Below are positions 1-64,000 of a DNA stretch of 64,000 bases, piece by piece. How positions within the stretch are numbered: the first letter of the stretch is position 1; every line of letters starts with the position of its first letter. Origin of the DNA: Hydrogenophaga sp. A37. Its GTDB lineage: Bacteria; Pseudomonadota; Gammaproteobacteria; Burkholderiales; Burkholderiaceae_C. The notes under the pieces are model-generated. The model was given only the letters and a program-made list of their open reading frames with translations, did no database searches and had not been told where the DNA came from. The DNA lies in NCBI RefSeq assembly GCF_002001205.1, contig NZ_MUNZ01000116.1, positions 1 to 64,000 on the forward strand. Direction: 5' to 3'. The translations under genes were made by a program, and so were the position numbers.

Positions 1-2
1 GG

Positions 3-212
3 CAAGAGAAGGCCATTGAACGCATCACCCACGAAGACGCGCTCTCGCGCATCGACGAGGTGCGGATCGGCGGCCAGACGCGCAGCATCGCCGTTCAGCC
101 CAAAAACGGCGCACCAGCCTACGAGGTGGCGCCGCTGCCCGCGGCAGACACCCCCACCGAAGGCCAGGGTGGCAGCAGCGGCCGCAGCCGCTGGCGCGTG
201 TTGAGCTTCTGA
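3..212 (+). CDS. DUF2782 domain protein, C-terminal part
   Basis: The frame is open from the window edge to a TGA at 210-212; the 5' end lies outside. The visible 69 residues contain the segment DEVRIGGQTRSIAVQPK followed by APAYEV, which matches the C-terminal core of DUF2782 proteins. These are small, probably exported beta/gammaproteobacterial proteins of unknown function, often found between polA and thrB. thrB follows 13 nt later, in line with that neighbourhood, so the two are probably co-transcribed. The tail is Gly/Ser/Arg-rich and low complexity. The family call rests on recalled motif similarity. Confidence 0.7.
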   Translation, partial: QEKAIERITHEDALSRIDEVRIGGQTRSIAVQPKNGAPAYEVAPLPAADTPTEGQGGSSGRSRWRVLSF

Positions 213-225
213 TTTTTCCTCCCTC

Positions 226-1236
226 ATGGCCGTTTACACCGAAGTCCCGACGGACGAAGCCGCCGCGTTGATGCGCGCCCTCCACCTGGGTGAACTCACC
301 GCGCTGCGCGGTATCCAGGGTGGCATTGAAAACACCAACTATTTCACCACCACCGAGCTGGATGGCATCGCAACGGAGCACGTGCTCACGGTGTTCGAGC
401 GCCTGAATTTTGAGCAGTTGCCCTATTACCTGCGGCTGATGAAGCACCTCGCGGGCAAAGGCATTCCGGTGCCGGAGCCAGCGGCCAACGCCCGGGGCGA
501 GCTGGTGCACACCGTGCAGGGCAAACCCGCCGCGGTGGTTGCCAAGCTGCGCGGCCACAGCGAGCTGGCCCCCGGGGTTGCGCATTGCCGGGCCGTGGGC
601 GACATGCTCGCGCGCATGCACCTGGCCGGCCGCGATTTCGAGCTGACCCAACCCAACCTGCGCGGCATCGGCTGGTGGAACCAGACCGTGCCCGTGGTGC
701 TGCCGCACCTGAGCGAGAGCCAGGCCGCGCTGATCCTCAGCGAGCTGGCCTACCAGAACCACGTGGCCGCGAGTCCCGCCTACAAGGCCCTGCCCGGTGG
801 CCCGGTGCACGCCGACCTGTTCCGCGACAACGTGATGTTCGAGGGCGAGACCCTCTGCGGCTTCTTCGACTTCTATTTCGCCGGCAACGACAGCTTCCTG
901 TTCGATCTGGCGGTGACGCTCAACGACTGGTGCATTTACCACGGCCGTGACGGCTTCGACGGGTTGCACGATGAGGCCCGCGCGCAAGCCATGTTGGAGG
1001 CATACCAGGCGGTGCGGCCGCTGAGCGCGGCCGAGCGCAGCCTGCTGCCCGCCATGCTGCGGGCCGGGGCGCTGCGCTTCTGGCTCTCGCGCCTGTGGGA
1101 CTGGCACCTGCCGCGCGAGGCCTCGATGCTGAAACCCCACGACCCCACGCACTTCGAGCGCGTGCTGCGCGAGCGCGTGCGCCAGGCGCGCACGCTGTCG
1201 GTGGCGCTGGTGGAAGACGGCGGCGTGACCGCCTGA
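226..1236 (+). CDS. thrB: homoserine kinase (APH-type ThrB)
   Basis: A 336-aa cytoplasmic kinase predicted to phosphorylate L-homoserine with ATP in threonine synthesis. It is the aminoglycoside-phosphotransferase-fold type found in proteobacteria, not the GHMP type. Visible marks are the N-terminal GIQGGIENTNYF stretch (residues 29-40), the Brenner-like HADLFRDN catalytic loop (195-202) and the metal-binding Asp in GFFDFYF (about 215). Length is normal for the family. It sits 13 nt after the DUF2782 gene and 5 nt before the next membrane protein, suggesting one operon. Confidence 0.93.
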   Translation: MAVYTEVPTDEAAALMRALHLGELTALRGIQGGIENTNYFTTTELDGIATEHVLTVFERLNFEQLPYYLRLMKHLAGKGIPVPEPAANARGELVHTVQGKPAAVVAKLRGHSELAPGVAHCRAVGDMLARMHLAGRDFELTQPNLRGIGWWNQTVPVVLPHLSESQAALILSELAYQNHVAASPAYKALPGGPVHADLFRDNVMFEGETLCGFFDFYFAGNDSFLFDLAVTLNDWCIYHGRDGFDGLHDEARAQAMLEAYQAVRPLSAAERSLLPAMLRAGALRFWLSRLWDWHLPREASMLKPHDPTHFERVLRERVRQARTLSVALVEDGGVTA

Positions 1237-1241
1237 TCCCC

Positions 1242-2048
1242 ATGAAACTGCGTTCCGTTCCCGCCGCCACCGGCCTGCAATGGGTCCAGCTGGGCATGCG
1301 CACCTTCCTGCGCCAGCCGCTGGCCATGTCGGGGCTGTTTTTCCTGTTCATGGTCGTGATCTCGCTGCTGGCGCTGTTGCCCGTCGTCGGCGCGGCGCTC
1401 TCGGCCCTGCTCACCCCGGCGGTCAACCTGGGCCTGATGGCCGCCAGCAAGGAAGCCTCCGAGGGCCGCTTCCCCATGCCGTCGACCCTGCTCACCGCCT
1501 TCCGCTCCGGCCCAGGGAACACCCGGGGCATGATGGTGCTCGGCGGCCTCTACGGCTTCGCCCTGCTGTTGGTGCTGGGTCTGGCGACCCTGGTCGACAA
1601 CAGTGCGCCGGTCCCGGCCGACGCAACGATGACCGCCGAAGCCATGGTGCAGGCCACGCTCGCCAGCCCCGCGCTGTGGATCACCATGGCGGTGATGGTG
1701 CCCCTGCAAATGCTGTTCTGGCACGCCCCCGCCCTGCTGCACTGGCACGGCGTACCGCCGGTCAAGAGCCTGTTCTTCAGCGCCATGGCCTGCTGGGCCA
1801 ACAAGGGCGCGCTGGCGGTGTTCATGCTCGGCTGGATGGGCGTGTTCATGGTGCTGGGCCTGGTGATCTCCGTCGTGGGCGCGCTGCTGGGCGGCGCGGA
1901 GGTGCTCACCATCATCCTGTACCCCGTGGTGTTGTTCATGGCGTCGATGTTTTTCACCTCCATCTACTTCACCTTCCGCGACAGTTTCTACAGCGCCAAC
2001 GACCCAGACGGCACCCTACCACCCACGGACGAAGGAGCATCCCCATGA
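1242..2048 (+). CDS. BPSS1780-family membrane protein
   Basis: A 268-aa integral membrane protein. ATG 1242 lies 5 nt after thrB; the frame is open further upstream but would overlap thrB. It shows several hydrophobic segments (roughly residues 25-60, 95-120, 150-170, 185-225 and 230-250). The opening, with GLQWVQLGMRTFLRQPLAM, fits the BPSS1780 family of uncharacterised betaproteobacterial membrane proteins. Its stop overlaps the next ATG by 4 nt (ATGA), so translational coupling with the FecR-domain gene is likely. No biochemical role is known to me. Confidence 0.75.
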   Translation: MKLRSVPAATGLQWVQLGMRTFLRQPLAMSGLFFLFMVVISLLALLPVVGAALSALLTPAVNLGLMAASKEASEGRFPMPSTLLTAFRSGPGNTRGMMVLGGLYGFALLLVLGLATLVDNSAPVPADATMTAEAMVQATLASPALWITMAVMVPLQMLFWHAPALLHWHGVPPVKSLFFSAMACWANKGALAVFMLGWMGVFMVLGLVISVVGALLGGAEVLTIILYPVVLFMASMFFTSIYFTFRDSFYSANDPDGTLPPTDEGASP

Positions 2049-2818
2049 CCACCCACCACCTGCAAGGTCGCTCGGACAACGAGGTGCTCTGGTTTCAGCG
2101 CCGTGAAACCCTGTCGGCGGCCGCTGCCTGGGTGGCCATGGGCGGCATGCCGGTGGCCATGGCGCAGCAGCGCAGCAACGTGGTCGAGTTCGTCGGCGAC
2201 GTCCTGCTCAACGGCCAGCGCATGTCGTCGGGCCACACCGTGCAGAGCGGCGACGACATCATCACCGGGCCCGCTTCGCGGCTGGTCTTCGTGATCGGCA
2301 ACTCGGCGTTTCATGTGCGGCAGAACTCGCGACTCACGGTGTCCCGGGGGCGCACCCTGAACACGGTGAGCCTGCTGCGCCTGCTGACCGGTGCGGTGGT
2401 CAGCGTGTTCGGTCGCGGCGCCAACCGGGTCATCTCCACGCCCACCCTCACCGCTGGCATCCGCGGCACCGGTGTGTACACCGAGGTCCTGCCCGACCTG
2501 CGCACCTACTTCTGCAACTGCTATGGCATGGTGGATCTGGAAACCCGGGGCGAGCAGGTGGTGTCCGCTTCGAGCTACCACCAGTCGTACTGGGGCGAGG
2601 TGCAGCCCGACAAAGACGGCCGTGTTATCACCCCCGCTGGCGCGATCAACCACACCGACGAAGAGCTGGAGTTTCTGGCCGGTCTCATCGACCAGCGCAC
2701 CACCTGGCAGATCGCGGGCAAGAAGGGCTTGAAAGACGGCCGCGGTTACCTGGACAGCGCGCCCGGCGTGCTCCACCCGGCGGCCGTGCCGCTGACCCCG
2801 AAGTCCGACGCCCGCTGA
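2045..2818 (+). CDS. FecR-domain periplasmic protein
   Basis: A 257-aa protein whose N-terminal region (residues about 18-45) has RR followed by an Ala-rich hydrophobic stretch ending AMAQQ, compatible with a Tat- or Sec-type export signal. The central part, with GDVLLNGQRMSSGHTVQSGD and TPTLTAGIRGTGVY, is characteristic of the FecR beta-fold domain. The classical FecR inner-membrane anti-sigma helix is not evident and no sigma factor lies nearby, so this is a stand-alone FecR-domain protein, not a FecIR-type regulator. It overlaps the upstream gene by 4 nt. Confidence 0.8.
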   Translation: MTTHHLQGRSDNEVLWFQRRETLSAAAAWVAMGGMPVAMAQQRSNVVEFVGDVLLNGQRMSSGHTVQSGDDIITGPASRLVFVIGNSAFHVRQNSRLTVSRGRTLNTVSLLRLLTGAVVSVFGRGANRVISTPTLTAGIRGTGVYTEVLPDLRTYFCNCYGMVDLETRGEQVVSASSYHQSYWGEVQPDKDGRVITPAGAINHTDEELEFLAGLIDQRTTWQIAGKKGLKDGRGYLDSAPGVLHPAAVPLTPKSDAR

Positions 2819-2842
2819 AGATGCGCACCCAGGCCCGGCGAT

Positions 2843-4075
2843 TCAGAACGCGGGCAGCGGCCTCACACGGGGCACGTGCGCGGCGTGCCGCGCCATCACC
2901 TCCATGAACACCGCCTCCACCTGGGCGGCGATCTGCTGCCAGTCCAGCTGCACCACCCGCCCACGCGCGGGGGCGCGGGCCATGGCGATGCGCTCGGGAT
3001 GCGCGGCCAGCTCTCGGGCGCAGGCCACATAGGCCTGCGCATCGCCCACGGGCGCCAGCCAGCCCGAGTGGTGGTGCACCAGCCATTCCGAGGCCGCAGC
3101 GGTGTCGAAGGCGAGAACCGGCAAGCCGCTGGAGAGCGCCTCCAGTGTCACGTTGCCAAAGGTCTCGGTCAGGCTCGGAAACAGGCACAGATCGGCCGAC
3201 GCGTAGAACAGGGCCAGCTCATCCTGGCGGCGCTGCCCCACAAACGTGGCCTGCGGGCACCGCTGCCGAAGCGCCTCGCGCGCGGGGCCATCGCCCACAA
3301 ACACCAGCTTCACCGAGGGGTGCTTCGCGCGCATGGCATCAAAGGCCTGGATCGCGACGTCGAGGTTCTTCTCCGGCGCCAGGCGCCCCACCACCAGCGC
3401 CACCAGACTGTCCTCGTCGGCGCCCCAGCTGGCGCGCAACGCCGCGTTGCGCAGGTCCGGGCGAAACATCTGCGTGTCCACGCCCCGCGCCACCACGCGT
3501 GTGTTCTCAAAGCCGCTGCTGATCAGCTCGGCACACAGCGCGCGCGTGGGCACCATGGTGCACTGCGTGAGGTTGTGGAACTTGCGCAGGTAAGCCACGA
3601 TGGGCTTCTTCAGCCAGCCCAGGCCGTAATGCTGGCTGTAGCTGTGGAAGTTGGTGCGGAAGTCGGAGGTCACGGGCAGGCGCAGCTGGCGCGCGGCCTG
3701 CAACGCCGACCAGCCCAGCGGGCCTTCGGTCGCGATGTGCACGAGGTCTGGCCGCTGCAAGGCCCAGGCCGCGACCAGCGCCTTCTTACCCGGCAGGCCG
3801 AGCTTGAGCTGCGGGTAGCGGGGGATCGGCATGCCGCGCATCAGCACCTCTTCGAAACCGGCGTTGTCCGCCCCGCGCTCGCTCACGGTCTGGCGAGGCC
3901 GCACCAGTTGCACTTGGTGGTTGCGCTCGCACTGCCCCTGCACCAGACGCGACAGCGTCAGCGCCACACCGTTGACCTCGGGCGGCCAGGTCTCGGTGAC
4001 CACGGCGAGGCGAAGCGAGGGCCGGGACGCAGGGAATTCCTGCATCAGGATGTTTTGGGAGACGACTGTTTCCAT
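2843..4075 (-). CDS. GT4-family glycosyltransferase
   Basis: A 410-aa cytosolic or membrane-associated glycosyltransferase of family GT4 (GT-B fold). The N-terminal domain begins LRLAVVTETWPPEVNGV (about residues 21-37), the acceptor-side loop of PimB/SqdX/Agt-like enzymes. The C-terminal donor domain has VVGRLAPEKNL, FVGDGP and the EX7E motif in ETFGNVTLE. I chose ATG 4075 because GGAG lies 11 nt upstream; the frame also opens at 4126 and an ATG lies at 4045. The neighbours (MGDG-synthase-like transferase, phosphatidylserine decarboxylase) make a glycolipid acceptor plausible, but the substrate is inferred. Confidence 0.82.
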   Translation of the reverse strand: METVVSQNILMQEFPASRPSLRLAVVTETWPPEVNGVALTLSRLVQGQCERNHQVQLVRPRQTVSERGADNAGFEEVLMRGMPIPRYPQLKLGLPGKKALVAAWALQRPDLVHIATEGPLGWSALQAARQLRLPVTSDFRTNFHSYSQHYGLGWLKKPIVAYLRKFHNLTQCTMVPTRALCAELISSGFENTRVVARGVDTQMFRPDLRNAALRASWGADEDSLVALVVGRLAPEKNLDVAIQAFDAMRAKHPSVKLVFVGDGPAREALRQRCPQATFVGQRRQDELALFYASADLCLFPSLTETFGNVTLEALSSGLPVLAFDTAAASEWLVHHHSGWLAPVGDAQAYVACARELAAHPERIAMARAPARGRVVQLDWQQIAAQVEAVFMEVMARHAAHVPRVRPLPAF

Positions 4076-4162
4076 GTGCACATGATCTCCACGTGACAAA
4101 ACAGATTGATGACAAGCGCGCACCACGTGTCGCTTGCATGCGATGACTATGACATTCAGGTG

Positions 4163-4195
4163 GTGTCACAGGCCTTTCATCGGCCGTTCACATCA
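4163..4195 (+). promoter_or_regulatory. PhoB-box-like triple direct repeat
   Basis: Three consecutive 11-bp units (4163-4173 GTGTCACAGGC, 4174-4184 CTTTCATCGGC, 4185-4195 CGTTCACATCA) align on a TCA core. The first two follow the 7-4-7 layout of a Pho box (CTGTCAT, 4 nt, CTGTCAT). A weak -10-like CATCAT lies 10 nt after the second unit. The site is between the divergent GT4 gene and the Mpo1-like gene, in the orientation of the latter. It is a candidate site only. Confidence 0.4.
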
Positions 4196-4246
4196 TTGGC
4201 TCGCCCGGGTCGTCAGACCTGTTCCTTTGAACCACCGGAGAGCCCT

Positions 4247-4855
4247 GTGAGCGAATTCTTCAAGCAACTCGAGATCCAGCGTTGGGACGATCACCGCTAC
4301 TACCACCACAGCCGCGTCAACCAGGCCCTGCACTTCGTCAGCGCGCTCAGCTTTCTAGTGGCCTATGGCTGGCTGTTCGTCGACCCGGCCATCGCCGCGT
4401 TGATCGGCTGGCTGGTCTCGATGACGACGCGCCAGTCGGGCCACTTTTTCTTTGAGCCCAAGGGCTACGACCACGTCAACCAGGCCAGCCACGAACACAA
4501 AGAAGAGATCAAGGTCGGCTACAACCTGCAGCGCAAGGTGGTTCTGATGGCCCTGTGGGTGGCCGCCCCGCTGGCTTTGCTGGTGCAACCCGATCTGCTG
4601 GGCCTGGTGGAGCCGAACGACAGCTGGACAGGCTACCTGCGCCAGGTCGGCATGGCTTGGCTGGCGCTGGGGGTGGGCGGGCTGCTGTTCCGCACGGTGC
4701 ACCTGTTTGTCATCAAGGATGTGCAGACCGGTCTGGTGTGGATGACCAAGATATTGACCGACCCCTTCCACGACATCGCGCTGTACCACAAGGCCCCGCT
4801 GCAGTTGCTGCGCGGCGAGTGGATCGACCCGGCCTACCACGGCCAGCGCGGCTGA
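4247..4855 (+). CDS. Mpo1-like (DUF962-like) membrane protein
   Basis: A 202-aa membrane protein started at GTG 4247, with ACCGGAG ending 6 nt upstream. The His-rich N-terminus (DDHRYYHHSRVNQALHF, about residues 13-29) followed by two hydrophobic segments and GHFFFE (about 66-71) reproduces the H-x4-N-x3-H and GHFFFE pattern of Mpo1/YGL010w (DUF962) proteins. Yeast Mpo1 is an Fe-dependent dioxygenase that degrades 2-hydroxy fatty acids. The protein is somewhat longer than typical, with further membrane segments in the second half. The family link is motif-based; a lipid-modifying role fits the neighbours but is inferred. Confidence 0.6.
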   Translation: MSEFFKQLEIQRWDDHRYYHHSRVNQALHFVSALSFLVAYGWLFVDPAIAALIGWLVSMTTRQSGHFFFEPKGYDHVNQASHEHKEEIKVGYNLQRKVVLMALWVAAPLALLVQPDLLGLVEPNDSWTGYLRQVGMAWLALGVGGLLFRTVHLFVIKDVQTGLVWMTKILTDPFHDIALYHKAPLQLLRGEWIDPAYHGQRG

Positions 4856-4887
4856 CCCGGCACCACTCGCGACCGCCCGCCTTGAAC

Positions 4888-6537
4888 TCATCGCGCCAGC
4901 AGCGCGCCGAGCACCTCGCGCAGGATGCCGCGCCGGATGGCCCTGTTGCTCTGCCCGCCGCCCTGCCCCCACCAGCCTTGCGACTGCATGTCGCACCCGG
5001 CGAGCACAAAGCGCTGCAGCACCTGCTCAAAGTCGGCGTCGCTGAAGTTCAGGCTGAAGATCAGGCGCCCAGTGCCCACCCAGCTCAGTGCCAGACCGTG
5101 CCAGCGCAGGTAGTACTGGAGCAACCAGTTGTAGCGCGAGGGGTCGGTGTAGCCGATGGTCCAGATGCTGTGCATGTTCGTCGCGCGCATGGGCAGGCCC
5201 TCGGCGGCCATGGTGGCGTTGAAGCGCAGCGCGCGCGCATCCCAGCGCGCCTCCTGCCCGTCGTAGATGGCCTGCACCTCGGGCGTGTCCAGGCGGCGCA
5301 GGAAAGCGTTCATGCCGCCCATCACATACGGGTGGGCATTGAAGGTGCCGCGTGCGAAACACAGGTCGGCCGGGCGCTCGGGGCGGTAGCGCTGCATCAG
5401 CTCATGGCGCCCGCAGACCACACCCACCGGGTAACCGCCTGCCAGCGTCTTGCCGTAGGTGACCATGTCGGCCTTCACGCCGAAGTACTCCTGCGCACCG
5501 CCCGGCGCGAGCCGGAAACCGAGGAACACCTCGTCGAAGATCAGCACGATGCCGCGCTCGGTGCAGACCTCGCGCAGGCGCTGCAGCCAGGCGGTGTAGG
5601 CAGCCTTGTCGTAACCCGCCTGGCGGCTGCTGTCGACCAGCGCCGAGTCGGCCGGTGCGTTGCGGTTGGGGTGCAGGGCCTGCAGCGGGTTGACCAGCAC
5701 GCAGGCGATGTCTTTGCGCGTGCGCAAGACCTGCAGGCTGCGCTCGCTCAGGTCGGCCAGGGTGTGGGTCTCGCGCGGGGGCAGCGGGTTGCCCGGGCCG
5801 GGCTGCACGTCTTCCCACCAGCCGTGGTACGCGCCGCAGAAACGCACCAGGTGTTGGCGACGGGTGTGGTAACGCGCCAGGCGCACGGCCTGCATCACCG
5901 CCTCGGTGCCCGACATGTGGAAGGACACCTCGTCCAGCCCGGAGAGGGCGCGCAGCCGCGCGATGTTGTCGGCCACGCAAGGGTGGTACGCGCCGAGCAC
6001 TGGCCCGAAGTCCTGAGCCAGCGCCGCGCCCTCGGCCATGGTGGCCTTGTAGAAGTCCACGCCGAACACGTTGACGCCGTAGGAGCCGGTGAGGTCGATG
6101 AAGCGGTTACCGTCCAGATCGGTCAGGCTCACGCCCTCGGCCGATTGCACGAAGGCGCCCACCTTCAGCCGCTCGCTCACGATGGGGCTGAACTGGAAGG
6201 GCACGCGGTATTGGCCGGTGAACTGCAGATCGGCCAGTCCCTCGCGCGCCTGCGCGGTAAGCGCCAGGGTCTTGGCGTAGCGCTGCGCGAACCCGGCACA
6301 CAGGGTCTCGAAGGCCGCGCGCCGCTGCCAGGCCACCTCATCGGACACGCCGTCGCAGTTGAAGAACTTTTCCTCGTCGTAGGCGTAACCCGGCAGCAGC
6401 CGCGCCAGCCGCTTGGCCAAACGCGAATGGCCGGCGAGCGAGCGGTGCTTGGCGCGCGAGAGGTCGAGGCGGCGCTTGAGCGCCGGCAGGCCCAGCGCGA
6501 GCGCGGCGACCGGGAGGGCGTATTCGAAGACGGGCAT
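4888..6537 (-). CDS. class III PLP aminotransferase with N-terminal membrane segment
   Basis: A 549-aa fold-type I PLP enzyme resembling glutamate-1-semialdehyde aminomutase and omega-transaminases. Visible marks are GTEAVMQAVRLAR (phosphate-cup region), FDEVFLGFR (the Asp that contacts the PLP pyridine) and TYGKTLAGGYPVG (Schiff-base Lys). About 130 residues precede the usual start of the fold. They begin with a hydrophobic stretch (about residues 4-20) and a basic RRLDLSRAKHR segment, suggesting membrane tethering. It is divergent from the decarboxylase gene at 6598. Its amino donor and acceptor cannot be deduced; a lipid head-group role is speculation from context. Confidence 0.8.
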   Translation of the reverse strand: MPVFEYALPVAALALGLPALKRRLDLSRAKHRSLAGHSRLAKRLARLLPGYAYDEEKFFNCDGVSDEVAWQRRAAFETLCAGFAQRYAKTLALTAQAREGLADLQFTGQYRVPFQFSPIVSERLKVGAFVQSAEGVSLTDLDGNRFIDLTGSYGVNVFGVDFYKATMAEGAALAQDFGPVLGAYHPCVADNIARLRALSGLDEVSFHMSGTEAVMQAVRLARYHTRRQHLVRFCGAYHGWWEDVQPGPGNPLPPRETHTLADLSERSLQVLRTRKDIACVLVNPLQALHPNRNAPADSALVDSSRQAGYDKAAYTAWLQRLREVCTERGIVLIFDEVFLGFRLAPGGAQEYFGVKADMVTYGKTLAGGYPVGVVCGRHELMQRYRPERPADLCFARGTFNAHPYVMGGMNAFLRRLDTPEVQAIYDGQEARWDARALRFNATMAAEGLPMRATNMHSIWTIGYTDPSRYNWLLQYYLRWHGLALSWVGTGRLIFSLNFSDADFEQVLQRFVLAGCDMQSQGWWGQGGGQSNRAIRRGILREVLGALLAR

Positions 6538-6542
6538 GAGCG

Positions 6543-6558
6543 ATGACTTTCAGATGAC
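6543..6558 (-). promoter_or_regulatory. possible PhoB-type direct repeat
   Basis: Read on the minus strand, two GTCAT units lie 11 nt apart in the 60-bp gap between the aminotransferase (start 6537) and the decarboxylase (start 6598). The spacing matches the Pho-box period seen elsewhere in this block. The repeat sits almost against the aminotransferase start, so it would act on a start further inside, or on the divergent gene, or not at all. Confidence 0.2.
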
Positions 6559-6597
6559 TGCAATCCCGCGTTTCTATTTCACCCCCATGACACCCGT

Positions 6598-7509
6598 ATG
6601 AACCTGCGAGCCGCCGCTCAGCGCCTGGCGCTGAACGAAGACCTGAATTTCCTGCTGACCAACCGCGTGCCGCGCATCGCGCTCACGCGCTTCATGGGCT
6701 GGTGGAGCCGCATCCGCCACCGCTGGGTTCGGGATGCGTCGATGGCGGTCTGGAAGACCTTCTCCGACCTCGACCTGAGCGAGGCCCGAAAGACGCACTT
6801 CGACAGCCTGCACGACTGTTTCACCCGCGAACTCAAGCCCGGCCTGCGCCCGCTCGACGGCCGGCCCGGCGTGCTGACCAGCCCGAGCGACGGCATCGTC
6901 GGCGCCTGCGGCCGCATCGAGCCCTTGCAGGACGGCGCGGACGCCCAGCTGTTCCAGGCCAAGGGCTTCCCCTACCGGCTGCTCGACCTGCTGGGCGACG
7001 ATGCGCGCGGGCGCGATCTGGCGCGGCAGCTGCAGGGCGGAAGCTACGTGACGCTGCGGCTCACCTCCAGCATGTACCACCGCTTTCACGCGCCCTGCGA
7101 CGCCATGCTGGAGCACGTGACCTACATCAGCGGCGACACCTGGAACGTGAACCCCATCGCGCTCCAGCGCGTGGAGCGGCTGTTTTGCCGCAACGAGCGC
7201 GCGGTGTTGAGGCTGCGCCGGGCCGACGGCGGCCTGCTGGTGGTGGTGCCCGTGGCCGCCATCCTGGTGGCCAGCATGCGCCTGCGCGCGCTCGACGTGC
7301 CGCTCAACCTGCGCTACCGCGGCCCGCATCAGCTGCCCTGCTCGGCGCGCTACCAGCAGGGCGACGAACTCGGCTGGTTCGAGCACGGATCGACCATCCT
7401 CGTGCTCGCGCCGCCGGGCCTGGCGCCCGATTCCTCGCTGCAGAGCGGCCACCGCATCCGCATGGGCGAAGCCCTGCTGCACACCGCCTCCCACAGCCAC
7501 ACACCATGA
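6598..7509 (+). CDS. psd: phosphatidylserine decarboxylase-family protein
   Basis: A 303-aa protein of the PSD proenzyme family, which self-cleaves to form a pyruvoyl cofactor and converts phosphatidylserine to phosphatidylethanolamine at the inner membrane. Visible are the family segments TFSDLDLSEARKTHFDSLHD, SPSDGIVGACG, MYHRFHAPCD and the cleavage motif as HGST (residues 263-266; Ser265 would become the pyruvoyl group). The usual motif is LGST, so the first position differs but the reactive Gly-Ser-Thr is kept. The last four bases overlap the next ATG. The glycolipid-gene neighbourhood suggests this may be a specialised second PSD. Confidence 0.85.
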   Translation: MNLRAAAQRLALNEDLNFLLTNRVPRIALTRFMGWWSRIRHRWVRDASMAVWKTFSDLDLSEARKTHFDSLHDCFTRELKPGLRPLDGRPGVLTSPSDGIVGACGRIEPLQDGADAQLFQAKGFPYRLLDLLGDDARGRDLARQLQGGSYVTLRLTSSMYHRFHAPCDAMLEHVTYISGDTWNVNPIALQRVERLFCRNERAVLRLRRADGGLLVVVPVAAILVASMRLRALDVPLNLRYRGPHQLPCSARYQQGDELGWFEHGSTILVLAPPGLAPDSSLQSGHRIRMGEALLHTASHSHTP

Positions 7510-8681
7510 CCACCGTTGACCTGATCTATTTCAACGCCGGCGGCGGGCACCGTTCTTCGGCGCTCGCGCTGCAAGCCGTGCTGCGCGAACAGGGCCGCCC
7601 CTGGGACGTTCGTTTGGTCAACCTGTTCGAGGTGCTGGACCCCACCGGCCGCTTCCAGCGCATCACCGGCAAGGCGCCGGAGGACTGGTACAACCAGCGC
7701 CTGGCGCGCGGCTGGACCCTGGGCATGGCGCAGGAGCTCAAGCTGCTGCAAAGCCTGATCCGAGTGGCGCACCCTGCCCTGCTGCGGCGCCTGCGACGGC
7801 ACTGGCAGACCACGCGGCCCGACCTGGTGGTGTCGCTGATCCCGAACTTCAACCGCGCGCTCTGCGAGAGCCTGGACGCAGCCCTGCCCGGCGTGCCCTA
7901 CGTGACCGTGCTGACCGATCTGGCCGACTTCCCGCCCCATTTTTGGATCGAGCGCCATCCCTTGCAACACCTGGTCTGCGGTACGCCCCGGGCGGTCGAG
8001 CAGGCTCGGGCGCAGGGCCACGACGCGCAGCACGTGCACGCCACCTCGGGCATGGTCCTGCGCCCCGAGTTCTACCGGCCGGGCACCGTGAACCGGGCCG
8101 ACGAACAGCGCCGGCTGGGGCTCGACCCCGGGCGCCCGACCGGTCTGGTGCTGTTCGGCGGCCACGGCTCCAAGGCCATGCTGGGCATCGCCGAGCGGCT
8201 GATCGACACGCAGCTGATCCTGGTCTGCGGCCACAACACAAAGCTCGCTGACGCCTTGCGCGCGCTGCCCCAGGTGGCGCCGCGCCTCGTGGTCGGGTTC
8301 AGCACGGACATCCCGCGCTACATGCAGCTGGCGGACTTCCTGATCGGCAAGCCCGGGCCGGGCAGCGTGAGCGAGGCGGTGCAGCAGCAGCTACCGGTGA
8401 TCGTGGTGAACAACGCCTGGACCATGCCGCAGGAGCGCTATAACGCGCAGTGGATTGAAGAGAACCGGGTCGGTCTGGTGCTGCGCAGCTTCCGCTCCAT
8501 CGACCGGGGCGTGGCCCAGCTGCTGGGCGACCTCGACGCCTACCGCGCCAGCGTGCGCCAGGTCAACAACCGGGCGCTGTATGAGATCCCGGAGATCCTG
8601 GCCGGCCTGTTGCAAGGCGGGACGCCCGAGCGCCCCGCCGTCTCCATCTCAGATCAACGAAGGCCCGCGCAGTTGGCGTAG
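7506..8681 (+). CDS. MGDG-synthase-like glycosyltransferase (GT28/MurG-like)
   Basis: A 391-aa GT-B enzyme. The N-terminal [14 protein letters not shown] (residues about 8-21) is the Gly-rich acceptor loop of monogalactosyldiacylglycerol synthases and Mur[18 protein letters not shown] segment and the C-terminal [20 protein letters not shown] plus PQERYNA form the nucleotide-sugar site. It is coupled to the decarboxylase by a 4-nt ATGA overlap. Predicted reaction: transfer of a hexose from a UDP-sugar to a diacylglycerol-type lipid at the inner leaflet. The exact sugar and acceptor are unknown. Its 3' end overlaps the converging glycerophosphodiesterase by 28 nt. Confidence 0.8.
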
Positions 8682-9916
8682 AAAGTCGTGGTGGCGGGCC
8701 AGTCGGAGAACACGCCCATCACACCCACGTCTTTGGCCAGCACGTCGAGCACGCGCAGCATCTCGCCCTCGCTGGTGAGCGCCGAGTCCACCGTCTGGTA
8801 ATAGAAGCCGTTGTTGCCGTCGGCCAGGATGCCGGCGCGCTCCAGCGACCAGGTGATGAGGCCCAGCCCGGCCGCCTTGGCGTCGCGGGCGGCCTGCGAG
8901 GGCACGATTTTTCCCGCGGCGTCGGTGGCCATCAGTGCAAACAGCGGCGGTGCCCAGATGTTGATGCCCATCGACTTGTAGCCCGCCAGCTCGTTGTAGC
9001 TGGGCAGATCGGCCACGGTGTTGGCGTCGTCCAGGTAGACCGCCTGCTTGCCGAACGCGGCCTCGTTGCGCACCCAGTACACCACGTCGTTGATGTTGAA
9101 CGACTGCGCGAACACGTTGCGCGGCGGCACGCCGGCGCGCTTGTACTCGTCGATCATCTTCTGCGCGTAGGCGTCCTGCGTGAAGCCGTCGAAGGGCATG
9201 GTCACGCTGGCGCTCTTCAGCTCGGGCGTCATCTTCACGCCCAACCGTTTGAAGAGCTCGATGCTCTCGGCGTGGGTCATCAGCGTGCCGCTGCTCGGGC
9301 CCGAGTACAGATCGGTGCGGAAGTTGGCCGTGCCGCCCAGGTACTCGGCGGGCGTGCGCGCGGCGTTGTTGGACGCGTCCATCTTGCCGCGCAGGGTCTT
9401 GAACTCGGCCAGCGTGATGTCGCTGGTGCGGCATTCGGCGGTGGCGGGCGTGATCACCTTGCCGGTGGCGTCGAGCGTGGCGGGCACGAAGGGTTTGGTG
9501 CACTTGGCCGCCAGCGGCGTGACCAGGATGTTGGTGGTGGTGTGCAGGTCGTTCTGCGCGTGGCGGCAGACGAGTTCCTTGTCTTTGGTGAAGGTCACGT
9601 CGCACTCGACGATGCCCGCGCCCATGCGCGCCGCCGCGGTGTAGGACTCCACCGTGTGCTCGGGGAATTGCAGGGCTGCACCACGGTGGCCGATGGACCA
9701 GTCACGCGGGGTGAAATGCCCGCGCTGAGCACACTGTTTCAACTGGTTCTTGAGCGGGCTGTCGGCCATGTCGTCCACCAGAAAGAAAGGGCGCGGCCCG
9801 AGCTGCACGTGGGAAGGCCGGTCGGTGTTCCGGCCGTGCTTGTCGCCCTGTGGGGCGGCCATGGCAGCGCCACTGACGAACCCGAGCAACATCAAACCAA
9901 GGAGGGGAAGTCGCAT
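8654..9916 (-). CDS. secreted glycerophosphodiester phosphodiesterase
   Basis: A 420-aa GDPD/GlpQ-family enzyme that would hydrolyse glycerophosphodiesters to glycerol 3-phosphate plus an alcohol in the periplasm. ATG 9916 was chosen over upstream starts because GAGG lies 8 nt before it and it yields a clear Sec signal ([20 protein letters not shown]). The catalytic region shows [16 protein letters not shown] and [14 protein letters not shown], giving the His-Arg, Glu and Asp residues of the family. GDPDs are common Pho-regulon members, which fits the putative Pho-type repeats at 10.05 kb. Confidence 0.9.
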
Positions 9917-10048
9917 GAGATACCTCAAGAAGGATGGGAAAAGAAAGCCGGTGCGCCGGAAGGGGCGAGGCGCCTTCATCCTAGAAACGCTGTGTGGCAA
10001 TGGTGTGGCAGTTGAATGCACTGTCGCATCAACAGGCCACCGATGGGC

Positions 10049-10104
10049 GCTTCACATGACGGTCACAGGGTTGTCACGGGAACAGGGCACCGCTCCGATA
10101 TGCT
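10049..10104 (+). promoter_or_regulatory. PhoB-box-like triple repeat with -10 element
   Basis: Three 11-bp-spaced units (TTCAC 10051-10055, GTCAC 10062-10066, GTCAC 10073-10077) precede TATGCT at 10099-10104, with 21 nt between the last unit and the hexamer. The same triple repeat, hexamer and spacing recur at 12.23-12.29 kb. The promoter would point right, toward the M14 peptidase gene and antisense to the small gene at 10134-10325. It also lies upstream of the divergent GDPD gene. Confidence 0.4.
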
Positions 10105-10133
10105 GCTCGCACGCCGGGTCAGCGCAGGACAGG

Positions 10134-10325
10134 TCAGCCCCGTCGACCGACCGATGGCCACCCATCGTCCAGTGCACTGTGGTGCTGGCGTTGAAAGCGC
10201 GAGCGCTGCAAGGCGAGGAACTCCACCAGGCCGGTGGCCCAACCACAGGCCATCACGCCCAGGTGCACCCAGTGGCGGATCTCCAGGCGCTTTGCGCGCC
10301 GCTGCAACGGGCTCTGAACCAACAT
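10134..10325 (-). CDS. small membrane protein (63 aa)
   Basis: A 63-aa reading frame with AAGG 6 nt before its ATG. It has a basic N-terminus (RRAKRLEIRHW) and one hydrophobic helix (about residues 19-40, HLGVMACGWATGLVEFLALQ) followed by a basic anchor. I recall similar small Comamonadaceae proteins but cannot name a family. It lies alone between the GDPD and M14 genes. A two-unit Pho-type repeat precedes it on the same strand. Confidence 0.5.
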   Translation of the reverse strand: MLVQSPLQRRAKRLEIRHWVHLGVMACGWATGLVEFLALQRSRFQRQHHSALDDGWPSVGRRG

Positions 10326-10360
10326 GCGATACCTTGGGCAAATGGGTGGTGGGTCTCACC

Positions 10361-10392
10361 ACCGTAGTGCCCCCCTGTGACAACACCGTGAC
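10361..10392 (-). promoter_or_regulatory. PhoB-box-like repeat upstream of the 63-aa gene
   Basis: On the minus strand two GTCAC units lie exactly 11 nt apart (10392-10388 and 10381-10377). They are followed 10 nt downstream by a -10-like TACGGT (10366-10361). This is the 7-4-7 plus about 10 nt geometry of classical Pho promoters. The start of the small gene is a further 35 nt downstream. Confidence 0.4.
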
Positions 10393-10401
10393 GACGATCC
10401 C

Positions 10402-11424
10402 ATGACCCCCCACCACCGACCATTGCCCGAGCTGCAGGCGCTGGAGCAGCTCATCGAGCAGGGCGGCACCCACCTGCAGACCCGTGAGGTCCGGCGCGTC
10501 TCGGTGCCGGGCGGGCCGAGCTTCCCGATCCACGCCATCACGCTGGGCAACCCCGACCCCAGCCTGCCTGCCGTGGGTTACTTCGGCGGCGTGCACGGGC
10601 TGGAGCGCATCGGGGCCGAGGTGGTGATCGCCTTTCTGCAGAACATCGTCACCCGCCTGCGCTGGGACACCACGCTGCAGCGCCAGCTGGAGAGCGTGCG
10701 CCTGGTGTTCATGCCCATCGTCAACCCCGGCGGCATGTGGGCCGCCACCCGCGCCAACCCGCGCGGCGTGGACCTGATGCGCAACGCGCCGGTGGATTCC
10801 CTCGAAAAGGTGCCGCACCTGATGGGCGGACAGCGCCTGAGCGCGGGCTTGCCCTGGTACCGGGGGCGGCTGGGCGACCCGCTGGAGGTGGAGGCCGAGG
10901 CTTTGTGCGAGGTGGTGCGCACCGAGCTGCTGGGCCGCCCGTTCAGCCTGGCGCTCGACTGCCACTCGGGCTTCGGCGTCAGTGACCGCCTGTGGTTTCC
11001 GTATGCCCACACCCGGGCACCCATTCAGCACCTGGCGGAGCTGCACGCGCTGAAGGACATCTTCGTGCAGGCCCACAGCCAGCACCCCTACATCATCGAA
11101 CCGCAGAGCGCGCAATATCTGACGCACGGCGACCTGTGGGACCACCTGTACCAGCAGGCCTGCGAGAATCATCCGACGACCACGTTTTTGCCACTGACGC
11201 TGGAGATGGGTTCCTGGTTGTGGATCAAGAAGAACCCACGCCAGCTGTTTTCTCGCAAGGGCATCTTCAACCCGCTGATCAACCACCGCCAGCAGCGCGT
11301 GCTGCGCCGCCACCAGGCGCTGCTGGATTTTCTGTCAAGGGCCGCGAGCAGCCACGCGCTCTGGACACCGGCCGCAGAACAGCGCGCACAGCGCCAAGCC
11401 GATGCACTGGCCGACTGGTATTGA
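10402..11424 (+). CDS. M14-family zinc carboxypeptidase
   Basis: A 340-aa metallocarboxypeptidase-fold protein without an evident signal peptide. The zinc ligands are visible: HGLE (His65, Glu68) and DCHSG (His188). The Glu in LTLEMGSW (about 268) fits the catalytic general base, and NPRGVDLMRN supplies the substrate-carboxylate Arg region. DUF2817 or succinylglutamate-desuccinylase-like subgroups share this layout, so the substrate (peptide, murein peptide or small amide) is open. A 20-nt gap separates it from the downstream hydrolase, so they may be co-transcribed. Confidence 0.8.
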   Translation: MTPHHRPLPELQALEQLIEQGGTHLQTREVRRVSVPGGPSFPIHAITLGNPDPSLPAVGYFGGVHGLERIGAEVVIAFLQNIVTRLRWDTTLQRQLESVRLVFMPIVNPGGMWAATRANPRGVDLMRNAPVDSLEKVPHLMGGQRLSAGLPWYRGRLGDPLEVEAEALCEVVRTELLGRPFSLALDCHSGFGVSDRLWFPYAHTRAPIQHLAELHALKDIFVQAHSQHPYIIEPQSAQYLTHGDLWDHLYQQACENHPTTTFLPLTLEMGSWLWIKKNPRQLFSRKGIFNPLINHRQQRVLRRHQALLDFLSRAASSHALWTPAAEQRAQRQADALADWY

Positions 11425-11444
11425 AGACAAGGAAGGACCGCAGC

Positions 11445-12203
11445 ATGAACACCTGGATCTTTCTCCGTGGCCTGACGCGCGAAGCCGCGCACTGGGGCCG
11501 CTTCACCGCCGACTTCAAACAAGCCCTGCCCCGCGCGCGCATCCACACGCTGGACCTGCCGGGCAATGGCGAACACCACCGACAGACGAGCCCACTCTCG
11601 GTGGCGGACATGGTGACCGCCTGCCGCATGGAGTGCGCCCGCCGCGACATCGAGACCCCGGTGTACCTGCTCGCCATGTCTCTCGGCGCCATGGTGGCGG
11701 CCGAGTGGGCGCGCGTGGCGCCCGAGGAGCTCAAAGGCTGCGTGCTGATCAACACCAGCATGCGGCCGTTCAGCCCCCTGCCCCAGCGGCTCCGGCCCGC
11801 CAACTACCCGGCCTTGCTGGGCCTGACCCTGCGCGGGGGCTCGCCCGAAGCCATCGAACAGACGGTGCTGCGGCTCACCAGCAACCAGCCGGGAGAACTG
11901 CGCGAGGTGATTCCCGACTGGTCGGCCGTGCGCCGCCTGCGCCCGGTGAGCGCCGGCAACGCCATGCGCCAGCTGCTCGCCGCCGCCCGCTACCGCGCAC
12001 CCCGGCAAGCCCCTGGCGTACCCATGCTGCTGCTGTCCAGCGAGCACGACCAGCTGGTGGACAGCCGCTGCTCGCAGGCCATCGCCAGCGCCTGGCACTG
12101 CCCGTTGCGGACACACCCGGCCGCGGGCCACGACCTGCCGCTGGACGACCCACGCTGGGTGACGGGGCAGGTGTGCGCCTGGCTGCGCCGTGGCCACGGC
12201 TGA
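11445..12203 (+). CDS. alpha/beta hydrolase
   Basis: A 252-aa alpha/beta-hydrolase-fold protein. ATG 11445 is preceded by AAGGAAGGA. The nucleophile elbow is AMSLGAM (Ser at about residue 83), with an acidic residue in SSEHDQLVD and His in GHDLPLDD near the C-terminus completing the triad. No signal peptide is seen, so it is probably cytosolic. It follows the M14 gene closely. Substrate unknown; the short lid region suggests a small ester or thioester. Confidence 0.8.
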   Translation: MNTWIFLRGLTREAAHWGRFTADFKQALPRARIHTLDLPGNGEHHRQTSPLSVADMVTACRMECARRDIETPVYLLAMSLGAMVAAEWARVAPEELKGCVLINTSMRPFSPLPQRLRPANYPALLGLTLRGGSPEAIEQTVLRLTSNQPGELREVIPDWSAVRRLRPVSAGNAMRQLLAAARYRAPRQAPGVPMLLLSSEHDQLVDSRCSQAIASAWHCPLRTHPAAGHDLPLDDPRWVTGQVCAWLRRGHG

Positions 12204-12232
12204 CACGGTGCCTTCGCGCCCCTTTCACCGCC

Positions 12233-12288
12233 CGATCACACAAGCGTCACATTTCCGTCATCAAACCCGAGACCCTCGCCGGTATGCT
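12233..12288 (+). promoter_or_regulatory. PhoB-box-like triple repeat with -10 element
   Basis: Units ATCAC (12235-12239), GTCAC (12246-12250) and GTCAT (12257-12261) are spaced by exactly 11 nt. The last two fit the Pho box 7-4-7 pattern with an AT-rich ATTT spacer. A TATGCT hexamer at 12283-12288 follows after 21 nt, identical in sequence and spacing to the site at 10.05-10.10 kb. It lies 70 nt before the 98-aa protein gene. Confidence 0.5.
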
Positions 12289-12357
12289 TCTTTCAATGGC
12301 CCAACGAGGTCTTTCGCCTGCCCGTCCATTTGAAAAACCCCTGTGAGAACCCAAGTC

Positions 12358-12654
12358 ATGAGAGCCTTGAAAAAAGCCCGAAAACTGATCGAAAACAAAT
12401 CCGGAAAACCGGCCGCCGACATCGTGTCGCGCCTGGTGCTTGCACTCGAATCCGAGGTGCCGTTCCTGCTGTCGGACCTGTACAGCCTGGACTACGACGA
12501 CTTCAACCTGGCCATGGAGGTCATGGCCGAATGGCGGCTTGACCGCTACTACACCAGCAAGGCCGTGTTGCTGGACCTGTCCATGCAGGAGACCCTTCAC
12601 AAACCCCAGACCAGCGCCGAGGCCCCCAAGGCGGCGGTCGCGAAGGCCGACTGA
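12358..12654 (+). CDS. conserved hypothetical protein (98 aa)
   Basis: A 98-aa soluble, probably helical protein: basic N-terminus (MRALKKARKLIENK), an amphipathic middle, and a short Ala/Lys/Glu-rich tail. ATG 12358 has GAGAA about 9 nt upstream; an in-frame GTG at 12343 would add five residues. No known domain is recognised. It stands alone, bounded by a PhoB-like promoter upstream and a strong terminator downstream, so it appears to be an independent transcription unit, perhaps phosphate-responsive. Confidence 0.7.
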   Translation: MRALKKARKLIENKSGKPAADIVSRLVLALESEVPFLLSDLYSLDYDDFNLAMEVMAEWRLDRYYTSKAVLLDLSMQETLHKPQTSAEAPKAAVAKAD

Positions 12655-12692
12655 CCCAACGCCTCAGCCGCGCCCCATGGCGCGTGCCCCAC

Positions 12693-12728
12693 AACCCCTG
12701 CCCCGCGCCCGCTGGCAGGGGTTTTTTT
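12693..12728 (+). terminator. rho-independent terminator
   Basis: A perfect 10-bp stem (AACCCCTGCC 12693-12702 with GGCAGGGGTT 12714-12723) is followed by a seven-T run (12722-12728). It ends the 98-aa gene's transcript. Confidence 0.85.
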
Positions 12729-12830
12729 CGCCCAGCACACAGTGACCGTGTGTTTCAGCGGGCGACTTCATGGTGGTGACACATGGGAACCGTAGGCTGC
12801 TCGGTTTGTTCCCGGCTTCCCACCCTTCTC

Positions 12831-15053
12831 ATGCACACACTCCGCCTCTGCACATTGACCGCGGCCCTCGCGGCCTCCCTTGCTTTCTCCTCGCTGGCTC
12901 GCTCGGCTCAGCCGGTCGCACCGGTTGGCTCGTTTGCCATGGTCCACCACCTGGCGGTGGACGGCGTGGCCGAGATCGTGGCCGCCACACCCGATGGCAT
13001 GACGCTGGTCTACACCAGCGCCGATGCCGGGGTGCTGGGGCTGATCGACATCACGCGCCCTGAACAACCTGTGCTGCTGCCGCGCGTGGACGTGATGCGC
13101 ATGGGCGTGGGCGAGCCCACGTCGGTCGCCATCAGTTCGGACGGCCGCTACGCCGTGGCGGCGGTGCGCATGGGCGACGACGAGAGCAATGCGCGCCAAG
13201 GATTTCTGCGCGTCTACGACATCCGCAACCCGCGTGCGGTGCAACACGTCAAGGACATCACCGTGGGCGTGGGGCCTGACTCGCTGGCCCTGGTGGGCCA
13301 GGGCCGCACGCTGCGCGCCGTGGTGGCGATCGAAGACGAAGAGACCGACGCCAAAGGCGACGCCACGCTGGGCGGACAACGCCCCGGCCGCATCGACGTG
13401 GTCGGCCTGCAAGACCTCTACGGCGGCGCCAGCACCGGCGTGCAGTCCATCGAACTGGTGAAGGCCCTGCAGGCCACGGCCGGGGTGGTCTACCCCAACG
13501 ACCCGCAACCGGAGTTCGTGTCCATCGACGCCCGCACCCAGAAGGCCGTGGTGTCGCTGCAGGAAAACAACGCTGTCGCGATCCTCGACCTGAGCCAGCC
13601 GGCGCGCGCGCGGCTGGAGCGCGTGTTCTCCACGGGCAGCGTGGTCCGCAATGGCAACGCCGATTTGCAGAAAGACAAGGAAGTGCTGCTCAAGGACAGC
13701 TTCACCGGCCGACGCGAGGCCGACGCCGTGGCCTGGGTGGCACCGGGCGTTTTCGCCACCGCCAACGAAGGCGATGGCAAGAAGGACAAAGAAGGCGTAT
13801 TGCCCGGTGCGCGGGGTTTCACGCTCATGAACATCCGCGGCGAGGTGGTCTACGAAGCCGGCGAGCGCACCGAGCTCAACGCGCTGCTGTATGGCCACTA
13901 CCCCGATGGGCGCTCGGCGTCCAAAGGCGTGGAAATCGAAGGCGTGGCGGCGGGCACGTTCGGTGGCAAGCCGTATCTGTTTGCGGGTTCCGAGCGCGGC
14001 TCTTTTGTCGAGGTGCACCGCGTCGATGACCCGAAGCAACCGCGTTTCGTGCAGCTGCTGCCCACCGGCATGTCGCCCGAAGGCCTGACCACGGTCACGA
14101 AGCGGCGCGACGGCCAGCAGCTGCTGATCACGGCCAACGAGGGTGAAGGCTCGCTCAACCTGTACCGCTTTCACGCGCAGGGTGCGCCGGCCGCGCGCGA
14201 GCCCCAGTTGGTGGCGAAGGACCACAGCATGCCGTGGGGCGCCCTGTCGGGCCTGACCACCGACGGCACGCACCTGTATGCCGTGCCCGACAACGCCTTC
14301 GGCCAGTCGCGCATCTACCGGATCGACCCGTCGCAAGTGCCTCAGGGCCGCATGGTGATCGATCAGGTCACCATGCTAACCACCGCCGACGGCCAGGCGC
14401 TGAAGGTGGACCCCGAGGGCATCGCCCGGGTGGCCGACGGCTTCTGGATCGCCTCGGAGGGCGCAACGGTCGAGGGCAACGAGCTGATCAAGGTGAACGC
14501 CACAGGCGTGGTGCAGCAGCGGGTGAAGCTGCCCGCCAGCGTGCAGGCGCGCTTCGTCAGCCCCAAGACCGGCACGGGCTACGAGGGTGTGACCGCCAGC
14601 GCCGATGGACAGACGCTGTACATGGCCATTCAACGGGGTTTCGATGTCAAACGACCCCAGGCCGCGATCCTCAAGCTGCACCTGCCCACCGACACCTGGA
14701 CCACCGCCTTCTACCCGTTGGACCAGCACAGCAAAGACCCCCAACAGTTCTGGATGGGTTTGTCGGAAATACAGCTCACCGACGACGGTCGCCTGCTGCT
14801 GCTCGAACGCGACAAGGGTGGCGGCGAAGGCCAGGCGATCAACGCCGAGGTCAAGCGCGTCTACAGCGTGAAGGCCACCGACATCACCGAGGGTGCGACG
14901 CTTCAAAAGACCCTGGTGAAGGACCTGCGCAAGGACTTCAACTACCTGCAGGAAAAGGCCGAGGGCATGGCGGTGTTCAAGGGTGATCTGTGGGTGGTGA
15001 ACGACAACGACGGTGCGGGCTGGACACGCTGGGTCAACGCCGGAAAGCCTTGA
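12831..15053 (+). CDS. secreted phytase/esterase-like beta-propeller protein
   Basis: A 740-aa exported protein. The signal peptide is MHTLRLCTLTAALAASLAFS with cleavage near residues 23-26. ATG 12831 was chosen because it gives a standard signal; the frame opens 48 nt earlier and no strong ribosome site supports either start. The first half has WD/SdiA-like propeller segments (TPDGMTLVYTS, SSDGRYAV). The second half (about 450-740) fits the esterase-like activity of phytase domain, with ALSGLTTDG, DPEGIARVADGFWIASEG and EKAEGMAVF. Likely periplasmic. Catalytic activity of this family is poorly defined. Confidence 0.75.
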   Translation: MHTLRLCTLTAALAASLAFSSLARSAQPVAPVGSFAMVHHLAVDGVAEIVAATPDGMTLVYTSADAGVLGLIDITRPEQPVLLPRVDVMRMGVGEPTSVAISSDGRYAVAAVRMGDDESNARQGFLRVYDIRNPRAVQHVKDITVGVGPDSLALVGQGRTLRAVVAIEDEETDAKGDATLGGQRPGRIDVVGLQDLYGGASTGVQSIELVKALQATAGVVYPNDPQPEFVSIDARTQKAVVSLQENNAVAILDLSQPARARLERVFSTGSVVRNGNADLQKDKEVLLKDSFTGRREADAVAWVAPGVFATANEGDGKKDKEGVLPGARGFTLMNIRGEVVYEAGERTELNALLYGHYPDGRSASKGVEIEGVAAGTFGGKPYLFAGSERGSFVEVHRVDDPKQPRFVQLLPTGMSPEGLTTVTKRRDGQQLLITANEGEGSLNLYRFHAQGAPAAREPQLVAKDHSMPWGALSGLTTDGTHLYAVPDNAFGQSRIYRIDPSQVPQGRMVIDQVTMLTTADGQALKVDPEGIARVADGFWIASEGATVEGNELIKVNATGVVQQRVKLPASVQARFVSPKTGTGYEGVTASADGQTLYMAIQRGFDVKRPQAAILKLHLPTDTWTTAFYPLDQHSKDPQQFWMGLSEIQLTDDGRLLLLERDKGGGEGQAINAEVKRVYSVKATDITEGATLQKTLVKDLRKDFNYLQEKAEGMAVFKGDLWVVNDNDGAGWTRWVNAGKP

Positions 15054-15220
15054 AATGCTTTGTTGCTGCAATGCAACATTCATAGCAATGAAGTGAGAGT
15101 GTCACAGAGCTTTTGCGGTCGATCGGTGAAATACACCCACCTGCTTGCCCAAGGCAACGGGTGTGCAGACCGGTGAGTTTTCACCGCTGCCACATTCACC
15201 CAACTTCTGGAAAACATCCC

Positions 15221-16201
15221 ATGAAAAAATCCCTCATCGCTCTGGCCGTGCTGGCCGCCTCGGGCGCCACCATGGCCCAATCCTCCGTCACCGTCTACGG
15301 CCGCGTGGACCTGTCGGTGGGCAGCCTCAAGGAACTCGACAAGGGCAGCCAGACCAAGCTGTTCAACGGCGGCGACGGCGGTCTGACGACCTCGCGCCTG
15401 GGCTTTCGCGGCACCGAAGACCTCGGTGGCGGTCTGAAGGCCAACTTCAAGCTGGAACACCGCCTGAACGCCGACGACGGCTCCTCGCAAGACCCGATGT
15501 GGAAGGGCGAGTCCACCGTCGGCCTCTCGGGTGGCTTCGGTGAAGTGAAGCTGGGCCGCAGCTCCACGATCTATGACGACGTGCGTGGCCTGGCCTTCAG
15601 CAGCAACGTGTTCGACTCGGCCTTCACGCCCGCCTCCAACGGCGTCTGGGGCTCGGGTGGCGACTACAGCAGCCGCTTCAACAACAAGATCACCTACGCC
15701 CTGCCCTCGATGGGCGGTGTGTACGGCGGCATCGAATACGCACTCGACGAAGACGCCACCACCAACGCCAACATGGTCGGCGCCAAGGTCGGCTACAAGA
15801 ACGGCCCGCTGAACGTGGCCTTGGGCCTGCAGCAGGAAAAGGGCAAGGACAACGACTACATGCTGTTGGCCGGTTCGTACGACCTGGGCATGTTGAGCCT
15901 TTCCGCTGGCTACAACACGCGCAAGGGCGATGACGCCAAAGGCGACGACAACGAACTGACCGTGGGCGTCAACGTGCCCATGGGCAATGTCAACCTGTCT
16001 GTCGGCTACGCCACCAGCAAAACCGAAATCGGTGGCTCCACCGCTGGCAAATCGTCGGGCTTCGGCGTCGGCGCAACCTACGCCCTGTCCAAGCGCACCA
16101 AACTGTATGGCGGCCTGCGTTCGCACAACGTGAAAGACGGCTCGGGCGTGAAGACGGCCGACACCCGCCTGTTCGCCCTGGGCCTGCGCCACGACTTCTG
16201 A
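15221..16201 (+). CDS. Gram-negative porin
   Basis: A 326-aa outer-membrane porin of the betaproteobacterial Porin_4 type. The signal peptide ends ATMAQS (cleavage after about residue 19), followed by SSVTVYGRVDLSVGS, the typical first strand. Later come repeated amphipathic strands, GLTTSRLGFRGTEDLGGGLKA, and a terminal Phe (LGLRHDF) needed for outer-membrane assembly. It forms a trimeric diffusion channel. It is separated by 167 nt from the phytase-like gene and ends at a bidirectional terminator. A single TGTCAC half-site (15099-15109) lies upstream, without a convincing second half. Confidence 0.92.
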   Translation: MKKSLIALAVLAASGATMAQSSVTVYGRVDLSVGSLKELDKGSQTKLFNGGDGGLTTSRLGFRGTEDLGGGLKANFKLEHRLNADDGSSQDPMWKGESTVGLSGGFGEVKLGRSSTIYDDVRGLAFSSNVFDSAFTPASNGVWGSGGDYSSRFNNKITYALPSMGGVYGGIEYALDEDATTNANMVGAKVGYKNGPLNVALGLQQEKGKDNDYMLLAGSYDLGMLSLSAGYNTRKGDDAKGDDNELTVGVNVPMGNVNLSVGYATSKTEIGGSTAGKSSGFGVGATYALSKRTKLYGGLRSHNVKDGSGVKTADTRLFALGLRHDF

Positions 16202-16265
16202 TCGTTTTCTCCGGGTCTTGCGCGGGTAGCTCACAAAGCAATCAGGGTCTGCGCAGGTTTTGACA

Positions 16266-16296
16266 GCCACCGGTGCTTCGGCACCGGTGGCTTTTT

Positions 16297-16297
<1 letters not shown>
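16266..16297 (+). terminator. bidirectional rho-independent terminator
   Basis: An 11-bp perfect stem (16266-16276 with 16281-16291) closed by a TTCG tetraloop and followed by six T. It lies in the gap between the converging porin and uvrD genes and overlaps the uvrD stop, so it may serve the porin transcript chiefly. Confidence 0.85.
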
Positions 16298-18729
<2,432 letters not shown>

Positions 18730-18816
18730 GCTTCGATTGTAGGAAGCCGGGGCGCCACGCCGGGTCTATATGCCTGACCGTATGAGCGTCATAAACCCTT
18801 CAGCGGCCCGAACGCT

Positions 18817-18885
18817 GTCCATAACGGTGGACGGCGCCTAGAATCAATCACCGGGCCCAAGATTCTTGCGCCCGGTTTCTTTTTG
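18817..18885 (+). promoter_or_regulatory. guaC promoter and 5' hairpin
   Basis: A promoter-like pair TGTCCA (18817-18822) and TAGAAT (18839-18844) with a 16-nt spacer overlaps the imperfect palindrome GTCCA-N6-TGGAC. It is followed at once by a hairpin (ACCGGGC 18850-18856 with GCCCGGT 18870-18876) and a T-rich stretch (18876-18885), a terminator-like structure at the very start of the predicted leader, about 90 nt before the guaC start. It could act as an attenuator or leader stabiliser. Confidence 0.35.
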
Positions 18886-18973
18886 GCCCGATGGAATCCC
18901 GCCAGACCGAAGACCGGACCCAAGCCAAGCGCTCTCCCTGTTCATTCACAACAGTTTTCTGGAGCCTGGTTTT

Positions 18974-19951
18974 ATGGAGATATTCGACTACGACAACATC
19001 CTGCTGCTGCCGCGCAAGTGCCGCGTGGAGAGCCGCTCGGAATGCGACGCCAGCGTGGAGCTGGGTGGCCGCAAGTTCCGCCTGCCGGTGGTGCCGGCCA
19101 ACATGAAGACGGTGGTGGATGAAAAGATCTGCCTCTGGATGGCCCAGAGCGGCTACTTCTACGTGATGCACCGCTTCGACCTCGACAACGTGCAGTTCGT
19201 GCGCGACATGCACGCCGCTGGCACCTACGCCTCGATTTCACTGGGCGTGAAAGCGCCAGATCGCGCCACGGTGGACACCCTCGCCGCAGAGGGTCTGGTG
19301 CCCGAATACATCACCATCGACATCGCCCACGGCCACGCCGACAGCGTGCGCGACATGATCGGTTACATCAAGGCGCGGCTGCCGAGCAGCTTCGTGATCG
19401 CCGGCAACGTGGCCACGCCCGAAGCGGTGATCGATCTGGAGAACTGGGGCGCCGACGCCACCAAGGTGGGGGTAGGCCCGGGCAAGGTCTGCATCACCAA
19501 GCTCAAGACCGGTTTCGGCACCGGCGGCTGGCAGCTCAGCGCGCTCAAGTGGTGTGCGCGGGTGGCGACCAAACCCATCATTGCCGACGGCGGCATCCGC
19601 AGCCACGGCGACATCGCCAAGAGCGTGCGTTTCGGCGCCACCATGGTGATGATCGGTTCGCTGTTCGCGGGACACGAAGAGTCGCCGGGCAAGACGGTGG
19701 AAGTGAACGGTGAGCTGTTCAAGGAGTACTACGGCTCGGCCAGCGACTTCAACAAGGGCGAATACAAACACGTCGAAGGCAAACGCATCCTGGAGCCCAT
19801 CAAAGGCCAGCTGGCGAACACGCTGATCGAGATGGAGCAGGACGTGCAGAGCTCGATCAGCTATGCGGGCGGCAAACAGCTGGCCGACCTGCGCAAAGTG
19901 AACTACGTGGTGCTCGGCGGCGAGAACGCGGGCGAACACCTGTTTATGTGA
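18974..19951 (+). CDS. guaC: GMP reductase
   Basis: A 325-aa TIM-barrel enzyme that reductively deaminates GMP to IMP with NADPH (purine salvage). It belongs to the short GuaC2 class typical of Bacillus and some proteobacteria. The catalytic Cys sits in the loop [15 protein letters not shown] (Cys about 173), and [12 protein letters not shown] and [10 protein letters not shown] bind the phosphate. It lacks the CBS pair of IMP dehydrogenase, which excludes guaB. ATG 18974 has GGAG 10 nt upstream. The leader carries a hairpin (separate entry). Confidence 0.93.
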
Positions 19952-19958
19952 ACGAACT

Positions 19959-20160
19959 CCCCCCGCGCCGCGCTGCGCGCGTCACCCCCCAAGGGGGCGG
20001 CACTGGCCGTCCGGCAAAGCCGGCCCGGCGGTGCCCTGGGGCGGATTCCCTCTCCGGCGAGAGCTGTCTTGATTCGTGGATGCGGTGGAACCGGCTCCGC
20101 CGGGCCACTCGCATCGCCCCCCGGGGGGTGACGCGCGCAGCGCGGCGCGGGGGGGGGGGA
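19959..20160. repeat. paired inverted GC-rich intergenic repeats
   Basis: Two copies of a GC-rich palindromic element face each other between the converging guaC and hydrolase genes. The outer arms (19959-19990 and about 20124-20155) are near-perfect inverted repeats about 32 bp long. The right arm runs into an 11-G tract. Inner segments carry the CCGGC-AAA-GCCGG type stem seen in other gaps of this window. The structure could stop transcription from both sides. Confidence 0.7.
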
Positions 20161-20162
20161 AG

Positions 20163-21044
20163 TTAATCCAGCATCTGCCTGGCGAGCTTGTTCAGCCGGT
20201 GGCCCGGTTGGATCAGGGCTTCCAGCACACTGAAGTGGTTCAGGCCTGGCAGGGTTTCGCAGATGGGCACCAGGGCCTCGCCCCAGGTCTCGCGGATCAG
20301 GTGGTTCTGGCGCTGGAATTCGCTGCTCTCGTCACCCCCCGCCACGCTCAGCAACACGCCGCGCTCGTCCTCCTGCGGCACCCGCGGCAGATAGGCCGGG
20401 CTGGCCATGCACACCTGCTCCGGCGTCAGGCGCAAGGCGTCGCTCAGAAAGGGTGTGTGGCGCAGCGGCTCCAGATCGAACACGCCTGAAATCGACAGCG
20501 CGTTGTTCACCAGATCGAGCGGCAGGTCGCTCGCGTAGCGGTCCCACTCGCAGGCCAGCAGCATCGCCGCCAGGTGACCGCCGGCCGAATGGCCGACCAC
20601 CGAAATACGGCGCGTGTCGCCGCCGTGCACCGCGATGTGGCGGTAGACCCAGGCCAGCGCCTTCACCATCTGCAGGGTGATCTGTGGAATCGTCACCGCC
20701 GGGCACAGCGCGTAGTTGGGCACCACGACACACGCGCCTTTTTTCACGAAGGCGGGGGCCAGGAAACTGTGATCGGCTTTGTCCAGGCTGCGCCAGTAGC
20801 CCCCGTGGATGAACACCAGCACCGGCGCCAGCGGCGCACCGGCCTTCTGGCGAGCGGGGAAGATGTCCAGCGTCTCGCCCGGCTCGTGTCCATAGGCCAC
20901 GTCCAGTAAACCGCCCAGCTCAGCCCTCGCCTGGCGCGACCCGGTCGCCCACCGCTCGAAGTGCTGCGCATGCTCGGGCACGAGGGCACGGTTGTTGTAC
21001 TGGCTGTCGAGCCAGGCCGGATCGTTGCGTTGGGCGTCGTTCAT
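20163..21044 (-). CDS. alpha/beta hydrolase (carboxylesterase/arylformamidase-like)
   Basis: A 293-aa hydrolase of the HSL/kynurenine-formamidase type. The oxyanion motif is HGGYWRSLDKADH and the nucleophile elbow GHSAGGHLA; a C-terminal GLNHFSVLEAL gives the His. ATG 21044 was chosen because upstream extension would run through the shared operator with the GntR gene. It is divergent from the regulator at 21139 and so probably under its control. Substrate unknown; the neighbouring beta-hydroxyacid dehydrogenase suggests a small catabolic pathway. Confidence 0.8.
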   Translation of the reverse strand: MNDAQRNDPAWLDSQYNNRALVPEHAQHFERWATGSRQARAELGGLLDVAYGHEPGETLDIFPARQKAGAPLAPVLVFIHGGYWRSLDKADHSFLAPAFVKKGACVVVPNYALCPAVTIPQITLQMVKALAWVYRHIAVHGGDTRRISVVGHSAGGHLAAMLLACEWDRYASDLPLDLVNNALSISGVFDLEPLRHTPFLSDALRLTPEQVCMASPAYLPRVPQEDERGVLLSVAGGDESSEFQRQNHLIRETWGEALVPICETLPGLNHFSVLEALIQPGHRLNKLARQMLD

Positions 21045-21104
21045 GGAGCGGCATTGTCCAGCAGCTCGTTGACACATGCTGTCACTCACATCCTTCAAAA
21101 CTTC

Positions 21105-21135
21105 GTGTATTCTGTATTCAGAGTACAGAATACAC
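21105..21135. promoter_or_regulatory. GntR operator palindrome
   Basis: A perfect 12-bp inverted repeat (GTGTATTCTGTA 21105-21116, TACAGAATACAC 21124-21135) with a 7-nt centre. It lies in the 94-bp gap between the divergent hydrolase and GntR genes and ends 3 nt before the regulator's ATG. Perfect symmetry and location make it the probable autoregulatory site; no Shine-Dalgarno fits between it and the ATG, so a leaderless or weakly initiated mRNA is possible. Confidence 0.75.
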
Positions 21136-21138
21136 AAC

Positions 21139-21855
21139 ATGACCGCCCGACTCCTGCAACTGGAAACCGCGCCCGATCTGGTCGATCAGGTGTACCGCGC
21201 CCTGCTCGATGCCATCAGCGAAGGTTCGCTGGCGCCCGGGCAGCGGATCACGCAGGAAGAGCTGGCCGAGCGCCTTGCGGTGTCGCGCCAGCCGGTGATG
21301 CAGGCGCTGCGCCTGCTCAAGCGCGACGGTTTCGTGCACGACGCGCCGCTGGCCGGCGCCCCCAACGGCCGCAGCCGCGGCCTGCAGGTCGCGCCGCTGG
21401 ATGCCGCGTGGATCGCCCAGGTGTACGAAGTGCGTGGCGCGCTCGACGTGCTGGCCGCGCGTCTGGCCGCGGGGCGCCGCACCCGCATCGACCCGGCCCT
21501 GATCCAGCGCGGCCGCGAGGCGGTGGAACGGGGCGAGATCAAGGCCATGATCGACGCCGACCTCGCCTTCCACCGCGCCCTCTACCAGGGCTCGGCCAAC
21601 CCGCTGATCGAACAGAGCGCGCTGCTGCATTGGCACCACATCCGCCGCGCGATGGGTGAAGCCCTGCGCCACCACACGCTGCGCGGCCCGGTCTGGGACG
21701 AGCACGAAGCCATTGCCGCCGCCGTGGCCAAGGGCGACGTTGAGCGCGCCGAGGCCCTGATGCTTGATCACAGCGGCCAGGCCAGCGCCTACCTCGGCGC
21801 CCAGATGGACACCCGCCCCAGCGGCGCCACCCCCCACAACTCCGTGGTTCGTTGA
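21139..21855 (+). CDS. GntR-family regulator (FCD domain)
   Basis: A 238-aa regulator. The N-terminal winged HTH (about residues 10-75) shows ITQEELAERLAVSRQPVMQALRLLKRDGFV. The C-terminal all-helical FCD ligand domain has the metal-binding pattern with DADLAFHRALY and late His residues (EALRHHTLRG). It belongs to the FadR subfamily. It probably controls its own gene, the divergent hydrolase and perhaps the downstream oxidoreductase, although a strong terminator separates it from the last. Confidence 0.9.
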   Translation: MTARLLQLETAPDLVDQVYRALLDAISEGSLAPGQRITQEELAERLAVSRQPVMQALRLLKRDGFVHDAPLAGAPNGRSRGLQVAPLDAAWIAQVYEVRGALDVLAARLAAGRRTRIDPALIQRGREAVERGEIKAMIDADLAFHRALYQGSANPLIEQSALLHWHHIRRAMGEALRHHTLRGPVWDEHEAIAAAVAKGDVERAEALMLDHSGQASAYLGAQMDTRPSGATPHNSVVR

Positions 21856-21863
21856 ACCACTTC

Positions 21864-21901
21864 ATGCGGTTTCCGGGCAACCCCCGGAAACCGCATTTTT
21901 T
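21864..21901 (+). terminator. rho-independent terminator
   Basis: A perfect 14-bp stem (21864-21877 with 21883-21896), a 5-nt loop and a six-T run. It follows the GntR gene by 8 nt, so the next gene at 21949 needs its own promoter. Confidence 0.9.
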
Positions 21902-21948
21902 ATTGCGCTCAACCCATCCCTCACTCACCCAGCGCCTACACTTTTTCC

Positions 21949-22842
21949 ATGACCGTCCCTTCCCCCGCCCCACTCTCCATCGCCGTGCTCGGTATCGGCA
22001 TGATGGGTTTCCCGATGGCACGCCGCCTGTGCGAAGCCGGCCATCGCGTCCTCGCCTGGAACCGCTCCCGCCCCAAGGCCGAGCGCCTGCAGCCCTTCGG
22101 CGCCGAGGTGTTTGACCACCCGGCGCAAGCCGTGGCCCAAGCCGACATCGTGATCTGCCTGCTGGAAGACGGCGCCATCGTCGAGAGCGTGCTGTTCGAG
22201 CAAGGCACCACCAAGGGCCTGCGTCCGGGCACCCTGGTGATCGACATGTCGTCCATCCAGCCGCGTCAGGCGCGCGACCACGCCGCCCGGCTCGCCGCCA
22301 TGGGTGTAAGCCACCTCGACGCCCCGGTGTCGGGCGGCACCGTGGGCGCCGAGATCGGCACCCTGGCCATCATGGCCGGCGGCAAACCCGCCGACTTCGA
22401 GCGCGCGCTGCCGATGTTTGCCCACTTCGGGCGCGCCACCCACGTGGGGCCGCACGGCGCAGGCCAGCTGGCCAAACTCGCCAACCAGATGATCGTGGGC
22501 ATCACCATCGGCGCTGTGGCCGAGGCCCTGCTGCTGTGCGAAAAAGGCGGCGCCGACATGGCCAAGGTCAAGCAAGCCATCAGCGGTGGTTTCGCCGACA
22601 GCCGCATCCTGCAGGTGCACGGCCAGCGCATGATCGAACGCGACTTCGCCAAACGCGGGGCCGTGGCCGTGCAGCTCAAGGACATGCGCAACGCGCTCAC
22701 CACCGCCAGCGAGATCGGCTTCGACGCCCCCATCACCGCCCTGTTCGAGCAGCTGTTCGCGCAGGCCGCCGACCACGGCCTGGCCGACCTGGACCACTCG
22801 GCACTGTTCATGGAACTGGCCAGCCGCAACGGCATGAGCTAA
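21949..22842 (+). CDS. NAD(P)-dependent beta-hydroxyacid dehydrogenase
   Basis: A 297-aa enzyme of the 3-hydroxyisobutyrate dehydrogenase / tartronate semialdehyde reductase family. The Rossmann fingerprint is LGIGMMGFPMA (about residues 14-24), substrate motif DAPVSGGTVGAE, and the catalytic Lys lies in GAGQLAKLANQM. Length is typical. NADH or NADPH preference and the exact substrate cannot be read directly. It lies between a terminator and the MotA-like gene, 101 nt away. Confidence 0.88.
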   Translation: MTVPSPAPLSIAVLGIGMMGFPMARRLCEAGHRVLAWNRSRPKAERLQPFGAEVFDHPAQAVAQADIVICLLEDGAIVESVLFEQGTTKGLRPGTLVIDMSSIQPRQARDHAARLAAMGVSHLDAPVSGGTVGAEIGTLAIMAGGKPADFERALPMFAHFGRATHVGPHGAGQLAKLANQMIVGITIGAVAEALLLCEKGGADMAKVKQAISGGFADSRILQVHGQRMIERDFAKRGAVAVQLKDMRNALTTASEIGFDAPITALFEQLFAQAADHGLADLDHSALFMELASRNGMS

Positions 22843-22943
22843 AGGAAACTGGGGGGCAGATGCCCCCTTTTTCCGGCGCTCCCGGGTCGGGGGTCTGCCG
22901 AGAATGGACGGGGTATGCACACCCGCCCCAAGGAACCCTCAGC

Positions 22944-23738
22944 GTGAACTTATCCACCCTCATTGGCATGGTGGCCAGCGTGTTGCTGATGGCTGTCATC
23001 CTGCTGTTTGCTTCTGACAACCCATGGAACTTCATCGACGCCCCCAGCATCGCCATCGTGCTCGGCGGCACGCTGGCCGCGACCTTCCTGAGCTACCCGC
23101 TGCGCGAGGTGCTGCGCGTGTTCCACCTGGTGGGCCAGGTCATGCGCGAGGACCGGCTGGACACCAAGAACGACATCGAAGAACTCGTGGCCCTGTCTCG
23201 CCTGTGGATCCAGGGCGACCTGCAGGCGGTGGAGAAGTCGCTGGCCCTGGTGACCAACCCCTTCCTTCGCACCGGCGTGCAACTGGTGATCGACCGCACA
23301 CCCGAAGAAGAGATCATCGACCTGCTGCAGTGGCGCATTGCCCACCTGCGCCAGCGCGAGGCCGCCGAGGCGCAGCTTTTCCGGGTCATGGCCAGCTACG
23401 CGCCCGCCTTCGGCATGCTGGGCACCCTGCTCGGACTGATCAACCTGATGGACCTCGTGGGCGACGGCAACATGGCGGCCATTGGCTCGCAACTGGCCAT
23501 TGCGCTCGTCACCACGTTCTATGGCGTGCTGCTCGCCAACTTGGTGTTCAAGCCCATCGCGGTCAAACTGGAGCGACGCACCGAACAGCGCCTGGTGCTG
23601 ATGAACATGGTGCTCGAAGGCATCTCGATGATGTGTGTGGGCCGCAGCCCGGCGCTGATGCGCGAAACGCTCAAGGCCTTTGTTGCTCAGTTCGATGACG
23701 AGATTTTTGATGGACAACCCCAAACCGCTCGACGCTGA
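22944..23738 (+). CDS. MotA/PomA-like stator subunit
   Basis: A 264-aa MotA/TolQ/ExbB proton-channel-family protein, started at GTG 22944 with AAGGAA about 8 nt upstream. It has four membrane segments (about residues 5-24, 32-52, about 150-172 and 183-205) and a large cytoplasmic loop. APAFGMLGTLLGLINLM is the conserved third-helix motif of flagellar stators. Length fits PomA more than TolQ. The MotB-like partner overlaps it by 29 nt. No other flagellar gene is nearby, so this may be an accessory stator pair. Confidence 0.85.
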   Translation: MNLSTLIGMVASVLLMAVILLFASDNPWNFIDAPSIAIVLGGTLAATFLSYPLREVLRVFHLVGQVMREDRLDTKNDIEELVALSRLWIQGDLQAVEKSLALVTNPFLRTGVQLVIDRTPEEEIIDLLQWRIAHLRQREAAEAQLFRVMASYAPAFGMLGTLLGLINLMDLVGDGNMAAIGSQLAIALVTTFYGVLLANLVFKPIAVKLERRTEQRLVLMNMVLEGISMMCVGRSPALMRETLKAFVAQFDDEIFDGQPQTARR

Positions 23739-24543
23739 CAACATGCCCGTCGCCCTCCATCCTGTCCCGACCCCCACGCGCACGCCCAGGGTCTCCACCA
23801 GTGTCGGCCGATACCGCCGCTGGCATGTGGACACCCGCCCCGAGCCCGAAGAAGAAGGCTGGCTGATCACCTACCTGGACGTGATCACCCTGATCCTCGT
23901 GCTCATGGTCGTGATGCTGGCCATGTCCGGCCCCAAAGACAACAAGAAGCCCCCCGAAGCCACCCAGGCTCAGACCACCGCCGCGCCAGCAGCCACCGCC
24001 ACGGCACAGGCCGCCACCACCCCCACCATCGTGCCGCCCGTGCCGCTGCCGGTACCGGTGCCGCAAGCCGAAGCGCCCCCGCCCCCTGCCCCCAAGACGC
24101 TCAACGGCTTCCCGCTCGATCAGCTGGGCAACGACATCGAAGTGCTCATGAACGACGACGTGGTCCGGTTCCGCATCAGCAGCGAAATCCTGTTCGACTC
24201 TGGCGCCGCCGCGCTCACCGGGGCGGGTCATCCCGTGCTCGACCGCCTGATTCCGCTGCTCAACGCCGACCCCGCCCTGCGCCTGGTGGTCGAAGGCCAC
24301 ACCGACGGCATGCCGATCAACAGCGAGCGGTTCCCCTCCAACTGGGAGCTGTCCACCGCCCGCGCCGCCAGCGTGGCCCGCTACCTGATCGAGCGCGGTG
24401 TGGCGCCACAGCGCGTGCAGGCCACGGGCTTTGCCGACACCCGCCCGCTCGCCGCGCGCGACAACCCGGTCGACAGGGTGCACAACCGGCGGGTGGAGCT
24501 CACGATGGAACGCTCGCCCCAAGACAAAGCCACCAACCGCTGA
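23710..24543 (+). CDS. MotB-like OmpA-domain stator protein
   Basis: A 277-aa inner-membrane protein with one N-terminal helix (about residues 51-73). This helix carries the ion-binding Asp (Asp57 in YLDVITLILVLMVVML), as required in MotB. A Pro/Ala-rich linker (about 80-130) leads to a C-terminal OmpA/peptidoglycan-binding domain (ILFDSGAAALTGAG, VEGHTDGMPI, NRRVEL). ATG 23710 lies inside the MotA frame. It is predicted to work with the upstream protein as an ion-driven stator anchored to peptidoglycan. Confidence 0.85.
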   Translation: MDNPKPLDADNMPVALHPVPTPTRTPRVSTSVGRYRRWHVDTRPEPEEEGWLITYLDVITLILVLMVVMLAMSGPKDNKKPPEATQAQTTAAPAATATAQAATTPTIVPPVPLPVPVPQAEAPPPPAPKTLNGFPLDQLGNDIEVLMNDDVVRFRISSEILFDSGAAALTGAGHPVLDRLIPLLNADPALRLVVEGHTDGMPINSERFPSNWELSTARAASVARYLIERGVAPQRVQATGFADTRPLAARDNPVDRVHNRRVELTMERSPQDKATNR

Positions 24544-24592
24544 ATGAATGCTTCGCGATGTGGGCGGGTTTGCTAACATTGCAGCTGGTCGT

Positions 24593-24668
<76 letters not shown>

Positions 24669-24739
24669 ATCAACCCAGCATGGCGTCAACGCACCAGGCG
24701 CTCTACAACAGCCTGGGCCATACCCCCATCGTCGATTGG

Positions 24740-24991
24740 TCAGCCGCCATCCTGTGCGTTGGCGAGCTCCCGAGCCAAGCTGTCCAGCTCATCACGCAAG
24801 GTCCCCCGGCTGCGGAAGGGGCGGTTGGCCTGGGTGTACCAGTACTCGGCGTCCTCCAGGTCGCCTTCCACGATGTGCACGATGCCGTGCAGCCAGGCCC
24901 CGAGCGCCGAAGCATCGGTTTGAATCAGGTTGTGGGCCTCGGTCCAGCGCCCGGCGTGCAGGTGGTCCAGCACGGTGTGAAGAACACCCAT
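24740..24991 (-). CDS. small hypothetical protein (83 aa)
   Basis: An 83-aa protein, Trp/His-rich and helical: GRWTEAHNLIQTD followed by AWLHGIVHIVEGDLEDAEYWYTQA. This looks like one or two degenerate TPR-like helix pairs, a pattern seen in small Comamonadaceae proteins. No membrane segment. It lies 11 nt downstream of the DsbA-family gene on the same strand, so it is likely co-transcribed with it. Function unknown. Confidence 0.65.
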   Translation of the reverse strand: MGVLHTVLDHLHAGRWTEAHNLIQTDASALGAWLHGIVHIVEGDLEDAEYWYTQANRPFRSRGTLRDELDSLARELANAQDGG

Positions 24992-25002
24992 GCTTCGCTC
25001 CT

Positions 25003-25638
25003 TCAGCCGGCCACGATCTGGCCGATCAGTTGCTCAAAATCGCCGTACAGCGCATGGCCACCCAGCAGCCGGTCGCCCGACGCGCTGTGCACCACCAGAA
25101 CCGGCACGCCTTGTGCGCCCAGGGTCTGCATCAGGCCGCGGGCCCGGTGGATGCGCGCTGCATTGGCGGCCAGCAGCTCGGCGTCGGCCGCCGCCAGGCG
25201 CTCGGCCGCATCGGCCAGACCCTGATCGCGCAGCAGTTGCGCCACCACGGTCGTGTCGCAGGTGTCCAGGCCCTGCACGTAGCGGGCTTCCTGCAGCGCC
25301 TTCAGCGTTTCCAGCTCGCGCTGCGGCTCGGACAAAGACACGGCGGTGAGCGCCAGCGTCGTGGTGGCCGAGTCAAAGGGGCTGCCGAGATGGCCCAGCA
25401 CGTTCTGGCGGTAGGCCTCAGTGAAGCGCTGGCCGGTGAGCTTGGCGATGCGCTGGTCGTTGGACCAGGCATAGCCCGCAAACGCGGCATCCATGCTGCG
25501 TCCGCCGCCGGCAAACAGGCCGGTGGGCGCCAGCTCCAGTTGGACGCTGGCTTGTTGCCCCAGTTGCTGGATCACGGGCGACGCGCCATAACACCAACCG
25601 CACAAAGGGTCGAACAAATAGGTCACGGAGGTTTGCAT
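25003..25638 (-). CDS. DsbA-family (FrnE-like) thioredoxin-fold protein
   Basis: A 211-aa cytoplasmic protein with the active site DPLCGWCYG (Cys13, Cys16) at the start of a thioredoxin fold with a helical insertion, and a cis-Pro loop GVPVLVVHSASG. No signal peptide, so it is more like FrnE or HCCA-isomerase-type DsbA relatives than periplasmic DsbA. It is preceded by the NTF2-like gene 38 nt upstream. Probably a disulfide or glutathione-linked oxidoreductase; substrate unknown. Confidence 0.85.
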   Translation of the reverse strand: MQTSVTYLFDPLCGWCYGASPVIQQLGQQASVQLELAPTGLFAGGGRSMDAAFAGYAWSNDQRIAKLTGQRFTEAYRQNVLGHLGSPFDSATTTLALTAVSLSEPQRELETLKALQEARYVQGLDTCDTTVVAQLLRDQGLADAAERLAAADAELLAANAARIHRARGLMQTLGAQGVPVLVVHSASGDRLLGGHALYGDFEQLIGQIVAG

Positions 25639-25676
25639 GGTGGAAATCCTGTGCGCGCCGTGGCGCGCGAGTCCAG

Positions 25677-26117
25677 TTACTTTTGTGGGTTGGAGAACAT
25701 GGGGTTGCCGCTGACGGTCTTGACGACTTCTTCTTGCAAGACGTCCCAGTGCTCCACAATTTTCCCGTTGGCCAGGCGGAAGATGTCCACGCCAATCATG
25801 GCTTTGGGGCCCATGCCGGAGTAGCGGCCGTGCACCATGACCAAGTCGCCTTCCGCCACCACCATGCCGGGCTCGTACTTGAAGTCTGGCCCGAAATTGC
25901 TCACAAAGCTCTTCAAAACAGCAGCGCCGTTCGGCACCATGGGGTTGTGTTGGATGTAGTCGGGTGACCAGTATTTGTCGATGACCGACGCATCACGCGC
26001 GATGAACAGGCCTTTCATGCCCGCCACGACGATCTCCTTGTTGGTCTGGGCAAACGCGCTGGTCGAAAACAAGGCCACCAGGGATGCGGCCATAAGAACG
26101 GTTTTGAGGGGTTTCAT
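25677..26117 (-). CDS. exported NTF2/SnoaL-like protein
   Basis: A 146-aa protein with a Sec signal (MKPLKTVLMAASLVALFSTSAFAQ, cleavage about 23/24) and an NTF2/SnoaL-like cone domain. YWSPDYIQHNPMVPNG and DIFRLANGKIVEHWDVLQ are the typical motifs of the SnoaL-like cyclase-fold proteins. Predicted periplasmic. The group MBL hydrolase, this protein and DsbA-like protein run in one direction and may form an operon responding to the divergent LysR regulator. Function not established. Confidence 0.8.
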   Translation of the reverse strand: MKPLKTVLMAASLVALFSTSAFAQTNKEIVVAGMKGLFIARDASVIDKYWSPDYIQHNPMVPNGAAVLKSFVSNFGPDFKYEPGMVVAEGDLVMVHGRYSGMGPKAMIGVDIFRLANGKIVEHWDVLQEEVVKTVSGNPMFSNPQK

Positions 26118-26161
26118 CAGTGACTCCGATCTGGGTTGCTGTGGATGACTTAGCTACCTAT

Positions 26162-27028
26162 TTACCACTTCATTTCACCCTTGTTGACCTTGGCGCCGAT
26201 GTCCAGCGACATCGCACCGTCGGTCACCTGCGGGTACGACTTCTTCATGGCGTCGATCAGCTCGGCGCCGGTCTTGCTGGCGGCCAGGTTCTTCTCGAAG
26301 GTCTGCAGGTAGTCCTTGGTGAAGGCGATGGCGCTGGCGTCCACGGCGGAGCCGGCCTTCATGTGGCCGGGCACCACCAGCTCGGGCTTGAGCGCGGCCA
26401 TTTCGTCGAGCTGGGCCACCCAGGCGGCGCGCTCGGCCGCGCTTTGTGTGTCGGCGGTCCACACGTGCATGCTGCCAAAGACACCGATGTTGCCCACCAC
26501 GGCCTTGATCGACGGGATCCAGGCGTAGGGGCGGTGGGCCAGCAGGCCTTGCGTGCCACGGATTTCAATGGTCTGGCCTTCCAGTTTCAGGCTGTTGCCT
26601 TCCAGCGCGCGCGGTGCCACGGGTTTGCGCGGTGCATTGGCGCCCATCTTGGGGCCCCAGAACGCCACCTTGCCCGCCATCTTGGCGTTCAGTTTTTCCA
26701 GCACGGCGGGCGTGCTCACCACGTCGGCCTGGGGGAAGATTTCTTTCAGGGTTTCGACGCCGAAGTAGTAGTCCGGGTCGGCCTGGCTCACGTAGATGGT
26801 GGTGAGCTGCTTGCCGCTGTCGAGCACGTTGGCGGCGATGCGCAACGCGTCGGCGCGGGTGAAGCCGGCGTCGATCACCATGGCCTCTTTTTCGCCATAG
26901 ATCAGGGTCGAGTTGACGTTGAAGCTGCTGCCGGCGGCGTTGTAGACCTTGACGGTCAGCGGCTGGGCGGCCTGGGCGCTGGTGAAGGCAATGACCAGCG
27001 AGGCGGCGATGACGGTGGTGCGGATCAT
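26162..27028 (-). CDS. Vmh-type MBL-fold hydrolase, exported
   Basis: A 288-aa metallo-beta-lactamase-fold protein with a signal peptide (MIRTTVIAASLVIAFTSAQA). The normal HxHxDH zinc motif is replaced by SQADPDYYFG (about residues 80-89), a feature I associate with the Vmh family, while VVPGHMKAG keeps a later His. Metal content or catalysis may therefore differ from classical MBL enzymes. It is divergent from the LysR gene at 27154 with a 125-bp shared regulatory gap. Related proteins have been linked to virulence or quorum quenching; that role is not shown here. Confidence 0.78.
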   Translation of the reverse strand: MIRTTVIAASLVIAFTSAQAAQPLTVKVYNAAGSSFNVNSTLIYGEKEAMVIDAGFTRADALRIAANVLDSGKQLTTIYVSQADPDYYFGVETLKEIFPQADVVSTPAVLEKLNAKMAGKVAFWGPKMGANAPRKPVAPRALEGNSLKLEGQTIEIRGTQGLLAHRPYAWIPSIKAVVGNIGVFGSMHVWTADTQSAAERAAWVAQLDEMAALKPELVVPGHMKAGSAVDASAIAFTKDYLQTFEKNLAASKTGAELIDAMKKSYPQVTDGAMSLDIGAKVNKGEMKW

Positions 27029-27153
27029 GGAAGGCTCCTGTTGGTTGTGTCGATAAGGGGACGCTTTGCAGCGCTGGGATGCACTGTAGTTTCAATATCC
27101 GAACAGATAAACCGCATAATTCGGCCATATATGTTTCAAAAACAGAGCAAATC

Positions 27154-28044
27154 ATGGACCGTTTGACCGCCATGCGGGTGTTTGTGGCGGTGGCCGAGAG
27201 CGGCAGCTTCAGCGCCACCGCCGACAAGCTGGACATGTCGCGCGCCATGGTCACGCGCCATGTGGGCGCGCTGGAGCAGTGGCTGGGCGCGCGGCTGTTG
27301 CAGCGCACCACGCGCAGCGTCACGCTCACCGACGCGGGCGAAAGTTGCCTGCGCCGCAGCCAGCAGATGCTGGCGCTGATGGACGACGTGGAGCAGGAAA
27401 CCAGCCGCCACGACACCGCCCTGCGCGGGCAGCTGCGCGTCACCAGCAGCATCTCCTTCGCCCACGCGCAGCTGGCCGCGGCGTTGGCCGACTTTCTGAA
27501 GCTGCACCCGCAGCTGAAGATCGACCTGAACGCCAGTGAGGGCGCGCTCAACCTGGTGGAGGCGCGCATCGACCTGGCCATCCGCATCAGCGCCGAGCCC
27601 GATCCCACGCTGATCGGCCGGGTGCTGGCGCCCTGCGCTTCGGTGCTGGTGACCTCGCCGGCCTACCTGGCGGAGCACGGTGTGCCGCAGGCCCCGGCCG
27701 ATCTGGAAACCCACCGCTGCCTGAGTTTTTCCAACTTCGGCAAGAGCACCTGGACGCTCCGTCGGGGTGAAGAGCATTGCCAGGTCGGCGTGCGCAGCCA
27801 GCTCAGCGCCAACGAGGCCACCGCCTTGCTGCAGGCCGCCCTGGCCGGCGGTGGCGTGGCGCTGCAACCGACCTACATGGCCAACCCGTACCTGGCCGAC
27901 GGCCGTCTGGTGGCGGTGCTGCCTGACTGGCAGCCGCCCGACATGGCCATCCACGCGCTGTATCCCTCACGCAAGCACTTGTCGCCTGCGGTGCGGGCCT
28001 TGCTGGACTTTCTGGTGCAACGGTTCGCCTCGCCGCGGTGGTAG
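27154..28044 (+). CDS. LysR-family regulator
   Basis: A 296-aa LTTR. The N-terminal HTH is SFSATADKLDMSRAMVTRHVGALEQWLG (about residues 16-43), followed by the linker helix and a type 2 periplasmic-binding-like effector domain. ATG 27154 starts the standard MDRLTAMRVFVAVAE opening; an upstream extension is less likely. It belongs to the CrgA/AaeR-like subgroup. It is divergent from the MBL gene, its probable target, and converges with the MarR gene 4 nt away. Confidence 0.9.
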   Translation: MDRLTAMRVFVAVAESGSFSATADKLDMSRAMVTRHVGALEQWLGARLLQRTTRSVTLTDAGESCLRRSQQMLALMDDVEQETSRHDTALRGQLRVTSSISFAHAQLAAALADFLKLHPQLKIDLNASEGALNLVEARIDLAIRISAEPDPTLIGRVLAPCASVLVTSPAYLAEHGVPQAPADLETHRCLSFSNFGKSTWTLRRGEEHCQVGVRSQLSANEATALLQAALAGGGVALQPTYMANPYLADGRLVAVLPDWQPPDMAIHALYPSRKHLSPAVRALLDFLVQRFASPRW

Positions 28045-28048
28045 CCGC

Positions 28049-28489
28049 TCATTCCTGCTGCTGCAGGTTCTCCCTGACCCGCCGCAGCAGCCCCATGAGC
28101 TGCTGAACCTCGCGGTCGCTCATGCCCTGCGTGGCCGCCGACGCCAGCACCTTCTGGCGTTGTTGCACCAGCTTGTGCATGGCCTGCGCCTCTGTCGACA
28201 GTGACAGGCGCCACACGCGGCGGTCGGCTTCGTCGGGCACCGCCAGCAACAGGCCCTTGTCTTTCAAGCCGCCGATCAGCCGGGCGACCTGGCCCCTGTC
28301 GCGCCCGGCGTGGGTGGCCAGGTCGCTCTGTGTGGCGCCGGGATGCCGGGCAAAGTAGCCCAGCGCCTTGCCCTCCATCGGGCTCAGATCGCGGGGCTGG
28401 TCTGCCTCGCCGCGCAGCAGTTTCGAGCGGAAGGCATGCACGACCGCGTGCATGGCCTCCAGCACATCGCTGTCGGACGACATACCCAT
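28049..28489 (-). CDS. MarR-family regulator
   Basis: A 146-aa winged-helix regulator: ATQSDLATHAGRDRGQVARLIGGLKDKGLL is the recognition region and DEADRRVWRLSLST the wing. ATG 28489 was chosen because the only stronger alternatives (28519 or 28537) would place the palindromic operator inside the coding region; no clear ribosome site settles it. It is divergent from the siderophore-interacting reductase, its likely target. Confidence 0.82.
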   Translation of the reverse strand: MGMSSDSDVLEAMHAVVHAFRSKLLRGEADQPRDLSPMEGKALGYFARHPGATQSDLATHAGRDRGQVARLIGGLKDKGLLLAVPDEADRRVWRLSLSTEAQAMHKLVQQRQKVLASAATQGMSDREVQQLMGLLRRVRENLQQQE

Positions 28490-28500
28490 TTTGTTGACAT

Positions 28501-28530
28501 TGTCATCAATTTTTGTCATGATTGATGACA
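28501..28530. promoter_or_regulatory. MarR operator palindrome
   Basis: A perfect 10-bp inverted repeat (TGTCATCAAT 28501-28510, ATTGATGACA 28521-28530) with a 10-nt spacer. It is flanked by further half-site copies (TTGACA at 28494, TTATCAAT at 28531). The AT-rich site contrasts with the GC-rich surroundings and spans the gap between the divergent MarR and reductase genes. Confidence 0.7.
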
Positions 28531-28553
28531 TTATCAATCAAACCGCTCTATCG

Positions 28554-29291
28554 ATGTCCATCACCTCCCCCATCCGCCGCGTTGAGCGGGTCCGCCACGA
28601 ACTCGTGCGGCGCGACGTTCAGGTCGCTCGCGTTGAAACGATCAGCCCCCAGTTCCTCGCCGTGACCTTCACTGGCACCGCGCTCGAAGGCTTCACGTCG
28701 CTCTCGTTCGACGACCACCTCAAATTCATGTTTGTCGGCCCGTCCGGCGAGGTGCACCGGCGCGACTACACCCCCCGGCACTTTGATGCGGCGCGGCGCG
28801 AACTGACCATCGAATTCGCCCTCCACGCCGGTGGCCTGGCCAGCGACTGGGCGCGCCAGGCCCAGCCCGGCATGCCGGCCACCATCGGCGGGCCGCGTGG
28901 CTCCATGATCATTCCCGTCGACTTTGACTGGCACCTGCTGGTGGGCGACGCCACCGCCCTGCCCGCCATTCACCGCCGGCTCGAAGAGCTGCCCCCGGGC
29001 GCTCGCGTGCTGGTGATCGCCCATGCGCCCACGCCCGAGGACCAGCGCGCCATGCCCACCCGGGCCGATGCGCAGGTGCGCTGGGTGCCAACGGGTGACG
29101 ACCTGGTGAGCGCCGTGCGCGAACTGGCGCTGCCCGCTGGCGAAGGCTTCGTCTGGTGCGCGGGCGAGGCGGCGGTCATGGCCCGGATGCGCGACATGCT
29201 CGCCACCGACAAGGGCCACCCGCGCGAAGGCATGCGCGTGGCGGCCTACTGGAAGGTGGGTGCCGAGGGGCACCACGAAAACCTGGAGTGA
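28554..29291 (+). CDS. siderophore-interacting protein (ferric reductase, ViuB-like)
   Basis: A 245-aa FAD/NAD(P)H reductase of the SIP family, which releases iron from ferric siderophores in the cytoplasm. FAD-binding RRDYTPRHFD (about residues 68-77) and the C-terminal SIP segment (WCAGEAAVMARMRDML, then MRVAAYWKVG) are visible. ATG 28554 follows the MarR operator by 23 nt. Control by a MarR protein and not by Fur alone is inferred; no Fur box is recognised. Confidence 0.88.
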   Translation: MSITSPIRRVERVRHELVRRDVQVARVETISPQFLAVTFTGTALEGFTSLSFDDHLKFMFVGPSGEVHRRDYTPRHFDAARRELTIEFALHAGGLASDWARQAQPGMPATIGGPRGSMIIPVDFDWHLLVGDATALPAIHRRLEELPPGARVLVIAHAPTPEDQRAMPTRADAQVRWVPTGDDLVSAVRELALPAGEGFVWCAGEAAVMARMRDMLATDKGHPREGMRVAAYWKVGAEGHHENLE

Positions 29292-29314
29292 GCGGTTTTT
29301 GACGCCCGCTGCGG

Positions 29315-30049
29315 TCAGCGCAGCATGAGTTCGATGCGCCGCTGCAGGCGCGCCGCCTCGTCGGCTGCACCCGCCGACTGGGCACGCTGCTGCTGGACCT
29401 TGAGCCAGGCCAGCAAGGGCCGGCGCCAGCCGCGCGCTGACGCGGTGTCCACCGCCGCCTGCACCGTGGCCGGCGTGGCGGCGCCCCTTCTCAACAGCAC
29501 ACCGGCCGCGACCAGACGGGCCAGCGGGTCTTCGATGGCCGAGACATCGGCCTGACCGGCTGCGACGAGGCTGCGGTGCGCTGGCGGCAACAAAGCCGCG
29601 TCAGCCGCCTGCGCGTGGCCCGCCAGGTAGCGCGCATAGGCCTGCTCGGCCGGCGCCGCGTCGGCAGCCAGCGCGTCAAAGCCGGTGCACGCCTCCAACT
29701 CCAGCGCCGCCACCCGCGCGGCGCAGCGCAGCAGCTCCAGCCGCGCCAGCAGGTCGGGCCGCGCGGTGCGTGCCACCTCGGCCCGCGCCCGCGCAAACTC
29801 CGCCGCCTCGATGCGGCTGTCACCACTGAGCCAGGCTTCGGTCGCCCGCTCCGAGCTGCTCTTGGCGTTCATCTGCCATTCGGGCACCGGCGGTGCATTG
29901 CCACATGCAGTGAGCGCGACGGCGATCACAACGAGCAAGCCGGAGCAGGCGCTGCTCAACCGGGAACACCGCGGAACCGGCTTCGCCGGGCCGCAGGTGT
30001 TGCCCCCTTGAGGGGGTGACGACGAAGTCGGCGCGGGGGTGTTCTTCAT
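29315..30049 (-). CDS. lipoprotein with repeat-derived N-terminus
   Basis: A 244-aa predicted lipoprotein. A hydrophobic helix ends in the lipobox LTAC, followed by GNAPPVPEWQ and a long helical Ala/Arg-rich domain. ATG 30049 overlaps the MCE gene stop by 4 nt. The first 25 or so residues (TSSSPPQGGNTCGPAKPVPR region) are encoded by a copy of the intergenic palindromic repeat, giving an unusually long signal region; a TTG inside could be the older start. It is probably the outer-membrane partner of the Mla-like system, by context only. Confidence 0.65.
   Translation of the reverse strand: MKNTPAPTSSSPPQGGNTCGPAKPVPRCSRLSSACSGLLVVIAVALTACGNAPPVPEWQMNAKSSSERATEAWLSGDSRIEAAEFARARAEVARTARPDLLARLELLRCAARVAALELEACTGFDALAADAAPAEQAYARYLAGHAQAADAALLPPAHRSLVAAGQADVSAIEDPLARLVAAGVLLRRGAATPATVQAAVDTASARGWRRPLLAWLKVQQQRAQSAGAADEAARLQRRIELMLR
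29977..30022. repeat. intergenic-type palindromic repeat inside a coding frame
   Basis: The stem-loop ACCGGCTTCGCCGGG followed by CCCCCTTGAGGGGG and a GACGAAGTC hairpin is the same element found between other genes here. This copy lies within the 5' part of the lipoprotein gene, in frame. Confidence 0.7.
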
Positions 30050-31074
30050 GGAAGTTTTATCTCCGTCTCGCGCTTGAACGGCCACTTGCGGTTCAAGTCG
30101 TTGATCAGCCCCTCCACCTTGCGCAGGCTGGCGTCCACCTCGCCGCGCAGGCTGGCCAGATCGGTCGTGGCTTCGCGCGTGTTGGCGGTGATGGCCTGCG
30201 CGTCGATCAGCAGCTTGTCCACCTTCTGCAGGCTGCCGCGTGCCTCGGTCAGCATGCTGTTGAGCTGCTGCACGGTGGTGCGCGCGTCGGCCACCAGCCC
30301 GGTGTCGCCGCCGGTGCCGCCCGGGCCAGCGCCCTGGCCAAACACCTGCTTGTCGGCGTTGGCCACCAGCGAATCCAGCCGCTTGACCAGCCCGTCGGCG
30401 CGCGCAAGCACGGTGTTGGCGTTGCCCAGGGTGACCGCGAGCTGCTTCGCGTCGTCGTCGTTGCCCATGAGCAGACCCATCGCGCCCTGCGGCCCCTTGA
30501 GTCGCTCGGTGGCGATCTGCACGTTGGCCAGCGACTGCTGCAGCGGCGCGTCGTTCTTGGTCATGTTGTTGAGGTTCTCCAGCAGGTCGCGCACCTGGGC
30601 CACCAGCTTCGGGATCTCGGCCGCCGCGTCGCCGCGCAGCACCTGGCGCACCGCCCCGTCTTCCAGCGGCGGGTCGGTCAGGATGCCGCTGTAGGCGCGG
30701 ATCTTGGTGCCGCCGACCAGCGCCTTCTCCATGGTGAAGATGCTGGAGCTGCGCAGCCACTTGGCGTCTTTGGTCGGCACGTCCACCAGGATGCGCACAT
30801 TGCCGTCCTCGGCCAGCTCCAGCTGCGCCACCCTGCCGATGGCGAAACCGGCGAAGGTCATGTCCATGCCCGCAACCACGCCCTCGGAGTCGTCCGACAT
30901 CAAGACCAGCCGCTGCGTGCGCTCGAAGGCACCGCGCGCGTACATCACATAGAGCGCCGAGCCCACCACCAGGATCAGCAGCAGGAGCAGCAGCAGCGCG
31001 GCCTTGACCTCCAGATTTTTCACCGGCGGCAAGGGGTCGAGAACGGGGCCGTTGGGTGGCGTGGGTGTGGGCAT
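30046..31074 (-). CDS. MlaD/MCE-domain protein
   Basis: A 342-aa inner-membrane-anchored MCE protein. It has one N-terminal helix (about residues 24-45) and then an MCE domain with GVVAGMDMTFAGFAIGRVAQLEL. A long helical region (about 130-320) follows, with repeated NNMTKND, LGNANTVLARADGLV and LTEARGSLQKVDKLL segments. It should form a hexameric periplasmic tunnel for lipid transport with the upstream permease. The long C-terminal helices resemble PqiB/Mce needle-like proteins more than short MlaD. No ATPase gene is adjacent. Confidence 0.85.
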   Translation of the reverse strand: MPTPTPPNGPVLDPLPPVKNLEVKAALLLLLLLILVVGSALYVMYARGAFERTQRLVLMSDDSEGVVAGMDMTFAGFAIGRVAQLELAEDGNVRILVDVPTKDAKWLRSSSIFTMEKALVGGTKIRAYSGILTDPPLEDGAVRQVLRGDAAAEIPKLVAQVRDLLENLNNMTKNDAPLQQSLANVQIATERLKGPQGAMGLLMGNDDDAKQLAVTLGNANTVLARADGLVKRLDSLVANADKQVFGQGAGPGGTGGDTGLVADARTTVQQLNSMLTEARGSLQKVDKLLIDAQAITANTREATTDLASLRGEVDASLRKVEGLINDLNRKWPFKRETEIKLP

Positions 31075-31094
31075 GGGCGGAACCGGAAGGTGAA

Positions 31095-31901
31095 TCAATA
31101 GTAGTTGCCCATCAGGGAAACCACCTCCAGCAGCAGGATCACCGAGAGCAGGCGCGCGAACTCGGTGATGTCGCTGCGGCGCGCGTAGCCGCCGTGAACG
31201 TCGCGCTGGGCACTTGCGGCCATGGGCACGAACGCCACCGCCAGGCTGAAGAACACGGTCTTGAGAGAAAAGATCAGCGTGACCGCGGGCGAGAACACGC
31301 TGCCCACGCTGCGGTTGTAGTCGGCCAGCGCCCAGGGCGAAAAACCGTACACATTGAGGTAGGTGAGCACCAGCGCGATGAAACAACTCAGCGCGGCCAG
31401 CAGCAGCACCGAAAACACGCCGGCCAACGCACGCGGCAGCATGTCCACGCGCAGCAGCAGCTGGCGCGGGCGGAGCCCTCCGCCACGGTGTTCGTCGGCC
31501 AGCAGGCGGCGGATGCGCTGCGACTCGGGCATGGTGTAGCGCACCGCCACGAACAGCGCCGCGTAGAGCGGAATCAGCTCCAGCACGAGCGTGCGCACGA
31601 GCAGCTCCAGCGCGTACTGTGAGAGGCCGTAACTCAGCGCTGTGGCCACCACGATGCGGATCAGCACCAGGCTCAACAGCGCCGAGAGCACCAGGAACCC
31701 GGTCAGCAAGGGGGCGCTGGCGCGGTAGAGGTGCGCGATGATCGCGTGGCGCTCGTCGGGTTCGTCGTAGCTCGATGGCGAGAGCGACAGCACCACGATC
31801 TCGGCGCCGATCAACAGCACCTGCCACCAGGCGTCCCAGGCGGCCAACACGCGCCGGCCCGAGCGCAGCAACGTGTGATGCATCGAAGCAAGCAGGTTCA
31901 T
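31095..31901 (-). CDS. MlaE-type ABC lipid permease
   Basis: A 268-aa permease with an N-terminal amphipathic helix and about five membrane segments. The permease motif with LVRTLVLELIPLYAALFVAVRY and the later VFSPAVTLIFSLKTVFFSLAVAFVP match MlaE/YrbE. ATG 31901 was chosen for the MNLLASMHHTLLRSGRR start. It precedes the MCE gene by 20 nt. The MlaF-type ATPase expected upstream is absent: the gap of 155 bp leads to a divergent acyl-CoA synthetase. Confidence 0.82.
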   Translation of the reverse strand: MNLLASMHHTLLRSGRRVLAAWDAWWQVLLIGAEIVVLSLSPSSYDEPDERHAIIAHLYRASAPLLTGFLVLSALLSLVLIRIVVATALSYGLSQYALELLVRTLVLELIPLYAALFVAVRYTMPESQRIRRLLADEHRGGGLRPRQLLLRVDMLPRALAGVFSVLLLAALSCFIALVLTYLNVYGFSPWALADYNRSVGSVFSPAVTLIFSLKTVFFSLAVAFVPMAASAQRDVHGGYARRSDITEFARLLSVILLLEVVSLMGNYY

Positions 31902-32056
31902 GCGGCGAATCATAGCGGCGCGACTTCTGAGCGTCATGCAGGTGACAGCTTGTCCCCTCTGCTGGTGAAAACGCCCATGGCCGCGCGAGCGGTTTGTGGG
32001 TTCAATGCCTTCCATCGTGCCCGCAACAGCAGGCGCCGCTGTAACAGGAGGCATCC

Positions 32057-33631
32057 TTGACCGACATCCCAACCCATCCCATCTCCCCTGCGGTGCGACG
32101 CCAGACCATCGCCGACGCCCTGCACCGTACGGCCCAGCGCCTGCCGGCCAAGACCGCCATCGCCTGCGGCGCCACAACCTGGACCTACGCCGAGTTCAAC
32201 GCCCTGGTGTCGCGGCTGGCGGCGGGCCTGCACCGCATCGGCGTGGGCGAAGGCGACAAGGTGGCCGTGCTGGCGCGCAATTCGCACGGCTTTGCGGCGC
32301 TGCGTTTTGCGCTGGCGCGCCGGGGCGCTGTGCTGGTGCCGATCAACTTCATGCTCAAGGCCGACGAGGTCGCCTACATCCTGCGTCACGCGGGCGCCCG
32401 CACGCTGGCCACCGACAGCGGCCTGTCCGGGCTCGCGCGCGAAGCCTCGGCGCTGGAGACGCAGGTACAGCAGTTCATCTGGCTGCCGAGCGAAGACCCG
32501 AGCGAACCAGCGCCCGGCATGCACCGGTTCGACGACCTCGCCGCCTGTACCGACGCTCTGCCCGAGGTCGCGCTGGGCAGTTTCGACCTGGCCCAGATCG
32601 TGTACACCAGCGGCACCGAATCCACCCCCAAAGGCGCGATGCTCACGCACGATGCCGTGCTCTGGCAGTACGTGAGCTGCGTGATCAACGCCGAGATCGC
32701 CGAGACCGACCGCACCCTGCACGCCCTGCCGCTGTACCACTGCGCGCAGCTCGACGTGTTCTTCGGCCCGGCCATCTACATCGGCAGCAACAACGTCATC
32801 ACCAGCAAGCCCACGCCCGACCACCTGCTGGCGTTGCTGGAGCAGCACCAGATCACCAGCTTCTTCGCGCCGCCCACGGTGTGGATCGCGCTGCTGCGCT
32901 CGCCGCTGTTCGACGCGGCCAAACTGACACACCTGGCCAAGGGCTACTACGGCGCGTCCATCATGCCGGTGGAAGTGCTGAAGGAACTGGCCGCGCGCCT
33001 GCCGAACGTGCGCCTCTGGAACCTCTACGGCCAGACCGAGATCGCGCCGCTGGCCACCATGCTCGGCCCGGACGACCAACTGCGCAAGCCCGGCTCCTGC
33101 GGCAAAGCGGTGCTCAACGTGGAGACCCGCGTGGTCAACGACGCGATGGAAGACGTGGCCGTGGGCGAGGTCGGCGAGATCGTGCACCGCTCACCGCACC
33201 TGATGCTCGGCTACTTCAACGACCCCGAGCGCACGGCGGCCAGCTTCGAGGGCGACTGGTTCCACAGCGGCGACCTCGCCATGATCGACAGCGAAGGCTT
33301 CATCACCGTGGTGGATCGCAAGAAGGACATGATCAAGACCGGCGGTGAAAACGTCGCCAGCCGCGAGGTCGAAGAAGTGATCTACCGCCTGCCTGCCGTG
33401 AGCGAGGTGGCCGTGATCGGCCTGCCCGATCCGAAGTGGGTCGAGGCCGTGACGGCGGTGATCGTGGTCAAGGCGGGACAAAGTCTGACCGAAGAAGAGG
33501 TGATGGCGCATTGCACCGGACACATGGCGAACTTCAAGGCGCCCAAGCGCGTGGTGTTCACCGACAGCCTGCCCAAGAACCCCAGCGGGAAGCTGCTCAA
33601 GCGAGAGCTGCGGCGCCAATACGCCCCGTGA
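32057..33631 (+). CDS. acyl-CoA synthetase (AMP-binding)
   Basis: A 524-aa ANL-superfamily ligase that activates a carboxylic acid, probably a fatty acid, to its acyl-CoA. The start is TTG 32057, supported by AGGAGG with 6-nt spacing. Core motifs are YTSGTESTPKGAMLTH (P-loop), YGQTE, GDLAMIDSEGFITVVDRKKDMIKTGGENV (A8 hinge) and the C-terminal Lys in NPSGKLLKREL. TSGTESTPKG has a Glu where TTG/TSGTTG is usual, a small deviation. It ends base-to-base with the converging CYTH gene. Confidence 0.9.
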   Translation: MTDIPTHPISPAVRRQTIADALHRTAQRLPAKTAIACGATTWTYAEFNALVSRLAAGLHRIGVGEGDKVAVLARNSHGFAALRFALARRGAVLVPINFMLKADEVAYILRHAGARTLATDSGLSGLAREASALETQVQQFIWLPSEDPSEPAPGMHRFDDLAACTDALPEVALGSFDLAQIVYTSGTESTPKGAMLTHDAVLWQYVSCVINAEIAETDRTLHALPLYHCAQLDVFFGPAIYIGSNNVITSKPTPDHLLALLEQHQITSFFAPPTVWIALLRSPLFDAAKLTHLAKGYYGASIMPVEVLKELAARLPNVRLWNLYGQTEIAPLATMLGPDDQLRKPGSCGKAVLNVETRVVNDAMEDVAVGEVGEIVHRSPHLMLGYFNDPERTAASFEGDWFHSGDLAMIDSEGFITVVDRKKDMIKTGGENVASREVEEVIYRLPAVSEVAVIGLPDPKWVEAVTAVIVVKAGQSLTEEEVMAHCTGHMANFKAPKRVVFTDSLPKNPSGKLLKRELRRQYAP

Positions 33632-35143
33632 TCATCCACCCCGTGTGATGGCATCGTGGGCCAGCACACCACGAATGAATTCGATCAGCCTGGGGTCAGC
33701 GTGCAACGCTCCCAGCAAACGCACCGCTTGCTGAAGATCGCGGTCGTCTCCCAGTTCGGTCTGGACCGCTGTCGCCGCCTGAGTCAGGTCCTTCGTTCGC
33801 TGGGCCGGCAACAGGTCGTTCAGCATCTCGGCGGCATAGCGGGTTCGCTTGGCCAGGATGCGGGCGCGGTGGATCTGTTCAAGGCCAGCCTGTGGCTCGC
33901 GACCGGCTTTGAGTGATGTTTTGAGGCGCCGTTGCAGCTTTTTGAGGCGCCTGACCGCCCAGTGAACCGGTTTGCCGGTGGCCGCCGTTTCGGGCCCTGC
34001 GTTGAGCAGGTCCAGCCCGCGCGCCAAGGCCAGCAGGGCCAGCCCCGTCGCCGGCTGGGCCAATGCCGCCCGAGCCCGCTCGCGCTGCGCGGTGCGGGCT
34101 TGATCGAGGTGTTCGAGGGTGCGGTCGGCGATGTCCTGCCGCTGAAGGTCACCGTCGACAAAGGCCGGCCAGCAGCGGCCCAGGGTGTCGGTGCGCAGCA
34201 CATCCAGATCGCGCACATGTCCCAGCTCGTCGAGCAAGGGCTTCAGACCGCTGGCATCGGGCCGGCCGGGCAGCCATGGCGCAAACAGCCTGATCGCGCT
34301 GCGCCAGCGCCGCCACGCGACGCGGGCCTGGTGCACCACCTCGGGGTCGTCCGAGGTCAACAGGGATGAGAGGTTGCGGGTGAACTGGTCGAACGTTGCA
34401 CCGAGCGCCCGGCGGGCAGCCTCCAACGGCGCGGCGTTGGCGGGCAATCGCAGCGCCGCGGCCGGGGTCGCGGGTGGGGCCAGCCCTTGCGCCAGCCGGT
34501 AGCCTCGCTCTGCCTTGCTCTGGTCGCATGGCAAGACGGCCTGAACCGACGCGATGTCCCTGGCCAGGATGAACAGCGCTTCCGGTGCGCCGGACTTGAG
34601 CTCCAGCTCAAGCTCCAGAATGGGCTCTGTCCGGTCGCCGGCGATGACCTCGCCCAAGTCGAGCGCCACCTCGATGGTCGCGCCGTGGTAGCGGTACAGG
34701 GTCCACACGGTGCGGCGGCAACGGGTTTCGAAACAGGGGACCAGCTCTCCGAACAGGCGACCGTCCGGGTCCAGCTCGGCCCAGGGTGTGGCGCGCAGCG
34801 CAAGCGGGTTGAGCTGGCCGGAGGGCTGCCGGCTTTCCCACTCGCCGCGGCGGCTCAGGCCACCCTGCGAGACGCCTGCCGACTTGAAGGTCTGCACCCA
34901 CTCGCCGCGCAGCGTGGCCGCCGACGCAGTGCTTTTCCACGGGTGGTCCGAAATGCAGCGCATGCGCAGGGCCTGACGCTGCTGGCGCAGGGTCTGTTCG
35001 GGCGTGTCGTGGTAGACGTTCCACAGCCACTGCGTGGACCGGCGGCGGCGCGCCAGCACACCCAGCTTGTTCAGCCGCGCTTCGATGCTGGAGGCCTGCG
35101 CTCCAGGCAGCAGCAGTTTGAGTTCGGTTTCGGCGTGGGACAT
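33632..35143 (-). CDS. CYTH-CHAD domain protein (triphosphatase-like)
   Basis: A 503-aa protein with an N-terminal CYTH domain carrying the signature ExExK as ETELK (Glu5, Glu7, Lys9), and a C-terminal CHAD helical domain (about 215-503) rich in His, Arg and Lys (VVHQARVAWRRWRSAIR, RARILAKRTRYAAEM). The fusion is typical of inorganic triphosphatases (ygiF-like), with CHAD domains often binding polyphosphate. Cytosolic. A stop-to-stop junction with the upstream converging ligase leaves no terminator space. Confidence 0.85.
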   Translation of the reverse strand: MSHAETELKLLLPGAQASSIEARLNKLGVLARRRRSTQWLWNVYHDTPEQTLRQQRQALRMRCISDHPWKSTASAATLRGEWVQTFKSAGVSQGGLSRRGEWESRQPSGQLNPLALRATPWAELDPDGRLFGELVPCFETRCRRTVWTLYRYHGATIEVALDLGEVIAGDRTEPILELELELKSGAPEALFILARDIASVQAVLPCDQSKAERGYRLAQGLAPPATPAAALRLPANAAPLEAARRALGATFDQFTRNLSSLLTSDDPEVVHQARVAWRRWRSAIRLFAPWLPGRPDASGLKPLLDELGHVRDLDVLRTDTLGRCWPAFVDGDLQRQDIADRTLEHLDQARTAQRERARAALAQPATGLALLALARGLDLLNAGPETAATGKPVHWAVRRLKKLQRRLKTSLKAGREPQAGLEQIHRARILAKRTRYAAEMLNDLLPAQRTKDLTQAATAVQTELGDDRDLQQAVRLLGALHADPRLIEFIRGVLAHDAITRGG

Positions 35144-35291
35144 GTGGTGCCGTCCAGAGGTATCTTGGTTTGCAGCCTAACCAATCATGAGTGGCCCACT
35201 CGCCCCCGAGCATGAAAGCCCAGTTCGAGTGCACCATGTGAGGTGGCACGCAGGTGCGAAGAGGTCGCAAAACGAATGAAGGCCCGACCCC

Positions 35292-35526
35292 GGTGCCTAA
35301 CCGGACCTCCACCGAGCTGACTCGTACCCCCGACTGTTGCGCTGCCGGCTCCATTGTCGTGGCGCGGGTGGCAGCACGTACGGTAAAGAGGCCCGAACCG
35401 GTTCCGGTTCGAGGAGTCTTGCAGCTCACCGGCTTGCAACAGAACTGCGCTTGCAGCTCTGCCGCTGGCTGGCCACGGGTGATGCTCCTGCGTGCCACTT
35501 CGCACTTTACTCACAGGAGCATCGTC
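35292..35526 (+). ncRNA. candidate bridge RNA region of the IS110 element
   Basis: The 5' non-coding part carries an IS110-type stem array: GCTGCC/GGCAGC (35341-35346 with 35370-35375), CGAACCG/CGGTTCG (35394-35400 with 35405-35411) and a duplicated CTTGCAGCTC segment. IS110 elements encode a bridge RNA in this position that pairs with target and donor DNA. Location and hairpins fit, but no loop guides were matched to the flanks. Confidence 0.45.
35481..35523 (+). promoter_or_regulatory. hairpin sequestering the transposase ribosome site
   Basis: A perfect 10-bp stem (GATGCTCCTG 35481-35490 with CAGGAGCATC 35514-35523) and a 23-nt loop. The AGGAG ribosome site lies in the right arm, 3 nt before the transposase ATG 35527, so folding would hide it. 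Confidence 0.6.
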
Positions 35527-36774
35527 ATGGAAGGTCTTCCCCCCTTGCACCGGCGTGTGGCCGGTATCGATGTGCACCGCATGCTGCATGTGGTCACGGT
35601 GCTGATCGAGCAGCCCGACGGCTCGATCTCTCGGCACAGTCGGGAATTCGGTGGCTTCAAGCGCGACTGCCGCGCCCTGGCCCAGTGGCTGTCTGAGCTG
35701 CAGGTTCAGCTGGTGGTCATGGAGAGCACCGGCATCTACTGGAAGAGCGTCTACGCCCACCTGGAGAACGCAGGTATCACCGCCTGGGTGGTCAATGCCC
35801 ACTTCATCAAACATGTGCCCGGCCGCAAAACCGACATGCTCGACTCCGAATGGCTGGCCGTGCTGGCCCGCTTCGGCCTGGTGCGCGCCAGCTTCATTCC
35901 CCCGAAGGACCTGCGCGAGCTGCGCCTGGTCTCGCGCTACCGCCGCAAGCTCAGCGCCATGTGCGCCAGCCAGATCAACCGCCTGCACAAGATGCTCGAC
36001 GACGCGGGCATCAAGCTCGGCGCGGTGGTCAGCGACATCCACGGTGTCTCCGCCCGCGCCATGGTGCGCGGCCTGATCGAGGGACAGTCCCAAGCCGTGC
36101 TGCTGGGCCATGCACGTGGCGCCTTGAAGCGCAAGACCGAGGCACTCGCCGCCAGCCTGGAGGGCGACCTGAGCGAGCGTCACCTGTTCGTGCTGCGCCA
36201 CCTCAGCGACAGCATCGACGCCCTGCAACGCCAGCTCGCCGACATCGGCGCCTACTTGAGCGCAGCCATGCAACCTTACGCCTGGGCTCATGGCCTGCTG
36301 CAGACGATTCCGGGTATTGATGAAGTCGCCGCGGCATTGATCCTCATCGAGATCGGCGAGGACATGGCGCGCTTCGGCAGCCCCGAGCGCCTGGCCTGCT
36401 GGGCCGCGCTGAGCCCGGGAAACCACGAGAGCGCGGGCAAGCGCAAGTCCGGGCGCACCCGCCACGGCAACAACACCATCCGCTTCATCCTGTGCGAATG
36501 CGCCAACGCCGCGCGCATGACCAAGAGCACGCTGGCGTCCAAGTACCGAAGTCTGATGGTGCGCAAGTCGCACAAGAAGGCCATCGTGGCCGTGGCTCAC
36601 AAGATGATCCGGCTGATCTACATCCTGCTGTCTCGACACCAGCCCTACCTGGACCAGGCCATCGACTACGCCGCCATGAGCGCGAAGAAGAACGCACCGC
36701 GCTGGATCAAGCAGCTCAAGGCCATCGGCAAGTGGCCTGCGCCCAGCGCTGCAGCGGCTCACGCCACCGCCTGA
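35527..36774 (+). CDS. IS110-family transposase
   Basis: A 415-aa RNA-guided DEDD recombinase. The N-terminal RuvC-like domain has VAGIDVHR (Asp15), VVMESTGIYW (Glu66) and KTDMLDSEWLA (Asp103, Asp106), so the DEDD set is complete. The C-terminal Transposase_20 domain has QTIPGIDEVAAALILIEIG and the catalytic-Ser region with ESAGKRKSGRTRHGNN. The frame is intact. Start ATG 35527 follows AGGAG. Upstream reading extends but covers the non-coding part. Confidence 0.95.
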   Translation: MEGLPPLHRRVAGIDVHRMLHVVTVLIEQPDGSISRHSREFGGFKRDCRALAQWLSELQVQLVVMESTGIYWKSVYAHLENAGITAWVVNAHFIKHVPGRKTDMLDSEWLAVLARFGLVRASFIPPKDLRELRLVSRYRRKLSAMCASQINRLHKMLDDAGIKLGAVVSDIHGVSARAMVRGLIEGQSQAVLLGHARGALKRKTEALAASLEGDLSERHLFVLRHLSDSIDALQRQLADIGAYLSAAMQPYAWAHGLLQTIPGIDEVAAALILIEIGEDMARFGSPERLACWAALSPGNHESAGKRKSGRTRHGNNTIRFILCECANAARMTKSTLASKYRSLMVRKSHKKAIVAVAHKMIRLIYILLSRHQPYLDQAIDYAAMSAKKNAPRWIKQLKAIGKWPAPSAAAAHATA

Positions 36775-36850
36775 TTCACCGCTGAATTCCTGGGGTCGGG
36801 CCCAGCGGTTTCCCTTTCTTTGCTGCGGGCCGGCAGGCATGGGATCGTCT

Positions 36851-37945
36851 CTATGGCAAGGGGCTTTCACGGTAACGCATCAGCGCCCATCCGACATGCT
36901 CACGCACCAGGGCATCCGGGTGTTCGGCGCGCGCCGTCAGGGCGGTCCGTATCCCGGCGTCGTCGCCTTGGCGCAGCGCGTTGCCCATCGCCACCGCGAT
37001 GTTGCGCAACCATCGCTGATGCCCGATGCGGCGGATCGGGCTGCCCTCGGTGCGGCGCAAGAATTCTTCTTCGCTCCACGCGAACAGCTCGACCAGCGTC
37101 ACGCCCGTGAGCCCCTCGCGCGGGTCGAAGTCCGCCAGCGGGGAACGCTGCGCGAACTTGTTCCAGGGGCAGATCAGCTGGCAATCGTCGCAGCCGTAGA
37201 TGCGGTTGCCGATCAGCGGGCGCAGGTCTTCGGGAATCGGCCCGGCATGTTCGATGGTGAGGTAAGAGATGCAACGGCGTGCGTCCAGCCGCTGCGGTCC
37301 GAGGATGGCCTGGGTCGGGCACACGTCGATGCAGGCCGTGCAGGCACCGCAGTGGTCGGTCACGGGCTCGCTCGGCGGCAAGGCAATGTCCACATAGATC
37401 TCGCCCAGGAAAAACATCGAGCCGCCTTCGCGGTTCAGCACCAGGGTGTGTTTGCCGCGCCAGCCCTGGCCGCTGCGCTGGGCCAGCTCGGCTTCGAGCA
37501 CGGGCGCCGAATCGGTGAACACACGGTGGCCCAGCGGGCCGATGGCGGCCTCGATGCGCTCGGCCAGTTTCTGCAGCCGGTGGCGCAAGACCTTGTGGTA
37601 GTCCCGACCCCGCGCGTAGAGCGAGACGATGGCTTCGCCGGGCCGCTGCAGGCGCTGCAGTTCGATGGCCTGCCAACCCTCGGGCGTGTCTTGCGGCAGG
37701 TAGTCAAGCCGCGCGGTGATGACGCTCACCGTGCCCGGCACCAGCTCGGCCGGGCGGGCGCGCTTCATGCCGTGGCGTGCCATGTAGTCCATCTCACCGT
37801 GAAATCCGGCCGCGAGCCAGGCGCTCAGGCCGGGCTCGGCGGCAGAAAGATCGATGCCGGCCACGCCGATTTGGGACAATGCGAGCTCCTGGCCCCAGGC
37901 CTGTATCTGAGTCACCAGTTGAGCAGCATCGAAATCGGACGTCAT
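36851..37945 (-). CDS. queG: epoxyqueuosine reductase QueG
   Basis: A 364-aa cobalamin-dependent enzyme that reduces epoxyqueuosine to queuosine in tRNA. Two [4Fe-4S] motifs are visible: CGACTACIDVCP and CDDCQLICPWNKF. The preceding ARGRDYHKVLRHRLQ and DSAPVLEAELAQRSGQGW regions, with Asp and the B12 site, fit the family, and the last third is HEAT-like. The start ATG 37945 abuts the divergent tsaE start (GTG 37946). The 3' end is 49 nt from the IS110 right end. Confidence 0.93.
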   Translation of the reverse strand: MTSDFDAAQLVTQIQAWGQELALSQIGVAGIDLSAAEPGLSAWLAAGFHGEMDYMARHGMKRARPAELVPGTVSVITARLDYLPQDTPEGWQAIELQRLQRPGEAIVSLYARGRDYHKVLRHRLQKLAERIEAAIGPLGHRVFTDSAPVLEAELAQRSGQGWRGKHTLVLNREGGSMFFLGEIYVDIALPPSEPVTDHCGACTACIDVCPTQAILGPQRLDARRCISYLTIEHAGPIPEDLRPLIGNRIYGCDDCQLICPWNKFAQRSPLADFDPREGLTGVTLVELFAWSEEEFLRRTEGSPIRRIGHQRWLRNIAVAMGNALRQGDDAGIRTALTARAEHPDALVREHVGWALMRYRESPLP

Positions 37946-38506
37946 GTGCCGCCCATTGTAGAAACGCCCGCGTCGGCAGCGCCGTCGCTGTGGCATGGCC
38001 GCTGGGCCAACGAGGCGGACACGCAAGCCTTTGCGACCCGGCTGGCCGCGTGCCCGGCCATCCACAACGCCACGCTCACCCTGCAAGGCGACCTGGGCGC
38101 GGGCAAGACCACCTTTGTGCGCCACCTGCTGCGGGCATTGGGTGTGCGAGGGCGCATCAAGAGCCCGACCTACGCCGTGGTCGAGCCGCACAGCGCGGTG
38201 GACGGCCCGTCGGGGCCCACTGGTGCGCCACTGGCCATCTGGCACTTCGACTTCTACCGTTTCACCGACCCCCGCGAGTGGGAAGACGCGGGCTTTCGCG
38301 AACTTTTTGCGAGCCCGGGTCTCAAGCTGGTGGAATGGCCCGAGCGGGCGGCGGGCCTGATGCCTGCGGTCGACGCCGACATCCACATCGAACCGGAAGA
38401 CACGATGCCCATCACCTCCGACGAAGATGCAGACAGCCCGCGCTCAGTGAGCTTCACGGCACTCACACCCACCGGCCAGCACCTGCTGGCGGCGCTGCAA
38501 CCATGA
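37946..38506 (+). CDS. tsaE: tRNA threonylcarbamoyladenosine biosynthesis ATPase TsaE
   Basis: A 186-aa P-loop ATPase: GDLGAGKTTFVRHLL is Walker A and HFDFYRFTDPREWEDAGF the Walker B-like region, which supports TsaBD in making t6A37. Start GTG 37946 abuts the queG start codon; TTG 37919 in frame would place the start inside queG. The N-terminus is longer than E. coli TsaE (153 aa). Its stop overlaps the amidase start by 4 nt (ATGA), a common genomic pairing. Confidence 0.9.
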   Translation: MPPIVETPASAAPSLWHGRWANEADTQAFATRLAACPAIHNATLTLQGDLGAGKTTFVRHLLRALGVRGRIKSPTYAVVEPHSAVDGPSGPTGAPLAIWHFDFYRFTDPREWEDAGFRELFASPGLKLVEWPERAAGLMPAVDADIHIEPEDTMPITSDEDADSPRSVSFTALTPTGQHLLAALQP

Positions 38507-39864
38507 GCGCACCCGTCGGGCGCCGCGAGGTGTTGCGCGCAGGCACGCTGGTGCTGTTGTTGGGCGCGCCCCACCTGGCGCAGGCCGGCCGTGTGATCGC
38601 CGTGCGCATCTGGCCCGCCGAGGACTACACGCGCGTGACCATCGAGTCCGACGCGGTGCTCAAGGCCCACAAGACCACGGTGATCGACCCGCCGCAGCTG
38701 ACGGTGGAGATCGAAGGCATTGACCTGCTCGACGGCATGCGCGAGCTGGTGGCCAAGCTGCGCTCGGACGACCCCAACATCGCAGGCATGCGGGTCACAC
38801 CCGTGGGGCCCAATCTCGCCCGGCTGACCATCGACCTGAAAAAACCCATCAAACCCCAGGTGTTCAACCTGCCACCGGTCGCGGCTTACCAGCATCGGCT
38901 GGTGTTCGACCTGTTTCCGGTGGAAGAGGTGGACCCCCTGGACGCACTGATCCGCGAGCGCTTTCTGGAGGTGGACGAGGCCAGCGCGCGGGCCGCGAAG
39001 CTGCTGGGCATCGAGTTGGACAAGGCACAGGCATCGCCCGATCCGCTGGGCGCACTGATCGCGAGCCGAGACAAACCCAAAGCCACCACCAAGCCGCCCG
39101 CGTCCAAGCGCGACCCCGAGCCGGCACCGGGCAAAAAAACCGAGCGCCTGATCATCGTGGCGCTCGATCCGGGCCATGGCGGTGAAGACCCGGGCGCCAT
39201 CGGACCTGGTGGCACCAAAGAGAAAGACGTGGTGCTGAAGGTCGCGCAGCGCCTGCGCGAGCGCATCAACGCCACGCGGGTCAACGGCAACCCGATGCGC
39301 GCCTACCTCACGCGTGACGCCGATTTTTTCGTGCCGCTGGGCGTTCGGGTGCAAAAGGCGCAGCGCGTGCGCGCCGATCTGTTCATCAGCATCCATGCCG
39401 ATGCGTTCCTGACGCCGCGGCCCCAGGGCGCCAGCATCTTCGCGCTCAGCACCAAAGGGGCGAGCAGCGCCGCCGCGCGCTGGATGGCCAACAAGGAAAA
39501 CGCCGCCGATCTGGTGGGTGGCCTCAACGTGAAAGTCAAGGATGCGACCCTGCAACGTGCCCTGCTGGACATGAGCACCACGGCGCAGATCAAGGACAGC
39601 CTCAAGCTCGGCAGCGCCATGCTGGGCGAGGTGGGCAGGGTCGGCAAGCTGCACAAGCCACACGTCGAGCAAGCCGGCTTCGCGGTGCTCAAGGCGCCCG
39701 ATATTCCCAGCGTGCTGGTGGAGACCGCTTTCATCAGCAACCCGGATGAAGAAGCCCGGCTCAACAGCGAGAGCTATCAGGCCAACCTGGCCGAAGCCCT
39801 GATGAAGGGCATCGTGAAGTATTTCAGCGCCAACCCGCCACTGGCGCGCACGAGAGCCCTCTGA
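38503..39864 (+). CDS. amiC: N-acetylmuramoyl-L-alanine amidase (AmiC-like)
   Basis: A 453-aa periplasmic cell-separation amidase. A Tat-like signal starts RREVLRAGTLVLLLGAPHLAQA. The AMIN domain (about residues 30-140) has targeting motifs, then a linker. The Amidase_3 domain (about 220-450) has zinc-site segments LDPGHGGEDPG, SIHADAF and the catalytic Glu in VETAFISN. An insertion (KGASSAAARWMANKENAADL) is typical of the regulatory helix that binds EnvC/NlpD. Overlaps tsaE by 4 nt. The symbol follows the E. coli arrangement and is moderately sure. Confidence 0.9.
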   Translation: MSAPVGRREVLRAGTLVLLLGAPHLAQAGRVIAVRIWPAEDYTRVTIESDAVLKAHKTTVIDPPQLTVEIEGIDLLDGMRELVAKLRSDDPNIAGMRVTPVGPNLARLTIDLKKPIKPQVFNLPPVAAYQHRLVFDLFPVEEVDPLDALIRERFLEVDEASARAAKLLGIELDKAQASPDPLGALIASRDKPKATTKPPASKRDPEPAPGKKTERLIIVALDPGHGGEDPGAIGPGGTKEKDVVLKVAQRLRERINATRVNGNPMRAYLTRDADFFVPLGVRVQKAQRVRADLFISIHADAFLTPRPQGASIFALSTKGASSAAARWMANKENAADLVGGLNVKVKDATLQRALLDMSTTAQIKDSLKLGSAMLGEVGRVGKLHKPHVEQAGFAVLKAPDIPSVLVETAFISNPDEEARLNSESYQANLAEALMKGIVKYFSANPPLARTRAL

Positions 39865-39877
39865 ACTGGGGTGGGCG

Positions 39878-40534
39878 CTATACGCCCGCGCGTGCTTTCT
39901 CGGCTCGGGCAGCGCGCCAGCCGCCGAACAGGGCAATCAACCCCGGCACAAAGATCAGCGCCCAGATGATCTTGGAGAGATTGGCCTGCACCCACGGCAG
40001 GTTGCCGAAGAAGTAGCCGGCAGCGGTGAGACCGATCACCCAGATCACCGCGCCGACCACGTTGAACATGGTGAACTTGCTGCGGGTCATGTCGGCCACG
40101 CCGGCCACGAAGGGCGCAAAGGTGCGGATGAAGGGCATGAAACGCGCGAGGATGATGGTCACACCGCCGTAACGCTCATAGAAGTTGTGCGCCTGGTTGA
40201 AGGCATTCTTGTTGAAGAAGCGCGAGTTCTCCCACTGGAACACCTTCGGCCCGAAATAGCGGCCGATCGAGTAGTTGGTCTGATCGCCCAGGATCGCGGC
40301 GGCCAGCATCAGGCCGGCGGCGAGCGACCAGTCGATCAGGCCCGCGCCGCAGAGCGCGCCCACGATGAAGAGCAGCGAGTCGCCCGGCAGAAAGGGCATG
40401 ACCACCAGGCCCGTCTCCACAAAAATGATCAGGAACAGCAGGGCATAGACCCAGGCGCCGTAGGTTTGAACGAAAGCCTGCAGGTGTTTGTCCACATGCA
40501 GGATGAAGTCGAGGAGGGTCAGAACAATTTCCAT
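39878..40534 (-). CDS. DedA-family membrane protein
   Basis: A 218-aa integral membrane protein of the DedA/VTT family, related to undecaprenyl-phosphate and phospholipid flippases. Marks are FVETGLVVMPFLPGDSLLFIVG, ILGDQTNYSIGRYFG and FMPFIRTFAPFVAGVADM; FxRTFAPFVAG is the re-entrant Arg/Pro motif. ATG 40534 begins MEIVLTLLDFILHVDKH. Converges with the amidase gene 13 nt away. The specific lipid carrier is not known. Confidence 0.92.
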   Translation of the reverse strand: MEIVLTLLDFILHVDKHLQAFVQTYGAWVYALLFLIIFVETGLVVMPFLPGDSLLFIVGALCGAGLIDWSLAAGLMLAAAILGDQTNYSIGRYFGPKVFQWENSRFFNKNAFNQAHNFYERYGGVTIILARFMPFIRTFAPFVAGVADMTRSKFTMFNVVGAVIWVIGLTAAGYFFGNLPWVQANLSKIIWALIFVPGLIALFGGWRAARAEKARAGV

Positions 40535-40555
40535 GGGGGAGATTATCCAGCGCCG

Positions 40556-40625
40556 GGCCGCCCCAAGCTGGATGGCGCCCCCTCTGGGGGCAACGACCCG
40601 CGCAGCGGCGGAGTGTGGGGGGGGC
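40556..40625. repeat. intergenic palindromic repeat
   Basis: Contains the GCGCCCCCTCTGGGGGCAACG stem (split here as CCCCCTC/TGGGGGC) and GCGCAGCGGC-type hairpin seen in the other copies of this dispersed element, between the divergent dedA and mutL genes. Confidence 0.6.
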
Positions 40626-40682
40626 CACGGACTCCAGTGGCTGCGTGTCAGGCCAACGGCCACGGCACCTACAATTTCCCCG

Positions 40683-42674
40683 GTGAACGCACCCTTCCCC
40701 CTCCCGCCCCGCCGCCCCATCCTCGAACTCCCCGACGAACTGATCAGCCAGATCGCGGCCGGTGAGGTGGTCGAGCGGCCCGCCTCCGTGGTGCGCGAGC
40801 TGCTGGACAACGCGCTGGACGCGGGCGCCACACAGATCACCTTGCGGCTGCAGGCCGGCGGCGTGCGGCTCATCAGCGTGGAGGACAACGGCAGCGGCAT
40901 CCTGCGTGCCGAGCTGCCGACCGCGCTCAAGCGCCACGCCACCAGCAAGATCGCCAGCCTGTCCGACCTCGAATCGGTGGGCACCATGGGCTTTCGGGGC
41001 GAAGCACTGGCCGCCATCTGCTCCATCGCCGAGGTGTCCATCCTGACCCGCGTGGACGCGCCCGACGAGCCCCACGGCTGGCTGCTCGACGGCCGCAGCG
41101 GCGAGCTGCAACCCACCGCGCGCAGCACCGGCACCACAGTCGAGGTGCGTGAACTCTTTTTCGCCACGCCCGCGCGGCGCAAGTTCCTGAAGACCGATGC
41201 CACCGAGCTGGCGCACTGCATCGAGGCGGTGCGCCGCCATGCGCTGGCGCGGCCCGAGGTGGGTTTCGCCATCTGGCACGACGGCAAGCTGGCCGCGCAG
41301 TGGCGCGCCGTGCCCGGCGGCGGCATCGAAGCGCTGCGCCAGCGCCTGGCCGATGTGCTGGGCGAAGAGTTCATCGAGCAGGCGGTGGCGGTGAACTGGC
41401 CTCTGGACATCCCCACTGATCGTGAAGACCAGCCGCAGCGCCTGCGCGTCTGGGGTTTCGCCGGCGTGCCCGACGCGGCGCGCTCGCGCGGCGACTGGCA
41501 GTTTGCCTATGTCAACGGCCGCTACGTGCGCGACAAGGTGATCACCCACGCCGGGCGCAGTGCCTACGAGGACGTGCTGCACGGCCACAAGCAGCCGGTG
41601 TACGCGCTGTTTGTGTCGCTGGACCCGACGCGCGTGGACGTGAATGTGCACCCGACCAAGATCGAGGTGCGCTTTCGAGACAGCCGCGAGGTGCACCAGG
41701 CCGTGCGGCACGCGGTGGAATCCGCGCTGGCGGTGCCGCGTTCGGCGGCCGCTGCGACGGCGCAGGCCGCGCTGGCGCACGGCGATGCCGCCCCTGACAA
41801 CACGCTCCAGGCCGGTGCGCCCACCTGGGCAGCGCCCGACCGCCTGCCTTCCACCCTGGGCGGCGCGCAGAACACGCTGCCGTTCCAGCGCTACACGCCG
41901 CCAGACACCGTCGGCCATCGGGTGAGCGACTTGGGAGCTTTGTGGGGCGCCGGTTCCGACAGGGCCATCAGCGGCTCAAGCCCAACGGCGGGATGGATGG
42001 CCGTCCCGGATGCCACGCCAGCCAACGCCGCGTCCGCGCGGGCCGAGCCAGTCGGAGCCGCGGCCACCGGCACACCCCTGCCCGCTGGCGACTGGCCGCT
42101 CGGCCGCGCCATCGCGCAGCTGCAGGGCGTCTACATCCTGGCCGAAAACGCCCAGGGCCTGGTGGTGGTGGACATGCACGCCGCCCACGAGCGCATCGTG
42201 TACGAACGCCTCAAACAGCAAATGGACAACGAGCAACTGGCCAGCCAGCCGCTGCTGATCCCGGCCACCTTCGCCGCCACGCCCGCCGAAGTGGCCACCG
42301 CGGAAGACAGCGGCGTGGTGCTGGCCATGCTGGGGCTGGAGGTGGTGCCGTTTTCGCCCAAGACGCTGGCGGTGCGTGCCGTGCCGACCACGCTGGCGCA
42401 GGGAGACCCGGTGGAACTCGCGCGCAGCGTGCTCGCCGAGCTGAGCCAGCACGACGCCAGCACGGTGGTGCAGCGCGCGCGCAACGAGCTGCTGGCCACC
42501 ATGGCCTGCCACGGCGCGGTGCGCGCCAACCGGCGCCTCACGCTCGACGAAATGAACGCGCTCTTGCGCCAGATGGAAGTCACCGAGCGCTCCGACCAGT
42601 GCAACCACGGCCGCCCGACCTGGCGCCAGGTGAGCATGAAAGAGCTGGACGCGCTGTTCCTGCGCGGACGCTGA
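40683..42674 (+). CDS. mutL: DNA mismatch repair protein MutL
   Basis: A 663-aa GHKL ATPase. N-terminal motifs are ELLDNALDAGA (motif I), DNGSGI (II) and TMGFRGEALAAI (III), then the transducer domain; C-terminal dimerisation follows from about residue 460, with MACHGAVRANRRL. Start GTG 40683 gives VNAPFPLPPRRPILELPDEL; no better start exists. The linker (about 350-450) is Ala/Pro-rich. The non-methyl-directed endonuclease DQHA motif is not obvious, but the region VVDMHAAHERIVYE occurs, with DMHAAHER in its place. Confidence 0.94.
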   Translation: MNAPFPLPPRRPILELPDELISQIAAGEVVERPASVVRELLDNALDAGATQITLRLQAGGVRLISVEDNGSGILRAELPTALKRHATSKIASLSDLESVGTMGFRGEALAAICSIAEVSILTRVDAPDEPHGWLLDGRSGELQPTARSTGTTVEVRELFFATPARRKFLKTDATELAHCIEAVRRHALARPEVGFAIWHDGKLAAQWRAVPGGGIEALRQRLADVLGEEFIEQAVAVNWPLDIPTDREDQPQRLRVWGFAGVPDAARSRGDWQFAYVNGRYVRDKVITHAGRSAYEDVLHGHKQPVYALFVSLDPTRVDVNVHPTKIEVRFRDSREVHQAVRHAVESALAVPRSAAAATAQAALAHGDAAPDNTLQAGAPTWAAPDRLPSTLGGAQNTLPFQRYTPPDTVGHRVSDLGALWGAGSDRAISGSSPTAGWMAVPDATPANAASARAEPVGAAATGTPLPAGDWPLGRAIAQLQGVYILAENAQGLVVVDMHAAHERIVYERLKQQMDNEQLASQPLLIPATFAATPAEVATAEDSGVVLAMLGLEVVPFSPKTLAVRAVPTTLAQGDPVELARSVLAELSQHDASTVVQRARNELLATMACHGAVRANRRLTLDEMNALLRQMEVTERSDQCNHGRPTWRQVSMKELDALFLRGR

Positions 42675-42694
42675 ACCCCTGGGAGGCCATCACC

Positions 42695-43402
42695 ATGGTG
42701 CACCTGCTCGACAACATCTTCTGGCACGCCCTCACCGGCCCGCAGGCGCACTGGGCCGTCGGCTCCGGCGGCGCCCGCCGCTACGCCCCGGGCTTCTCGC
42801 CCATCGTCGGCTTTGCCAACCCCCAGCGCCCCGATTTCGACGCGCTGGCGCCGCACTGCGACCCCGACGAACACTTCTACTGCGATGGCTGGTCGGGCCC
42901 GGCGCCCGAGGGCTGGGTGGTCGAGGCCGAGGCCACCATGCACAAGATGGTCTGGGCCGGCGAATCGCCGGCGCGAGACGAGGCTCCCGAGGCTCGGCCC
43001 ATCGGTCCCGAACACCTGGACCAGGTGCTGGCGATGGCCGAGCTCACCCGCCCCGGGCCGTTCGGTCCGCGCACCATCGAGCTCGGCGAGTACTTCGGCC
43101 TGTTCGACGGCGAACGCCTCATGGCCATGGCCGGCGAACGCAGCTTCGTCGAGACCCTGCGCGAGGTCAGCGGCGTCTGCACCCACCCCGACTTTCAGGG
43201 CCGCGGGCTGGCCAAACGCCTGATGCTCAAACTCATCGCACGCCAGCTCGCGCGCGGCGAAACCCCGTTCCTGCACGTGATGAGCGCCAACACCGACGCC
43301 CTGGGCCTTTACCTGCGCATGGGCTTTCGCACCCACCGTGAATCGGTGGTGCGGGTCATCACACGAAGCCAAATCAATCCAGGGTTTGTCGGTAGCGTTT
43401 GA
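42695..43402 (+). CDS. GNAT N-acetyltransferase
   Basis: A 235-aa acyltransferase. The C-terminal half is a GNAT fold with the acetyl-CoA P-loop as DFQGRGLAKRLM (about residues 168-179) and VMSANTDALGLYLRMGF; the N-terminal half is a family-specific substrate domain, as in FR47-like enzymes. GGAGG lies 9 nt before ATG 42695. It begins 20 nt after mutL and its 3' end overlaps the converging permease gene by 29 nt. Confidence 0.85.
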   Translation: MVHLLDNIFWHALTGPQAHWAVGSGGARRYAPGFSPIVGFANPQRPDFDALAPHCDPDEHFYCDGWSGPAPEGWVVEAEATMHKMVWAGESPARDEAPEARPIGPEHLDQVLAMAELTRPGPFGPRTIELGEYFGLFDGERLMAMAGERSFVETLREVSGVCTHPDFQGRGLAKRLMLKLIARQLARGETPFLHVMSANTDALGLYLRMGFRTHRESVVRVITRSQINPGFVGSV

Positions 43403-44507
43403 GCGCCACCGCGCCAGCCACCGCCAGAAACAGCAGCATGGGCCAAAGGTCGGCCCAGAGCTGCGGCGCCTGGTTGCCCTTGAGCATGATGCCGCGCACG
43501 ATGCGCAGGAAGTGTGTCAGCGGCAGCCCCTCGCCCAGCCACTGCGCCCAGACCGGCATGCCGCGGAACGGGAACATGAAGCCCGAGAGCAGCATGGACG
43601 GCAGGAAGAAAAAGAAGGTCATCTGCATCGCCTGCAGCTGGTTGCGCGCGATGGTCGAAAAGGTGAAGCCCACCGCCAGGTTGGCCACCATGAAGACGCC
43701 GATCATCGCCATCAGCAACGCAAAGCTGCCCACCATGGGCACTTCGAACAGCAGCCAGGCCGCGCCCAGGATCACGCCAAGCTGCACATAGCCGATCACC
43801 ACGTAGGGCAGGATCTTGCCCACCATCACCTCCAGCGGCCGCACCGGGGTGGCGAGCAGGTTTTCCATCGTGCCGCGCTCGCGCTCGCGCGTCATGGCCA
43901 GCGAGGTCAGCATCACCATGGTCATGGTGAGGATGGTGCCGATCAGGCCGGGCACGATGTTGTAGCGCGACAGGCCTTCGGGGTTGTAGCGCCGGTGGAT
44001 TCGCAGTTCAAACGGTGCCGCGCCCTTCTGCAGCGACTGCAGCGGGCCGGTGAGGTCGTGGCGCAGGGCCAGGTTCGTCATCTCGCCGAGTGCGGCGATC
44101 GCGTTGCCCGAGGCCGAGGGGTCGGTGGCGTCCACCGAGACCAGCACCGCCGGGCGCTCGCCGCGCACCACGTCGCGCGAAAAACCGGGCGGGATCACGA
44201 TCATGAACTGCACCTCGCCCGCGGCCACCAGGGCATCGGCCTCGGCCTGGCTGGTGCCCTGGTGCACCAGCTTGAAATAACCGGTGTTCTGCAGCGAGGC
44301 CACCAGGCTGCGCGCCAGCGGGCCGGCGTCGGCCGCGACCACCGCCGTGGGCAGGCCCTTGGGGTCGGTGTTGATGGCGTAACCGAACAGCACCAGCTGC
44401 ATCACCGGAACGCCCACCGCCATGGCGAAGGTGAGGCGGTCGCGCAGCATCTGCTGGAACTCCTTGATGAACACGGCCCAGGTGCGTGCGGGCGAAAACC
44501 ATTTCAC
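43374..44507 (-). CDS. ABC-2 exporter permease (YbhS-like)
   Basis: A 377-aa type-V (ABC-2) permease. A short N-terminus and first helix are followed by a large periplasmic loop (about 55-175) and five C-terminal helices, with RYNIVPGLIGTILTMTM and the REREGTMENLLATP coupling helix of YbhS/YbhR-type exporters. It is the only permease in this operon, so homodimers are expected. The operon order is adaptor, ATPase, permease on the minus strand. Confidence 0.88.
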   Translation of the reverse strand: MKWFSPARTWAVFIKEFQQMLRDRLTFAMAVGVPVMQLVLFGYAINTDPKGLPTAVVAADAGPLARSLVASLQNTGYFKLVHQGTSQAEADALVAAGEVQFMIVIPPGFSRDVVRGERPAVLVSVDATDPSASGNAIAALGEMTNLALRHDLTGPLQSLQKGAAPFELRIHRRYNPEGLSRYNIVPGLIGTILTMTMVMLTSLAMTRERERGTMENLLATPVRPLEVMVGKILPYVVIGYVQLGVILGAAWLLFEVPMVGSFALLMAMIGVFMVANLAVGFTFSTIARNQLQAMQMTFFFFLPSMLLSGFMFPFRGMPVWAQWLGEGLPLTHFLRIVRGIMLKGNQAPQLWADLWPMLLFLAVAGAVALKRYRQTLD

Positions 44508-44518
44508 AGATTACCTCC

Positions 44519-44568
44519 GTGCTGCGCACTGCGGTGCGAGCTTGCTTGGGAGCGGCCCGGCGGGGCGC
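44519..44568. repeat. GCTCCCAAGC-type intergenic repeat
   Basis: In inverted orientation this short element matches one at 50036-50066: its complement reads CCGGGCCGCTCCCAAGC followed by GCTCGCACCGCAG. This copy fills the gap between the exporter permease and ATPase genes; the other precedes a different ABC ATPase. Confidence 0.65.
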
Positions 44569-45513
44569 TCATGTCCGCCCCGCCTGGCCGTGGCCGAAGT
44601 TGTCCTGCGCCTGGTCGATCAGGCTGATGAACACGTCTTCGAGGTTGGCCCGCGTTTCGCGCAGCACCACGCCACTCTCGGCCTGGAAAGCGCCGAGCGA
44701 CTGCGCCAGCAGCGCGGCGTCGCGCCCGGCCACGTGCAACGTGTTGCCGAAAGCGACGACGTTCTGCACACCGGGCAGCGCGCGCAGGCGTTCGCTCAGG
44801 TCCTGCGCGGCAGCGCCTTCGAGCGCCCAGACGCTCAGACCCGCCGCGTCCACGATCTCACGCTCGTTGCCGCGCGCCAGCACCTTGCCGTAGGCGATGT
44901 AGACCAGGTCGTGGCAGCGCGCGGCCTCGTCCATGTAGTGGGTGGACACCAGCACCGTGATGCCCTCTGCGGCCAGGCGGTGGATCTGGTCCCAGAAGTC
45001 GCGCCGCGCCTTGGGGTCCACGCCGGCCGTGGGTTCGTCGAGCAGCAGCAGGCGCGGCCCATGGATCAGGCAGGCGGCCAGCGCCAGGCGCTGTTTCCAG
45101 CCGCCCGAGAGCGTGCCGGCGAGCTGGCGCTCCCGCGCCTGCAGGCCCAGTTGCTCCAGTGCCTGGTCGACCGCCGTGCGGCGCTGCGGCAATTCGAACA
45201 GGCGCGCGACGAAGTCCAGGTTCTCGCGGATCGAGAGGTCGTCGTAGAGGCCGAACTTCTGCGTCATGTAGCCCACCTGGCGCTTGATGGTGGCGGCCTC
45301 GCGGCGGAAGTCCAGCCCCAGGCACTGGCCCTCGCCCGCGTCGGGCCGCAGCAGGCCACAAAGCATGCGGATGGTCGTGGTCTTGCCGCTGCCGTTGGGC
45401 CCGAGGAAACCGCAGATGCGGCCCTGGCCCACCTGCAGGGTCACGTCGTCCACCACGGCGCGGCCGTCGTAGCGTTTGGTCAGGCCGCGCACGTCGATGG
45501 CGAGGGCGTTCAC
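44569..45513 (-). CDS. ABC transporter ATP-binding protein (exporter)
   Basis: A 314-aa ATPase: Walker A GPNGSGKTT (about residues 39-47), LSGGWKQRLALA signature (a W where Q is usual), Walker B LLLLDEPTAGVD and a C-terminal domain. GTG 45513 overlaps the adaptor stop by 4 nt (GTGA), indicating coupling. With the permease at 43374 it forms a drug- or lipid-type exporter; substrate unknown. Confidence 0.92.
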   Translation of the reverse strand: MNALAIDVRGLTKRYDGRAVVDDVTLQVGQGRICGFLGPNGSGKTTTIRMLCGLLRPDAGEGQCLGLDFRREAATIKRQVGYMTQKFGLYDDLSIRENLDFVARLFELPQRRTAVDQALEQLGLQARERQLAGTLSGGWKQRLALAACLIHGPRLLLLDEPTAGVDPKARRDFWDQIHRLAAEGITVLVSTHYMDEAARCHDLVYIAYGKVLARGNEREIVDAAGLSVWALEGAAAQDLSERLRALPGVQNVVAFGNTLHVAGRDAALLAQSLGAFQAESGVVLRETRANLEDVFISLIDQAQDNFGHGQAGRT

Positions 45514-46595
45514 TTCGGCTCCTGTGCCAGCCGGGTCACGTCCAGCGGCTGGCCGGGGCGCAGCCGCGCAGCGTCGGCCGGGCGCGGCGCCGCTTCCACC
45601 AGAAACACCAGTCGGGCGCGCTGGGCGTTGGAGTAGATCACCGGTGGCGTGAATTCCGGGCCACTGGCGATGCGGATGATGCGCGCCGGAATCGCCTCGC
45701 CGCAACCGTCGCAGCGCAGTCCCACCCACTGCCCGGTGGCGAGCGCGCCGACCTCGGTTTCGGGCACATAGAACCGGGCCTTCACGCCTCCCGGTGGCAA
45801 CAGCGACAGCACCGGTTGCCCAGGCGCCACGTGTTCGCCGACGCGGAAAAACACCTCGGCCACCTGGGCATCGGCGGGCGCGGGCTGCTGCTTCTGGGCC
45901 AGCCGCCAGTCGCTCTGGCGCAGCACCTGGCGCGCGGCTTCGGCCTGGGCCTGGGCGGCATTGGTTTCGTCGCTGCGCGCCGGCAGGGCCGCCACGCGCA
46001 AGGCGGCCTCCAGCTCGGCGACCCGGGCCCTCGCCTGGTCGAGCGCGGCCTTGGCGGCGTCCAGGCTGGCCTGCGACACAAAACCCTGTGCCACCAGATC
46101 CCGCTGGCGCGCCCAGGCGGTCTGCGCGAGTACGGCCTGCGCCCGGGCCTGCGCCAGCTGGGCGCGGGTGACCGCCACCTCATCGCTGCGCCGGCCTTTG
46201 GTGGTGTTGGCGGCCTGTGCCAAGGTACCGGCCAGGCGGGCCTGTGCTTCGGCCTGCGCCGCCTGCTCGGCCTGAGCGTCCAGCGCGAACAGCGCATCGC
46301 CCTGACGGACCCGGTCGCCCGCCCGCACGGTCAGCCTGTCGAGCCGCCCACCCACCGGGGACGACACGTGTACATAGTCACCCTCGACATAACCCGACCA
46401 GCCCGTGGGCGGCGCCTCACCGCAGGCCAGCAGGCCGGCAACCACGGCCAGCCCCGCGGCCCGACGAAGCCTGCGCCCTCCGCCGGGCGATGCGTCGTGC
46501 ACCACCTCCCCCAAGGCAACGACACGTTCGTGCTCGAACACGGAGGCCGCCGGGATGTCGCGGCGGATGCTGCGGGTGAACACGTTGTCGGTCAT
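45510..46595 (-). CDS. HlyD-like periplasmic adaptor lipoprotein
   Basis: A 361-aa membrane-fusion protein: biotinyl-lipoyl region YVHVSSPVGGRLDRLTVRAGDRVRQGD, a coiled-coil hairpin (about 105-215) rich in Ala/Gln, then a beta-barrel. ATG 46595 has a poorly supported N-terminus; a GTG at a residue near 34, preceded by GGGGGAGG, would instead give a short lipoprotein signal ending LLAC. Either way it is a lipoprotein candidate. It links the inner-membrane ABC to the outer membrane. Confidence 0.82.
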   Translation of the reverse strand: MTDNVFTRSIRRDIPAASVFEHERVVALGEVVHDASPGGGRRLRRAAGLAVVAGLLACGEAPPTGWSGYVEGDYVHVSSPVGGRLDRLTVRAGDRVRQGDALFALDAQAEQAAQAEAQARLAGTLAQAANTTKGRRSDEVAVTRAQLAQARAQAVLAQTAWARQRDLVAQGFVSQASLDAAKAALDQARARVAELEAALRVAALPARSDETNAAQAQAEAARQVLRQSDWRLAQKQQPAPADAQVAEVFFRVGEHVAPGQPVLSLLPPGGVKARFYVPETEVGALATGQWVGLRCDGCGEAIPARIIRIASGPEFTPPVIYSNAQRARLVFLVEAAPRPADAARLRPGQPLDVTRLAQEPK

Positions 46596-46690
46596 GGCTG
46601 ATCGTCCGGTGAGGCCAGGCGGGGTGGCATGGTGCTGGCCAGATTCATTCTGCCTTGAACTTTTCGAGCTGGGCCGCATCATTCCCTGCG

Positions 46691-47533
46691 ATGAAACGTT
46701 TCCTGATCCTCCTGTTTGCCGCGGTCGCGGTGCTCACCGGCTGCGCCACGCTCGATCAGCGGCAGCGGGCCTGGATCTTCCAGCCGTCCGACCGCAGCTG
46801 GTCGCGGGGCACCGAAGCCGCCGAGGGCATGGACGATGTCTGGATCAGCTTCCCGTCGAAGGAGACCACCCAGCCGGTGAAACTGCACGGCCTCTGGCTG
46901 GCGCATGACAACTTCAGCACCCGGCCGGACGCGCCCGTGCTGCTCTACCTGCACGGCGCTCGCTTCAACGTGACCGGCTCGGCCTTCCGGGCACGCCGCA
47001 TGCAGGAGCTGGGCTTCTCGGTGCTCGCCATCGACTACCGGGGCTTCGGCAAGAGCTCGCCTGGGCTGCCCTCGGAAACCATGGCCTACGAAGACGCCCG
47101 CGCCGCCTGGGACTGGCTGGGCCAGCAGCACCCTGGCCGGCCGCGCTACATCTTCGGTCACTCGCTGGGGGGCGCCATCGCCATCGAACTCGCCGCCCAG
47201 GTGCCCGACGAAGCGGGCACGCTGGTTGAAGGCAGTTTCACCTCGATTCCGGACGTGGTCAGCAGCTTCAAGTGGGGCTGGCTGCCGGTGGGGCCGCTGA
47301 TCACCCAGCGCTTCGACGCGGTCAAGCGCGTGCCCGCCATCGGCTCGCCGCTGCTGGTGGTGCACGGCGGCGAAGACCGTTTGATCCAGCCCGCACTGGG
47401 ACGCCGCCTGTTTGAGGCCGCCACCGGCAAGAAGGCCTTCGTGCTGGTGGAAGGCGGCTCGCACCACAACACCAATTCCATGGGCCAGCCGCAATACCGC
47501 GTGGCGCTGGCCGAGCTGTTCGGGTTGAACTGA
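46691..47533 (+). CDS. lipoprotein alpha/beta hydrolase
   Basis: A 280-aa hydrolase. Lipoprotein signal MKRFLILLFAAVAVLTGC with the lipobox Cys at about 18, then FSMLAI-type core: LYLHGARFNVTGS (oxyanion loop), YRGFGKS and the nucleophile GHSLGGA (Ser about 158); HGGEDRLI holds the acid and GGSHHNT the His. Resembles BEM46/ABHD12-like hydrolases. Divergent from the adaptor operon. Probably membrane-anchored in the periplasm; substrate not known. Confidence 0.85.
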   Translation: MKRFLILLFAAVAVLTGCATLDQRQRAWIFQPSDRSWSRGTEAAEGMDDVWISFPSKETTQPVKLHGLWLAHDNFSTRPDAPVLLYLHGARFNVTGSAFRARRMQELGFSVLAIDYRGFGKSSPGLPSETMAYEDARAAWDWLGQQHPGRPRYIFGHSLGGAIAIELAAQVPDEAGTLVEGSFTSIPDVVSSFKWGWLPVGPLITQRFDAVKRVPAIGSPLLVVHGGEDRLIQPALGRRLFEAATGKKAFVLVEGGSHHNTNSMGQPQYRVALAELFGLN

Positions 47534-47539
47534 ATCACC

Positions 47540-47620
47540 CCCGCGCCGCCTTCGGCGTCACCCCCTGAGGGGGCAACGCGGTGCGGCCCGGCAAAGCCGG
47601 TTCCGCCGCGTCCTGGACGC
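47540..47620. repeat. intergenic palindromic repeat
   Basis: Consists of the GCGCCGCCTTCGGCGTC hairpin, CCCCCTGAGGGGG and CCCGGCAAAGCCGG stems, the standard layout of this dispersed element. Lies between the hydrolase and the MFS gene and may end the hydrolase transcript. Confidence 0.7.
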
Positions 47621-47669
47621 ATGCACGTCGCGCAGGTCGCACATGGGGGCATCTGCTACCCTCAATCGG

Positions 47670-48920
47670 ATGTCCGCCTCCCGTTCCGCCATGTCACCCG
47701 GCCTGATCGTGCTCGTGCTCTCCCTGCTGCTCGGTCTGCAGCCGATCACCACCGACCTGTACCTGCCCGCCCTGCCCGCCATCACCCAGGGCTTCGGCGC
47801 CAGCATGCCGCAGGCCCAGCTCACCCTGACCGCGCTGCTGCTGGCCTTCGGCCTCTCGCAAATGGTCTGGGGTCCGCTGTCTGACCGCTTTGGCCGCCGG
47901 CCGGTGTTGCTGGTCGGCATGGTGCTGTACATGCTGGCCTCGGTGGGCAGCACCTTCGCTGCCTCGATGGATCAGCTCATCGTGTGGCGCACGCTGCAGG
48001 GCATCGCGATGGGCGCGGGCGTGATGTGCGCGCGCGCCATCGTGCGCGACCTGTACGCCCCCACCGAGGGAGCGCGCATCATGTCCAAGGGCCTGACCGG
48101 GCTGGGCGTGATCGCCTGCGCCAGCGCACCGATAGGCGGCCTGTTGGCCGAGTTCGCGGGCTGGCGCATGGCGCTGATGGTGCTGGCCGTGTTCGGCGCC
48201 GGCACCCTGGCGGTGCTGGCTTGGCGCTTTGAAGAGACCCTGGCGCAGAAGAACCCGCGCGCGCTGGAGCCGCTCACCTTGCTGCGCACCTGGGCGCAGA
48301 TCGTGCGCCACCCCACCTTCTGGGCCTTCACCCTGCTCTCAGCCACCTCTTATGGTGGCCTGTTCACCTTCCTCGCCGCCTCGCCTTTCGTGTTCATCGG
48401 TGTGCTCGGCCTCTCGAAAGCCGCCTACGGTGTGGTGATGTTCTCGATGTCGCTGTCGTACATCGTCGGCACCCTCATCTGCCGCCGCCTGCTGCCCCGA
48501 CTGGGTGTGCGCAAGACGGTGGCGATCGCCGGCGCCTGCACCCTGGTCGCTGGCACCACGATGGGCCTGCTGGCCCTGTTCGGCGTGCAGAGCGTGGCGG
48601 CCATCATGGTGCCTGTCTACCTGTTCATGCTCGGCCACGGCGTGCACCAGCCCTGCGGCCAGAGCGGCGCCGTCGGCCCGTTTCCGCATGCGGCCGGTGC
48701 GGCCTCGGCGGTCAGCGGCTTCCTGATGATGGTCCTGGCGTTTTTCATGGGCGGCTGGCTCGGCAAGAGCCTGGCCGTCAGCCAGGGCAGCGTGCAACCC
48801 CTGACCAACGGCATGTGGTTCTGGAGCGTGCTGATCGCACTCACCGCGTGGACGCTGGTGCAGCGCTTTGGCGAAGCCAAGGCGCCCCTGGTGCGCGTCG
48901 CCTCTGAAACCGCCACATGA
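47670..48920 (+). CDS. Bcr/CflA-type MFS drug efflux transporter
   Basis: A 416-aa 12-helix major facilitator of the DHA1 drug:H+ antiporter family. [19 protein letters not shown] is the first-helix/loop signature of Bcr/CflA, and [14 protein letters not shown] is motif A. ATG 47670 starts [11 protein letters not shown]; another ATG upstream (47643) is less favoured because its N-terminus is repeat-adjacent. It overlaps miaA by 4 nt. Drug range unknown. Confidence 0.88.
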
Positions 48921-49906
48921 CGACGAGCGAAGCGCGGCGGGGGGGTGTCGTGCTGGCCATGGCCGGGCCGACCGCGAGCGGAAAGAGCGCGGCCTCTCTG
49001 GCCATTGCCGAGCGCTGGCCGGTCGAGATCATCAGCGTCGATTCGGCGCTGGTCTACCGAGGCATGGACATCGGCACCGCCAAGCCCACGCCAGACGAAC
49101 TGGCCTGGGTACCGCACCACCTGATCGACATCACCGATCCGCTGCAGGCCTACAGCGCTGCCGATTTCGTGCGCGATGCCACCCGGCTCATCGGTGAGAT
49201 CAGCGCCCGGGGTCGCACGCCGCTGCTCGTGGGCGGCACGATGTTGTATTTCAAGGCGCTCATGCAGGGCCTGGACGAGATGCCGCGGGCCGATGCCGCC
49301 GTGCGCGCCGACATCGAGGCCCGCTCAAAGGCAAACGGCTGGCCGGCGATGCACGCCGAGCTGGCGCGCGTGGACCCCGCCACCGCCGCGCGCCTGGCGC
49401 CCAACGACTCGCAGCGCATTCAGCGCGCGCTGGAGGTGTTTCAGGTGTCGGGGCAACCGATCTCGTCCTTCCAGACCGGGCCGATCAGCGGGCACCACAA
49501 CCCCTTGGTCCCGGGTGCCTTCATCAGCCTGGAGCCCACCGACCGCGCCTGGCTGCACGCCCGGATTGCACAACGCTTCGACGCCATGCTGGAGGCAGGC
49601 TTCCTGGAAGAGGTGCGGGCACTGCGGGCACGCGGCGACCTGCAACCGGACCTGCCATCCATGCGCTGCGTGGGTTACCGCCAGGCCTGGGAGGCACTCG
49701 ACACCGCGGGCGGCGCGCCGCTCACGTCGGCCCAACTCGCCGAGCTGCGCGACCGCGGCATCTTCGCCACGCGCCAGCTCGCCAAGCGCCAGATCACCTG
49801 GCTGCGGTCCATGCCCGAGCGGGTGGTGGTCCCGTGCGACGCACCTGATGCGCTGGACCAGGTGGTTCAATGCGTGCAAGACCTGCTCGGCCCGCCCTCT
49901 CACTGA
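48917..49906 (+). CDS. miaA: tRNA dimethylallyltransferase MiaA
   Basis: A 329-aa enzyme that adds a dimethylallyl group to A37 of UNN-reading tRNAs. The P-loop is [13 protein letters not shown] (about residues 15-27), followed by [16 protein letters not shown] and [13 protein letters not shown], and a C-terminal part with [12 protein letters not shown] and [14 protein letters not shown], all family landmarks. The start overlaps the MFS stop by 4 nt. Length is normal. Confidence 0.94.
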
Positions 49907-49910
49907 AACC

Positions 49911-50030
49911 ATGCTGCAACGCCTGCTCCATCTTCTGCCACCGGCCCTGCGATGCCGCTGCACGCTGGGCCATGCGCTCTGGCTGATCGCGCTGGTGATG
50001 GTGTTCATGGTCTGGGGGCATGGGGCATGA
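49911..50030 (+). CDS. very small membrane protein (39 aa)
   Basis: ATG 49911, 4 nt after miaA, opens 39 codons ending at TGA 50028-50030. There is a short Cys-containing basic stretch and one hydrophobic segment (LWLIALVMVFMVW). Its helix and position behind miaA suggest a real small membrane protein, but no homolog is known to me and no ribosome site is evident. Confidence 0.4.
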   Translation: MLQRLLHLLPPALRCRCTLGHALWLIALVMVFMVWGHGA

Positions 50031-50035
50031 GCGAG

Positions 50036-50066
50036 CGCCGGGCCGCTCCCAAGCACGCTCGCACCG
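50036..50066. repeat. GCTCCCAAGC-type intergenic repeat
   Basis: CGCCGGGCCGCTCCCAAGC followed by GCTCGCACCGCAG, the inverted counterpart of the element at 44519-44568. It lies about 25 nt before the ABC ATPase start. Confidence 0.6.
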
Positions 50067-50091
50067 CAGCACACAGGGCGAAGGTATTCCG

Positions 50092-50757
50092 ATGAGCCTC
50101 ATCATTGAACATCTTGGCAAGCGCTACGGCGAGGTGCCGGTGTTTTCAAATGTGAGCCTGCGCGTGGCGCCCGGCGAGTTCGTGGCCATCGTCGGCGAAT
50201 CGGGTGTGGGCAAGTCCAGCCTGCTCAACTGCATGGCCGCGCTCGACGACTGGAGCGAGGGCAGCATCACCCACGACGGCGTGGACCTCGGCACCCTGGG
50301 CGAGGTGCAGCGCGCGCATTGGCGGCGTGAGAAGCTGGGCTTCGTGTTCCAGGCTTTTCACGTGCTGCCGCACCTGGACGTGGCGCAAAACGTGGGCCTG
50401 CCCTTGCTGCTGCTGGGTCGGCCCGACACCGCGCGTGTCGCAGAGATGCTGGCGGCGGTGGGGCTCGAAGGCCTGGGGGAACGCCTGCCGGCCCAGCTCT
50501 CAGGCGGTCAATTGCAGCGCGTGGCGATTGCCCGCGCGCTGGTGCACCGCCCCCGCCTGCTGCTGGCCGACGAGCCCACCGGCAACCTCGACCCGTCCAC
50601 GGCGCGCCAGGTGATGGACGTGCTGGAGCGGCAAGCCAAAGACAGCGGCGCGGCACTGATCCTGGTGACGCACTCCGAAGCTGCGGCGGCTCGGGCTCAC
50701 AGGGTGTTGCACCTCACGGCGCAGGGACTGCACGAGGCGCCGACCACTCAGCCTTGA
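50092..50757 (+). CDS. LolD/MacB-type ABC ATPase, unpaired
   Basis: A 221-aa ATPase: Walker A GESGVGKSS, signature QLSGGQLQRVAIARAL, Walker B LLLADEPTGNLD and His-loop THSEAAA. These place it in the LolD/MacB/FtsE group that works with FtsX-type permeases. No permease follows; a repeat region and a converging regulator gene come next. Its partner must be elsewhere or lost. ATG 50092 follows AAGG about 9 nt upstream. Confidence 0.85.
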   Translation: MSLIIEHLGKRYGEVPVFSNVSLRVAPGEFVAIVGESGVGKSSLLNCMAALDDWSEGSITHDGVDLGTLGEVQRAHWRREKLGFVFQAFHVLPHLDVAQNVGLPLLLLGRPDTARVAEMLAAVGLEGLGERLPAQLSGGQLQRVAIARALVHRPRLLLADEPTGNLDPSTARQVMDVLERQAKDSGAALILVTHSEAAAARAHRVLHLTAQGLHEAPTTQP

Positions 50758-50784
50758 GTCGCGCTGGGCTTGCGCATTAGGGAT

Positions 50785-50900
50785 CGCGCGAAGCGCGGCA
50801 GGCAACCCCTTTCCGGCGCGAAATGCCCCAACCCAGAACGCGGCGGAACCGGCTTTGCCGGGCCGCTCGCGTTGCCCCTTGAGGGGCGGAGCGGCCACAC
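50785..50900. repeat. intergenic palindromic repeats
   Basis: A CGCGAAGCGCGG hairpin, then the GGCGGAACCGGCTTTGCCGGG and GCCCCTTGAGGGGC stems of the dispersed family, in the gap between the ABC ATPase and the converging ROK gene. About 170 bases without a gene; nothing else seen. Confidence 0.65.
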
Positions 50901-50925
50901 GCAGTGGGCAAGCGATGGGGGTGGG

Positions 50926-52218
50926 TCAAGTCTTCAAGAAGATGTCCCGGTCCGGCGCAAAGCAGGCGTGCAACGGCAACAAGGCCCCGCCCAGCGCGCG
51001 AGCGTCCGAGCCGATGCTGCCCAGCTCCAGGCGCGGCAGGCCCTGCAGGCCTTCGAGGTTGTAGGCCTTGAGCGCTTCGCCGGTGCGTGCCCAGAGGTCG
51101 CGCAGCAGGTCGGGCGCGACCACACCGTCGATCACCACCGCCTCGACATCGAGAAAGGCCGTGCCGGCCACGATGCAGTGCGCCAGCGCGAGCGCGGCGC
51201 GGTCGATCCACTCGCGGGTGTAGGGCAACCAGGGTGCCTGCATCGCGCGCGCATCGTAGGCGGCCATGGGGTCCAAAGCGTGCTCGCGGAAGCGCTGCTC
51301 CAGGTCCCACAACGAGGCCTGGCTGATCAGCTGTGGTGGCAGCTCTTTCACGCCCGGCACCGCCACCTGCAAGGGCAGCGAGGCCACGGCACCCGCGTTG
51401 CCGTTGACGCCTCGGTGCAAGTGGGAGTTGATCACCAGACCGCCGCCCACGAAGGTGTCCATGAAGAGGTAGAGAAAACTGTGCAGTTCGCGGCCCCGGC
51501 CCTGCAGCAGCTCGGCCACGCAGGCGGCCGAGGTGTCTTTGGCGTAACTCACGGGCAGGTCGGTCAGGGCCTGCACCTCGGTGCCCAGGTCGATCTGGCC
51601 CCAGTCATGCGCCTGGGCTTCCGTCAGGCCCAGCATGCGGTGCCAGCCACCCAGCTGGAACGGCGCGGCCACGCCAACGCCCACCACGCGGCTGCGCAGC
51701 GGGCCGAGGCCGTCGAGCAAGCGATTGAGATGGGCACCGATGGCGGGCAACAAGGTGGCCGCATCGGGGAACGGGTAGTCGAGCACGATGCGCTGGCGCA
51801 CGCGGCCGAGAAAATCGACCAGCAGCCAGTCGGCGCTGCGGCGCCCGATCTTGATGCCGATCGCGAAGGCGCCGTCAGGGTTCATGCCAATGGGCACCGA
51901 GGGCTGCCCCACCCGGCCGCGCACCGGCGCTTCACGGGTCAGTAGTTGGTCTTCGTCCAACCGGGCGGTGATCAGGCCGATGGTCTGGGCCGTGAGCCCG
52001 GTCAGTCGCGCGAGTTCGGCTTTGGGCTGACTGCCGTGCACGCGCAGCGCTTGCAGCACCACGCGCTCGTTGAACTGGCGCATGCCCACCTGGTTGGAGC
52101 CACGCTGGCGCAGGCGCGGCGCGTCCGCAATGTCGCCCGCGGTCACCACGGCGGGCGAGCTTTCGGTGGTGTCTTGAAGATGCGGATCGGTCACGGTAAC
52201 CGAGTGTGACATGGTCAC
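50926..52218 (-). CDS. ROK-family transcriptional regulator
   Basis: A 430-aa NagC/XylR-like regulator. The N-terminal HTH is KAELARLTGLTAQTIGLITARL (about residues 65-86), followed by a sugar-kinase-like ROK domain with VVGVGVAAPFQLGG and GVNGNAGAVASLPL. Kinase-site residues look partly lost, as in regulators. GTG 52218 overlaps the fucU stop by 4 nt; ATG 52212 is an alternative. As the last gene of the fructose ABC operon it likely represses it (FrcR-like). Confidence 0.86.
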   Translation of the reverse strand: MTMSHSVTVTDPHLQDTTESSPAVVTAGDIADAPRLRQRGSNQVGMRQFNERVVLQALRVHGSQPKAELARLTGLTAQTIGLITARLDEDQLLTREAPVRGRVGQPSVPIGMNPDGAFAIGIKIGRRSADWLLVDFLGRVRQRIVLDYPFPDAATLLPAIGAHLNRLLDGLGPLRSRVVGVGVAAPFQLGGWHRMLGLTEAQAHDWGQIDLGTEVQALTDLPVSYAKDTSAACVAELLQGRGRELHSFLYLFMDTFVGGGLVINSHLHRGVNGNAGAVASLPLQVAVPGVKELPPQLISQASLWDLEQRFREHALDPMAAYDARAMQAPWLPYTREWIDRAALALAHCIVAGTAFLDVEAVVIDGVVAPDLLRDLWARTGEALKAYNLEGLQGLPRLELGSIGSDARALGGALLPLHACFAPDRDIFLKT

Positions 52219-52667
52219 GCACGCAGAGGCTGGCCCAACACACCTTTGCGCAGGATGAAGTTGCCCCAGGGCTCCAGCTCACCGGTGACGACGATGGCGT
52301 AGGCCTTCTTCACGCGCTCGTAGAACGCGTAGCGCTCCACGGCCTCCACCCGCTCGGTCGGCAGGCCGGCACCGGCCAGCAGGTCGATGGCCTCGCGCTG
52401 CAGCGCCGAGCGGTAGCCTTCTGGCGTGTCGCTCACGTGCATGTAGGCGACCGGGTGGCTCACGTCTTCTGCCAGCGGCAGCACGCTCACCACCGCCTGC
52501 AGCGTGCGCAGCATGCCCACGCCCGGCAGGCGCAGCACCGGCTTGCCGGCACCGAGACTCATGGCGGTGAAGTTGGCGTCGGCCAGCACCACCGCGTCGT
52601 CGTGGCCCATTTCGGCGAGCAGCTTGAGCATGTCGGGGCTGAGCAGGGGATCAATGCCTTTGAGCAT
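52215..52667 (-). CDS. fucU: RbsD/FucU-family sugar mutarotase
   Basis: A 150-aa mutarotase/pyranase of the RbsD/FucU family: MLKGIDPLLSPDMLKLLAEMGH and VVLADANFTA at the N-terminus, and YAFYERVKKAYAIVVTGE with WGNFILRKG at the end, the catalytic His/Tyr region. It is FucU-like in length. Embedded in a fructose-type ABC operon, it may interconvert fructose ring forms or anomers for the kinase; this is inference. It is 9 nt after the ATPase gene. Confidence 0.85.
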   Translation of the reverse strand: MLKGIDPLLSPDMLKLLAEMGHDDAVVLADANFTAMSLGAGKPVLRLPGVGMLRTLQAVVSVLPLAEDVSHPVAYMHVSDTPEGYRSALQREAIDLLAGAGLPTERVEAVERYAFYERVKKAYAIVVTGELEPWGNFILRKGVLGQPLRA

Positions 52668-52676
52668 CTGGGTCTT

Positions 52677-53474
52677 TCAAGCAAGGACCTCGGCCGGCAG
52701 CTGGTCGACGGTCATCGCGCCCGTCATCACCGCCACCGTGTCGCTCATGCTGATCTTCTTCGGGTTGACCACCGCGGCGCGTTTGCCCAGGCGGGCGATG
52801 TGGATGCGGTCGGCGATCTCGAAGACGTGGGGCATGTTGTGGCTGATCAGGATCACGGGCAGGCCCTTGTCGCGCACACGGCGGATCAGTTCCAGCACCA
52901 TGTTGCCCTCCTTCACACCCAGCGCGGCGGTGGGTTCGTCCATGATCACCACGTGCTGCGCGAAGGCCGCGGCGCGCGCCACGGCCACGCACTGGCGCTG
53001 GCCGCCCGAGAGCGTTTCCACCGCCTGCGTCATGGAGCGGATGCCGACCTTGAGGTCGTTCATGCGCGAGATGCTTTCGGCCAGCATCTTCTTCTTGTCG
53101 ATCATCTGCAGCACGCTGCCCAGGAAACCGGGGCGGCGGATCTCGCGGCCGAGAAACAGGTTCTCCGCAATCGTCATGGCGGGGGCCACGGCGAGGTCCT
53201 GGTACACGGTTTCAATGCCGGCGCGACGCGCGTCGATGGGGCTCTTGAAGTGGGCGCGCTGGCCGTCCAGGTAGATCTCGCCTTCGTCGGGAATCGTGGC
53301 GCCGGCCAGGCACTTGATGAGCGAGGACTTGCCGGCACCGTTGTCGCCGATCACGGCCAGGATTTCACCGGCACGCAGTTCGAAGTCGGCGCCGTCCAGC
53401 GCGGTGACCTGGCCATAGCGCTTGACGAGGCCTTTGGCCTGGATCACGAGGGGAGAGGAGGTATCGATGGTCAT
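52677..53474 (-). CDS. frcA: sugar ABC ATP-binding protein (FrcA-like)
   Basis: A 265-aa single-domain ATPase: Walker A GDNGAGKSS (about residues 43-51), signature LSGGQRQCVAVARA, Walker B VVIMDEPTAAL. Ribose-type importers use a double ATPase of about 500 aa, whereas fructose FrcA has this single form, so the assignment to fructose fits. It acts with FrcC; the permease stop is 1 nt upstream. Confidence 0.88.
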   Translation of the reverse strand: MTIDTSSPLVIQAKGLVKRYGQVTALDGADFELRAGEILAVIGDNGAGKSSLIKCLAGATIPDEGEIYLDGQRAHFKSPIDARRAGIETVYQDLAVAPAMTIAENLFLGREIRRPGFLGSVLQMIDKKKMLAESISRMNDLKVGIRSMTQAVETLSGGQRQCVAVARAAAFAQHVVIMDEPTAALGVKEGNMVLELIRRVRDKGLPVILISHNMPHVFEIADRIHIARLGKRAAVVNPKKISMSDTVAVMTGAMTVDQLPAEVLA

Positions 53475-53475
53475 T

Positions 53476-54435
53476 TCAACGCACTCCTTTGCGGGACATC
53501 TGGTCGGTCAGCACGGCAAGGATGACGAGCACACCGGTCACAAGAATTTGATAGACAGAGGACACGCCCATGAGCGTCAGGCCGTTGCGGAACACGCCCA
53601 CGATCAGGGCGCCCACCAGGGTGCCGAGGATGATGCCGCGACCGCCAAACAGGCTGGTGCCGCCCAGCACCACGGCGGTGATGGCGTCGAGGTTTTCGGT
53701 CTGCCCGGCGTTGGGGTCACCGGCGCCGATGCGGGCCACGGAGAGCAGCGAGGCCAGGCCGTAGAACACGCCGGCCAGTGCGTACACGCCCAGCAGCACC
53801 TTGTCGGTGGAGATGCCGGTGAGGCGCGTGGCCTCGGGGCTGTTGCCCACGGCGTAGATGTGGCGGCCCGGCGCGGTCTCGCGCAGGAACAGCCAGGTGA
53901 TCAGGTAGAGCGCGAGCATCAGCACCACGCCGTAGAGGATGTTGGTCTGGCCGATGCGGAACGAGTTGCCCAGCCAGGTCATGCCCTCGGACACATCGGT
54001 GATGGTCTGTGAGCCCGAGTACAGCTGGGTGATGGCGAAGGCGATGTTCAGCGTGCCCAGCGTGACGATGAAGGGCGGCAGCTTGGCCTTGGTGACCAGC
54101 AGGCCGTTGACCAGGCCAAACAGCGTGGTGGCACCAATGCCCAGCGCGATGGCGACGGGGGCTGACAAACCGAAGTCGGCGCCCATCTTGGTCATGACGA
54201 TGGAGCCCAGCGCCATGATCATGCCGCACGACAAATCGATGCCGGCGGTCAGGATGATCAGTGTCTGGCCGATGGCGATGGTGCCCACCACCATCACCTG
54301 CTGCATGATCAGCGAGAAGTTCTGCAACGAGAGGAAGCGGTCGCTCTGCGTCGAAAAGAAAATGCAGGCACCGAGCAGGGCGATGAACGGCCCGAGGGTG
54401 CCCATGGGCGGAAGTTTGGCTTTGATGGCATTCAT
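53476..54435 (-). CDS. frcC: sugar ABC permease (FrcC-like)
   Basis: A 319-aa BPD_transp_2 (RbsC/AraH-type) permease with about 8-10 helices. Marks include TIAIGQTLIILTAGIDLSCGM, VNGLLVTKAKLPPFIVTLGTL, YAVGNSPEATRLTGIS and LDAITAVVLGGTSLFGG. ATG 54435 (MNAIKAKL) was chosen over 54486, because the extra 17 residues are not typical. A repeat-filled gap of 269 bp separates it from frcB. Confidence 0.88.
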   Translation of the reverse strand: MNAIKAKLPPMGTLGPFIALLGACIFFSTQSDRFLSLQNFSLIMQQVMVVGTIAIGQTLIILTAGIDLSCGMIMALGSIVMTKMGADFGLSAPVAIALGIGATTLFGLVNGLLVTKAKLPPFIVTLGTLNIAFAITQLYSGSQTITDVSEGMTWLGNSFRIGQTNILYGVVLMLALYLITWLFLRETAPGRHIYAVGNSPEATRLTGISTDKVLLGVYALAGVFYGLASLLSVARIGAGDPNAGQTENLDAITAVVLGGTSLFGGRGIILGTLVGALIVGVFRNGLTLMGVSSVYQILVTGVLVILAVLTDQMSRKGVR

Positions 54436-54549
54436 GGCGGTGGCCCGTCCAATCAGAGAAGAAGGAGTTGCAACCACCGCCCGCAAGGGCAGGTGAGCTG
54501 CAAACGGAGTGCCTGTCTGACGCAGGCTCTCTCAGTCAAATGAATCTCA

Positions 54550-54704
54550 AGAAGCGGTCAAGGCGAAAGTCGCCAAGCGAAGCGAGGCGATACCCACCAA
54601 GGGCACCCAGGGTCCGGCTCCGCCGGCCCTATGGTGCCGTCCCCCCTCCAAGCGCCGAAGGCGCGCCAGAGAGGGGGGAAGCCGCAAAGCGGCGCAGGGG
54701 GGAG
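54550..54704. repeat. intergenic palindromic repeats between frcC and frcB
   Basis: Hairpins GCGAAGCGAGGCG, CCGGCTCCGCCGG and AGCGCCGAAGGCGC, then GCCGCAAAGCGGC flanked by CCCCCCTC/GAGGGGGG tracts. The stems would form in the frcB-frcC transcript and may favour a higher level of the binding protein by mRNA processing. Confidence 0.6.
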
Positions 54705-55709
54705 TTACTTGTTCCCCCAGCACAGGTCCGTGCCCATCTTCACGTCCTTGCTGTCCACACCCTTGACGGCTTTGGCAGCGATCAGGGTCACGCCGGTGTC
54801 GACGTAGCCGCTGACCTTCTTGCCGGTCTTGGCGTATTCCACACCAGCGGCCACACCCATCGAAGCCATCTTCAGCGGGTACTGCTGCGAGGTGGCGGTG
54901 ATCACGCCAGCGCCCACGTCCTTGATGCCGGCGCAGCCGCCGTCCACCGAGACGATGACCACGTCTTTTTCCTTGCCGGCGGCCTTCAGTGCCTTGTAGG
55001 CACCGGCGGCGGCGGGTTCGTTGATCGTGTAGACCAGGTTGATGCCGGGGTTCTTCTGCAGGCAGTTTTCCATGCCGGTCTGGCCCTTGGCGGCGTCACC
55101 GAAGCTGTCGGCCATGCAGGCCACGCCGGCCTTGGCGCCGCCCAGGTCGTTGCTCTTGGCGTCCGGTGCGGTCAGGCCAAAGCCCTTCAGGAAACCGTTG
55201 TGGCGCTGGGCGCCCACCGGGTGGCCGGGGAACAGGTCGAGCGTGGCGATGACCGGCTTCTTGCCGGCCATGGCGACCTTCGCGTATTCGCCGATCAGCA
55301 CGCCGGCCTTGTAGTTGTCGGTGGCGAACAGGGCGTCCACGGCGGTGGCCGGGTCGGTCGGGCTGTCGAGGGCGATGACCATCACGCCAGCGGCTTGCGC
55401 CTTCTTGATGGCGGGGATGATGGCCTTGGCGTCGCTCGGGGTGATCAAAATGGTCTTGGCGCCAGCGGCGATCATGTTTTCCATCGCGGTCACCTGGCCG
55501 GCGTTGTCGCCGTCGGTCTTGCCGGCAGCGGCGATCAGCTTGGCACCCAGCTTTTTGGCTTCGGCGTCAGCGCCTTCCTTCATCTTCACGAAGAAGGGGT
55601 TGGACTCGGTCTTGGTGATCAGGCCGATCACGGGTTGGGCCTGAGCGGCGGCGGCGCCCACGGCCAGGGTCAGGGCGGTGAACACGAAGGTGGAAGCGAT
55701 TTTTTTCAC
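54705..55709 (-). CDS. frcB: fructose-type ABC substrate-binding protein
   Basis: A 334-aa periplasmic protein with a Sec signal (MKKIASTFVFTALTLAVGAAAAQA). The Peripla_BP_4 fold begins QPVIGLITKTESNPFFVKM, then AGAKTILITPSDAKA and VVIVSVDGGCAGI. Similar to FrcB/RbsB; the specific sugar is inferred from the operon with a PfkB kinase and the Entner-Doudoroff genes. It faces the kinase gene across a 143-bp operator region. Confidence 0.85.
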   Translation of the reverse strand: MKKIASTFVFTALTLAVGAAAAQAQPVIGLITKTESNPFFVKMKEGADAEAKKLGAKLIAAAGKTDGDNAGQVTAMENMIAAGAKTILITPSDAKAIIPAIKKAQAAGVMVIALDSPTDPATAVDALFATDNYKAGVLIGEYAKVAMAGKKPVIATLDLFPGHPVGAQRHNGFLKGFGLTAPDAKSNDLGGAKAGVACMADSFGDAAKGQTGMENCLQKNPGINLVYTINEPAAAGAYKALKAAGKEKDVVIVSVDGGCAGIKDVGAGVITATSQQYPLKMASMGVAAGVEYAKTGKKVSGYVDTGVTLIAAKAVKGVDSKDVKMGTDLCWGNK

Positions 55710-55808
55710 AGGTGTCTCCTCAGGAGGATGGATGAAGGACCGACGGATGGATGTGGCGCTCTGCAGTCAGGGCCTTCGGGTTTTCACGAAGATGGCTGCG
55801 GAGTGCCT

Positions 55809-55840
55809 GAACTATAGTTCGAACACATTTAATAAATCAA
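55809..55840. promoter_or_regulatory. frcB promoter and palindromic operator
   Basis: A perfect 12-bp palindrome GAACTATAGTTC (55809-55820) contains the -10 of a minus-strand promoter (TATAGT, complement of 55811-55816). Its -35 is TTGATT (complement of 55835-55840) with an 18-nt spacer. A second small repeat TAAATC-N5-GATTTA follows to the right. The site lies between frcB and the kinase gene and is a likely ROK-regulator target. Confidence 0.6.
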
Positions 55841-55852
55841 CTGGATTTAGTT

Positions 55853-56872
55853 ATGGTTTTCCCTAAGACGACAACACACGTTCCTGTTCAGGTCGCCACC
55901 GCGGGCGAGGCCCTGATCGACATGATCACGGAGGCCGATGACCGCCTGCGCCCTTGCGCTGGCGGCGCCGTCTACAACCTCACCCGCGCGCTCGGGCTGC
56001 AGGGTGTGGGCACGCTCTACCTCAACCCGCTCTCGCGCGACCGCTTCGGCCGACGGATGGCCGAGGCCATCGTTGAAGCCGGCGTGACCCTGGCACGCCC
56101 CGCTCCGGTGCACCAGCCCACCTCGCTCGCCCTGGTCAGTCTGGACGCCGAGGGCAAGGCCAGCTACAGCTTCTACCGTGAGGGCGTGGCCGACCGCGAC
56201 GTCAGCGCTGCCGACATGACGGCCCAATGCGCGGCGCAGCCGCAGCTCTCGGTGATCGCCACCGGTTGCCTGGCGCTGGTGGCCGAAGACAGCGACAAAT
56301 ACCTGCCCTGGCTGCAGGCGCAGCGCGCGGCGGGCCGCCTGGTGGTGGTGGACGCCAACCTGCGCCCTGCCATCGTCCCCGACATGGCGGCCTACCAGGC
56401 CAGCGTGATGGCCGCACTGGGCGAAGCCCACATCGTCAAGGTCAGCGACGACGACCTCGCCACGCTGGGCTTCACCCACGCCGACCCGCTGGTCGCCGCC
56501 CGCGAGCTGATGGCAAAAACGCCCGCGCGCTGGCTGGCGCTCACGCTGGGCGCCAAGGGTGCGGTGATCCTGAACCGCGACGGCAGCGGCTGGCACGGCG
56601 CTGAGTCGGTGCCGGTCACGGTGGCCGACACCGTGGGCGCGGGCGACAGCTTCCTCGCCGGCATGCTGGTCGCACTGCTGCAGCGCCCGGCGATGCAGGC
56701 CGCGCGCACCGCCGCAGACTTGAACCTCGATGCCGCCGACGTGCAGCACGTCCTCGGCCACGCCATCGCCAGCGCCAGCCTGTGCGTCATGGAAACCGGC
56801 TGCGTGCCGCCCAGCCTGGCCCAGGCGCAGGCCCGCGTGGCCAGCGCCCGGCCGGTGTTCCGGGCCATCTGA
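55853..56872 (+). CDS. PfkB-family sugar kinase (fructokinase-like)
   Basis: A 339-aa kinase: N-terminal AGEALIDMI and GGAVYNLTRAL (substrate site), VDANLRPAI and the ATP/catalytic motif DTVGAGDSFLAGML. Typical of fructokinases (FrcK/ScrK) that phosphorylate fructose at C6, feeding pgi. It is divergent from frcB and its ATG at 55853 is 12 nt past the operator. It has no strong ribosome site, so translation could be modest. Confidence 0.85.
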   Translation: MVFPKTTTHVPVQVATAGEALIDMITEADDRLRPCAGGAVYNLTRALGLQGVGTLYLNPLSRDRFGRRMAEAIVEAGVTLARPAPVHQPTSLALVSLDAEGKASYSFYREGVADRDVSAADMTAQCAAQPQLSVIATGCLALVAEDSDKYLPWLQAQRAAGRLVVVDANLRPAIVPDMAAYQASVMAALGEAHIVKVSDDDLATLGFTHADPLVAARELMAKTPARWLALTLGAKGAVILNRDGSGWHGAESVPVTVADTVGAGDSFLAGMLVALLQRPAMQAARTAADLNLDAADVQHVLGHAIASASLCVMETGCVPPSLAQAQARVASARPVFRAI

Positions 56873-56932
56873 GGCAAGGTGCCGCGCCCTTGCACGGTGC
56901 TTGCATGCAGACGATGCGAATTGGGAACCAGC

Positions 56933-56979
56933 GTGTAACTTGATTACACTATCATCGCCAAAACAACGTAACTTTATTA
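56933..56979 (+). promoter_or_regulatory. HexR-like tandem operator before zwf
   Basis: GTGTAA-N5-TTACAC (56933-56949) is a perfect palindrome matching the TGTAA-N5-TTACA layout of HexR/RpiR sites. A second, weaker copy GTAACTTTATTA (56968-56979) starts 33-34 bp later, about three helical turns. A promoter-like TTGGGA (56921-56926) and TACACT (56945-56950), 18 nt apart, overlaps the first site. zwf begins 5 nt after the second. Confidence 0.6.
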
Positions 56980-56984
56980 GACCC

Positions 56985-58460
<1,476 letters not shown>

Positions 58461-58474
58461 ACCGCCTGCGGGGG

Positions 58475-58609
58475 CCCTCACCCCAACCCTCTCCCGCGAG
58501 CGGGAGAGGGGGCAAGACCTGCCGACGCGACGGGCCGTTGCTCCCACGCCCTCCGGGAAGAGGGGGCTTCAACTCCCTCGCCCCTCTGGGGAGAGGGTTG
58601 GGGTGAGGG
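58475..58609. repeat. long inverted repeat between zwf and pgl
   Basis: A perfect 21-bp inverted repeat: CCCTCACCCCAACCCTCTCCC (58475-58495) and its complement at 58589-58609, with internal GCGAGCGGGAGAGG-like hairpins. This is a widespread REP-like sequence type. It would form a stable stem in the mRNA between zwf and pgl; about 190 bp without a gene, nothing else seen. Confidence 0.75.
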
Positions 58610-58649
58610 GCAGGCCCGCCAACAGCGCCCTTTAACGCGAACATCTCAA

Positions 58650-59351
58650 ATGACCACCCCCCAGTTGACCGAACATCCCAACGCCACACCCGCCGCCATC
58701 GCCGCGCACATCGCCAACGCGCTGCGCAGCGCCATCGCCACGCGCGGACAGGCGAGCCTCGCGGTCTCGGGCGGCAAGTCGCCCATCCCCATGTTTGAGG
58801 CGCTGCGCGAGCAAGACCTGGACTGGTCGAAAGTGACCATCGTGTTGGTGGACGAGCGCGTGGTCCCGCGCGACCACGCCGACAGCAACACCGCCCTGGT
58901 CGCCCGTCACCTGCTGCAGGGCAAGGCCTCCGCAGCCCACTTCCTGCTGTTCTTCCGCGAACTCGCGCCGACCTACAACGCCGAGGTGCTGGACGCGCTG
59001 GTGATCGATGCCAGCGAACGCATCGCCGCCCTGCCCTGGCCGCTGGACGTGGCCGTGCTCGGCATGGGCGAAGACGCGCACACCGCATCGTTGTTCCCCG
59101 GCGCGCCAGGTTTTGCCCGCGCCATCGCCACCGACGAGCGCCTGGCCTGGGTGGTACCCGACACCGCGCCGCATGCCCGCCTGACATTCACCCTCAGCGC
59201 CCTGCTCGCCGCGCGCGAGCTGGTGCTGTCCATTTCGGGCGAGAGCAAGCTCGCCGTCTACGGCCGCGCCGCAGAAAAGGCCGACGTGGCCCTGCCGATT
59301 TCACTGGTACTGAACCAGACACAAACTCCCATCAGCATCTGGATCAGCTGA
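58650..59351 (+). CDS. pgl: 6-phosphogluconolactonase
   Basis: A 233-aa lactonase of the DevB/SOL type that opens 6-phosphogluconolactone. Marks are [35 protein letters not shown] and [16 protein letters not shown], the last carrying the catalytic His. Length normal. Sits behind the inverted repeat after zwf and 14 nt before edd. Confidence 0.93.
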
Positions 59352-59365
59352 ACAGGAACCCCGAC

Positions 59366-61201
<1,836 letters not shown>

Positions 61202-61214
61202 ACTGGACACACCC

Positions 61215-61850
61215 ATGACCACCACCTGCTTCACCCGCCCCGCTTTCACCTCCCGCGTCGTCCCTGTCATCGTGCTCACCGACCCGGCCCACGCCGTGCC
61301 GCTGGCCCACGCGCTGCTCGAAGGCGGCATCGACGTGATGGAGATCACCCTGCGTTCCGACGCCGCGCTCGCTTCCATCGAAGCCGTGGCCAAGGCCGTG
61401 CCGCAGATGCACCTGGGCGCGGGCACGGTGACCCGCGTGGCCGAGGTGCAGCGCGTCATCGACGCCGGCGCCACCTTCGCGCTCTCACCCGGCGCGACCG
61501 ATGCGCTGGTCGAAGCGGTCAAGGCCGCCAAGCTGCCCTTCATCCCCGGCGTGATGACGCCCGGCGAGGTGATGCACCGCCGCGAGCAGGGCTTCTCGCT
61601 CATGAAACTGTTCCCGGCCCAGCAGGCCGGCGGCCTGGGCATGCTCAAGGCGCTGGGCGCACCGATCCCGGACGTTCAGTTCTGCCCCACTGGCGGCGTG
61701 AGCCCCGAGAACCTGAAAGACTTTCTGAAGCTGCCCAACGTGGCCATGGCCGGTGGCAGCTGGCTCACGCCGGCCGACGCATTGAAGGCGGGCGACTGGG
61801 CCAAAATCACTCAGTTGGCCCGCGAAGCCACGGCACTGGCGGCAAGCTGA
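61215..61850 (+). CDS. eda: KDPG/KHG aldolase
   Basis: A 211-aa class I aldolase that splits KDPG into pyruvate and glyceraldehyde 3-phosphate. The Schiff-base Lys is in FSLMKLFPAQ, the catalytic Glu in VMEITLRS; GAGTV and TGGVSPEN bind phosphate. ATG 61215 follows edd by 13 nt. Complete and of normal length. Confidence 0.94.
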   Translation: MTTTCFTRPAFTSRVVPVIVLTDPAHAVPLAHALLEGGIDVMEITLRSDAALASIEAVAKAVPQMHLGAGTVTRVAEVQRVIDAGATFALSPGATDALVEAVKAAKLPFIPGVMTPGEVMHRREQGFSLMKLFPAQQAGGLGMLKALGAPIPDVQFCPTGGVSPENLKDFLKLPNVAMAGGSWLTPADALKAGDWAKITQLAREATALAAS

Positions 61851-61935
61851 TACCCCCCTGCGCCGCTTCGCGTCACCCCCCCAGGGGGCGATGCCAGCGG
61901 CCCGGCGAAGCCGGTTCCGCGGCATCCTGGCCTCG
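61851..61935. repeat. intergenic palindromic repeat
   Basis: The CCCCCTGCGCCGCTTCGCG and CCCCCCAGGGGGC stems, then CCCGGCGAAGCCGG, as in the other copies, between eda and pgi. It may end the eda transcript or protect it. Confidence 0.65.
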
Positions 61936-61992
61936 CCCGCGTCGGCACGGCCAATGCCCATGACACACTCTGAACCTCCGGAAGGACGTCAC

Positions 61993-63591
61993 ATGTCGAA
62001 CACCCCCGTTTCCCCCACTACCCTCCCCGCCTGGCAACAGCTCGCCACGCTCGCCGCCGCGCCCCAGCCCCACCTTCGCGAGCGCCTGGTCCAACCCGGC
62101 CGCGAAACCCTTCAAGCCGCCGCCGACGGCACCGGCATCCGTGTGGACTTCACCCGCCAAGCCTTCGACGGCGCCATCTGGTCAGCCCTGATGTCGCTCG
62201 CGAAAGAAGCTTGCGTCGAAGCGCAGCGCGACGCCATGTTCCGTGGCGACGTGATCAACACCAGCGAACAGCGCGCGGTGCTGCACACGGCCCTGCGCGG
62301 CACACCCGGCGCCACCGGCAGCGATGCGCCCTGGGGCGACGCCATCCAGCAGCAAGTTCAGGCTGAGCTGGACCGCGTCTGTGCCTTCGCCGACCGCGTG
62401 CGCGCAGGTGAGGTCAAAGGCAGCACCGGCCTGGCCATCACCGACGTGGTGAACATCGGCATTGGCGGCTCAGATCTCGGCCCGCGCATGGCGGCCGACG
62501 CATTGGCCCCTCTCTGCAGCGACGGCAAAACCGGCGTGCGCGTGCACTTCGTCAGCAACCCCGACGCCTGGGCGCTGCACAGCACGCTGCGCGGCCTGAA
62601 CCCGCTCACCACGCTGATCATCGTGGCCAGCAAGACCTTCACCACGCAGGAAACCATGACCAACGCCGCCTCCGCGCGGCGCTGGCTGCAAGACGCTGGC
62701 ATCGAAGGCACCGCACAAAGCCCGCACCTGGTCGCCATCACCGCCGCGCCGCAGAAATCGGGCGCCGCCGGCTACCCCACCGATCACACCTTCACCTTCT
62801 GGGACTGGGTCGGTGGCCGCTACTCCATCTGGTCCGCGCTCGGTCTGCCGCTGGCCGTGGCCATCGGCTCGAAAGCCTTCCGCGAATTCCTGGTCGGCGG
62901 CCAGGCCATGGACGCACATTTCCGCAGCGCGCCGCTGGCGCAGAACCTGCCCGTCATCCTCGCCATGAGCGGCGTGTGGAACCGCAACTTCCTGCACTGC
63001 CCCACCCAGCTGCTGTCCACCTACCCCAGCCGCCTGGTGCGCTTCGCGCCCTTCGTGCAGCAGATGGACATGGAAAGCAACGGCAAGCGCATCCGCAAGG
63101 ACGGCCAGCCCTGCGACACCGACACCGGCCCCATCGTCTGGGGCGGCCTCGGCATCGATGGGCAACACGCCTACTTCCAGCTGCTGCACCAGGGCACGCA
63201 CCGCGTGCCGGTGGAATTTGTCGGCGTCGAAACCGAAGACACACCCCTGCCACTGGCCGCAGAGCACCACCGCGTCGTCAACCTCAACCTGCGCGCGCAA
63301 GCCCAGGCCCTGGCCCTGGGTCGCGACGAAGCCGCCACCCTGCAAGCGCTCATGGCCGAAGGCCTGAGCGCCGAGCAGGCCGAGGTGTTCGTGAGCCAGC
63401 GCAGCTTCAAGGGCGACGTGCCCAGCAGCACCGTCTGGCTCGACACCCTCACCCCGCACCGCCTCGGCGCGCTGATCGCCCTGTACGAACACAAGGTGTT
63501 CGTACAAGCCGCCATCTGGGGCATCAACGCCTACGACCAATGGGGTGTGGAATTGGGCAAAACCATGGCCAAGCAAATGGAGAAGCAATGA
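61993..63591 (+). CDS. pgi: glucose-6-phosphate isomerase
   Basis: A 532-aa isomerase interconverting fructose and glucose 6-phosphates. Visible family stretches include [51 protein letters not shown] and [20 protein letters not shown] 61993 with GGAAGG upstream; the frame opens earlier through the repeat. In this module it would return the fructokinase product to zwf. Confidence 0.95.
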
Positions 63592-63596
63592 CCCCC

Positions 63597-63678
63597 ACGC
63601 TCCGCCGCTGCGCGGGTCGCTGCCCCCCCAAGGGGGCTGATCCGGCTTGGGGCGGCCCGGCGCCGGATCGCCGCAGGA
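63597..63678. repeat. intergenic palindromic repeat
   Basis: CCGCCGCTGCGCGG-like and CCCCCCCAAGGGGGC stems plus a CCGGCGCCGG palindrome, the dispersed element between pgi and mgsA. Confidence 0.6.
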
Positions 63679-63686
63679 TGACCCCC

Positions 63687-64000
63687 ATGCGCATCGCCCT
63701 CGTCGCCCACAACAAGAAGAAGGACGCCATCGTCACCCTCGCCACCGAGTTCGCGGCCCTGCTCCAGCAACACACGCTCATGGCCACCGGCACCACCGGC
63801 GGGCGCCTTCAATCCGAAGTCGGGTTGACCGTGGAATGCCTGCTCAGCGGTCCGCTCGGCGGCGACTTGCAGATCGGCGCGCGGCTCTCCGTGGGCGAGG
63901 TGGACTGCGTGATCTTCCTGCGCGACCCCATGACCGCCCAGCCCCACGAACCCGACATCAGCGCGCTGCTGCGCGCCTGTGATGTGCACAACGTGCCGTG
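63687..64000 (+). CDS. mgsA: methylglyoxal synthase, N-terminal part
   Basis: The frame runs off the window. It starts [16 protein letters not shown], the classical MgsA opening, then [14 protein letters not shown] and [29 protein letters not shown], which contain the phosphate loop (TGTTG) and catalytic Asp region. The enzyme makes methylglyoxal from dihydroxyacetone phosphate under phosphate limitation. ATG 63687 preferred: AGGA lies 9 nt before it; an ATG at 63678 overlaps that site. Confidence 0.9.

Follow-up and report, generated by a model that had tools for sequence, protein, structure and literature searches.

The window analysed here comprises 64,000 nt of DNA from Hydrogenophaga sp. 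A37 and contains a block of about 8 kb with genes resembling lipid genes. On the minus strand of this block are the genes for a GT4 family glycosyltransferase (2843-4075; Pfam PF13692/PF00534), which is Agt-like by resemblance, for a class III aminotransferase with an N-terminal extension of about 125 residues (4888-6537; PF00202 at residues 128-510) and for a glycerophosphodiester phosphodiesterase (GDPD; 8654-9916; PF03009), as well as a small ORF of 63 aa (10134-10325), which carries the motif GLVEFLALQRSR. The plus strand encodes an Mpo1-like (DUF962-type) helical protein (4247-4855), a phosphatidylserine decarboxylase (PSD) homologue (6598-7509; PF02666, TIGR00163 above cut-off), an MGDG-synthase-like glycosyltransferase overlapping PSD (7506-8681; PF04101) and a 98-aa protein of unknown family (12358-12654) with no match in Pfam and NCBIfam at E <= 0.001. 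The best solved relative of the aminotransferase is a chain of mycosubtilin synthase subunit A (6kfm), and that of the MGDG-synthase-like protein is MGDG synthase (4wyi). PF06127 was detected at E <= 0.01 in 39 of 42 orthologues of the Mpo1-like protein; the window protein itself is under the curated cut-off. Its structure model has a pLDDT of 88, and a fold search of the PDB with this model gave no match at E <= 0.001 (best E 0.85).

In the initial annotation, five intergenic arrays of NTCAN units spaced by 11 nt were described in this block, and we found all of them in place and on the correct strands. However, a further site on the minus strand at 6587-6602, TTCATACGGGTGTCAT, had been overlooked, and the array at 12.2 kb has four TCA units (12225, 12236, 12247 and 12258) instead of the three claimed. 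The hexamer TATGCT is indeed present at 10099-10104 and 12283-12288, 21 nt past the last NTCAN unit, which corresponds to 22 nt past the last TCA.

A strict two-unit site was defined as [GT]TCA[CT]N6[GT]TCA[CT]. Eight such sites exist in the window, and the midpoints of all of them are in gene-free DNA of the lipid-gene block. Seven are located wholly inside the 902 gene-free bases of the block, a number that was reached in none of 2000 dinucleotide shuffles (mean 0.054), and no strict site was found in the remaining 4496 gene-free bases of the window. The whole genome (5.55 Mb) contains 94 strict two-unit sites and 22 three-unit TCA matches, compared to 34 and 1, respectively, for the reversed pattern; the block accounts for eight of the two-unit sites and four of the three-unit matches. 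Equal frequency of the 11-nt TCA pattern in unrelated gaps, which had been named beforehand as the outcome speaking against a regulon, was not observed. One three-unit match in a GC-rich gap of the window (54536-54560) may have arisen by chance, and the same may apply to the site at 6543-6558 and to the third unit at 4187 (see below). Offsets 3 to 33 were scanned genome-wide for TANNNT at 49 sites that had been called intergenic, an overcount since the gene caller called no genes on some contigs. The hexamer was found at +11 in four of them, at +22 in three and at each remaining offset in at most two; among 45 coding sites it was absent from both +11 and +22.

Many carriers of the core module belong to Limnohabitans, Hydrogenophaga and relatives. 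The conserved box stands out in their promoters, most flanking positions having almost no information; since the relatives are not independent, the conservation counts given here are not counts of events. Upstream of the Mpo1-like gene, the Pho-type box GTCACAGGCCTTTCAT (4165-4180, plus strand) is followed by the -10-like hexamer CATCAT (4191-4196) 11 nt past the second TCA. The strict box was found in 72 of 74 relatives, and 57 of 58 single-box promoters have.A..[AC]T or TAG..T exactly at +11. A third unit, which follows the other two at 4187, was discarded; it was seen by eye in the nearest relative, L120, only. The GT4 gene, which is clustered in 69 of 80 relatives' loci, is preceded on the minus strand by the box TGTCATCAATCTGTTTTGTCAC (4093-4114) with a degenerate second unit. 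In 67 of 75 sequences, that of the window among them, the GT4 strand has the loose pattern GTCA[TC]N6GT; the strict two-TCA box was found in only 11 of 67. The -10-like GATCAT (4082-4087) was placed by eye, the window's own promoter being unscorable with the anchor used; in 59 of the 63 scorable promoters of relatives,.A..[AC]T is found at the expected offset, with a frequency of at most 0.09 at other offsets. Some of the -10 hexamers (GATCAT, CATCAT, GACCAT) are far from TATAAT.

The overlooked site at 6587-6602 overlaps the start codon of PSD and is the conserved box of the aminotransferase gene. Counting the window, 74 of 80 sequences have the pattern [GT]TCAN7GTCA before this gene and six promoters are without a box; 72 of the 74 boxed sequences have TA at +11, corresponding to TAGAAA (6571-6576, minus strand) in the window. 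In loci from outside the order, GTCAT-N6-GTCAG followed after 11 nt by TAG was found in 6 of 21, and this form of the box is absent from the other 15. The site listed in the initial annotation, GTCATCTGAAAGTCAT (6543-6558, minus strand), sits downstream of the -10 and upstream of the start codon of the aminotransferase gene. Its identical form is restricted to L118-L122; L140, L141, L142 and L145 have different two-unit matches within that stretch. We set this site aside as the activating operator because the conserved box and its -10 are at 6587-6602 instead; 6543-6558 is probably not an activating operator and possibly a secondary downstream site. No strict sense box was found before PSD in any of 60 relatives.

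Before the 98-aa gene, the four-unit array (12224-12261, plus strand) is followed by the -10-like TATGCT at 12283-12288. A strict two-unit site is present here in the window and in all nine orthologous loci among the 80, and all ten promoters have TA[TA][GC]CT at +22 and nothing -10-like at +11. A search of 150 family genomes gave 19 matches to the 98-aa protein, of which 17 were considered after omission of its own and of L276 (no alignment). The clean 22-nt pattern was found in L267 only; by eye, L266 shows the pattern with a single half-site and the distance is 23 nt in L265, L268 and L270, whereas the other 12 show neither. This rules out the 22-nt spacing as a general rule. The longer-than-classical spacing pointed out previously is conserved at the 98-aa gene, but it is an exception, because the spacing is short, as in the classical case, before the GT4, Mpo1-like and aminotransferase genes. 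The 11-nt placement is also not found at 10050-10104, where, as at 12224-12288, the distance is 22 nt: the three-unit array TTCAC/GTCAC/GTCAC (10050-10078, plus strand), whose target gene is uncertain, is followed by TATGCT at 10099-10104, an arrangement shared with L120 only and recognized there by eye.

The small ORF has a Pho-type box, GTCACGGTGTTGTCAC (10377-10392, minus strand), with two units in the window and, by eye, in L120, and a -10-like TACGGT (10361-10366). A motif search without alignment revealed ORFs with the GLVEFLALQRSR motif in seven relatives. One GTCA unit followed after 11 nt by TANNNT is present before the small ORF in the window and in six of the seven; both units were found in none of the seven, the half-site alone being kept in six.

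The pst locus of the genome encodes a PhoB equivalog (TIGR02154, 322 bits, cut-off 296). The strain's own pstS promoter consists of GTCACAGACATGTCAC, 11 nt and TAGAGT, and its box is common to the lipid-block promoters. Across the genus, 19 of 20 pstS loci, among them the strain's own, contain GTCA-N7-GTCA, and the consensus hexamer TAgAGT follows at equal distance. At least one of twelve clusters of Pho-type genes is within 10 kb in 49 of 80 core loci. In a single common upstream test, a strict sense box was found before PhoX in 16 of 22 and before PPK2 in 12 of 12 cases, and before UvrD (0/10), PolA (0/11), GuaC (0/10) and porin (0/6) in none. Before some other Pho-labelled genes the box is rare or absent (PlcP-like 0/5, PstB 1/11, Ppx 0/6, PhoR 0/5), and unlabelled genes have it in 35 of 409 cases. 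Two TGTCA-type units 11 bp apart, as expected for a PhoB regulon, are present in strict or near-strict form in the Mpo1-like, aminotransferase and 98-aa promoters.

The shared pstS box, the conserved core box with its -10 at constant spacing and the linkage to Pho-type genes make a PhoB regulon the most likely explanation. At the level of sequence they support the earlier suggestion of a locally coordinated phosphate-starvation regulon, and we infer with high confidence that this lipid gene cluster has Pho promoters controlled by PhoB. Under low phosphate, a tandem dimer of phosphorylated PhoB would occupy the 11-bp direct repeats. In the promoters of the GT4, Mpo1-like and aminotransferase genes the box would replace the -35 region and be followed by the -10 after exactly 11 nt, as in pstS; the small ORF may, less surely, have the same layout. 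The four-unit array of the 98-aa gene is one repeat further upstream, so that PhoB would be positioned level with a weak -35 or slightly above it. The induced genes would probably move the membrane composition away from phospholipids.

How far this control extends in the block is a matter of even chances. The core promoters are boxed. The genes around the five arrays had been considered plausible Pho members in the initial annotation; none of GDPD, PSD, M14 and the phytase-like gene is directly preceded by a conserved box, and they could at most be reached by read-through from neighbours. Pho control may well be limited to the GT4, Mpo1-like, aminotransferase and 98-aa genes and perhaps the small ORF, with GDPD, M14, a hydrolase and the phytase-like gene as bystanders: a strict sense box is directly upstream of GDPD in 0 of 3, of M14 in 1 of 8 and of the phytase-like gene in 0 of 3 loci, and only 3, 8, 7 and 5 of the 80 relatives' loci have a clustered GDPD, M14, hydrolase and phytase-like gene, respectively. 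However, GDPD follows the small ORF in the same orientation, and transcription from 10377-10392 could include it; the array at 10050-10078, which is kept in L120, faces M14, whose leader would measure about 290 nt; and for two of the neighbours there are very few testable loci.

OmpR-family regulators often act on 10-11-bp direct repeats, and of the 89 matches to the PhoB profile in the genome (E <= 0.001) only one is above the cut-off. Nevertheless, it is improbable that another regulator of this family reads the repeats in response to a signal other than phosphate, given that the motif is shared with pstS and with phoX and ppk2 homologues and that Pho-type genes are linked to the core cluster. 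That the repeats are a chance or codon-phase artefact of a GC-rich genome is hardly credible: spacings that are multiples of three do give high counts within genes (24, 30 and 33), but the eight strict sites are all gene-free and in one block, no shuffle was as rich, and the conservation of the box between mostly uninformative flanks refutes this explanation for the core sites.

It is tempting, though doubtful, to speculate that the conserved PSD, class III aminotransferase, Mpo1-like and GT4 genes form an undescribed route, under Pho control, to an amino- or aminoglyco-lipid without phosphorus. Among solved structures, the aminotransferase is nearest to an enzyme (6kfm) that transfers an amino group to a beta-keto fatty acyl substrate. 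It could accordingly make an amino-acyl group, the Mpo1-like protein and the decarboxylase could process the chain or the head, and the GT4 enzyme could attach a sugar. We call the module undescribed solely because none of the titles and abstract openings listed by the literature search dealt with it, most subscription papers and all preprints being outside the scope of the search. The block would add an apparently uncharacterised, widely conserved lipid module, which is tied, on comparative grounds only, to phosphate starvation. Exact candidate operators can be named, and one 8-kb region harbours a natural pair of putative PhoB promoters with 11 and 22 nt to the -10. Limnohabitans, Hydrogenophaga and their relatives are known from fresh water, and phosphate often limits growth in fresh water.

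One of the closest known cases is PlcP-Agt lipid remodelling under phosphate stress, for which the available parts of the published accounts describe Pho boxes before GT4-type lipid glycosyltransferases (PMC8528852, PMC9239053). Here, too, a Pho box precedes a GT4-type glycosyltransferase. In contrast to these accounts, as far as their available parts go, the core module additionally contains the PSD homologue, the class III aminotransferase and the Mpo1-like protein; the words 'aminotransferase' and 'decarboxylase' are both absent from the main texts of PMC11631085, PMC9239053 and PMC6445935. No calcineurin-like gene was found among the proteins of the block, so that PlcP beside an Agt-type GT4 is not encountered there. 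Another contig of the genome (C161) carries a second GT4 gene beside PlcP-like, OlsB-like and PhoX-like genes (labels by resemblance), and a PlcP-like gene is within 10 kb in 11 relatives' loci. The GT4 enzyme of the PlcP-Agt pathway makes glucosyl- or glucuronosyl-diacylglycerol, and UDP-glucose dehydrogenase family genes are nearby in 20 loci.

The 22-nt arrangement of the 98-aa gene resembles pdtA and phdA of P. aeruginosa, where, according to the accessible part of the report, PhoB acts with the sigma factor VreI and the Pho box is above the -35, with repeats at about -40 to -56 (PMC4971064). In the 98-aa promoter the box is likewise above the -35, which was judged by eye. As described in that part of the report, pdtA and phdA require an ECF sigma factor, whereas the -10 TATGCT found here looks sigma-70-like.

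In E. coli, 11 nt separate the Pho box from the -10. The core promoters and pstS agree with the E. coli PhoB regulon in having two TGTCA-type units 11 bp apart, the box in place of a -35 and 11 nt to the -10. The accessible texts give the E. coli box as a consensus of the type CTGTCAT-N4-CTGTCAY (PMC3465305) that is near the -10 and substitutes for the -35 (PMC4971064). In comparison to this box, the spacer in the Hydrogenophaga promoters is GC-rich and not A/T-rich, the second unit is often TTCAY and the -10 is often SANNAT.

All five Pho-box-like arrays from which the initial annotation had proposed a local phosphate-starvation regulon are present where it placed them. With the strict two-unit motif [GT]TCA[CT]N6[GT]TCA[CT], eight sites were found in the window, and their midpoints all lie in gene-free DNA of the lipid/phosphate gene block at 4.1-12.4 kb. 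The 902 gene-free bases of this block wholly contain seven strict sites, compared to a mean of 0.054 in shuffled sequences (none of 2000 shuffles reached seven), and the remaining 4496 gene-free bases of the window contain none. In the whole genome (5.55 Mb in 195 contigs, with the window making up the first 64 kb of contig C108) there are 94 strict two-unit sites and 22 three-unit TCA matches, compared to 34 and 1, respectively, for the control (the reversed pattern for the two-unit sites); the block of about 8 kb harbors 8 of the 94 and 4 of the 22. A lone three-unit TCA match lies inside a GC-rich gap at 54536-54560 (plus strand).

The pstS gene of the same genome (C134:23484-24515, minus strand) is followed by genes interpreted as encoding Pst transport components and PhoU, and by a PhoB equivalog. 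Its promoter contains GTCACAGACATGTCAC, with TAGAGT 11 nt past the last TCA. At the genus level, GTCA-N7-GTCA was found no more than 110 nt from the pstS start in 19 of 20 loci (own locus counted, seven loci from other families left out; L216 has no match), with the consensus TAgAGT at the same distance from the box. Elsewhere in this genome, a further strict box at locus L032 (G000:C35:4775-4790) lies 94 nt ahead of a predicted gene and has TAAGCT at a distance of 22 nt. Locus L228 (G000:C161:1-9500) is by resemblance a Pho island with genes for a polyphosphate kinase, a second GT4, a PlcP-like phosphoesterase, an OlsB-like acyltransferase, a PhoX-like phosphatase with a box and a PPK2-like protein; its GT4 and OlsB-like proteins were confirmed at the family level.

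Searching named genomes with the aminotransferase (4888-6537, minus strand) confirmed at least 591 stretches, of which the best 80 loci were used (L-numbers below). Among the matches listed, its nearest named relatives are mostly Hydrogenophaga. As counted by gene clustering, with the window subtracted, these 80 loci contain the aminotransferase in 76 cases, the Mpo1-like gene in 75, and PSD and GT4 in 69 each. The gap between the Mpo1-like gene (4247-4855, plus strand) and GT4 (2843-4075, minus strand) was extracted from 74 of them, and 72 gaps have a strict box on the Mpo1-like strand (exceptions: L170 and L172). In 57 of the 58 single-box loci a -10-like hexamer (.A..[AC]T or TAG..T) is located exactly 11 nt past the last TCA (+11), L186 being the miss. 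When choice of box was permitted,.A...T was present at +11 in 97%, and the other offsets between 4 and 30 gave 12% at the most; most gap positions beyond box and -10 have near-zero information. On the GT4 strand, 67 of 75 sequences carry the loose motif GTCA[TC]N6GT; among the 63 that could be scored, 59 have.A..[AC]T at the offset expected. The GT4 -10 of the window is not scorable with this anchor and was positioned by eye: the -10-like GATCAT is just 6 nt from the ATG used here (4073-4087, minus strand), so that either the message is nearly leaderless or translation in fact begins at a later in-frame ATG (4043-4045). By eye, 12 loci (L143, L144, L152, L158, L161, L168, L173, L176, L178, L179, L180 and L193) show a second two-unit pair in this gap, 13 nt past the first; it overlaps the -10-like hexamer, an arrangement suggestive of a promoter that can be blocked as well as activated.

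The array at 6543-6558 was set aside as a candidate for the aminotransferase operator: the predicted operator is located at 6587-6602 (minus strand), where it overlaps the PSD start codon, and 6543-6558 sits downstream of the -10-like TAGAAA at 6571-6576 (minus strand). The aminotransferase box was found in 74 of 80 sequences (from the best 80 loci and the window, L185 being too short), with TA at +11 in 72 of the 74; it was not found in L124, L125, L131, L159, L166 and L186. Since L118-L122 share the form of 6543-6558, and L140, L141, L142 and L145 likewise have two-unit matches in this stretch, a secondary role for it is possible. The box at 10377-10392 is directed towards a small 63-aa ORF with a GLVEFLALQRSR motif (10134-10325, minus strand), which lies behind this Pho-type promoter. 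ORFs with this motif were found in seven relatives (L119, L121, L122, L124, L125, L131 and L150); ahead of the ORF, six show a single GTCA unit with TANNNT 11 nt beyond it, and none of the seven has both box units. In the nearest relative, L120, not picked up by the motif search, both units are present by eye.

Of the best 80 loci, 49 have a member of one or more of twelve Pho-type clusters within 10 kb. Pfam confirmed one member each of PhoX, PhoU, PPK2, the calcineurin-like phosphoesterase labelled PlcP-like, the OmpR-type regulator of the PhoB cluster and the Acetyltransf_5 protein labelled OlsB-like, and the labels PstA, PstB, PstC, PhoR, Ppx and Ppk1 are our reading of the sequences. With a single upstream test, strict sense boxes were detected for Mpo1-like (67/69), aminotransferase (42/66; 62/66 with a looser pattern), 98-aa (8/9), PhoX (16/22), PPK2 (12/12), OlsB-like (4/6), Ppk1 (2/3), MFS transporter (8/11) and UDP-glucose-dehydrogenase genes (10/20), but less often for GT4 (11/67), PstB (1/11), M14 (1/8) and other genes (35/409). 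None was found for PSD (0/60), GDPD, hydrolase and phytase-like (0/3 each), PlcP-like (0/5), Ppx (0/6), PhoR (0/5), PhoB, PhoU, PstA and PstC (0/2 each), UvrD (0/10), PolA (0/11), GuaC (0/10), porin (0/6) and two further neighbor clusters (0/13 and 0/4). The box-less Pho genes may be inner operon genes, which this test does not separate.

Of 398 genomes drawn from the phylum, 25 (own genome counted) encode the aminotransferase at E <= 1e-100. Among 21 aminotransferase loci outside the order, the Mpo1-like gene and PSD both lie no more than 1.5 kb away in 14; GTCAT-N6-GTCAG with TAG at +11 is present in six and was not seen in the other 15.

The solved structure nearest to the aminotransferase is a mycosubtilin synthase subunit A chain, whose aminotransferase domain makes a beta-amino fatty acyl group. 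The match to the Mpo1-like family is a weak one: E <= 0.01 was reached by 39 of 42 members, and the window protein scored under the cut-off. The Mpo1-like protein has 41 invariant columns across 42 orthologues and a confident, helical structure model, which matched no solved PDB fold at E <= 0.001. The second glycosyltransferase of the block is nearest to MGDG synthase. Together with GT4 and the predicted Pho control, this suggests that the block most likely serves to exchange membrane lipids when phosphate is scarce.

A second geometry precedes the 98-aa gene (12358-12654, plus strand): TA[TA][GC]CT is located exactly 22 nt past the last TCA in all ten sequences (the window and nine orthologous loci among the best 80), and nothing -10-like was seen at +11 in these ten. 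The array at 10050-10078 also has the 22-nt spacing, only in the window and L120. In most homologues of the 98-aa protein from other parts of the family it is not retained, which makes the 22-nt geometry a feature of this locus in close relatives. A precedent is provided by pdtA/phdA of P. aeruginosa, where a Pho box is located upstream of the -35 (PMC4971064).
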